Of a stretch of 32,835 nucleotides of DNA, positions 1 to 32,835 are shown in pieces. A program made the position numbers and the translations under genes. The notes under the pieces are model-generated. The model did not search any database and had not been told where the DNA came from. It saw only the letters and a program-made list of their open reading frames with translations. Source of the DNA: a virus; the IMG/VR virus record IMGVR_UViG_3300030419_004138, positions 1 to 32,835 of that record; one strand, 5' to 3'. Numbering within the stretch: the stretch's first letter is position 1; every line of letters begins with the position of its first letter.

Positions 1-971
1 AAAACAAGTCTTTCACCTGCTCCGCCTCTTGCTGGGTCAAATATTACTTCCATATCTGATAGAAGTCTATCGTAAGTTAACTCAGCTTGAGCAACACTTC
101 TGTAGTATGCACTACCAGAAGAGTAGCTTAATGCTCCGTCACCCACTTCTGGGTTAACATTTTTTACGATATGTCCTACTAGACCTTCAGTATATTGAAC
201 GCCGTTTACACGAGCGCGTTGTCCAAAGAGCATAGCTCTTTCGATGTCCACTTTGTGTTCACGGAGTTTTTGAGCCCAGATTCTGTCAAATTCATTTGCG
301 TAACCACGATGACGTGTTGCAATAGCTGTGTTAGTTAGTTCACAAGCTGTTTTAAAGATTTGAGTGTACCCATAATCGTCATCTAATGTATCTGAGAATG
401 TGTCAGGTGAACCTGTTCCTTCTCCAAATGATGTACCAACAATTTGGCAAGCATCATTATCTGCAAGAACATTATATCCTGAAACATTTGAATTAGATAC
501 ATCAATAACACTACCACTAAATGTAGTAGATGATGAACCAATTGTAGGTGCAGATTCAACTCTTAGTAAAACTTGCGCCCAACCAGCTGTTGAGTCAACA
601 GTGTTAACAGCAATAACCATTCCTTTAGTAAGGAAAGATATTGCGCTACCTGAACCGTCGTCAACAGTCACATCATATGAACTTCCAGCTGATACTGCTG
701 AACCACCATTAACTGCCGCCGCTAAACTAAAGTTTCTTGAAGTCCAATTAGTAACTGTTCTGTTTTCCAAAAATCGGAATACAGGGTCATCTACTGGATT
801 CTTTGCAACTTTATTTAGGTAGACGAAAAAAGGTGACTCCTCTGGCATAAGTTCTGCAACTCTGTCAGAAAAGTCATACAACTTTCTTTGGTCTGGATTC
901 TGAAATCCAGATATGCTAGTAGTGGAAACACTAATATCAGATTGCTTCAATGTATTCTGATTGTAAGCCAT
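1..971 (-). CDS. major capsid protein, N-terminal 323 residues (gene cut by window edge)
   Basis: Reading leftward from ATG at 969-971 the frame stays open to position 1. The protein begins MAYNQNTLKQSDIS and has PEESPFFVYLNK near residue 45, typical of the N-arm of HK97-fold coat proteins. Its middle is Ser, Gly and Thr rich (residues about 80-180). The far part, with ELTNTAIATRHRGYANEFDR and a downstream KVDIERAMLFG segment, resembles the helical spine region of SU10-like (DUF5309) major capsid proteins. It directly follows the scaffold and portal genes, the usual order in a head module. AGGAGA lies just upstream of the ATG. The C-terminus is outside the window. The call rests on position and fold-like motifs; an exact family assignment needs a profile search. 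Confidence 0.75.
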   Translation of the reverse strand, partial: MAYNQNTLKQSDISVSTTSISGFQNPDQRKLYDFSDRVAELMPEESPFFVYLNKVAKNPVDDPVFRFLENRTVTNWTSRNFSLAAAVNGGSAVSAGSSYDVTVDDGSGSAISFLTKGMVIAVNTVDSTAGWAQVLLRVESAPTIGSSSTTFSGSVIDVSNSNVSGYNVLADNDACQIVGTSFGEGTGSPDTFSDTLDDDYGYTQIFKTACELTNTAIATRHRGYANEFDRIWAQKLREHKVDIERAMLFGQRARVNGVQYTEGLVGHIVKNVNPEVGDGALSYSSGSAYYRSVAQAELTYDRLLSDMEVIFDPARGGAGERLV

Positions 972-1002
972 TTCTAGTTCTCCTATAATAAGTTATACTA
1001 TT

Positions 1003-1770
1003 TTATTTTACTAGCTTGCCAGAACTTCCTGCATTCATAATTGATTCCCAAACTTGGTCTGTTTCACTCTTCTTAGGAACGTCTCCGCCCTGAAGAACTC
1101 CAGCTGGCTTAGGAATAGATTTAGCTTTTTTAACAGCCTCTTTGTTCTCGTTAGGTTTTACATTTTCACCCTTGCTCTCTTTCCATACTTTTATTAAAGT
1201 ATCTATTGGAAGGTTTGCTTTAGGTTGTGTTGCAAAGTTGATGAACTCATCAGCATCCTGTGAACCTAGATTATGTTTTTGAACTAATTCATTTCTTAAA
1301 TTATTCATTGCCATTTGCCCTTTTAATTTAGCAAGCTCTTTATCTACTGTTTCGTGCACAAGCTTTTCTTCGTTCGCCACCCTATGTTTATAAGATGGAG
1401 AATCAGGCTTGTGAAAGGCTTCCCAAGGGTCAAATTCACTCATATCTTTTAAATTATTAGTGTCTTGACTCTCACTAGATTCGCCGGACAGTTCTTTTTC
1501 TATAACATTAACAAGATTAGGGTTGTCTTCTAAAACACCCTTTAACTGTTGTAATTGTGCAGTCTCTGTAACGTTTCTGTCCAATTCAACGGTTTTCTTG
1601 TCATACATAGATTGAAACTTTTTAGCTTCAGCTTCCCAATCTATAGCTTCAGTCATTTCTTGTTCAACAACTTCTTCTTGCGGTTCTTCGATAGAAACAG
1701 TTTCATTAACTTCTCCTACGCCTTCCTGTATTGGGTCTTGTCCTTCAACCTTATTTTCTTTTTCTGCCAT
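1003..1770 (-). CDS. capsid scaffolding protein candidate
   Basis: This 255-residue protein is strongly acidic at its N-terminus (residues 1-45, mostly Glu, Val and Gln). The middle is charged and helical, compatible with coiled coil. The last 45 residues are basic and Pro-containing (KKAKSIPKPAGVLQGG). That build, and its place between portal and major capsid protein, is what phage assembly scaffolds look like. They have little sequence conservation, so the function is inferred from position and composition. The start is supported by GGGAAGGG a few bases upstream of ATG at 1768-1770. It begins 24 bases after the portal stop and is probably co-transcribed with it. No protease motif is visible. 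Confidence 0.65.
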   Translation of the reverse strand: MAEKENKVEGQDPIQEGVGEVNETVSIEEPQEEVVEQEMTEAIDWEAEAKKFQSMYDKKTVELDRNVTETAQLQQLKGVLEDNPNLVNVIEKELSGESSESQDTNNLKDMSEFDPWEAFHKPDSPSYKHRVANEEKLVHETVDKELAKLKGQMAMNNLRNELVQKHNLGSQDADEFINFATQPKANLPIDTLIKVWKESKGENVKPNENKEAVKKAKSIPKPAGVLQGGDVPKKSETDQVWESIMNAGSSGKLVK

Positions 1771-1794
1771 TTTTTTCCCTTCCCTGATTTAGTC

Positions 1795-3810
1795 TTAAGA
1801 CTCGGAACCAGGACTTTTCTGTTTTTGTTTTCTTAACTTTTCGTCTTCATCAAGAGAGTCACTCATTTGCTCTGCTAAACGCTGTATACTTCTTTGCCCG
1901 TCTTTTTCTTTATACTTAGCATCTGTAAGAACTTCATTAAGCTGAGTCTTGAATTTCTCTCGTTTACGAGCACCTACAGTTTCTCTTTCAGCTGTTTGAA
2001 GGTCTCCGCTAAGCTTCTTCACTTGATTTTCAAGTTGTGCAATGTATTGCTGCATTTGAGAAATTTGACTCTTTCTCTGAAGAACACCTTCTTTGTCAAA
2101 GATTTCGCTTTTCTTCAAAACCTCGACATCATCCACCAAGCCAAGTTTATAAGCATCAAGGTACATATTATATTCTGCTACCTTATTACTCGGTAAAGTT
2201 GAACCTGATATAACTCGAATATCGTGTTGACCCAAAGATATATCATTTTGAATCGACATTAATTCGTTTGTTTTATCGTCGTACAATCTTGCATTAACTG
2301 TAAATTCAGTTAAATCATTGTTAGGTTGCACGATTTTAAAAGTCTTTTTAAATTTATAATGGTCTTTAGCTAAATTGTATATTACTTGCCCAACTTGAGC
2401 TAAACTTATTTCAATATCTCTTAATTTTGATTTCCCTCTTGACTCTCCCATTTCAGATAAAAGCATTGTTCCTCTTACTGACTCAGGAGCCTGTTCTTTA
2501 AATCCTTGTAATAATTCAGGAATACCAAAATTTAAATCTATATATTTCTCCACCCTGTCAATCAAATAATAAAACTCACTTGTCAAAGGAGCTGGTTGAG
2601 GGTAGTGAGGCTCACCAAATTCTGGGTTATATTCAATAACCGCATTTGGGTTTGCCCAATCTTTTTCTAACTGACTAACATTATCAACACTTCCTTCAGG
2701 GATTAATAATTTTAATCCTGCTGCAGACTGAGCGTGTGACAAGGTTAAAGAAAATAACTTATTTAAAAGTCTTTGAGAATCTTTAACCTTGTTCACGTCT
2801 GACTTCGGATAGGGAGTGTTGGTCCAAATGTTCGCAAATGGAACAATTGGATAGATATCAGTGTTTAAAACACGCTCAAATAATAAAACATTTCCAACGC
2901 TGCAACATTGAGCAATTCTTGTTTGCATAACTTCTTCAATCTCTATAAGACCTTGCTCTATTGCATAAGCTGACTTTTCATTCTCTATAATGCCAGCATA
3001 AACTTCTCCATCAACGATTTGTTCTGAACCGTCGACCGTATTAAATAATCTATAATAAGGAACTTTAACCTTATAAAATCTATCAAGTATTTGAAATTTT
3101 TGACTTACTTGATAGTCTAAACTTTTAGCTTCTGCAGGGGTTAATATGTTTTGACTGTTTTTTAAGTTTGAATTAGGATAATCTTCTCCATACAAACTTC
3201 CTGCACCAACTTCAATCTCATCAATCACTTCCTCTAATTCAGGATATGTATCTAATAATTGTTGTCTTGTCAAAAACGTCGAAAGAATAATTCCAGAAGC
3301 ATCTGAAAAATATCTATCTCTAGAGGCCGGGTCAACATAGACTCTAAAAGGGTCTACATTTTTATACATTACTTCGCCTCTTCCGTAGTCAGCTTCTGGG
3401 TCTACATAAACATACATATATCCAAGACCAGTTACAGCATAATCGTGAACTACTTGCTTAAAACTGCTATCTCCTTTAGATATGTCCCATACATATTCTA
3501 ATATAGTATTCCAAACATTTGAAAGCTTATTGTCAGAATCTTCTCTTCCAATAGTGCTAAATCTTGCAGGTCTTGCTGTTAATAAAGATTTTAATTTATC
3601 TACAGCTGCATAAACTCTATCTATTACAAAATCTGCTTGACCAACAGCTTGTAATGCATTTGATTCATCTGAAGTATAGTGATTTCCTATTACAAAGTCT
3701 ACAGCGTTTCTTGCTTCAGCATCCCATTGCTTTCTTGCATCGCTCCATCTTCTAAATAAATTTTGACTAATTTCAGGCTTGTCTAAGTCTTTATATTCGT
3801 CGTAAGCTAT
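1795..3810 (-). CDS. portal protein with non-AUG start
   Basis: The portal is the dodecameric ring at the head vertex through which DNA is packaged and ejected. The open frame runs from a stop at 3838-3840 down to 1795. The upstream 130 residues are clearly coding (NLFRRWSDARKQWDAEARNA, then DFVIGNHYTSDE), as expected for a P22-like portal N-terminus. The first ATG in frame, at 3415-3417, sits inside the conserved core, just before YVYVDPEADYGRGEVMYKNV. No ATG, GTG or TTG exists upstream of it in this frame. A strong GGGAG lies 6 bases before an ATA codon at 3808-3810, which I take as the start (671 residues). ATC, just before it, is the alternative. The C-terminal 110 residues are charged coiled coil. 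TerL is upstream, scaffold and capsid downstream. Confidence 0.85.
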   Translation of the reverse strand: MAYDEYKDLDKPEISQNLFRRWSDARKQWDAEARNAVDFVIGNHYTSDESNALQAVGQADFVIDRVYAAVDKLKSLLTARPARFSTIGREDSDNKLSNVWNTILEYVWDISKGDSSFKQVVHDYAVTGLGYMYVYVDPEADYGRGEVMYKNVDPFRVYVDPASRDRYFSDASGIILSTFLTRQQLLDTYPELEEVIDEIEVGAGSLYGEDYPNSNLKNSQNILTPAEAKSLDYQVSQKFQILDRFYKVKVPYYRLFNTVDGSEQIVDGEVYAGIIENEKSAYAIEQGLIEIEEVMQTRIAQCCSVGNVLLFERVLNTDIYPIVPFANIWTNTPYPKSDVNKVKDSQRLLNKLFSLTLSHAQSAAGLKLLIPEGSVDNVSQLEKDWANPNAVIEYNPEFGEPHYPQPAPLTSEFYYLIDRVEKYIDLNFGIPELLQGFKEQAPESVRGTMLLSEMGESRGKSKLRDIEISLAQVGQVIYNLAKDHYKFKKTFKIVQPNNDLTEFTVNARLYDDKTNELMSIQNDISLGQHDIRVISGSTLPSNKVAEYNMYLDAYKLGLVDDVEVLKKSEIFDKEGVLQRKSQISQMQQYIAQLENQVKKLSGDLQTAERETVGARKREKFKTQLNEVLTDAKYKEKDGQRSIQRLAEQMSDSLDEDEKLRKQKQKSPGSES

Positions 3811-3841
3811 GATATTCTCCCGTCTTTTTGTTTTTGTCTAA

Positions 3842-3871
3842 AAAATAACACTTTTTTTGTATTCTTGTCAA
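3842..3871 (-). promoter_or_regulatory. leftward promoter for portal-scaffold-capsid
   Basis: On the minus strand a perfect TTGACA (3866-3871) is followed after exactly 18 bases by TATTTT (3842-3847). It lies in the short gap between TerL and portal. The same boxes with the same spacing occur before the transglycosylase-like gene (32331-32360). The -35 region is inside a short palindrome, TTTGTATT and AATACAAA around a 6-nt loop, which could be an operator. Confidence 0.55.
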
Positions 3872-3883
3872 TACAAAAATAAA

Positions 3884-5476
3884 TTATATTTTCTGTCCAG
3901 TTATCCAGGATATTACCTGGCTTGCTATCCTTTCTTCTTTGTCTGACATTTTATCTTCAAACTTGTCTCTGTCTATTGCTGAACTCTTTGGAGGTTTTGC
4001 CGTATTAATAGCATACCACATTCCGTCTAAAAGGTCATCATTCTTACCTTTTGGAAACTGAAACATTTCGTCTATTATTTCTTGATGTTCTTTTTTAACA
4101 AAGAATTTTCTCGAATTTACGATAGGACAAAGAAGAGCTTCTATTCTATCTTCTTTTTTAATACCAGCAGGAGGTCTAATTCCTTGTGCTAACCCAGGAG
4201 CAAGTCTTCTGTCTGTTCCAACAAGTTTATTAACGTAATCTTTAATAACTCCTTGAGCTCCAACCTTCTCTACATTCACCCTTCTAACAGGGCTAAATCT
4301 TTTTGCATATTCAAATATTCTCTGAGGCATATCATACAAAGGAGACCTTTCTCTATAATAGTCAATTAAATAAATATTTCTTTCTTTATCAATAGCTATA
4401 GTTAGTATAACTTGAAAGTCACTAGTAGAATTTGCCTCATATGCTAAGTCTACTCCCATATATACATTAACAGGTATAGCAGACTCGTCTAGCATCATAT
4501 AATTAAAACCATCTCTGGATTCTAAATTTCCTTTATAATAGTTTATTCTATCAATTTTAAATTTTGCAGAATCTAAATCTCTTGCTTCATTTAAATATTC
4601 TTGAGCAAATTTATGAACAAGACCCATATCTGAGAATCTTCTTCTAATATCCATTAACTTCTTTTTACTGAAATAGTTAGGCCAAAGAGGAATTCCATCT
4701 TCTATAGCTTTCTTGTACATAACAGTCCAAGCATATGGTCTTCCATCTCTCTCAGCTTCAATATGACCATCATATATTGTTTGCAAAAAAGAGTCAAAAT
4801 GAACAATAGTTCCAATTAACCATATTGAACCTTCTTGTCCTTTTGAATTTTCTAACGCAGGTTCAACTGTTGACATAACCCATTCTTTAATTTCTCTTCT
4901 TCTGTCAACTGTTTTTGTATTTAACTCAGATTCAAAGTCATCAAGAATAATTTTTGTATATCTTAAACCTAATTGAGAACGACCACGAAGTCTTTGTGAG
5001 GTACCTTTTGCTATAACCCTATCTCCTCTTGTCGTGGTAAATTCTTTCTCAGTCCACTTGTCTCCTTTTAGGTCTCCAAAGTAATATTGTAATGCAGGGT
5101 TAATATCAATATGGTTTTGTATATATTTAATATGGTCAACAGCCTGAGATTGCTCTTCTGATACCCAAGCAATAAATTCTTTTCTATCTAAAGGATTGAA
5201 ATATAGTTTGTGTAATAAAGCTGTTTTAGCTAATGTTGATTTTGCGTGCCCTCTAGGAAGTATAATACAAGACCTTTTTTCTTCATCATTTAATAGAAGG
5301 TCACTTAATTCATATTGATATGGAGCTGGACCTGATTTCATAAAGTCTTCAGGTAAAAACATTTGACCAAATGTAATAATATTTTTACTTGCCATTTCCA
5401 AAGCTTTCTCTTTCTGAGAAAGGTCTGGAGGAATTATATTAAATAGGTCCTTTTTCTTTTTCGTAGCTTTGCTCAT
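3884..5476 (-). CDS. terL: terminase large subunit (TerL)
   Basis: TerL is the packaging motor ATPase and headful or cos nuclease. In this 530-residue protein a Walker A-like loop PRGHAKST is at residues 74-81, and an acidic Walker B (TKIILDDFESE) near residue 175. The C-terminal RNase H-like nuclease has its first Asp in MGVDLAYEANSTSDF and later residues in VNVEKVGAQG. A typical closing DDLLDGMWYAI segment follows. Length is normal for the family. The start ATG (5474-5476) lies inside the end of the GGCT gene, so the two overlap by 38 bases and TerL translation is probably coupled. TerS is three genes upstream, portal immediately downstream. I see no frameshift or missing motif. Confidence 0.95.
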   Translation of the reverse strand: MSKATKKKKDLFNIIPPDLSQKEKALEMASKNIITFGQMFLPEDFMKSGPAPYQYELSDLLLNDEEKRSCIILPRGHAKSTLAKTALLHKLYFNPLDRKEFIAWVSEEQSQAVDHIKYIQNHIDINPALQYYFGDLKGDKWTEKEFTTTRGDRVIAKGTSQRLRGRSQLGLRYTKIILDDFESELNTKTVDRRREIKEWVMSTVEPALENSKGQEGSIWLIGTIVHFDSFLQTIYDGHIEAERDGRPYAWTVMYKKAIEDGIPLWPNYFSKKKLMDIRRRFSDMGLVHKFAQEYLNEARDLDSAKFKIDRINYYKGNLESRDGFNYMMLDESAIPVNVYMGVDLAYEANSTSDFQVILTIAIDKERNIYLIDYYRERSPLYDMPQRIFEYAKRFSPVRRVNVEKVGAQGVIKDYVNKLVGTDRRLAPGLAQGIRPPAGIKKEDRIEALLCPIVNSRKFFVKKEHQEIIDEMFQFPKGKNDDLLDGMWYAINTAKPPKSSAIDRDKFEDKMSDKEERIASQVISWITGQKI

Positions 5477-5846
5477 ATACTCTATCCAGCATTATTAATG
5501 TTTTCATTGATAACCAGTCTTGGTCAGGAACTTCTGTGAAAGATGAAGAATTTTGCCATAATTGAGGTCCTGCTACATAAATCCAAGCTTTTTCTTCTGT
5601 TCCATCATCAAGCTCAACATTTGCTGTTGTTCTTACATAAAGTCCTCCATCTACATTTTCATACCTGTCATATACAGATAAATCTTCAGGAGTTACATCC
5701 ATTAATTCTACGACAGCGCCCTTTCCTTCAGTATTTTTAATTAATGCAGGAAATGATTTGGTTCCCGGAAAAACAAGGCTAAAACCCTTAACTCTTCCAG
5801 TGTTTGTACCTCCTCTTCTTAGTGTGCCATATACAGCCAACTTCAC
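5439..5846 (-). CDS. gamma-glutamylcyclotransferase-like (AIG2/GGCT fold) enzyme
   Basis: Family members cleave gamma-glutamyl amides or amines, releasing 5-oxoproline. The signature YGTLRRG is at residues 6-12. The likely catalytic Glu is E63 in YDRYENVDGGLYVR. Length (135 residues) is right for a single GGCT domain, apart from a charged C-terminal tail that overlaps the TerL start. Translation appears to start at GTG (5844-5846), which overlaps the TGA stop of the zinc-ribbon gene as GTGA. Its place between packaging genes is odd for a metabolic enzyme. Because this phage also encodes a glutamine amidotransferase and an amidoligase (12-15 kb), the GGCT may act on the same gamma-glutamyl or amide chemistry. 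That link is inference. Confidence 0.85.
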   Translation of the reverse strand: MKLAVYGTLRRGGTNTGRVKGFSLVFPGTKSFPALIKNTEGKGAVVELMDVTPEDLSVYDRYENVDGGLYVRTTANVELDDGTEEKAWIYVAGPQLWQNSSSFTEVPDQDWLSMKTLIMLDRVYEQSYEKEKGPI

Positions 5847-6070
5847 GAGTAAGCTACCTGTCTAGGTATTCCTAAATGTGTAAGTTCAAAGTCTGTGTTA
5901 TATATTGTCAAGCAATTAATGCATTTTATTGCAGTAGCGTCTTTTCTCTCCTTAGAATATACAAAAACTCCTGTATTTCTCATTCTGTTGTGACATATTT
6001 GACATCTTTTACTTCTCGATATCTTTTTTAACTTCAAGAAGTTTTTTGTCTTCGGGTTTTTGAATTGCAT
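5843..6070 (-). CDS. small zinc-ribbon protein
   Basis: A 75-residue basic protein with two Cys pairs, CQIC at residues 23-26 and CINC at about 50-53, the spacing of a zinc ribbon. The N-terminal 20 residues are Lys-rich. AGGAG sits 7 bases before ATG (6068-6070), within the 3' end of the TerS gene, so the genes overlap by about 60 bases. Its stop overlaps the GTG start of GGCT. Function is not recognised. Small zinc ribbons next to terminase genes could aid DNA packaging or transcription, but nothing here shows which. Confidence 0.65.
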   Translation of the reverse strand: MQFKNPKTKNFLKLKKISRSKRCQICHNRMRNTGVFVYSKERKDATAIKCINCLTIYNTDFELTHLGIPRQVAYS

Positions 6071-6770
6071 TTAATTGCTCCTTTGTAAATCCTTGGAATA
6101 CTGTTAATGACTCTGATTTCTTTTCAGTGTCCATCATTCCTGATATTTTCATTAATGTTGTTAAAGCTGTTATTTTATCTCTATCTGTAGATTCAGATTT
6201 ATCTATAATATCTCTCATTTCTTCTAATAGATATTTAGGAGTTATTTCAGCTTCATTTAAATATTTGTTTATCTCTTCTCTAACCAAGTTCTTTATCCTA
6301 TCTGTTTTTAATAACATTTTTGCCTGCGATGCTGCATATGCTTCTTTCTTACTAGGAAAGGCTTTCATATAAGCATCAACAACCTCATCTCCTTTTGCAA
6401 CATATTTAGCAAAAAGAAACTCTTTTTCTGTAGCGTGCTTTCTTTCTCTTTTTCTGACTGAAGGAGATTTGCCATCTGTTGAAAATGTATGCATATTAGT
6501 TCGCATCTCTCCTTCCATCTTTACTCTAGGACTACAGACGAAAGACCCTATAATTGTTCTAATAAAGGTTGTTTCTTTTGCTCTGTTAGATTTCTTCATA
6601 ACACCAAGATGTAATACTTGACATACTTGTCCATCGTCACAGAGAGTCCAATCTCCTTTGTTAGAGTGTCGCCAATCTTCAACCAATCCTATACTGGTAT
6701 GGTATTCTCGAAATTCAGCGACATCTCTATACAAATGATGTTCAACCCCATTAACTTTACGGGCTTTCAT
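6009..6770 (-). CDS. terminase small subunit (TerS) with N-terminal extension
   Basis: TerS binds the packaging site and hands DNA to TerL. Residues about 110-220 match the small-terminase pattern: EKEFLFAKYVAKGDEVVDAY, then KAFPSKKEAYAASQAKMLLK, then a helical RIKNLVREEINKYL and a second helical part ending in ITALTTLMKISGMM. The first 100 residues are a separate globular piece with WTLCDDGQVCQVLHLG and a run ending FVCSPRVKM. I recall similar extensions on other phage small terminases, but cannot name the domain. It lies upstream of TerL with two small genes between. The 3' end overlaps the zinc-ribbon gene. Length, 253 residues, is long for TerS because of the extension. Confidence 0.75.
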   Translation of the reverse strand: MKARKVNGVEHHLYRDVAEFREYHTSIGLVEDWRHSNKGDWTLCDDGQVCQVLHLGVMKKSNRAKETTFIRTIIGSFVCSPRVKMEGEMRTNMHTFSTDGKSPSVRKRERKHATEKEFLFAKYVAKGDEVVDAYMKAFPSKKEAYAASQAKMLLKTDRIKNLVREEINKYLNEAEITPKYLLEEMRDIIDKSESTDRDKITALTTLMKISGMMDTEKKSESLTVFQGFTKEQLNAIQKPEDKKLLEVKKDIEK

Positions 6771-6779
6771 CTAATATAC

Positions 6780-7058
6780 CTATTTTCCCTCTTTGCTGTC
6801 AACATCTTTGTTTTCTTCAACTTCAGGTAAATTATCCTTCAAATCAAGTTCAGAAATAACAAAAGAGATGTATTTATTTAAGAGCCATCTCTTCTCAGAC
6901 ATTTGTTGCTCAACTCTAAGCATATCAGTCGCGATTTCGTTGGCTCTTCTATATTCAGCTTGAGCTTCTCTAGTAAGAGAGTTAAAATCAAATTTGTACT
7001 CTTTTCCTTCATAGTTAAGAGTTATTTGATTTTCTGTATTTTCTTTTTTCTTAGCCAT
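6780..7058 (-). CDS. small acidic phage protein, DUF6447-like
   Basis: 92 residues. A short beta start (ITLNYEGKEYKFD) is followed by a long amphipathic helix (LTREAQAEYRRANEIATDML onward) and an acidic, disordered tail. The order 'beta hairpin, then leaf of the form F.SLT.EAQ.., then helical bundle' resembles the small phage proteins grouped as DUF6447; this is recognition by pattern, not by search. AGGAG stands before ATG (7056-7058). The stop is 9 bases before TerS. Role unknown. Confidence 0.6.
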   Translation of the reverse strand: MAKKKENTENQITLNYEGKEYKFDFNSLTREAQAEYRRANEIATDMLRVEQQMSEKRWLLNKYISFVISELDLKDNLPEVEENKDVDSKEGK

Positions 7059-7071
7059 ATTCTCTCCTGTA

Positions 7072-7800
7072 TTATAGCGGGTTAATATTAGGTGCAGCGT
7101 AATCTTCTATAATACGATGCAGTTTCTCCAGTATAACAACATCTGCAACATTGTGGTCATATACATATTTAAGAGCTTTTTCATCACCCCAACGTGCTTT
7201 TTGCCAATGTTCTGGTTTTACTCTAGTTTTACCAGAAATTCCAAAAAACTCTGTCGCAGCCATCAAAGATGAGCGGTGTAGTTTTAATTTAGATTTAACC
7301 TGGTAATAGAGGTCTTTATGTGCTTTTTGCCTATACATAGGGAATTGTGTTTTATGATGCAAAGCTCTTGTTCTTATAAACGGAATATCGAACCTAGTTC
7401 CATAATATGTAAATATAATGTCATATTTGTTCATTTCGTCTACAAGTTGTTCTACTATGCGAGCATCTTGTTTATCGGACATTAGCTCTTCCCTTGTGAT
7501 ACAAGCTCCTTCGACCTTCTTAATTCCTCTACCTTTTATACACCAAGACAACATTACATCGATATTAGCAGAAAATCCTGTAGATTCAATGTCTAAGTAC
7601 CCTATTGTAATTTCGTGGCCTGTTGTATATCTAGTAGGCTTATGTAATCCTAAAGACTCAATCTTCTTTGTAACAGCCTTATATGTTCTATTATATCCAG
7701 CTTTTCTTATTTCCTGATATAATACGAACGCTGATTTAGCTGTACGTTCATATTGGTCTAATATTCTTACTTCGTCCTCTGTCCATCTAACGCCAGGCAT
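7072..7800 (-). CDS. HTH plus RNase H-fold 3'-5' exonuclease (YprB/RNase_H_2-like)
   Basis: Residues 1-50 form a Myb/GcrA-like helix-turn-helix (WTEDEVRILDQYERT ... NRTYKAVTKKIESLGL). The rest is a DnaQ-superfamily nuclease: ExoI motif LDIESTG at about residue 69, ExoII motif YYGTRFDIPFI, and ExoIII-like YDHNVADVVIL with His in the place often held by Tyr. The acidic residues expected to bind two metal ions are all present. Bacterial YprB-like proteins have the same nuclease core. The role in the phage is unknown; host DNA degradation or genome processing are options. ATG (7798-7800) overlaps the TAA of the preceding 34-residue gene as TAATG, with GGAG 6 bases ahead. Confidence 0.8.
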   Translation of the reverse strand: MPGVRWTEDEVRILDQYERTAKSAFVLYQEIRKAGYNRTYKAVTKKIESLGLHKPTRYTTGHEITIGYLDIESTGFSANIDVMLSWCIKGRGIKKVEGACITREELMSDKQDARIVEQLVDEMNKYDIIFTYYGTRFDIPFIRTRALHHKTQFPMYRQKAHKDLYYQVKSKLKLHRSSLMAATEFFGISGKTRVKPEHWQKARWGDEKALKYVYDHNVADVVILEKLHRIIEDYAAPNINPL

Positions 7801-7904
7801 TATTTACTCCAAGCGGATGAAAAGAACCTTTTCCAGCCTTGAGCTACTCTTTCCCAAAATCCCATTTGTTTCTTAGCTCTTTTTGATGTTTTCTTCTTAG
7901 CCAT
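7800..7904 (-). CDS. 34-residue basic tryptophan-containing peptide
   Basis: A very short gene wedged between two others. It begins MAKKKTSKRAKKQMGFWERV and ends AWSK. The N-terminal third is strongly basic and the second half could form an amphipathic helix with three Trp. Its ATG overlaps the stop of the upstream gene (TAATG) and its own stop overlaps the start of the exonuclease gene in the same way. Both junctions carry the identical 14-mer TGGAGTAAATAATG, so each upstream protein ends in Trp-Ser-Lys. The clean fit, with a ribosome site at each end, argues that it is translated. Function unknown; DNA or membrane binding is possible from composition only. Confidence 0.65.
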   Translation of the reverse strand: MAKKKTSKRAKKQMGFWERVAQGWKRFFSSAWSK

Positions 7905-8329
7905 TATTTACTCCATTTCTTATCTTTGACTATTAATGCCATCACGCAATATATCGCTATATCTAAAAACGCATCTTCTATAGGCTCGTTTTGTGCCTTA
8001 AAGTTGTGTTTAGTTGATAGATTAAGTAGTCTGTTTATTTTATCATTCATCCTTACAATGATTCCAAATAAGGATTGATTGATTTCTTTATCGCTCTTAA
8101 GCAATGTTCCCATAGCAATGTTACCAGGACCATAATCGTACTGCTTCCTGCAAAAGGTCATATACATATTATTTAGTTCTTTTTGAAACATTTCTTCAGT
8201 TTCGGGGTAATTTTCTCGAATATACTGTACTACGTTTTCAGGTGATTTATCGAGCCCCTGTTGAAGCTTTTGAACTAATTCCTTATTACCTTCGTTTTTT
8301 GCTTTAATTATTTTTTGGTTTGTTTCCAT
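7904..8329 (-). CDS. DUF1599-like (nucleotide-modification-associated) protein
   Basis: 141 residues, mostly helical. After a charged 55-residue N-terminal helix region the core reads CRKQYDYGPGNIAMG, then GIIVRMNDKINRLLNL, then EPIEDAFLDIAIYCVMALI. The order DYG, RMxDKxxRL, ExxxDxxLDxAxY is the pattern of DUF1599, annotated in Pfam as a nucleotide-modification-associated domain, with a MazG-like all-helical look. A likely role is nucleotide binding or hydrolysis, with the acidic residues holding Mg. It overlaps the metallopeptidase gene upstream by 22 bases and the 34-residue peptide gene downstream. No partner base-modification enzyme was seen in the window. Confidence 0.65.
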   Translation of the reverse strand: METNQKIIKAKNEGNKELVQKLQQGLDKSPENVVQYIRENYPETEEMFQKELNNMYMTFCRKQYDYGPGNIAMGTLLKSDKEINQSLFGIIVRMNDKINRLLNLSTKHNFKAQNEPIEDAFLDIAIYCVMALIVKDKKWSK

Positions 8330-8610
8330 AAATAGTCTCCTACTCCTAATTGATATAATCCATTTGATAATGCGTCTATTACTGTTTCATCGTGTTCTAA
8401 TCCACAATTAAAGTAAATTGCGTGTAAAATTTCGTGTGTTAATGTTTCGACCTGTCTTGAATGAGCTACTTCTTCATTTATTAATATAGTGTTGTCTCTT
8501 ACACTATGTCTTCCGTATAATACCTTACCACGTTCTTTATGTACAAGTGGTTGTATTAGTATATCATAGTTATGTCCGCCTATTACTAGGTTTCTTTCTT
8601 TTTTTGCCAT
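8308..8610 (-). CDS. small zinc metallopeptidase-like protein (HEILH)
   Basis: A 100-residue protein with a zinc-peptidase HEXXH motif, here THEILHAIYF, and a downstream acidic stretch (LEHDETVIDALSNGLYQL) that can supply the third zinc ligand and is typical of ImmA/SprT-like phage proteins. I chose the ATG at 8608-8610 because GGGAG lies 7 bases before it; an ATG 33 bases upstream has no ribosome site. It is the first gene of the leftward block, about 36 bases after the predicted transcription start. The substrate is unknown. The ImmA family cleaves repressors, but without a repressor gene nearby that role is only a guess. Confidence 0.7.
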   Translation of the reverse strand: MAKKERNLVIGGHNYDILIQPLVHKERGKVLYGRHSVRDNTILINEEVAHSRQVETLTHEILHAIYFNCGLEHDETVIDALSNGLYQLGVGDYLWKQTKK

Positions 8611-8652
8611 TATTTTACTCCCTATATTGGTATTTTCTCTCAATGTGTATGC

Positions 8653-8682
8653 AATTTAGGTAAAAATTGCTACACAAGTCAA
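8653..8682 (-). promoter_or_regulatory. leftward promoter for the 8.6-kb operon
   Basis: On the minus strand TTGACT (8677-8682), 18 bases, then TAAATT (8653-8658), followed about 45 bases later by the metallopeptidase ATG. Spacing is the same 18 as in the two other leftward promoters. No gene lies between it and the start. Confidence 0.5.
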
Positions 8683-8729
8683 TACAATTATAAAAAAAGA
8701 TAAAAAAACGTACGACGTTATAATTATTA

Positions 8730-9097
8730 AAATAAGTGTTGACAATAGGAATCAATTTACCTTACCTTTAACAGTCCGAAGGACGAAAAAAAAGACTATA
8801 ATGTTCGATGTTCTTATTTCCTTAGAATATTAAATCTTATTTTCTCTTAATACTCAATGTTCTAGAGAAGCCTTCCCGCGATTTTTGCCACGAAAATTTT
8901 TTTTTAAAGAAAAAAACAATATATCAAGAATATTACCCGCAAAATTTGACATTTCGTTCAAAATTCCATACAATACCCAAAAAATAGCCCTAGATTGCGT
9001 GTCAGCCTTGATTTGCCCCAGGGGGTCGGGTCTTTTTGAATTTGCAAATTCAGGGATTTAGTTGAAAATTTCAAAAAAAGATTAAATAAGTGTTGAC
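8730..9097 (+). repeat. two copies of 14-mer AAATAAGTGTTGAC, possible -35 regions
   Basis: Exact copies at 8730-8743 and 9084-9097, both pointing right. Each ends in a TTGAC box (TTGACA and TTGACT). A good -10 box at 17-18 bases is missing after either (TACCTT and AATTTA), so they may need a phage or host activator, or not be promoters. Confidence 0.4.
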
Positions 9098-9142
9098 TTT
9101 GTCATTTAAATTCACCAATTTAGTATGTATTTGACAATTGGA

Positions 9143-9193
9143 GTAACAGGTAGACAAGCCACCTCGGGGCGAACAAATGCTACTGAAAATTAC
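9143..9193 (+). promoter_or_regulatory. foldable leader of the 62-residue gene
   Basis: The RNA can form GTAA-CAG-TAG with CTA-CTG-TTAC (one bulged G on the left, AAAA on the right), around a small GC hairpin in GCCACCTCGGGGC. It is followed by an AT-rich stretch ATTAATTATAAC and the GGGAG ribosome site. The second leader (9427-9492) has the same tail. Confidence 0.35.
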
Positions 9194-9241
9194 AAGCACT
9201 ATTAATACATAATATTAATTATAACCTATGGGAGTTTAGAT

Positions 9242-9430
9242 ATGACTGAGTTATCGCAAGTGTTGGCATTAATACTATTTATAGTATTAACTTTCAATGC
9301 TTTCGCTTTCTTTCATCGACGATCTGAGCGGGTTTATAAGTTGGAACAAAGGGTTGACCTTCTTGTTAAGCAACTTAAGAAAGCCAACACAGATATCGAA
9401 TACCTTGCTAATAGACAATTGTCTAAGTAG
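9242..9430 (+). CDS. small membrane protein with coiled-coil tail
   Basis: 62 residues. Residues 6-24 (QVLALILFIVLTFNAFAFF) form one transmembrane helix. It is followed by HRRSER, which by the positive-inside rule puts the C-terminus in the cytoplasm. The last 35 residues form a charged heptad-like helix (YKLEQRVDLLVKQLKKANTD). GGGAG is 6 bases before the ATG. It is the first gene of the small rightward group that ends at the 10.1-kb terminator. The layout (one TM plus coiled coil) is seen in spanins, holin-like and superinfection-exclusion proteins, but no family is recognisable. Confidence 0.75.
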   Translation: MTELSQVLALILFIVLTFNAFAFFHRRSERVYKLEQRVDLLVKQLKKANTDIEYLANRQLSK

Positions 9431-9492
9431 CAACGATAAGCGACTATGAATTAGCTTCGGGGTCTCCTGCTACCTGGCAACAGAAAGCAGGA
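9427..9492 (+). promoter_or_regulatory. leader with two mutually exclusive hairpins
   Basis: GTAGCA (9427-9432) can pair with TGCTAC (9468-9473), or TCCTGCT (9465-9471) with AGCAGGA (9486-9492). The two share TGCT, so only one can form. No T-run follows. The element lies between the 62-residue gene and the 56-residue gene. Confidence 0.35.
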
Positions 9493-9526
9493 TATAATTA
9501 ATTATAACTAATATAAGGAGTTTACT

Positions 9527-9697
9527 ATGGATATGGGATTTATTGTAGTTTTGTTAGTGTTTAGCTTACTAGGCAATCTAGTAACAATACTATCATTAGC
9601 TGATAGAAATGCTTATGATAGGGGTTATAAGACCGGCTTTAACAAAGCTATTAAAATAGATAACTACTATGATGGTGATGACAGCCGTAAATTGTAG
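9527..9697 (+). CDS. 56-residue membrane protein
   Basis: A short gene starting MDMGFIVVLLVFSLLGNLVT. Residues 4-25 are a single hydrophobic helix. The remainder is hydrophilic with a basic centre (YDRGYKTGFNKAIK) and an acidic end. AAGGAG is 6 bases upstream of ATG at 9527-9529. It shares the ATTAATTATAAC leader tail with the upstream 62-residue gene, and is also a one-helix protein, so the two may be functionally related. No known family was recognised. Confidence 0.65.
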   Translation: MDMGFIVVLLVFSLLGNLVTILSLADRNAYDRGYKTGFNKAIKIDNYYDGDDSRKL

Positions 9698-9716
9698 TTT
9701 AATATAAACCATTAAT

Positions 9717-9787
9717 GAGTGTTACCGGTGAGTTAGTTCAGATCAAAATCGTTGTGGGCTTTACCTCGCCCACCACCGGTAGCACTC
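9717..9787 (+). promoter_or_regulatory. structured leader RNA with 14-bp closing stem
   Basis: GAGTGTTACCGGTG (9717-9730) pairs with CACCGGTAGCACTC (9774-9787), 14 bp with one T-G wobble. Directly stacked inside is GTGGGC (9754-9759) with GCCCAC (9768-9773) and loop TTTACCTC. The other branch (9731-9753) is mostly open. The element ends just before the ribosome site of the 90-residue gene. No T-run follows, so it is not a terminator. Confidence 0.55.
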
Positions 9788-9802
9788 GAAAGGAATAGTG
9801 TA

Positions 9803-10075
9803 ATGAAACCAAGAAATAAAGATGAATATGTAGGTGATTTAGCATATAAGATACTTAATCTAAGTATTGAGCAATTATATCATTTAGTCTACATAATATG
9901 GTTATCAGATACTCACAAACTGGAAGCATTTAAACAATACTACCATTTGTTTGAAACAAAACAAGCTGGTTGCAGTTGTGAGAAATCAAGTGTAACACAC
10001 TTGCCTGAAAGACCATCATTGAGTAGTGGTAAAAAACCTAACCCTACTCCAAAAGAACTAATGGAAGTTTATTAG
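9803..10075 (+). CDS. hypothetical 90-residue protein
   Basis: I chose the ATG at 9803 because AAAGGA stands before it and the upstream extension would read through the structured leader. The protein begins MKPRNKDEYVGDLAYKIL. Its first 55 residues look like a compact helical bundle (LSIEQLYHLVYIIWLSDTHK), followed by a CSC pair (residues 57-59 of ...QAGCSCEKS) and a Pro-rich tail. No family was recognised. It is the last gene before a strong terminator at 10097-10135. Confidence 0.6.
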   Translation: MKPRNKDEYVGDLAYKILNLSIEQLYHLVYIIWLSDTHKLEAFKQYYHLFETKQAGCSCEKSSVTHLPERPSLSSGKKPNPTPKELMEVY

Positions 10076-10096
10076 TTCCATAGGTGAACACAAAAG

Positions 10097-10135
10097 GACA
10101 GGCCTGGGAGAAATCTCGGGTCTGTCTTTTTTTTT
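10097..10135 (+). terminator. strong intrinsic terminator of the small rightward genes
   Basis: A 13-bp stem (10097-10126) with a few G-T pairs and a GAAA tetraloop, directly followed by nine T (10127-10135). Confidence 0.9.
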
Positions 10136-10191
10136 GTCTATTTTGTATTTTTACCTATAACCCAGACGGTTCAGCTCCTATGAGTCCGTTA

Positions 10192-10299
10192 AGCTAAACG
10201 GCTTGTTATAATATTATAAGCTAAACGGAATAGTACAGCTAAATGCTCTGGCGAACGTATAAGAACTTGTGCAGCTAAACGCTTTCGCGTTTAGCTGCA
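10192..10299 (+). repeat. four AGCTAAAYG words, one in a 13-bp hairpin
   Basis: Copies at 10192-10201, 10219-10228, 10237-10246 and 10273-10282. The fourth is the left arm of TGCAGCTAAACGC (10270-10282) pairing with GCGTTTAGCTGCA (10287-10299) around a TTTC loop. No T-run follows, so it is not a terminator. More copies occur at 11164-11295 and 15198-15225. Confidence 0.7.
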
Positions 10300-10353
10300 G
10301 ACCCCCGACGAGACAACACGATTTTTAGCCGTTTTTTTTTGGGTTGTAGGGTT

Positions 10354-10382
10354 GGCCCCCGTCGGTTAGACTAACGGGGGCC
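10354..10382. other. GC-rich hairpin after the orphan leftward gene
   Basis: GGCCCCCGT (10354-10362) pairs with ACGGGGGCC (10374-10382) around an 11-nt loop that is itself near-palindromic (GTTAGACTAAC). It lies 18 bases past the stop of the leftward gene. No T-run on either strand at the right side, so termination is unproven; it could protect a 3' end or slow polymerase. Confidence 0.5.
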
Positions 10383-10400
10383 GTTTGAGATGGCTATATT

Positions 10401-10931
10401 TTAGCCGTTTTCGGGAATTACCGGTTGGTCGGTATTTGGTTGGTTGGTTAGGTCAGCCGATAGCTTAAACCTTACCACTTTATAAGTAGCTTCTTGTTGG
10501 GGGTCTCTACTTACTGATTTAATTCCCCAGCCGTATTTTTCGGCCAGGTCATTTACGGAATTAACAAGAGACAAGGAATTTTGCAATTTGGTTTTTGCTT
10601 CCTTTCGGTCCTCTAATTCGGTTTCATCTTTACAATTAGCCGATAATGTAAAGCCGTCGCCAGTAAAGATATTAAAGGCCGAAGTCCCTCGTTTTTGTGT
10701 TACTCTATATGTTAGGTCGTAACGGCTCATTTTGTTTTCAACAAATGAAGCACACGGCTCAAAGTGTTTTTTAGCCGTTTCCTCGTTACTTAAATAGATA
10801 CGGGCCGTTGTATCCTTTGGTATCTTAACACCATTCATTTCTGAATAGTCCTCGTAAGCCCAGTCCGTATGTTGTTCTCTATTTTCCCAGCTAACACCAA
10901 CACGGGTATCTTGTTCTAATGAACTTCTCAT
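10401..10931 (-). CDS. orphan hypothetical protein, 176 residues
   Basis: The only leftward gene between the two rightward groups. It is visibly richer in G and C than its neighbours, which hints at a separate origin. The protein is hydrophilic, with no signal peptide or membrane helix. Segments include WENREQHTDWAYEDYSEMNG, a beta-like MSRYDLTYRVTQKRGTSAFN, and a helix around TKLQNSLSLVNSVNDLAEKY, ending in a Pro and Asn rich tail. GAAAGG precedes the ATG. No family recognised. AAAACGGCTAAA-type words lie in and beside it, and its stop codon is inside one of them. Since hairpin and repeat sites flank it on both sides, a role in binding that DNA is a reasonable guess only. Confidence 0.65.
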   Translation of the reverse strand: MRSSLEQDTRVGVSWENREQHTDWAYEDYSEMNGVKIPKDTTARIYLSNEETAKKHFEPCASFVENKMSRYDLTYRVTQKRGTSAFNIFTGDGFTLSANCKDETELEDRKEAKTKLQNSLSLVNSVNDLAEKYGWGIKSVSRDPQQEATYKVVRFKLSADLTNQPNTDQPVIPENG

Positions 10932-11533
10932 TTTATTTACCTTTCGGGGCCTTTGGCCCCAGTTGTTTATTATTGTTCATTTTATAGAATTTAGTAATAA
11001 ATGACAAAAGGGGCAAATACTCATTTTATAGCCGTTTTTTAGAGATACAATCAGATCCAAAATATTAATCAAATTGAACACCTAATTTTTGCCATTTTTA
11101 AAAGTCTATTAGAGAGAAATCATCTCTCGCGAAACAATTATAGATGTTTTGGCAATCGGGTAAAGCTAAACGGACGGGTAAATGGGTGAAGCTAAACGGA
11201 ACGGAATGATAATTACAGCCAAATGTATTGGCTGTAATTATAGACGACGAGGCACCGACGGGATTTTTTTGACAATATAGTAGTAAAGCCAAATGCTTTG
11301 GCTTTACTATTCCCGTGAAGTAATCCAGACAGCCCGTTGAGACAAAAAAAAATATAAGTATCTATTGCTTTAAAGTTGGAGCCTCCGTAGATTGTGGGAT
11401 AATGGGCAGAATGCATTTAGATAGTTTAGACAGGAATTGTAGACAGAATGGGTCTGCCTTAAATGTTAATATATGTTGTTTTGATAGACACAGTAGTATA
11501 GACAGTATATCAGGACAACAGTTAGGAGACAAT
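10932..11533. other. 600-base non-coding zone between divergent genes
   Basis: It contains four AGCYAAAYG words and two near-perfect hairpins. One is 11209-11222 with 11228-11241 (14 bp, loop ATGTA), the other 11281-11293 with 11297-11309 (13 bp, loop TGC). TTGACA at 11269-11274 lies just before the second. A rightward promoter candidate lies at 11376-11403. Apparent short ORFs read through the hairpins and lack ribosome sites, so I call none before 11534. Confidence 0.55.
11376..11403 (+). promoter_or_regulatory. rightward promoter of the amidoligase operon, with shared 13-mer
   Basis: TTGGAG, 16 bases, then GATAAT (11398-11403). The spacer holds CTCCGTAGATTGT (11383-11395), which recurs exactly at 15280-15292 upstream of the next rightward group. 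In both cases an A-run followed by AAGTAT lies about 25-35 bases upstream of the 13-mer. Confidence 0.5.
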
Positions 11534-11830
11534 ATGAGTGGTTATGAAATAGTGGACGAAGCCAACTGCGACGACAACTGTTGTGGCGAGTATGGAGTTA
11601 GTTCCAATTCAGATGTCGCAACAGAGTTGAGACATAGAGATGATGCCTTGTATGATGGACACATATCTGACGGCTGTGACCCTTTACTAAATGAAGGAGT
11701 TAAGACGATAGATATTGAGTTGCATTATGTGTGGACAGATGAGGGATATAGAATAGACCTTGCGACTACACTACAAGAAGCAGAAAACCAGTTAATAAGT
11801 ATGGACAAAGCAGAAAGCTTTAACTGGTAA
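11534..11830 (+). CDS. 98-residue acidic Cys-containing protein, first gene of the amidoligase operon
   Basis: The start at 11534 is chosen because AGGAG is 5 bases upstream; the in-frame extension to 11402 begins at or before the predicted transcription start. The protein opens MSGYEIVDEANCDDNCCGEY, with four Cys in the first 60 residues, then an acidic region and a C-terminal part with alternating strands and one helix (VWTDEGYRIDLATTLQEAEN). No family was recognised. As the first gene in an operon with a glutamine amidotransferase and an amidoligase, it could be a substrate or carrier of the bond they make, an accessory factor, or unrelated. That is inference from position only. Confidence 0.65.
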   Translation: MSGYEIVDEANCDDNCCGEYGVSSNSDVATELRHRDDALYDGHISDGCDPLLNEGVKTIDIELHYVWTDEGYRIDLATTLQEAENQLISMDKAESFNW

Positions 11831-11842
11831 TGGTCGTTTGAG

Positions 11843-12010
11843 ATGAGAGACAGAGATATAGCCCGTCGTTTTATTAAAGATAGTAATATCTTTCAGACGG
11901 GCGATTTCTGTCCAAAGAATTTGCAGACAGCAAATATTAGCCTAATTGATAGTGGTTATGAGACACTGGTCGAGCAATTAGGGAGTTTAACCAAATGGAC
12001 AGGAGTTTAA
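11843..12010 (+). CDS. 55-residue hypothetical protein containing a nested hairpin
   Basis: Begins MRDRDIARRFIKDSNIFQTG and ends TKWTGV two bases before the amidotransferase ATG. Its ribosome site is weak (GGTCGTTTGAG), and it may depend on coupling with the upstream gene, whose stop is 12 bases away. The RNA in its first third can form GCCCGTC (11861-11867) with GACGGGC (11896-11902), holding AAAGATA (11876-11882) with TATCTTT (11887-11893) inside. That strong fold means the stretch could instead be a regulatory leader, so the gene call is moderate. Confidence 0.45.
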   Translation: MRDRDIARRFIKDSNIFQTGDFCPKNLQTANISLIDSGYETLVEQLGSLTKWTGV

Positions 12011-12012
12011 CT

Positions 12013-13185
12013 ATGTGTGGAATTTATGGAATGGCGAAATCACCAGACAGATATTCAAGACAAGAGTTTAAAACCGTCAAGAATATTATGCGAGATTTAG
12101 CAGTAGACAGTGAGACCAGAGGGGCTCATTCGTCAGGTATCGCAAGTATTGGAGATACAGTCGAAATACATAAGTCTCTACTACCAAGTAGTAAATTCGT
12201 AGACAGTCAAGGCTACATAAGAGCAATCAAGTCAATAAACAAAGGAACTAATATATTATTAGGACATACTCGTTTTGCGACAGAAGGAGCTATAACAGAA
12301 AACAATGCCCACCCGTTTAAGGTTGGAGGAGTTGTTGGAGCTCACAATGGTTGTGTCTATAACATAGACCAAATGCAGGAGAAACTTAATAAGTTTTGTC
12401 CAGTAGATAGTCAGTTAATCTTTAAGTCAATAGATAAAGCAGACACTATTCAAGAGGCGATTAAGCATTTTGACAGTGACTTTGCTTTGTCTTTTGTCAA
12501 GGACAATAACAAAGTTCTGAATTTGTGTCGTGAAAACAATAGACCACTCTATTGTGCCTATGTTTCTGAATTAAGAACTCTATTCTATGCGAGTGAGGGC
12601 GACTTTTTAGACGAAGCACTTTCATCAGCTGGAATTAAGAATGTTGAGGTATATCAGTTGTCTAAAAACAACTTATATAGATTTAACATTGACGAGTTTA
12701 ATTCATTCCAAACAAATGTGACTAAAACAGAGTTTGAGTATGATAGTAGAGTAGTGAACTATGTCGCAATTAACAACTACAATTCTTGGTCAAATGATGA
12801 TGACGACGATAAGTCTATAACCTCATCAGCAGTCACTCGTTATTATAGTCATAATAGTTATGGATATAATAATGCATTAGACTACTATGACGGAGGAGCA
12901 TTATTAGACGAGAATGGTATGGTGTTAGAGACAGTGTCTGATGATTATGTCGCTCTCAATCAAGAGAGATATGATTTAGTTGGAGTATATGGAGGAAATC
13001 CATCTGACTGGATTTTTGACGAACATCAGGACTGTTGGTATTATGTGTTTGAAAACGGCGAAATGTGGGATTTGGAAACCGTAATTGATGAGTTAAATAA
13101 TTACGGCGATAAATATCTGACATTAGACGAATTAGACCTAATCAATGCTGACATAAATCACAATCAGAATAACATAGGAGAATAA
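12013..13185 (+). CDS. class II glutamine amidotransferase (Ntn-hydrolase)
   Basis: The enzyme releases ammonia from glutamine with an N-terminal Cys nucleophile. I chose ATG at 12013 because it puts Cys at residue 2 (MCGIYGMAKS) and has AGGAG 7 bases upstream; an earlier ATG would bury the Cys. Motifs follow in order: RGAHSSG at residues 36-42, GHTRFAT at 84-90, NNAHPF at 97-102 and AHNG at 110-113, so the glutaminase site is complete. The domain ends near residue 220. The last 170 residues are acidic, rich in Asn, Tyr and Asp, with a run DDDDDK and no known synthetase domain. The partner acceptor domain is thus probably the amidoligase, whose gene starts 3 bases after this stop. Confidence 0.9.
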   Translation: MCGIYGMAKSPDRYSRQEFKTVKNIMRDLAVDSETRGAHSSGIASIGDTVEIHKSLLPSSKFVDSQGYIRAIKSINKGTNILLGHTRFATEGAITENNAHPFKVGGVVGAHNGCVYNIDQMQEKLNKFCPVDSQLIFKSIDKADTIQEAIKHFDSDFALSFVKDNNKVLNLCRENNRPLYCAYVSELRTLFYASEGDFLDEALSSAGIKNVEVYQLSKNNLYRFNIDEFNSFQTNVTKTEFEYDSRVVNYVAINNYNSWSNDDDDDKSITSSAVTRYYSHNSYGYNNALDYYDGGALLDENGMVLETVSDDYVALNQERYDLVGVYGGNPSDWIFDEHQDCWYYVFENGEMWDLETVIDELNNYGDKYLTLDELDLINADINHNQNNIGE

Positions 13186-13188
13186 GTT

Positions 13189-15105
13189 ATGCCGACAGAA
13201 AATACAGACAATCCTAACTTACAACCTCCCGAAAATGATGTATCATCAAGGTTGGACGAGATGTTTATTCGAATGACTACTCCGACTGATGATGATATTC
13301 AAACCGAAACGACAAATCAACAAGTGGACGAACAAGACGACAATTCTTTTGAATGTTGTTCTTGTGAGAACAATTGTGATTTGTCTGAGGAAATGGAGGA
13401 CGAGAGAGGAAATCCTATCTGTGAGGACTGTTTTGATGAGACTATGTTCTCGTGTGAACATTGCAGTGGTGTCTATAATAACCAGACTGCCTATGGCACT
13501 AACGGTAATGGACAGCTCTGTGAGGAATGTTTTTACGACGAATACTTTCACTGCACAGGTTGTGGTGAGCCTCATCATTTAGACAATTGTTGTCACGACG
13601 AATACGGCGACGAGTATTATTGCGAGTATTGTTGGGACGATAATAGCAGTTACCAATGGACAGTCTGGTCTAATAGAGAGGTCGCAGAGAATAACAACTT
13701 TGTTAATCCGAGACAGGACAGATATTGCCTACATAATGGCACTATGGTCAAGTCTGATGATATGACGAATAACAAAGATAGTTTCTCTGTAATCCCGTCT
13801 AAACGATATATGGGTGCAGAAATCGAGTGCAACGATAACGGCAGTGTTTCACACTCCGATATGCAACGAGGACTGAATTCAAGTATAGACAGGACGAGAC
13901 TACCTCTAACTGAAACTGAGTTAGCAGGAGATAGACCTATGTTCAAGTCGCGAACTATATCTGTTACAACAGACGGCTCTATTACAGACGAGGAACATCC
14001 GTATGGGTTTGAATATGTCTTTGCACCTCGCCGAGGCGATATACAGGCAAGAGATTATCAGACAACAACGGAGTTCCTAAAAGATAGTAACGGCAGTTAT
14101 ATTAGTCATAGATGTGGATATCATTTACATATAGACACAAGAGATTATGACTGGTATCATTTTGCAGTTCTTACTTTAATGGTCAAGTTAATCGAGCCTC
14201 ACATATATAGTTGGGTTGCTCCGTCAAGGAGAATGTCAAGGTGGTGTGCTCCCGTCAGCCAAAGATTAGAGGACTTTGGTTGGGTCAGAGATAGAGACAG
14301 TTTTATGGAGTTCTATTATGACAACGGGTCTTATCGTAACGAGAAATATCACGACAAGAGATATCACGGCTACAACTTGCATAGTCATTTTCAAGCTAAT
14401 GCAGGAACGGAGTTAAGATATCATTCAGGCACACTTAATCCTGACAAGATGATACACTGGTCAATAGTTTGGGGACAGATTATTGACAAGTGTTACGAAA
14501 TGTCTGAAACAATGAAACTAAATGGAGTATTTGACGACCAGTTGAATAGTTCTAAATTTCTGACATCTTTAATAACTCCGAATGTTAAGGGATTTGACAC
14601 AGAGACATTAAAGTCTTTGAACAAACACTTTAACGGACGAGTTGGGATAGGAGAAAGAGATAGGACTAATATTGCAGAATATAGAGATATGTCTGCCTCT
14701 TTGTCAAGAGCACTTGGTTTCAAAAATCAGGACGGAATTTATCGTGTTGATTGTTTAATAAACAAGTTGTTACAGGCAAAATCGCAACAGCCGTGTTTGA
14801 CTATGACAAATATGTTTGACATATTTGATATACCTCAAAAAACGAGGCAATTCTATTTAGATAGAGTAGCCGAGATTGACGGTAGGGACAAGAGACGAGA
14901 ACATATAAGTAATTGTTACTCGTCTGTTACCAGTTTCTGTGAATTTGACCCGAACATATTTGAGTTTAAATATATGGACTGGTTAGAACACAGAGTGCCG
15001 ACATTGGAGGATTTAGACGGTCAATACTATGACAGTTGGTCAAGGAATAGGTTAGTTCCGACTGAAATAGTAGACTATATCCAGTTAGGCAACTATCTTA
15101 CATAG
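13189..15105 (+). CDS. amidoligase (GS-like COOH-NH2 ligase) with N-terminal zinc-finger array
   Basis: Residues about 208-430 match the Amidoligase_2 family, which joins a carboxyl to an amine with ATP in the glutamine synthetase fold. GxExE (GAEIEC, 209-214), an acidic VTTDGSI then GFEYVFAP (E275), CGYHLHID (309-316) with two His, SRRMSRW (346-352), and GTELRYHSGTLN (R410) appear in the family order. Residues 55-150 hold six or more CxxC-type pairs (CCSCENNC, CEDC, CEHC, CEECF, CTGC, CEYCW) plus His, a LIM-like or treble-clef array. The N-terminal 50 residues are acidic and disordered. AGGAG precedes the ATG. The gene is last in the operon and followed by a terminator. Substrates are unknown; the zinc array may bind a protein or nucleic acid target. 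Confidence 0.85.
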   Translation: MPTENTDNPNLQPPENDVSSRLDEMFIRMTTPTDDDIQTETTNQQVDEQDDNSFECCSCENNCDLSEEMEDERGNPICEDCFDETMFSCEHCSGVYNNQTAYGTNGNGQLCEECFYDEYFHCTGCGEPHHLDNCCHDEYGDEYYCEYCWDDNSSYQWTVWSNREVAENNNFVNPRQDRYCLHNGTMVKSDDMTNNKDSFSVIPSKRYMGAEIECNDNGSVSHSDMQRGLNSSIDRTRLPLTETELAGDRPMFKSRTISVTTDGSITDEEHPYGFEYVFAPRRGDIQARDYQTTTEFLKDSNGSYISHRCGYHLHIDTRDYDWYHFAVLTLMVKLIEPHIYSWVAPSRRMSRWCAPVSQRLEDFGWVRDRDSFMEFYYDNGSYRNEKYHDKRYHGYNLHSHFQANAGTELRYHSGTLNPDKMIHWSIVWGQIIDKCYEMSETMKLNGVFDDQLNSSKFLTSLITPNVKGFDTETLKSLNKHFNGRVGIGERDRTNIAEYRDMSASLSRALGFKNQDGIYRVDCLINKLLQAKSQQPCLTMTNMFDIFDIPQKTRQFYLDRVAEIDGRDKRREHISNCYSSVTSFCEFDPNIFEFKYMDWLEHRVPTLEDLDGQYYDSWSRNRLVPTEIVDYIQLGNYLT

Positions 15106-15128
15106 ACAGATAGACGACAGACAGAAAG

Positions 15129-15159
15129 AGTGGACGGCGAAAGTCGTCCACTTTTTTTT
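15129..15159 (+). terminator. intrinsic terminator of the amidoligase operon
   Basis: AGTGGACGGC (15129-15138) and GTCGTCCACT (15143-15152) pair around a GAAA loop, followed by T to 15159. Its GAAA loop and the trailing TTTGTCTA resemble the terminator at 10.1 kb. Confidence 0.9.
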
Positions 15160-15197
15160 GTCTAAAAATTTTTTTAAAAATCCACAGGTTTTTCTGT

Positions 15198-15225
15198 GCT
15201 AAACGGATTGGCGACTGCTAAACGA
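15198..15225 (+). repeat. two GCTAAACG words in direct repeat
   Basis: GCTAAACGGATTGG (15198-15211) and GCTAAACGAATTGG (15217-15230), spaced 19 bases start to start, between the amidoligase terminator and the next promoter. They belong to the same family as those at 10.2 and 11.2 kb. Confidence 0.6.
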
Positions 15226-15279
15226 ATTGGTATTTTTTTTTAAAAAAAAACAAAAAAGTATTAGGAATTCTCATTAAAA

Positions 15280-15305
15280 CTCCGTAGATTGTATAAAATG
15301 ATAAT
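15280..15305 (+). promoter_or_regulatory. rightward promoter of the replication region, with shared 13-mer
   Basis: CTCCGTAGATTGT (15280-15292) is identical to 11383-11395. TAAAAT at 15294-15299, or GATAAT at 15300-15305, can serve as the -10 box. A long A-run and AAGTAT lie upstream. The structured RNA starts immediately after. Confidence 0.45.
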
Positions 15306-15436
15306 TGAGGTGAATAAGGTTATGAACAACAACAATTTAAGGCTGAAAAAGGCAGTCGCAGGTAACCAATCCTGTTTACCCTTTATAATTAGATTGTATG
15401 CTTTCGTGACTACTGGCTGGCTACCTATTCACCTCA
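15306..15436 (+). ncRNA. structured leader RNA, copy A (possible riboswitch)
   Basis: P1 is TGAGGTGAAT (15306-15315) with ATTCACCTCA (15427-15436), then AGGT (15317-15320) with ACCT (15423-15426) after one bulged A. P2 is GGCTG (15341-15345) with CAGTC (15353-15357) and the loop AAAAAGG. A 28-nt core (15358-15385) follows that starts GCAGGTAACC and ends TTTACCCTTTA. In it GGTAA can pair with TTACC, and CCTTT can pair with the AAAGG of the P2 loop to make a pseudoknot. TGGCTGGC (15414-15421) may contact CCAATCC of the core. The ribosome site of the 47-residue gene is 8 bases after P1. It is the best evidence in the window for a regulatory RNA because a second copy keeps the pairing with other bases. 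Confidence 0.65.
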
Positions 15437-15457
15437 TATTTTTAAAAGGAGATTTTA

Positions 15458-15601
15458 ATGAGTTGGAAGGTAGCAAATGCAATTAATAGTCTAATAGGGC
15501 TTTTGTCTAATAGCGATAGACTTGGAAGTTATGAAGTTGGAGAAATTAAAAGAGTAATAGAATTATTAACAAGTTCAGACAAAGAATTGGACAATGTTTA
15601 A
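15458..15601 (+). CDS. 47-residue hypothetical protein
   Basis: Starts MSWKVANAINSLIGLLSNSD behind AAAAGGAG, 6 bases upstream. It is a short, mostly helical, acidic-ended protein. Its TAA overlaps the next ATG as TAATG. It is the first gene controlled by the structured RNA copy A. No family recognised. Confidence 0.6.
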   Translation: MSWKVANAINSLIGLLSNSDRLGSYEVGEIKRVIELLTSSDKELDNV

Positions 15602-15675
15602 TGGAAATTATATTTATGTCAGTATTTGGAGTATGGTTAACATATATAGTTATTAAGGAGAAAATAAAACTATGA
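15601..15675 (+). CDS. 24-residue membrane peptide
   Basis: MEIIFMSVFGVWLTYIVIKE followed by four residues: one hydrophobic helix and a basic end. It overlaps its neighbours on both sides (TAATG upstream, ATGA downstream), which supports translation by coupling. Small one-helix peptides of this kind are common in phages; no function can be assigned. Confidence 0.5.
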   Translation: MEIIFMSVFGVWLTYIVIKEKIKL

Positions 15676-15893
15676 ATGACAAAATAAATAAAATAAAAAA
15701 AGAAATAAAAAATACCATTAAGGACTTAGAAAAAGACTATGGTATGTCTTACGACGATATGTATGATTGCTATTTAAAAAATGACTATCCTTTGGACTAC
15801 CATATAGGAGTTAGTTATGTAGAGGGAATGGAAAGAGCAGTAAAACTATATGAAATTTTTATGAGAATGGAGACAGAAAATGAAACAAGCTAA
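15672..15893 (+). CDS. hypothetical protein, 73 residues
   Basis: A Lys-rich N-terminal helix (KINKIKKEIKNTIKDLEKDY) and a Tyr and Asp rich centre, ending in an acidic helix. AAGGAG lies upstream. The 3' end overlaps the next start by 14 bases. Not recognised. Confidence 0.6.
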   Translation: MNDKINKIKKEIKNTIKDLEKDYGMSYDDMYDCYLKNDYPLDYHIGVSYVEGMERAVKLYEIFMRMETENETS

Positions 15894-16062
15894 AAACTAT
15901 GAACTGAAATATGTAAAGAAAGACTTTGCAAACTTTTTAGACTTTTATTTAAGTCAAACTATGTCGTTAGAACAAATGGACGACTGGGCAAAACGACTAC
16001 AGAAAAAATGGGACTTTAAAAATGAAGGAGATGAGTATGAAGATGAACTTAAAAAAGGATAG
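15880..16062 (+). CDS. hypothetical protein, 60 residues
   Basis: Begins MKQAKNYELKYVKKDFANFL, with GGAG 7 bases ahead inside the preceding gene. It is helical and charged with an acidic end. Its 3' end overlaps the next gene. Not recognised; probably a small early protein. Confidence 0.55.
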   Translation: MKQAKNYELKYVKKDFANFLDFYLSQTMSLEQMDDWAKRLQKKWDFKNEGDEYEDELKKG

Positions 16063-16228
16063 AGAGAAATTAGCAAAAGATATACAAGGCTATATTATGA
16101 CGTTAGTTAAGTTTTTAAGAGAAGACTTGGGTTATGACTTTAAACTAACTCATAATGGAATAGCGTCAACAATTAGAAAATCAGACACATTTGAAGCTCC
16201 GTCTGATGACGGCTGGGAGGAAAAATGA
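16037..16228 (+). CDS. hypothetical protein, 63 residues
   Basis: Four in-frame ATG codons lie at 16022-16045. I chose 16037 because GGAG is 6 bases before it. The protein is MKMNLKKDREKLAKDIQGYI followed by a region with VKFLREDLGYDFKLTHNG and an acidic tail. It overlaps the next gene as ATGA. Not recognised. Confidence 0.55.
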   Translation: MKMNLKKDREKLAKDIQGYIMTLVKFLREDLGYDFKLTHNGIASTIRKSDTFEAPSDDGWEEK

Positions 16229-16512
16229 GTAAAGTAGACAAAACTTGGAGTATAAAACACGAAGGACATTTAAATAAAAATAATATTATATTTAAAGACG
16301 AAAAATATATTGAATTAGTAAAAGAAATTAAAAAAGTAAATGATAAACTAATGGAGAATAGAATGGAAACATCTAAAATTATAAAAGGATTAATGAAATT
16401 AGGAGACATATTAGATAATATTGAAATGGGAGAACAAGAACTTGAATATTATCAAAATGTAATATGGAACGCAGTCAATTTGATAACAATAGAGAAAGAA
16501 ACTATAAAATAA
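16225..16512 (+). CDS. hypothetical helical protein, 95 residues
   Basis: A coiled-coil-like, Lys and Glu rich protein (ELVKEIKKVNDKLMENRMET, then a helical MKLGDILDNIEMGEQ). GGGAGG precedes the ATG, which overlaps the preceding stop. It is the last of a five-gene coupled string. Not recognised. Confidence 0.6.
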   Translation: MSKVDKTWSIKHEGHLNKNNIIFKDEKYIELVKEIKKVNDKLMENRMETSKIIKGLMKLGDILDNIEMGEQELEYYQNVIWNAVNLITIEKETIK

Positions 16513-16528
16513 AGTTTTAAAGTTTTTG

Positions 16529-16558
16529 TTGACAAAGGTATGTATTTGTTGCTAAATT
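16529..16558 (+). promoter_or_regulatory. rightward promoter before the ribbon-helix-helix gene
   Basis: TTGACA (16529-16534), 18 bases, then TAAATT (16553-16558). The predicted transcription start is within a base or two of the ATG at 16564, so the first gene may be made from a leaderless message. Confidence 0.45.
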
Positions 16559-16563
16559 CAGGT

Positions 16564-16746
16564 ATGAAAAACAAATTTCAAACATCTTTTGTTCTCGATA
16601 GAGAATTATGGATAAAGTTTAAAACAAAAACTGCAAGAGAGGGCGTTTCTATGAAAGAAACGCTGAATAGATTGATATTAAATTACGTTAACAACAAGGA
16701 GAGTAAAAATGCCAGCAGTTGGTTTCATCTACCCAAATGGAGATAA
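16564..16746 (+). CDS. ribbon-helix-helix DNA-binding protein
   Basis: A 60-residue protein starting MKNKFQTSFVLDRELWIKFK, then a second helix SMKETLNRLILNYVNN. A beta strand followed by two helices, with the basic Lys and Gln in the strand, is the ribbon-helix-helix plan of Arc, MetJ and CopG, dimers that bind DNA operators. An upstream in-frame ATG at 16540 exists, but it lies inside the promoter spacer. It is likely a small repressor of the replication genes or of its own promoter. The 3' end overlaps the nuclease gene, whose ribosome site lies within it. Confidence 0.65.
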   Translation: MKNKFQTSFVLDRELWIKFKTKTAREGVSMKETLNRLILNYVNNKESKNASSWFHLPKWR

Positions 16747-17590
16747 AGTAAGTTTTGACGACGTTAAGAAAGGTAAAGTAGACGTAGAAAAAATGGGTAT
16801 GACTTTGCCTACGCTTATGGAAATGTCTAAAGAGAGAGACGTAAATAGAAAGCCTTCGACTACTGAATTGCTAATCGGGACGTGCGAGGCTTACTTAAAG
16901 AGAAGAGAAGAGTATTATATAAATCCTCAAGATAGAGCATTCTCATTAGCAGGAACTATGCACCACGCTCGATTAGAACAGCATTCAGACGACAGACATT
17001 TGCTTGAAGAAGAATTAGAAGGTTTTAATATAACGGGAATAGTAGACTTGTATGACAAGGAAACAAAGACGTTGATAGACTATAAGAATACAGGCTCTTA
17101 TAAATGTTCTCAATTATTAGGTATGACTTATAATAAAATACCTTGCCCGTCGGGAGCTAAATATAAATCGTCTGGTAAGTGGGGTAAAAAAGGTAGCCCT
17201 AAAATGGTTAAGGATTGGTATAGAGACGAAGGATTAGCAGACTACGGAGATTGGGGTTGGCAGCTAAACTGGTATAGATATTTATTAGAGAGAAAAGGGC
17301 AAGAGGTAGATAAAATGTATATACAAGTTACCTTGAGAGACGGAGGAATTATCGTTGCGAGAGAAAGAGGACTTGATAGAAATATATACCTTATAGAAAT
17401 ACCAAAATATGACGATGAAGTATTGGAATATAAATTTTTAAGTGCAAGAGATAAATTAGTTAAAGCATTAGAATGCGACAATTTACCTGAAAAATGCACG
17501 ACAGAACAAACTTGGAACGGACGAAAATGTGAGGCTTTTTGTGAAGTCAGACACTTGTGTCCATACAACAATGGGAGTATAAATGGTTAA
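16709..17590 (+). CDS. Cas4/RecB-like PD-(D/E)XK exonuclease with Fe-S cluster
   Basis: 293 residues. The nuclease core has GTMHHARLE (His86), ITGIVDLYD (Asp113), LIDYKN (Asp124-x-Lys126) and a QxxxY helix (Gln185, Tyr189). Cys59 and the C-terminal Cys274, Cys278 and Cys284 (RKCEAFCEVRHLC) are spaced like the four ligands of the Cas4 and AddB iron-sulfur cluster. Such enzymes resect DNA ends to make single strands for annealing. It is followed by an annealing protein and SSB, the expected partners in phage recombination. AGGAG precedes the ATG; its end overlaps the annealing gene. Confidence 0.8.
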   Translation: MPAVGFIYPNGDKVSFDDVKKGKVDVEKMGMTLPTLMEMSKERDVNRKPSTTELLIGTCEAYLKRREEYYINPQDRAFSLAGTMHHARLEQHSDDRHLLEEELEGFNITGIVDLYDKETKTLIDYKNTGSYKCSQLLGMTYNKIPCPSGAKYKSSGKWGKKGSPKMVKDWYRDEGLADYGDWGWQLNWYRYLLERKGQEVDKMYIQVTLRDGGIIVARERGLDRNIYLIEIPKYDDEVLEYKFLSARDKLVKALECDNLPEKCTTEQTWNGRKCEAFCEVRHLCPYNNGSING

Positions 17591-18227
17591 GAAAGAAGAG
17601 CCTATGACAATAGGAGATGCATTGAAGCAATCAAATTTACCAGATTTGAGTGACGGTTTTTACGAAGCTCAGCTTTCTGATAAACACCAATTTGTTTCAG
17701 AGCAATCTACACCTCAAGATGTAGTTAAAAGTAGAAATGGTTTTGACTATGTAGACGAAGGATATATGCGTTGGCGTCTAAACCAACACTATCCAATTTG
17801 GTCTTGGGAGGTAGTTAAGTATGAAACATTAGGAGATAAGGCAATAGTAGTGCACGGACGTCTAAAAATTATGGACGAGGGAATTCCTCGAAGTTTTGAC
17901 TCTGTCGCTGCTCACAGAATAGCTGTATCGAGAAGTGGTGGTGGATATGTCGATTTAGGTAACGACTTAAAAGCTGCAAATTCAGATGCTTTTAAAGTTG
18001 CGGTAAATAGATTGTGTAATGTCGCAGATGATGTATATAGAAAACAATATATTGATAACACTCTTTCGCAAGAACAGTATGATATATTGGTTACTAAAAT
18101 ATCTCAAATGAGCACAGAAGACGCAGATAAAATGGACGCTGCTTTAAAGTCTGGAAAAATAAATAAAGGCAATTACGATAAAGTGTTGTCTAAACTAAAA
18201 GTGACTAAGGAGAACGAAAATGAGTAA
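17583..18227 (+). CDS. single-strand annealing protein, Rad52/Sak-like
   Basis: A 214-residue protein of the size of phage annealing proteins. The core reads YVDEGYMRWRLNQHYPIWSW, then strands VVHGRLKIMDEG, then helical DLKAANSDAFKVAVNRLCNV leading to YRKQY. This is the pattern seen in Rad52/Sak-type proteins, where SDAFKxAxxR follows the strands. It would coat and pair complementary single strands. It sits between the nuclease and the SSB, and its ATG lies inside the nuclease gene. The last 55 residues are charged linker. Erf is an alternative family. Confidence 0.65.
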   Translation: MVKKEEPMTIGDALKQSNLPDLSDGFYEAQLSDKHQFVSEQSTPQDVVKSRNGFDYVDEGYMRWRLNQHYPIWSWEVVKYETLGDKAIVVHGRLKIMDEGIPRSFDSVAAHRIAVSRSGGGYVDLGNDLKAANSDAFKVAVNRLCNVADDVYRKQYIDNTLSQEQYDILVTKISQMSTEDADKMDAALKSGKINKGNYDKVLSKLKVTKENENE

Positions 18228-18780
18228 TGTTAATGAATTACTAAATGACATTGATAGCAACGTAGCTTATTATAATCCTTCAGAAGATACGACTGGAAAT
18301 AAATCGTATAAGATAGAAGAAGGAACATATGAAGCAGTTGTTAGCAAACTTATTATCAAGAAAGATATAGTTGTAAAGAATAGCTATCTTAGTGATATAT
18401 TCGAAGCAACATATTCTATTGATGACGAGAGATATCCTGAATTGAAAGGAAGAGAAGTTAAATCTAAAGGTTATTTTAGATTTAAAGCTCCTGACAAAGA
18501 AAAATATCCAAATCTTGAAGATAATCAAGGTAATAATAAAGGGTATATGATTTTTGTCGAGGCTTGTGGTTATAATATAGATAAAGACGAGCAAGGAAGA
18601 TATCTTCTACCTTACATAATGGAGTCTGATATTGCAGGTAATCCTGTTAATATCAAAGTTGTTCACGACAAGTGGACTGGAAGTGACGGAGAGGAAAGAG
18701 TAACTCCTCTTGCAGTCAATGTTTTCAAATCAAATAGGGAAGTAAGTAAACCTTTGAAAGAAGACGACTTACCTTTTTAA
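18220..18780 (+). CDS. single-stranded DNA-binding protein
   Basis: A 186-residue beta-rich protein (YEAVVSKLIIKKDIVVKN, YFRFKAPDKEKY and so on) that ends LKEDDLPF. This matches the acidic tip DDIPF of bacterial SSB, a hook for partner proteins. The body is an OB-fold candidate but lacks a clear match to bacterial SSB, so it is probably a phage version with the same task. It follows the annealing protein, whose stop it overlaps, and AGGAG is upstream. Helicase at 20.9-22.3 kb carries a very similar tip. Confidence 0.7.
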   Translation: MSNVNELLNDIDSNVAYYNPSEDTTGNKSYKIEEGTYEAVVSKLIIKKDIVVKNSYLSDIFEATYSIDDERYPELKGREVKSKGYFRFKAPDKEKYPNLEDNQGNNKGYMIFVEACGYNIDKDEQGRYLLPYIMESDIAGNPVNIKVVHDKWTGSDGEERVTPLAVNVFKSNREVSKPLKEDDLPF

Positions 18781-18783
18781 AAT

Positions 18784-19017
18784 ATGAGCTATAATATTAC
18801 ATTAGATAAAGAGCAAATAAAGGCTTTAATTGAGATGATAGAAAAGCATAGATGTGAAGGAGAGAATGAATTGTGTTCAAATCTTAGAACGTCTATAAAA
18901 AATCAATATCAGTCTCAATACAGAGAAGAACAAGAAGATGACTCTATGACTGAAGAAGACGTCATTGAAAATTCTAAAGCCGCATTTGGTCCAAATCATT
19001 GTGACAGTTGCGATTAA
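18784..19017 (+). CDS. hypothetical protein with C-terminal CxxC, 77 residues
   Basis: Begins MSYNITLDKEQIKALIEMIE and ends HCDSCD. The middle is acidic and Gln rich. Three bases separate it from the SSB stop and no good ribosome site is seen, so coupling is likely. Its stop codon ends exactly where the P1 helix of RNA copy B begins. Not recognised. Confidence 0.55.
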   Translation: MSYNITLDKEQIKALIEMIEKHRCEGENELCSNLRTSIKNQYQSQYREEQEDDSMTEEDVIENSKAAFGPNHCDSCD

Positions 19018-19150
19018 TTATATTCCCTTCTCACAATACGCTTTAAAAGGAAGCGGGCAGGTAACCAATCCTGTTTACCCTTTAATACGTATAAACAAAT
19101 ACAATTTTTGGTTGGCATTAAAAATTTTATTAATAGAGAAGGGAGTATAA
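19018..19150 (+). ncRNA. structured leader RNA, copy B (possible riboswitch)
   Basis: P1 is 19018-19032 with 19136-19150, 15 bp with one wobble; its core is CCCTTCTC pairing with GAGAAGGG. P2 is CGCTT (19039-19043) with AAGCG (19051-19055) and the loop TAAAAGG. The 28-nt core (19057-19084) is identical to 15358-15385, and TGGTTGGC at 19109-19116 matches TGGCTGGC of copy A. In this copy the P1 right strand contains GGGAG (19141-19145), the only ribosome site of the next gene, so folding should block translation. Confidence 0.65.
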
Positions 19151-19158
19151 AATATATT

Positions 19159-19386
19159 ATGAAAATTTCTAAATGGAATAATATTATGAATTCATTCCAA
19201 GACTTAATGGGTTGGAATAAAGGAATGACAGAAGTAATTGTAACTAAAAGGTTAGCCTTTGGTAAAAAAGGTATAGAAGAAATTTGTGGACGGGAAGAAA
19301 AATATCTCGTCCATATTCTTCGAAAAAGGTATAGGGAGATAAATGATATTGAGAAACAAAAAGAAAATTCTCAATCATCTAACTGA
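19159..19386 (+). CDS. hypothetical basic protein, 75 residues
   Basis: The ATG at 19159 is 13 bases after GGGAG, wider than usual, so the ribosome site may also act through RNA folding. It begins MKISKWNNIMNSFQDLMGWN and is Lys and Arg rich in the second half (LVHILRKRYREINDIEKQ). It overlaps the next gene by 44 bases. Not recognised. Confidence 0.5.
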   Translation: MKISKWNNIMNSFQDLMGWNKGMTEVIVTKRLAFGKKGIEEICGREEKYLVHILRKRYREINDIEKQKENSQSSN

Positions 19387-19624
19387 ACACGGAACAATAT
19401 GTGGAACTGAATCTTTATTAAAATATTTTATAACTCCAAAAGAATTAGATAATATATACGAGAGTTTAAGATGGGAAGAAGGTTTAACAATATATAAATC
19501 AAGAGAAGGAGTAATGGGAATTGACTGGGAGTATGTGTGGATTCACTCTCCTTGTCGCTCAAATCACTTCGAACATAACGAAGAGAAGTGTAATTCAGTG
19601 AGAAATGGAGAATTTTTAAAATAA
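19343..19624 (+). CDS. hypothetical protein, possible winged-helix, 93 residues
   Basis: Residues 9-45 (LNHLTEHGTICGTESLLKYF, then TPKELDNIYESLRWEEGLTI) have the look of a winged helix: helix, short turn, recognition helix, then strands. The C-terminal part has His and Cys (HSPCRSNHFEHNEEKC), which could bind zinc. GGGAG is upstream. Not recognised as a family. Confidence 0.55.
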   Translation: MILRNKKKILNHLTEHGTICGTESLLKYFITPKELDNIYESLRWEEGLTIYKSREGVMGIDWEYVWIHSPCRSNHFEHNEEKCNSVRNGEFLK

Positions 19625-19735
19625 AGAACGAGATAGCCTCTATTTGGACGAAACATATTTTAGTCGATAGTTATATCGGAAAAATAATTAAACACGCTTA
19701 TAGGGGCATTCTCGAGATAAAAATTTTGGAGAAGT
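19625..19735 (+). other. 111-base gap
   Basis: No gene is visible. It includes GAACGAGATAGCCTCTATTT and ends with TTTGGAGAAG, the ribosome site of the following nuclease-like gene. No strong hairpin or terminator was found. Confidence 0.3.
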
Positions 19736-20152
19736 ATGAAAAAAAATGAATTATTAGTATTAAAGCACTTAAATAAGCATTTTAGTGAAGATAAACCTAT
19801 TTTATGCAAAGATGAGTATCACAGGTTTGACGCATACAACAATGATTACATAATTGAAATTAAATATAGGAACAAAGAGTATGAAAATTATATTATTGAG
19901 TTTGATAAGTATGCTTACAATATTATGTATTCAGATTTATTCGATAAAAAATTCTTATATATTGTTGGAACTCCTAACGATATATATGTATTTAATATTA
20001 CCAATCTTGATAAGTCTGGGTATAATTATAAATGGGAAATGAGAGAAATGCCAAAACAGACTGAATTTGATAAAAACTACAATATAAATAAATTAGTAGG
20101 TTATTTAGATTTGTGGGCAGGTAAAAAAATATGTGGACAGAAGGGAGAATAA
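19736..20152 (+). CDS. PD-(D/E)XK endonuclease-like protein
   Basis: A 138-residue protein with the core HRFDAYNNDYIIEIKYRNKE: Asp, then Ile-Glu-Ile-Lys eight to ten residues later, the PD-(D/E)XK signature, with an aromatic-rich strand after it (ENYIIEFDKYAYN) and a hydrophobic KKFLYIVGTPNDIYVF. Small phage nucleases of this type cut or resolve DNA. The substrate is unknown. GGAG lies before ATG at 19736. Its Lys-rich N-terminal helix may contact DNA. Confidence 0.6.
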   Translation: MKKNELLVLKHLNKHFSEDKPILCKDEYHRFDAYNNDYIIEIKYRNKEYENYIIEFDKYAYNIMYSDLFDKKFLYIVGTPNDIYVFNITNLDKSGYNYKWEMREMPKQTEFDKNYNINKLVGYLDLWAGKKICGQKGE

Positions 20153-20163
20153 TCTATTAAATT

Positions 20164-20268
20164 ATGGGAAGAAATAGAAGAAAGTTTGGAAAAGAGAAAT
20201 CCAAATTAAGAAGGAGATTAATTAAGCAATATGGCAAACAAGCAAAAAGCAAAAGGAAACAGATTTGA
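20164..20268 (+). CDS. possible 34-residue Arg/Lys-rich peptide
   Basis: A reading frame beginning MGRNRRKFGKEKSKLRRRLI and ending KSKRKQI, about half basic residues. It overlaps the resolvase gene by 38 bases in another frame, and the nearest GGGAG is 16 bases upstream. A DNA- or RNA-binding peptide is possible, but the support is weak. Confidence 0.25.
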   Translation: MGRNRRKFGKEKSKLRRRLIKQYGKQAKSKRKQI

Positions 20269-20572
20269 GAAAGAATGTGTTGAAGTAGCAGAGCAGCACG
20301 GATTTAGCTCAAAGAGAGCTTGGGGTAGCGACGGAAGAAGTCTTGGAATGTCTCCTGAAGTTGATATTATTATAGAATATTTACTAAGCGAAGATATGTC
20401 AAGAACAATGAAAGTGCAGTGCAAGGTTAGAAAAAACATTGCACAATACTTGCTGCCACCAGACGATTGTGATATTACATTACTAAAAGAAGATAGAGGA
20501 GAGATATACGCTACAATAAGGTATAAAGATTTGTTGGAGTTAATCCAACTTACATTTCAATTAAATCAGTAA
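20231..20572 (+). CDS. Holliday-junction resolvase-like PD-(D/E)XK nuclease
   Basis: A 113-residue protein: KGNRFEKECVEVAEQHGF at the N-terminus (catalytic Glu), AWGSDGRS, then PEVDIIIEY (Asp) and MKVQCKVRKNI (Q-x-K), the order of the Hjc-like resolvase fold. Such enzymes cut four-way junctions during recombination or clear branches before packaging. AAGGAG lies upstream, at a long spacing of about 13 bases. It lies beside other recombination genes, which fits. Family-level certainty is moderate. Confidence 0.7.
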   Translation: MANKQKAKGNRFEKECVEVAEQHGFSSKRAWGSDGRSLGMSPEVDIIIEYLLSEDMSRTMKVQCKVRKNIAQYLLPPDDCDITLLKEDRGEIYATIRYKDLLELIQLTFQLNQ

Positions 20573-20586
20573 CATAGGGAGTTATT

Positions 20587-20946
20587 TTGAGAGTTAATTA
20601 CGATTACAAGTCTAAAGAAGACTGGGAGATAGAAAAATCATATTTTATGTCTTTGTATTACTATTTTGATGACGAAGAATGGTTTGACAAAGAAGCAATA
20701 GATAAATATGTGCATAGTAAACAAAATCCATACTATAACGCACAATTAAAAAATAAAAATAAAAATAGAATATCTACTACAAGGATTCCTACAAGGTGTC
20801 CCGAATGTAGAAGAGCTTGGGCAATAGAGATAGGAGTAAGAAATAAATTTCAACCAAATTTCTTAGACCCAGAAGTTTATAATAACATTCCTTTAGTAAA
20901 GGGAATATGTCACGAATGTAAGGAGAATGATAATGGGACAACTTGA
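20587..20946 (+). CDS. zinc-ribbon protein with TTG start
   Basis: A 119-residue protein that starts at TTG (20587-20589), with GGGAG 5 bases upstream. Residues 1-60 are acidic and aromatic (YFMSLYYYFDDEEWFDKEA). The second half has CPEC and CHEC, about 37 residues apart, as a zinc ribbon. It overlaps the helicase start by 14 bases and is coupled with it. A primase or helicase accessory role is possible because of the position; nothing else supports it. Confidence 0.6.
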   Translation: MRVNYDYKSKEDWEIEKSYFMSLYYYFDDEEWFDKEAIDKYVHSKQNPYYNAQLKNKNKNRISTTRIPTRCPECRRAWAIEIGVRNKFQPNFLDPEVYNNIPLVKGICHECKENDNGTT

Positions 20947-22255
20947 AGCATTAGGTATACATAGCGAAGAATCTGAACAAGCTGTTCTTGGCTCTTTATT
21001 GGTAGATGAAAAATGTTTTGATTTAATAAAAGACTGGATACCTGAGAAAGAAGTATTCTATAAATTAAAACATCAAGAAATATGGGAAGTGATACTATCT
21101 TTGAAAAGCGAAAACATTCCAGTGGATTTAGTTAATGTTTCAGCAAAAACAGACGGATTAACATATTATCTTACAGGCTTAATGGACTCTGTTCCTACTA
21201 CAGCTAATGTTTTGTCATATGCTCGACAGCTAAATCAAGACTGGCTAAGAAGGAAGTTAGTCATTCAGTCGGAAACTATTGCAAGAAGAGCTTCTGACCA
21301 TACAAATGATATAACAAGTCTTTTGGTAGATGTTCACGACACTGCAAGCTCTTTAATTAATCTTGAGCCAGGACAAAAGTTTGACTTGGACCAATTACTT
21401 AAAGACACTCAAGATTCATTGTTTTCTAAAAAGAACCTAACAACTACTGGATTAAAGGCTCTTGATGAAATTGTGTCTGGAATGACTAAAGGAGAAATTA
21501 CTATATTTGCTGGACGTCCAGGTAATGCTAAGACGACTACAGTTGCAAACATAGCAAGAAATCTTGTATTACAAGGAAAGAAAGTAGTTATGTTTAACAG
21601 GGAAATGCCAAATACAGAAATGATGAAAAAGTTTATTGCTATGGAATCTGAAGGTATTACATATCATATGTTAAGACATAATGCAGTCACTAATAAGGAA
21701 TTAATTGAAAAAAGTTTAAAAAATATTAAAGAAAAGTATACTGACAAACTATTTATGTATGACAACATTCGTAATTTAGAGGGAACTTTTAGGGAAATTA
21801 GACGTATAAAACCTGACATCGTTATAGACGACCATATCGGTTTAATAGAATATCCCAATAATGACACAAGAGATTTAAGATTGAAAATAGGTGATACATC
21901 AAGAAGATATAAATGGTTGTGTAAGTCAGAGAATATTTCAGTTATTCTTGTTTCACAACTTAATCGTAACATAGAATACAGAACAGAACGTATTCCTAAA
22001 TTGAGTGACCTTGCTGAGTCTGGAAACTTAGAACAAGATGCAGAGATTGTAGCATTTACTCACTATCCTTGGACGGTAGACTTTGAGAATGCTAAAAATG
22101 GTAGGTATGGATTGGATATTGTAGTGGCTAAAAATAGATACGGCTCTACAGGAAAAGCTACTGTCGGGTTTTCTCCCGATACGTGCACTCTATATGATAC
22201 TGTAGAAGAAGCGGAAGTTTCCGATGCTAAACCTATGGATGATGTTCCTTTTTAA
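20933..22255 (+). CDS. DnaB-like replicative helicase
   Basis: 440 residues. I chose ATG at 20933 over 20927 because AGGAG ends 7 bases before the second ATG and only 1 before the first. Residues 10-135 are a DnaB N-terminal domain (SEESEQAVLGSLL ... YYLTGL). The RecA-like motor has Walker A GRPGNAKTT (194-202, Lys200), an Asn and Ala where most have Met or Val and Gly, Walker B PDIVIDDHIGLI, and later VILVSQLNRNIEYR and LSDLAESGNLEQDAEIV. It ends KPMDDVPF, like the tip of an SSB. It unwinds DNA at the fork. No polymerase or primase gene lies in this window. Confidence 0.93.
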   Translation: MGQLEALGIHSEESEQAVLGSLLVDEKCFDLIKDWIPEKEVFYKLKHQEIWEVILSLKSENIPVDLVNVSAKTDGLTYYLTGLMDSVPTTANVLSYARQLNQDWLRRKLVIQSETIARRASDHTNDITSLLVDVHDTASSLINLEPGQKFDLDQLLKDTQDSLFSKKNLTTTGLKALDEIVSGMTKGEITIFAGRPGNAKTTTVANIARNLVLQGKKVVMFNREMPNTEMMKKFIAMESEGITYHMLRHNAVTNKELIEKSLKNIKEKYTDKLFMYDNIRNLEGTFREIRRIKPDIVIDDHIGLIEYPNNDTRDLRLKIGDTSRRYKWLCKSENISVILVSQLNRNIEYRTERIPKLSDLAESGNLEQDAEIVAFTHYPWTVDFENAKNGRYGLDIVVAKNRYGSTGKATVGFSPDTCTLYDTVEEAEVSDAKPMDDVPF

Positions 22256-22263
22256 TTTATTAA

Positions 22264-23166
22264 TCATTTAAGGTCCTGTAACATTTCTAAAATAAAATTA
22301 ATGTCTTTTTTAGACATTGGTTTGAGATGTTCAGGAACATATAATTCATCTAATCCAGTTAAAAATCTTGCTGGAACTCCTTCGCTAAAAATTGTATGGT
22401 ATGCATTCCACGCTTTATTTTTATCGCCTTCAACGTTTTTAATTATATCTTGTAATGTTTTTCTATTAGCTGGATTTATGCCTGGGAACTTATTCAGTAT
22501 ATCTATTTTAGAAGGAATTCCAGTTGAAACTTTAGTCAATTCTCTAAGTTTAAGTATGTCTTCATAACTATGTCCAAAATACTTACTATCAGCTTTTTGA
22601 AGATTTCTTAAAAAAGAAATAGCTGGAGCATTTACTTCATCTACCCAATCCAAAGGAACATCGAATCGAAGTAATGTAGATGGTTTCTCGTTTAAGACTT
22701 TTAGTCCTGATATACTACCGCTTGGCATAGTATATCCTTCAGAAACTTTTTTGTATGGAGAAGTGTATGTTAAAGTCTGTCCTCGTCCTCTGTGCTTACC
22801 GACAATATTCTTATATGAAGAATCTAAATGACTTAAAACTTCATCTGGTCTTGTATCTTTTAACCCTCTAAAAAGTCTAAGATATTCTTTTCCTCCTCTA
22901 ACTAAACCACTAAGAAGAGGGGTGAATTTCGCAGCTCCTCCAGTAGCAACATCAAATGAAATATTTTGAACAGGACGTTCCTTGTAATCTTTTAATATAT
23001 CTCCTAAAAGACTTGCTGCTCCAGTTACTCCTTTTACAGTGTATTCAAGAGGTTTTGCTATTCCATATTTTATAGCTGCCTCTGGAATATCTTTCAAAGG
23101 ATTTGTAATAGCTTTCTTTGATTTAAAAAGTCTATTAAATAATGCTATATTATCTATTTTTGCCAT
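22264..23166 (-). CDS. virion protein with ADP-ribosyltransferase-like segment
   Basis: A 300-residue protein, last of the leftward virion operon. Residues 1-90 are helical with Gly and Ala rich hydrophobic turns (VTGAASLLGDIL). Residues 95-180 read LRLFRG (Arg100), then GRGQTLTYTSP (131-137), then SEGY and SGSISGLKVL, then DWVDEV. An Arg-Gly, a TxTSP and a Tyr or Glu further on are in the order of ART-fold enzymes carried by phages, but a clear catalytic Glu was not placed. The remainder is helical. If real, the enzyme would be injected with DNA to modify a host protein. It faces the helicase tail to tail with 8 bases between. Confidence 0.45.
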   Translation of the reverse strand: MAKIDNIALFNRLFKSKKAITNPLKDIPEAAIKYGIAKPLEYTVKGVTGAASLLGDILKDYKERPVQNISFDVATGGAAKFTPLLSGLVRGGKEYLRLFRGLKDTRPDEVLSHLDSSYKNIVGKHRGRGQTLTYTSPYKKVSEGYTMPSGSISGLKVLNEKPSTLLRFDVPLDWVDEVNAPAISFLRNLQKADSKYFGHSYEDILKLRELTKVSTGIPSKIDILNKFPGINPANRKTLQDIIKNVEGDKNKAWNAYHTIFSEGVPARFLTGLDELYVPEHLKPMSKKDINFILEMLQDLK

Positions 23167-23177
23167 TTATTTATATC

Positions 23178-23789
23178 TTATTCTTCAGGACGCCTCATTG
23201 GGCCAACTGATGTAAAACCACGATTTTGTATTTCTTCAAATATATCTCCCCAATCTATCGATTCAAACCAATCTCTTAACCTTCTACCTTGTTTTCCAAA
23301 TGGACCACCACTTCTAAGACGGTCAACAGCATCTCTCTGTAAAGAGTCTAATTCAGTTGTAGGATTTTCTCCAAAGATAGGTCCTGTATCTGAAGGGTCA
23401 AAAGTTAATTTGTCCACAATAGCTTTTCCTTTTATTCCAAGCGGACCTGCTTCTGAAAGACGTCTAATATAGTCTTGTTGAATAGAATCAGCTTCTGCAG
23501 ATTTATTCCCAAATATATCATTCAAGGTTTGTTTGCCAATATCTGTAGCTTTGTTTGTAGTATCACCTTTTATTCTTTTTAAAAAAGTCTGCCCTTCTAT
23601 TAGATTTGAATTTGAATTCTGAATCATCATACGTTCTATAATAGGTCTCATTATCCACATAATTTTTTCGTCGTTTCTTTTAGATTCCAGTTTTTTTAAC
23701 ATATTGTAATTTTCTAAATCAGTTCTTGGGACTTGAGTCGTATCATCTTCTGCTTGTTGCAGTAAATCCATTAATGTTAAATTTGCCAT
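23178..23789 (-). CDS. virion or ejection accessory protein with internal duplication
   Basis: 203 residues. An N-terminal helical region is followed by two copies of a unit, first DSIQQDYIRRLSEAGPLGIK (about 95-125) and then DSLQRDAVDRLRSGGPFGKQ (148-175). The matched positions are the acidic residue, Ser, Gln, Arg-Leu, Gly-Pro and Gly. The pattern is not a known repeat to me. Context is the ejection-type gene block. AAAGGA precedes the start. Confidence 0.5.
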   Translation of the reverse strand: MANLTLMDLLQQAEDDTTQVPRTDLENYNMLKKLESKRNDEKIMWIMRPIIERMMIQNSNSNLIEGQTFLKRIKGDTTNKATDIGKQTLNDIFGNKSAEADSIQQDYIRRLSEAGPLGIKGKAIVDKLTFDPSDTGPIFGENPTTELDSLQRDAVDRLRSGGPFGKQGRRLRDWFESIDWGDIFEEIQNRGFTSVGPMRRPEE

Positions 23790-23801
23790 TCTATTTCCTT
23801 T

Positions 23802-24266
23802 CTATTTTGTATATTTTAATAATTCTTGAACTATTTTTGCTGCATTTTCAGGTGTAAGCTCATCAGCTGCATCAAGTATATCCTGTCTAAGTTCTTGATT
23901 AGATATCTTGTCTGTCTTCAATGTTTTATCTACTTTGTTTATTTCTCTTAAAGTTTGCCCAGTGTCTGTTGCTGGGTCTAATGTTCTTTTTGGTCCAACC
24001 CTTCTATTAGATTTGATAATTTTGCTAATATTTTTTATTCTACCTGCAATTCCTGTAGGGTCATAAACACTTGAAAGAGCTTCCATAATTTGTTCCTTGG
24101 TATAGCCTTGTCTAATACTTCCGTAACGAAGTTCATCTTCTGTCGGTTGATGAAAATTCCTAAATAGAACCTCTTCAAATGAAGGTTGGTATGTCTCTAC
24201 ATTACTGTTTCGATACTTTGAAATTGCATTTTTTATTCTTTCTACTATTACTTCTATGTTTTCCAT
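23802..24266 (-). CDS. virion-block hypothetical protein, 154 residues
   Basis: A charged, mostly helical protein that begins MENIEVIVERIKNAISKYRN and has a C-terminal helical stretch (ELRQDILDAADELTPENAAK). It lies 3 bases after the giant protein gene. AGGAT precedes ATG. No family recognised. Position suggests a virion or ejection partner of its neighbours. Confidence 0.5.
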   Translation of the reverse strand: MENIEVIVERIKNAISKYRNSNVETYQPSFEEVLFRNFHQPTEDELRYGSIRQGYTKEQIMEALSSVYDPTGIAGRIKNISKIIKSNRRVGPKRTLDPATDTGQTLREINKVDKTLKTDKISNQELRQDILDAADELTPENAAKIVQELLKYTK

Positions 24267-24269
24267 TTT

Positions 24270-27200
24270 TTATCCTATGTATTCTTTTTCTTCTCTTTGT
24301 TCTTTTGTTTTTCTCTTCCATCTTTCTACAATCGAGTTCCAACTAATGTCTTCTGATATGATTCTGAGACTAGGATATACGCTCCCGTAAACCCTGTTAA
24401 ATTCTTGAACTTGTTTAGCAGCTTCTTTGTGTCTTCCTTCTTCAATTAAATCTCTTGCGTAATCAAGTATATCTCGTTTTCTTGCTCTTGCTTGGTCTTT
24501 TTTCATTCCCTCTGTTTCTACCGTTCTTCTTACGAGCTTTGATACTGGTCCACCAGCTACAGGAGCTCCAACAGCTATTGCTTTTCTAATAGGAACATCC
24601 CATTGGTCAGGGTAGTGTGTCTGCATACTTGTTGCAAAACTATCATAAGCTCTTGTCATTCTCATAAAATCGTCTATAACAACAGGTTTTAAGAAGAATT
24701 TAATTGCATTAGCAGGTTCTTCATCAACCATAATGTCTGAAAGAGCTCCGAATGAACCAACTGCTCTTGCTGCATTAACTAAATCTTGCCATTGTGGACT
24801 TTCTTTTAACATTTTTTGCCTTGCACTTCTTCCGTAGTATTGCTCTTTGCCAGTAATCAATTCATTTAACTCTTCTTTTGCCCACATTACAAATTGACCT
24901 CCAAAATATCCTCCTACTGCTAAATTTAATATAGGGAAAACATTTCCTTTTACCATCTCTCTTTCAATTGTCTGGCCAGCAAACATTGCTTGTCTATATC
25001 CAAACCTTTTAAACAGAAGAAGAGGTTTCATAAAAGGGTCATTAAATAAAAATGGGTCTAACATAAAATTTCTTTGCAGCTGACTTTCAAGGGAAAACCT
25101 TTGCATTGCTCTTAATACCTTTAATCTCATTTTAGCTTCTGCTGGGTTTGATTTCATATCTCCATATTTTCTATTTATAATAGCATCTGCGTGTTTTTGA
25201 ACATCTTTCCAATTAAGTCCTAATCTTTCTAATTTATTTTTTATCCAAGCTTGTCTTTTATTTTTTATAATAGGCATACCATCTAATAATCCTCTACTTT
25301 TTCCAGTTAAAGCTCTTGCTGCTTTAACAATAAATTGTTCTGTAGTAGCTGCAGCAATCTGTTGATTGACAGAGTTTACAGCACTAAATGGTTTAGCAAA
25401 GAATTTTGTCATAGCTGTAATTCCGTCCCTATATCCCTGCTCTCCTTTTAATATGTCTCTTACAATCTCTTTAATAGGTGCTTCAGTTTTTAACATTCTT
25501 GCTGTACCTATTTGTAGAAAAGCATCATTCGTTAAATATTCGTCCCAAGCAGTCAACATAGTAGCTCCACTTCTTTTTACAAATTCTCTTGTTTTTGCAT
25601 CCCTAACTAAGTTAAATGTAGATTTAAAAGCTAGTCCATTACCAAAACCCAAAGCTGTAGATATAAATGTTTGAGTTAAATTAGGAATAACAGCATACCC
25701 TAAAGATATCTTTGCTGTCATTTCAAGATTAGATAGAGTTTGAAAAGATTTTGCTAGAGGTATTTGTTTATCAAAATTAATTGTACCAGTCAATACTTCC
25801 ATTACTAACTGCACTGCATCTCTTTCAGTTTGAACGCTTAAAGGAAGCTTTTGTCCTCCCAAAGCTTTTGGTAACTGGAAACCGAGTCCGTGCATTTGTG
25901 CATCGTGAGGTATCATTTCTTTTAGTTTTCTAAAATACTCATTACCTCTACCAAATGTCTTTGTCATTTCTATTCTTTTGGTAGCTCCGTTTAGGTATTC
26001 TCCCATTAAACGTATTACATTTGTTTCCATCAATTCTGAATCTATTGCATTCATTAAATTTTGACTTGTAACCTTTTTTGCTCCAAGTTTCCTAGATTTT
26101 TCTAAAGGAGCAAATGTTTTAAACACTCCATTTGTATTATTCATTTGTAATAATGCCCAAATGTCAAATTCGTTTGGAACAGGCCCTGTAGCTTCTTTGG
26201 TTTTTAATAAATCTTCTGCTGCTTGCCAAGCTTTTGTTATATATCTTGCTTGTAAGTCTTGTGGATTTTTTCTAGCTCTTTCTTTAAAGGGTTCAATTTT
26301 AGCTCTAAGCTCTGAATTTAATTTATTTAATATGTCTGACCTATCTTTATACATACTAGAATCTAAAGATAAACCTACATCTTTAGTAAGAGTGTCAACT
26401 TTTTCATCAAAAGTTTTTAGAGTGTCAAATAATATATCCAACACCTCTCTTCTAAACATTCTAGGCAAGTAACCAGGAATATATTCCGCAAGACTTAAAC
26501 CTGACTTAGATGCATCCGCCCATATCTCGTCTGTTACTAAATCTTTTAAATCTCTTATAAAATCTATTCTCTTTCTAATATTTTGCTTTTCTTTATGGTT
26601 TTTTGTAAAAAGTAAATCTTTTTCTAATTTTTCTAAATATTTCTTATGTTGCTTTTGTCTTCCAACTTTTTTTCCTAGTTCTTGCATTTTATTTAAGTCT
26701 TCCCAGGCAGTAATTTGTGTTTTTCCTGCTTTATTCGTTTTAACTCCTCTTAAATAATTTGTCCAAAATTCGCTCTTATCTCCCTCGTTTAAAACTTGAG
26801 ATAATGTAGTTAATCTATCTGAAACCTTCTGCATAGTGGAAAGATTAACATTCTGTAAAAGTCTTAATGTTTTTTTAGCTGCAGGAGTTTCTAATTGGTC
26901 ATATGCTGGCTTTACTGCTCCCATCATTCTAGAGAAAGGACTACGGTATTTTCTTCCAGTAATTTGTTCTAAAAGATTAACATTGTACTCATCTTTATGT
27001 GTTTTCATCCAGGTTCTTATATTCCTTGCAGCTTCTAAATGTTTTGAAAGGTAAAACAATTCAGAATCACTCATCTTATCCACACCAGGAACTTTCCCTT
27101 CTTTTAACATTTTAATCCATTTTTGATTTCCATAAGTATAAGCAACGTCTTCAAGGGCATAAATTAAATCTTCTGGTATAAAATCATTCTCAGACTCTTT

Positions 27201-28916
27201 CATCATTCTTGCAATATTTTTGACGCTTTCTCTGTGAACTCTTGCCATAGCATCTTTCTTTTGATGTTTTGATAAATCTTTTGCTATTTCTCTCTCAAAG
27301 GCAGTCATTCTATCTTTGTTTGCACTCCAGAATCTAAAAAATAAATTTGTATTAAGCTCATCTAATTCAAACATATTTCTTCCCTGTCTGATTTTAACAG
27401 TTTTGGATTGTCCAGATTTATAACTTTCAGATATTAACTGAACATCAAAAGGAGCTATATCTTGTACTTGACCTAATCTTTTTTCTTCTCTTTCAAGTAT
27501 TTTCCTATCACTATCTCCTTTAATTTTAGCTTCTTTAGGGTCAAAAGCTACTCTTCTACCTCTAATTCTTACTTCTAAATGCTGCCCAGAACTGTCAGAA
27601 TATCGTTGAAATTGTTTCTTTGTATAGTCTAAAACAACTTTTCCAGTATTAGGGTCTACAACCTCAACCCTTGCAACTCCTTTTTTCGATGTATGTCTAG
27701 TATTATACCAACTTAAGTCAATCATTATTTTCTTACCTATTTGATGGTATGAAATATTTTGACCAGAAGGGTCTTTTGAAACTTTAACTATTTCTTGTTC
27801 TCTAGCAGCACTCTCTAATAATGTAATTTCTTTACCTCGTGAATCTACTACTTTTACTTCACCTACTTCATCTTTAAATTTTAAATCACGCATTTTTCTA
27901 TATCTTCCTATAGCTGCGCCTGGAACACTTAATGCACCAACTATTCCTGCTCCAATAGCAAAATCTTGAAAAGTAGGAGGTCTTCCTTCTAAAACTACTG
28001 GAAAAGCTCCACCGAAAGTAAGTCCTTCAGAAAGAAGTCCTAATCCTTTACTCCCGCTCCAATCTCCCTTGGGAACCCATCTAAATGCTTGAGAAGCTCC
28101 TCCAAGAAACCCTAGAGCTCCCATTTTAACAAAATCTTCAGGTCTTGATTTTTTTAATATTTGTCCAAAAGCATTAGCCCAAGTTGTTTCGTCATCTTTT
28201 CCCCTAAGTTTCTCCAAATCTTTATTGCTTGCAATCATATCATCTCTTGCGTGATTAGCAGCCTCCCAAAGACCGTGATGTGTCCCAAGAATAAATCCCT
28301 GGACTCCTCCTTTTTGAACAACATCATCAACTATTCCTCTAGCTCTTTCTATTGCTTTTCTTTTTATTGAGAAAGGTTGATTTACAAAATCTTTATCTTT
28401 TTTAGCAAGCATTGTTGCAACTCTTCTTTTTGCAGCAGTTCCTATAACACCTTTTGATGCTGCTCTTGCAGCTACACTACCAACTCCTCCTGTTCCAATA
28501 AGTAATCCCAAATCTTCTTTTGATGCGAAGAAAGATAACATACCAGCAACAATATCCCTTGTTAAGCTTTGAGGAGCATCGTCAATATTATAATAAGATT
28601 CTCCAGTCATTATTTCGTGAATCATTCCTCCAATCGATTGATTGTAGGCTTGTTTGTACCACGCTGGCATTGAATCCCAAAAACCTTCTCTGTCTGCTAT
28701 TTTTTCACTTTCAGACTGTTCGTTACTAGGTTTATAGTAATTTGTATTGCCTACAAATAGAGAAGCTAAATCAGGGTCAAGAGAAAAGTTTGGAGAATCT
28801 GGAATAAAATCCTCTTCTTCTTGTGAGATGCTAGGTAGGCCAGTTGGAGTAACTTTATCTTTCTCTTGAAATAGAAAATCTAAATCGTTGTCCCATATGT
28901 AATTATTATCTGGCAT
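24270..28916 (-). CDS. giant 1548-residue virion protein (likely DNA-ejection protein)
   Basis: The largest gene. It begins with an acidic disordered head. Residues about 120-180 and 260-340 have Gly and Ala rich hydrophobic segments (LGLLIGTGGVGSVAARAASK, KMGALGFLGGASQAFRW, IGAGIVGALSVPGAAIGRY). The region near residue 1060-1090 has SLGYAVIPNLTQTFISTALG, and about 1350-1380 FPILNLAVGGYFGGQFVMWA. Long helical charged stretches separate these, and no enzyme motif is clear. Such proteins are internal virion proteins that help form a channel, or large polyvalent proteins injected with DNA; I recall an LPD38-like look in the last third. A tape measure is less likely because of the many scattered short hydrophobic segments and the transglycosylase-like neighbour. 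The ribosome site is AGG before ATG. Confidence 0.6.
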   Translation of the reverse strand: MPDNNYIWDNDLDFLFQEKDKVTPTGLPSISQEEEDFIPDSPNFSLDPDLASLFVGNTNYYKPSNEQSESEKIADREGFWDSMPAWYKQAYNQSIGGMIHEIMTGESYYNIDDAPQSLTRDIVAGMLSFFASKEDLGLLIGTGGVGSVAARAASKGVIGTAAKRRVATMLAKKDKDFVNQPFSIKRKAIERARGIVDDVVQKGGVQGFILGTHHGLWEAANHARDDMIASNKDLEKLRGKDDETTWANAFGQILKKSRPEDFVKMGALGFLGGASQAFRWVPKGDWSGSKGLGLLSEGLTFGGAFPVVLEGRPPTFQDFAIGAGIVGALSVPGAAIGRYRKMRDLKFKDEVGEVKVVDSRGKEITLLESAAREQEIVKVSKDPSGQNISYHQIGKKIMIDLSWYNTRHTSKKGVARVEVVDPNTGKVVLDYTKKQFQRYSDSSGQHLEVRIRGRRVAFDPKEAKIKGDSDRKILEREEKRLGQVQDIAPFDVQLISESYKSGQSKTVKIRQGRNMFELDELNTNLFFRFWSANKDRMTAFEREIAKDLSKHQKKDAMARVHRESVKNIARMMKESENDFIPEDLIYALEDVAYTYGNQKWIKMLKEGKVPGVDKMSDSELFYLSKHLEAARNIRTWMKTHKDEYNVNLLEQITGRKYRSPFSRMMGAVKPAYDQLETPAAKKTLRLLQNVNLSTMQKVSDRLTTLSQVLNEGDKSEFWTNYLRGVKTNKAGKTQITAWEDLNKMQELGKKVGRQKQHKKYLEKLEKDLLFTKNHKEKQNIRKRIDFIRDLKDLVTDEIWADASKSGLSLAEYIPGYLPRMFRREVLDILFDTLKTFDEKVDTLTKDVGLSLDSSMYKDRSDILNKLNSELRAKIEPFKERARKNPQDLQARYITKAWQAAEDLLKTKEATGPVPNEFDIWALLQMNNTNGVFKTFAPLEKSRKLGAKKVTSQNLMNAIDSELMETNVIRLMGEYLNGATKRIEMTKTFGRGNEYFRKLKEMIPHDAQMHGLGFQLPKALGGQKLPLSVQTERDAVQLVMEVLTGTINFDKQIPLAKSFQTLSNLEMTAKISLGYAVIPNLTQTFISTALGFGNGLAFKSTFNLVRDAKTREFVKRSGATMLTAWDEYLTNDAFLQIGTARMLKTEAPIKEIVRDILKGEQGYRDGITAMTKFFAKPFSAVNSVNQQIAAATTEQFIVKAARALTGKSRGLLDGMPIIKNKRQAWIKNKLERLGLNWKDVQKHADAIINRKYGDMKSNPAEAKMRLKVLRAMQRFSLESQLQRNFMLDPFLFNDPFMKPLLLFKRFGYRQAMFAGQTIEREMVKGNVFPILNLAVGGYFGGQFVMWAKEELNELITGKEQYYGRSARQKMLKESPQWQDLVNAARAVGSFGALSDIMVDEEPANAIKFFLKPVVIDDFMRMTRAYDSFATSMQTHYPDQWDVPIRKAIAVGAPVAGGPVSKLVRRTVETEGMKKDQARARKRDILDYARDLIEEGRHKEAAKQVQEFNRVYGSVYPSLRIISEDISWNSIVERWKRKTKEQREEKEYIG

Positions 28917-28918
28917 AT

Positions 28919-30367
28919 CTACCTATAAATTGTTTGACCTTGTGTTGTAACAATTGCTCCAGGTCCTTGAGCTCTTCCTATTTCACCTGGAATTTCATTA
29001 AGAGGCTTTCCTTCAATATATTCTTGTACTCTTTCTTCTGCCCTATCGATACTTGCAATTTCTTTCTCAAGTCTATTTGACTTCGTTCTTTTTTCTGTAA
29101 TTTCCTTTTTTCTGTCTTTTTCTAATTTTTCAATATCCTTTTTTAACTTTATTACTATTTCTCTTTTTTCTCCAGGTGACATAGCCATATCAGATATTGT
29201 ATCAGAAATTTCATTATTTTTTAATTTAATTTTTTTACTATAATCATCTCTAATGGATATAATTTCTTCTTTAACGGTTTCTAATTTATTTTCAAATTTA
29301 TCTCTTCTTAAGTCAAAATCAGATTTTGTTTTTAACTTTTTTCCTTTATCAGAGTCTTTATCAGAGTCTTTATCAGAGTCTTTATCAGGTTTAAGATTTT
29401 CACAACCAATTTGCCAACTACTACATAATTCTTTAGTGAGTTGTTCTTGGCTAAAATTAGGGTTTGAGCCCATAATTCCTTTTGCTATTTGCAATTTCCA
29501 CTCTTTTTGAAAAGCTTTTGGCATATCTTTATAGAATTTTCCAAAACCCTCTGCTGTCTCTAATCCAGGGTAAATAGTTCTTATTGATGTTAAAAAGGTA
29601 CTTGAACTATCTTTAAATTGTCCAGCTTGGAAATGTTGTTCATAAATTTCACGACCACTTAAACCTGTTTTTTTCCATTTTTCCTGAAATTCAAGGTTGT
29701 TATAATGTTTTTTCTCACTCTCAGATAAACCAGCCCATCCTACTTCTTTCATATGTTTTTTAGAAAGATTAATAAGGCTTCCTGTTGCACTACGCCAAGC
29801 CTTTCCTTGATGTTTAATCCATTTTTCTTCATCTGATTGAGACATAGTATATAACATTTGAGAAGCTCCTGAACTAAGATATCCTGATTCATCAAGTTTT
29901 ATAGCTTCTAGTATATTTGTGTCAAATTCTTCTCCAGATTTCCATTTTAAATTTGGAAGAACAGTATTTTTCCATTTCTTTTCAGCATTAACATAATTAA
30001 CCAAATCCTCTTTCAAAGGTGTAAGTACATCGTCGGATACTCTTCCATCAGTTACTCCTCTTCTATCTCTTTCACCTATAGCTAAATCTAGTTTTTTTGC
30101 AGCTACTGAATAATCACCTCTAAGAAGGTATGATTCATACTCTCTTTTAAGACCCAATACAATATCTACATTATCTTGTGTTTCGTTTTTTATTTGATTG
30201 TCAGCATATCTCTTATCAAGAATATCGTCTCTTTCTCTTTGATAAGCTAATGAATCCGCTCTCGACTGAGATTGAGCATTCATTTGAGCTATTTCTTTTG
30301 CGGTTTGCAAAAATTCTGACCAAGCCTGTCGTCCAATATTTGTTGGTATAACTGGATTTCTAGCCAT
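28919..30367 (-). CDS. virion or ejection protein with 12-bp tandem repeat
   Basis: 482 residues, helical throughout. A Gln and Ala rich beginning (EIAQMNAQSQSRADSLAYQR) is followed by long charged helices and, at about residue 325-340, a DSDKDSDKDSDK run. The C-terminal 120 residues are coiled coil (IVIKLKKDIEKLEKDRKKEI). It ends Gly, Pro and Ala rich. Its ATG overlaps the upstream stop by 8 bases, and the upstream gene's end provides GGAGGAGG. Context of giant protein and transglycosylase-like protein suggests an internal virion protein; the family is not recognised. Confidence 0.6.
   Translation of the reverse strand: MARNPVIPTNIGRQAWSEFLQTAKEIAQMNAQSQSRADSLAYQRERDDILDKRYADNQIKNETQDNVDIVLGLKREYESYLLRGDYSVAAKKLDLAIGERDRRGVTDGRVSDDVLTPLKEDLVNYVNAEKKWKNTVLPNLKWKSGEEFDTNILEAIKLDESGYLSSGASQMLYTMSQSDEEKWIKHQGKAWRSATGSLINLSKKHMKEVGWAGLSESEKKHYNNLEFQEKWKKTGLSGREIYEQHFQAGQFKDSSSTFLTSIRTIYPGLETAEGFGKFYKDMPKAFQKEWKLQIAKGIMGSNPNFSQEQLTKELCSSWQIGCENLKPDKDSDKDSDKDSDKGKKLKTKSDFDLRRDKFENKLETVKEEIISIRDDYSKKIKLKNNEISDTISDMAMSPGEKREIVIKLKKDIEKLEKDRKKEITEKRTKSNRLEKEIASIDRAEERVQEYIEGKPLNEIPGEIGRAQGPGAIVTTQGQTIYR
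29348..29390. repeat. 12-bp tandem repeat inside the 482-residue gene
   Basis: Units of ATCAGAGTCTTT repeat three times with a partial fourth, in frame, encoding Asp-Ser-Asp-Lys. Copy number is probably variable between relatives by replication slippage. Confidence 0.85.
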
Positions 30368-31079
30368 AAGTTCCTCCTCCTTGATAGTCTGCTAATAAAT
30401 CTATAAGAGATTGGTAAGTAAAGTTTCCTCCGCCTATTAATTGATTTGCTCTATCTACAAATCCTGTTTGTGCTTCTCCAGATAATTGTCTAGAAAGATT
30501 ATAAACATCATTAGCATTTGCATATCTAATTTCTTGGTCTGTAGGGCTTGATTCTCTGATTCCCATAGCAATATTTGCTGCCTGTGAAAGGAATGAAGGT
30601 ATTAGTCCTTTATAAGCTGACCATTCTTTTGATATTTGGTCACTGACTGTCATATGCTGAACACCTCTTTTCTGAGATAAATCTCCTACATTTTCTGCTC
30701 CAGAACGACGAAGTCTTTCAAGCATTCTATCATATGCTCCTCCTAAAATACCAGATTTTGCTTGAGAACCTCTTATGTTTTCTATTCCTAAAAGAGATTT
30801 TTCTCCCAACCCTCTTAATCCTTGACCATATTGTGTTTCAATATTTCCGTGCATTTTACCAGCTCTTTCTTTTAAAGCAGTTCTTCCTTGCATCCATTCT
30901 GACGGGTCAAACTTTAATTGGTCAAAATATTCACCATAAGGACCCTTTGCGCCAAATCCATACATAGAACCTGGGTCTAAAAATGCCTGTTGCCATCCTC
31001 CAGTATATCTACTTGGTCTATACTGTTCAAATATATTTTCTAAACTTGTATCTAAAAAACTTTCATCATAAAATGCCAT
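30360..31079 (-). CDS. virion-block protein, 239 residues
   Basis: Opens MAFYDESFLDTSLENIFEQY and is Gly and Tyr rich in the first 60 residues, then helical (ERLRRSGAENVGDLSQ), with a C-terminal amphipathic helix region and a Gly-rich tail. No membrane helix. AGAGGAAAG is upstream. The last codons encode the GGAGGAGG ribosome site of the next gene. Not recognised; operon position suggests an internal virion or adaptor protein. Confidence 0.55.
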   Translation of the reverse strand: MAFYDESFLDTSLENIFEQYRPSRYTGGWQQAFLDPGSMYGFGAKGPYGEYFDQLKFDPSEWMQGRTALKERAGKMHGNIETQYGQGLRGLGEKSLLGIENIRGSQAKSGILGGAYDRMLERLRRSGAENVGDLSQKRGVQHMTVSDQISKEWSAYKGLIPSFLSQAANIAMGIRESSPTDQEIRYANANDVYNLSRQLSGEAQTGFVDRANQLIGGGNFTYQSLIDLLADYQGGGTYG

Positions 31080-31116
31080 ATAACTTTCCTCTTTTTGTTA
31101 TTTTATTGATTAGGAC

Positions 31117-31779
31117 TCAAAAACGCCAATTAAGAAGCCCTCCAGTTCCCCGCTCTACTATTCTATTAGCAATATTCCTACTCCATCTATCAAGTAAAGG
31201 AGTTGAAGCTTCATCCATATTCCAAAAATCTTTTCCTCCTGTTAGAGAAAGAAGCGTTGCTGCTGTGCCTACAGAACTAAGAAGGTCTGCTGTTTTGCTA
31301 CCTTTTAATGCTTCACTAATAAATCTTGTTGAAGTTTCTTGGTCCATTGTAGCATCTTTTCTTGCTTCAGATAAGAATCTGCCTGTTCTTCCTCCTGGTC
31401 CTTGTGTAAAATCAACTTGTTTTACTTTCGGTTTCTTTTTTCTAAATAATCTTTTTCCAGCAAATCCTATTCCAGCCAATAAAGCTAACTGTCCAATAGG
31501 GTGCATTCCTGCAATTGCTGTTGCCCATTTTCCTTTTCCAAGCATTTTCCCTGCAACAGCTCCTACCTGAGGAAGAGCTCCTCTCTTCATTTGTCCTGCT
31601 TTATAATCTTCTACGTCATACCCAGCATCTGTAATATTTTTTTCAGACTCTCTTATAAGACCTTCTAAATGGTCTCTTTCGTCTTGAACATCAAAGCCTA
31701 AATTAACAAGACCTTGTGTTTTTCCGTAACCTATCCCAGTTTGTAAATCTCCCAATATATCATAAAATGATGTTGCCAT
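31117..31779 (-). CDS. virion-block protein with Gly-rich hydrophobic segment, 220 residues
   Basis: Residues 65-108 include VGAVAGKMLGKGKWATAIAG and HPIGQLALLAGIGFAGKRLF, followed by RKKKPKVK. The segment could insert in or glide through a membrane. Other parts are polar and helical. The start ATG overlaps the transglycosylase-like stop as TAATG. The pattern fits a small DNA-ejection or channel protein, but no family is recognised. Confidence 0.55.
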   Translation of the reverse strand: MATSFYDILGDLQTGIGYGKTQGLVNLGFDVQDERDHLEGLIRESEKNITDAGYDVEDYKAGQMKRGALPQVGAVAGKMLGKGKWATAIAGMHPIGQLALLAGIGFAGKRLFRKKKPKVKQVDFTQGPGGRTGRFLSEARKDATMDQETSTRFISEALKGSKTADLLSSVGTAATLLSLTGGKDFWNMDEASTPLLDRWSRNIANRIVERGTGGLLNWRF

Positions 31780-32267
31780 TATAATTTTCCTTCTGTTAAG
31801 TGCAGAAAATGCTCTACACTTCCCGCTCCTTGTTCTGTGTTATAGTGTTGTTTCCAATATTTAGCCAATCCTTGAGGCCCATCTTCAATAGGCTCTGGTA
31901 TGCGCCAATACTTAATTCTACAATGCAATATACCAGCAGCAATATTAGTGCGAAGAATCCAGTCCCAATCATCGATGTTAGGGTCAATAAAATAATAAGG
32001 GTCGATACCAAGAATATCTGCAGACTTCTGAAGAAGTTCAGGACGTGCTGATATAAAGTTTTTACAGTTGTCCACAGCAGTTTCTGGTTCCACCTGCCAG
32101 AAGCTTTTTGCTGGACCTTCTCCAATTTGCTGAATGTATTGATACTTGCTTTCCACAAGACCAGTTGCATATACAATGTCCAGTGCTTTAGGTTGCGCAT
32201 ATTTCTCTCCTAACTGCACGCAAACATCTTTAATTAATTCTTTTATTTGATTATCGTTTACGCCCAT
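31779..32267 (-). CDS. lytic transglycosylase-like protein
   Basis: 162 residues with ATG at 32265-32267, chosen because AGAGGAGAAACT lies in front; a longer frame would add 20 hydrophobic residues and lacks a ribosome site. The core ATGLVESKYQYIQQIGEGPA with SFWQVEPETAVDN resembles the lysozyme fold of phage transglycosylases: catalytic Glu in VES, then the conserved Gly-Pro-Ala and WQ-x-EP. The C-terminal part continues in a helical domain to AKYWKQHYN. It probably thins the cell wall during DNA entry, given neighbours of the ejection type, rather than acting as the main lysin. No signal peptide in the chosen form. Confidence 0.7.
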   Translation of the reverse strand: MGVNDNQIKELIKDVCVQLGEKYAQPKALDIVYATGLVESKYQYIQQIGEGPAKSFWQVEPETAVDNCKNFISARPELLQKSADILGIDPYYFIDPNIDDWDWILRTNIAAGILHCRIKYWRIPEPIEDGPQGLAKYWKQHYNTEQGAGSVEHFLHLTEGKL

Positions 32268-32330
32268 AGTTTCTCCTCTTAAGAAAAGGGTAAAAAGTAT
32301 TAAGAATATCCTTATGTACTTCACCAATAT

Positions 32331-32360
32331 AAAATACTAAATTATTCTTATCTTTGTCAA
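32331..32360 (-). promoter_or_regulatory. leftward promoter for the virion block
   Basis: On the minus strand TTGACA (32355-32360), 18 bases, then TATTTT (32331-32336). It has the same boxes and spacing as the promoter before the portal. The transglycosylase-like gene starts about 65 bases downstream. Confidence 0.55.
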
Positions 32361-32393
32361 CATTTTTTTTACTTTTTTTATCTCTACAAATCA

Positions 32394-32717
32394 TTATCTT
32401 CCTGGTCCACCACCTGCTTCGTGTGTTCCACCTATCAATTCAGACATTTTGTAGGGAGCTGATTCTATTGCTAACAATACTGCTGCTGTTGTATCAGTAC
32501 CACTACTTGAATAACCACTAATAGAATTATTGCTTCCACCTAGTGTATCAAAATTATTACAAGCATCTCCATCTCCCGTGCCGAAAGTATGAGTAGCTCC
32601 TGTGCAAAGACCTTTTAAACTAATGTTTGTTGTTTCTTGCACATCACAAGCTTCTCCTACTGCAGCTCCAACGCTATAAAGTCCAAAATTAGTATTACCT
32701 ACTGCTGGTAAACTCAT
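32394..32717 (-). CDS. hypothetical Gly/Ser/Thr-rich protein, 107 residues
   Basis: Begins MSLPAVGNTNFGLYSVGAAV. It is low-complexity, rich in Gly, Ser, Thr and Asn, with four Cys. Beta-rich, non-charged composition like this is common in small head-decoration, fibre or tail-tip proteins. The start overlaps the region just after the stop of the upstream coiled-coil gene, with AAAGG nearby. Not recognised. Confidence 0.55.
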   Translation of the reverse strand: MSLPAVGNTNFGLYSVGAAVGEACDVQETTNISLKGLCTGATHTFGTGDGDACNNFDTLGGSNNSISGYSSSGTDTTAAVLLAIESAPYKMSELIGGTHEAGGGPGR

Positions 32718-32719
32718 AA

Positions 32720-32835
32720 TTAACCTTTAATCTTTTTATATTCAGCAATGTCTGCTTTAAGCTCAGTAACTCTTGCTTCTGCTTTTGCTAAATCTGCTTC
32801 TGCTTGTGAAATTGCTTCATCAACACCTTTAGTTT
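32720..32835 (-). CDS. C-terminal end of a coiled-coil protein (cut by window edge)
   Basis: The last 37 residues of a leftward gene: GVDEAISQAEADLAKAEARV, then TELKADIAEYKKIKG and stop. Ala and Glu or Lys at heptad positions give a clear coiled coil. The start lies outside the window. Confidence 0.7.
   Translation of the reverse strand, partial: TKGVDEAISQAEADLAKAEARVTELKADIAEYKKIKG

Follow-up and report, generated by a model that had tools for sequence, protein, structure and literature searches.

Pistol and other small self-cleaving ribozymes have hairpin loops that form pseudoknots with a downstream strand, and integron attC sites are folded elements adjoining exchangeable single-gene cassettes. 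Phages of marine bacteria carry riboswitches, such as the glutamine riboswitch of the marine phage Melnitz (PMC9004378), and the riboswitches known in phages are few (PMC9004378). The HK022 put RNA and the Bacillus EAR act in cis and modify RNA polymerase (PMC9378689). The family of phage RNAs reported here resembles riboswitches and structured leaders in having a conserved core that is enclosed by a stem of free sequence and located before genes; unlike them, it matches no Rfam class, precedes no coherent regulated pathway and has no uniform expression platform. With put and EAR it has in common that a structured RNA lies in early operons, in more than one copy per phage and unlinked to ribosome sites, but we found neither a similarity of fold nor downstream terminators to overcome. 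Compared with Pistol, it contains an extra hairpin (P3) between the loop and its partner, an enclosing stem (P1) and no Rfam match, whereas its difference from attC sites lies in conserved loops and G-U pairs, which indicate RNA, with no integrase or core sites noticed.

The window, by which we mean the whole stretch of DNA analysed, is a 32.8 kb IMG/VR virus record. It encodes a portal protein, a large terminase, a DnaB helicase and a Cas4-like exonuclease, and we therefore consider it to derive from a tailed phage, whose nearest named relatives are about 25% identical in the terminase comparison. A search for tRNA and tmRNA genes in the window returned none. In the early region, an amidoligase-like gene comes after a glutamine-amidotransferase-like one (11995–15105, PHROG matches), a pair that is kept 5' of the A-type RNA copies in relatives, and the late operon (24270–28916, minus strand) includes an ORF of 1548 aa. 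The first-pass annotation had pointed out two leaders sharing a P2 stem, a WAAAAGG loop and an identical 28-nt core, all of which can be read directly at the positions that it gave, 15306–15436 (copy A) and 19018–19150 (copy B). The features of the two copies are given below; R1 is a covariance model of P2 and P3, trained on copy B and its relatives with copy A left out.

15129–15160, plus strand: hairpin resembling an intrinsic terminator, with T8, at the end of the amidoligase operon and just 5' of copy A, read from the sequence
15306–15436, plus strand: RNA copy A, type II, whole element; R1 matches 15339–15384 with 45.0 bits, E 4.3e-11
15306–15316, plus strand: 5' strand of P1 of copy A, TGAGGTGAATA, partner at 15426–15436; 11 bp, better than all 60 shuffles
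15426–15436, plus strand: 3' strand of P1 of copy A, TATTCACCTCA, partner of 15306–15316
15332–15340, plus strand: 5' strand of P1c of copy A, ACAATTTAA, partner TTAGATTGT at 15389–15397; equalled by 4% of shuffles
15341–15357, plus strand: P2 hairpin of copy A, GGCTG-AAAAAGG-CAGTC, from the sequence and the covariation of P2 across the family
15358–15385, plus strand: 28-nt core of copy A, from the sequence and the family alignment
15415–15421, plus strand: 3' motif of copy A, GGCUGGC (GGUUGGC in most relatives), read from the sequence
15458–15601, plus strand: ORF of 47 aa 3' of copy A, with its Shine-Dalgarno (SD) site AAGGAG at 15446–15451, outside P1
19018–19150, plus strand: RNA copy B, type I, whole element; R1 matches 19036–19083 with 72.8 bits, copy B being in the R1 training set
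19018–19032, plus strand: 5' strand of P1 of copy B, TTATATTCCCTTCTC; 15 bp, better than all 60 shuffles
19136–19150, plus strand: 3' strand of P1 of copy B, GAGAAGGGAGTATAA, pairing with 19018–19032 and including the SD-like GGGAG
19039–19055, plus strand: P2 hairpin of copy B, CGCTT-TAAAAGG-AAGCG, from the sequence and the family covariation
19057–19084, plus strand: 28-nt core of copy B, from the sequence and the family alignment
19110–19116, plus strand: 3' motif of copy B, GGUUGGC, read from the sequence
19159–19386, plus strand: ORF of 75 aa 3' of copy B, whose homologue comes straight after the 77-aa ORF in phages without the RNA at this site

The P2 strands of copy A are GGCTG (15341–15345) and CAGTC (15353–15357) around the loop AAAAAGG, and those of copy B are CGCTT (19039–19043) and AAGCG (19051–19055) around TAAAAGG. 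Within the core, P3 is formed in copy A by CAGG and CCTG (15359–15362/15371–15374), with UAACCAAU as its loop, and in copy B by 19058–19061/19070–19073. The proposed pseudoknot can indeed form in both copies, between the CCTTT of the core and the AAAGG of the P2 loop (15380–15384 with 15348–15352 in copy A, 19079–19083 with 19046–19050 in copy B). The TGGYTGGC motif stands at the distances that had been indicated, as TGGCTGGC at 15414–15421, 28 nt 3' of the core, in copy A and as TGGTTGGC at 19109–19116, 24 nt 3' of the core, in copy B. Closing stems of 14–15 bp had been claimed for both; this is accurate for copy B, with its 15 bp, but the stem of copy A has only 11 contiguous pairs, and reaches 14 when the 3 bp beyond a bulged A are counted. 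Folding of the single strands gave z = -3.4 for copy A and z = -6.6 for copy B relative to dinucleotide shuffles. For a 20-nt pattern of the core, the window has two occurrences, with 0.01 expected by chance at up to three mismatches.

The first relatives were found by scanning IMG/VR with a loop-plus-core pattern, which returned several groups of viral contigs, and two more pattern scans together with R1 led to 75 matches at 64 distinct loci. Since the collecting patterns fixed parts of the P2 loop, of the P3 loop and of GGUUGGC, the conservation of letters in the loops and in GGUUGGC is in part a product of the search, which left P1, P2 and most of P3 free. R1 recovered diverged copies in which both sides of P3 are altered (TCGG/CCGA in L154, GCGGG/CCCGC in L143 and L145), and further diverged copies, with ATAGG instead of AAGG in the loop, were recognized by eye in L149, L151 and L153, in the position that corresponds to copy A of the window. 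At least two phages hold two copies of the RNA each. Scanning of 1149 cellular genomes (395 + 385 + 369) yielded two GC-rich chance matches only, and a loose-pattern scan of a genome collection gave more than 100 chance matches, none with the fold. BLASTN of copy A, copy B and the L180 member against named phages likewise returned short chance matches only, that of the L180 member to SPbeta being antisense to a gene. Among the sequences scanned, the family is confined to viral contigs.

Members of the family share a fold composed of a P1 of free sequence, a covarying P2 whose loop (usually AAGG) is able to pair with CCUUU, P3 and GGUUGGC, within an element of about 105 to 147 nt. In the alignment to R1 (A4, 56 distinct rows), where the fitting to R1 itself favours this structure, 96.9% of the P2 and P3 cells are paired and 89 cells carry double-sided changes, compared with 24.1 ± 3.4 in shuffles and no more than 28 after sliding of the 3' partners; these slid-partner controls and the first alignment, A3, agree with the structure of A4. 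The double-sided changes occur at five of the six pairs of P2 (94.2% paired) and at two of the five pairs of P3 (100% paired), the latter closing an 8-nt loop, UAnnnARY, a pattern partly fixed by the search. P1, of 9–15 bp, is present at all 64 distinct loci, with at most one of 60 shuffles as good, and its strands have 31 different sequences among these loci; no relative was found with the core and unpaired stems. To our knowledge, structured RNA classes covarying this strongly are rare in phages. The pseudoknot between the P2 loop and CCUUU has a mean of 4.77 bp, against 3.92 ± 0.12 in shuffled sequences; its partner has been lost in L140, and in L248 (4797–4844) an ACAAGG loop together with GCUUGA after P3 keeps four of the pairs with one apparent compensatory change. 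G-U pairs are frequent (GU in 29 of 56 rows at one P2 pair and in 49 of 55 at a P3 pair), implying that the plus-strand RNA is the folded form. We are thus practically certain that the RNA family is real and under selection, as the first-pass annotation had proposed from the covarying stems.

Two layouts can be distinguished, both of which occur in the phage of the window. In type I, exemplified by copy B, a P1 mostly of 12–15 bp (in some copies 9–11) is followed by a linker of about 5 nt and P2; in type II, exemplified by copy A, P1 has 9–13 bp, a further stem, P1c, surrounds P2 and P3, and GGUUGGC adjoins the 3' strand of P1. P1c has a family mean of 15.2, against 12.1 in shuffles, whereas a P4 hairpin around GGUUGGC in type I was overall no better than shuffles. 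A tertiary pairing between CCAA of the P3 loop and GGUUGGC is conceivable: L154 (8701–8747) has CCAG in the P3 loop and GGCTGGC on the 3' side, a possible compensatory change that would pair CCAG with CUGG, but copy A, which combines CCAA with GGCUGGC, gives it no support. A scan for additional members with GGCTGGC retrieved none beyond L154 and copy A.

The statement that no known family has this pattern held up on comparison with Rfam 15 (4227 models), for which the window had no match at the gathering thresholds, while relaxed scans of the window and of nine related loci produced unrelated weak matches elsewhere and none on the element. The family is not described in the literature either, as far as open-licence papers are concerned. 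Matching no described family, it is new as an RNA family, and its mechanism may prove ordinary. Other readings of the conserved segment were rejected. A conserved peptide does not account for the core: the frame AGNQSCLP is open in copy A and in L001, but copy B offers it no start codon, and the ATGGCA frame of L122 stops inside the core. A DNA palindrome is contradicted by the G-U pairs. That the RNA supplies missing ribosome sites is unconvincing, given that type II loci often have no SD but neither do about one-third of the other genes of these phages, and it is not tied to one small helical protein family, which is present at only 17 of the 64 loci.

The RNA usually lies between two genes, in the same orientation as the early genes around it, with P1 often beginning 0–13 nt after the upstream stop codon and, in most loci, ending 6–27 nt before the next start codon. 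The genes on its 3' side encode, as confirmed with Pfam, N6_N4_Mtase, Dam and a Sigma70_r4-like protein; C5 DNA methyltransferases, GroES-like proteins and many small ORFs were recognized by sequence motifs, and a DUF5681-like protein fell below the cut-off. In the group formed by L163, L161, L180, L189, L188 and L123, the upstream gene and the RNA are constant while the single gene before the convergent late genes is exchanged, and homology ends 20–31 nt after GGUUGGC, at or near the start codon; L001, L128 and L129 present the same pattern of replacement with other genes. A-type phages have the RNA about 200 nt after the amidoligase gene, with a terminator between them in the window. In the relatives L143–L151, which have no copy B, the 77-aa gene runs directly into the 75-aa gene (TAATGG); copy B is thus an additional segment placed precisely at the junction of the two. 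Phages L140, L141 and L152, related to the window by their exonuclease, possess a B copy with an altered core, GCAGGTAnnCAATCCTG.

These arrangements, in which the RNA occupies the space from one gene's stop codon to the next gene's start codon, P1 lies near that start and the gene behind is replaced while the RNA is kept, argue for a cis-acting intercistronic or 5'-leader element controlling the downstream gene, a role to which we assign slightly less than an even chance. The conserved core would bind either a metabolite or a protein of the phage or its host, and the variable P1, folding beside the start region, would determine how far the gene or operon that follows is expressed; what follows is often an exchangeable accessory gene, for instance one for a DNA methyltransferase. 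The leader or riboswitch implied by the first-pass annotation is in keeping with the position of most copies 5' of a gene, but the genes concerned do not belong to one pathway and about nine loci (L221, L235, L247, L251, L254, L261, L266, L267 and L275) have no intact ORF directly behind the RNA; L253, L256 and L265 suggest that some loci lost the downstream gene, of which some no-gene loci keep remnants. No single expression platform is evident: neither a terminator nor a sequestered SD is common to the family, and no terminators were noticed between the RNA and the gene. As had been noted, the ribosome site is inside P1 in copy B (GAAGGGAG), but the start codon is 13 nt away and the placement does not extend to most of its relatives. 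The close relatives L141, L152 and L182 have a separate SD 3' of P1, an SD inside P1 is found in copy B, L140, L157 and L173, and across the family most type I copies have their SD beyond P1, while many type II copies have none. This lack of uniformity weakens a simple SD-hiding riboswitch and keeps in play a trans-acting RNA, an RNA acting on the polymerase and a ribozyme.

A trans-acting phage RNA would be a P1-closed domain that is cut from early transcripts and works free, for example as a decoy of a host or defence factor. The element is intact where no gene follows (the L221 group and L251), P1 closes it into one compact domain, the neighbouring genes change and at least two phages have two copies; we nevertheless consider this role unlikely, as neither a promoter nor a terminator of its own was seen, the packing between stop and start codons is tight, and several of the no-gene cases retain a remnant of the start of the downstream gene. 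Position within operons independent of ribosome sites, the presence of two copies in one early region and the conserved pseudoknotted core would also suit an RNA that works on RNA polymerase while still part of the nascent transcript, as HK022 put and Bacillus EAR do, and thereby allows read-through of early operons, and A-type copies open a long early operon just after a terminator (15129–15160 in the window; L270 and L273). Such an activity is nonetheless quite improbable: no clear intrinsic terminator was found between copy A or B and the operon end, a simple consensus scan detecting no convincing one between copy A and 22255, some copies are the last element of their operon, with nothing left to read, and no known antitermination RNA in Rfam matches.

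The presence or absence of copy B at one site among relatives and the breaks of homology between phages just behind the RNA could instead reflect a mobile or recombination element whose fold serves for spreading or for exchange of cassettes, as in attC sites. This is very improbable, because the G-U pairs indicate RNA and not a DNA hairpin, we noticed no recombinase, no duplicated target and no constant sequence at the ends, and the A-type copies of related phages keep their synteny, lying 5' of the same small genes. A build in which stems vary, unpaired letters stay fixed and a hairpin loop forms a pseudoknot may by analogy recall small ribozymes, and self-cleavage would separate the genes of an early transcript; no Rfam ribozyme model matches, and we regard this as the least probable of the readings. 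It is possible, if rather unlikely, that the family constitutes an RNA class peculiar to phages, with a ligand, a protein partner or a catalytic activity of its own, which diverse uncultured phages employ as a standard plug-in control module before exchangeable anti-host genes such as those for DNA methyltransferases. The recurrence of the family before variable accessory genes in many environmental phage contigs would reveal an RNA module shared by phages for gene control or host take-over, and the alignment makes tests of ligand binding, protein binding and cleavage directly possible.

Some further observations concern the surroundings of the RNA. A hypervariable one-gene site lies behind it in L161, L163, L169, L180, L188, L189, L123 and L260, flanked by an SSB-like small protein (...DDLPF) and by the convergent late genes, and contains different DNA methyltransferases or small ORFs in phages that are otherwise similar. 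GroES-like co-chaperonin genes (MKPLRDEVV...) are located behind the RNA in L170, L228, L242, L280 and L284. A small-protein family (LxLxxEELxxLIEMIE..) recurs in the window (18784–19014), in L162, L122, L001 and others, with the RNA nearby in some.
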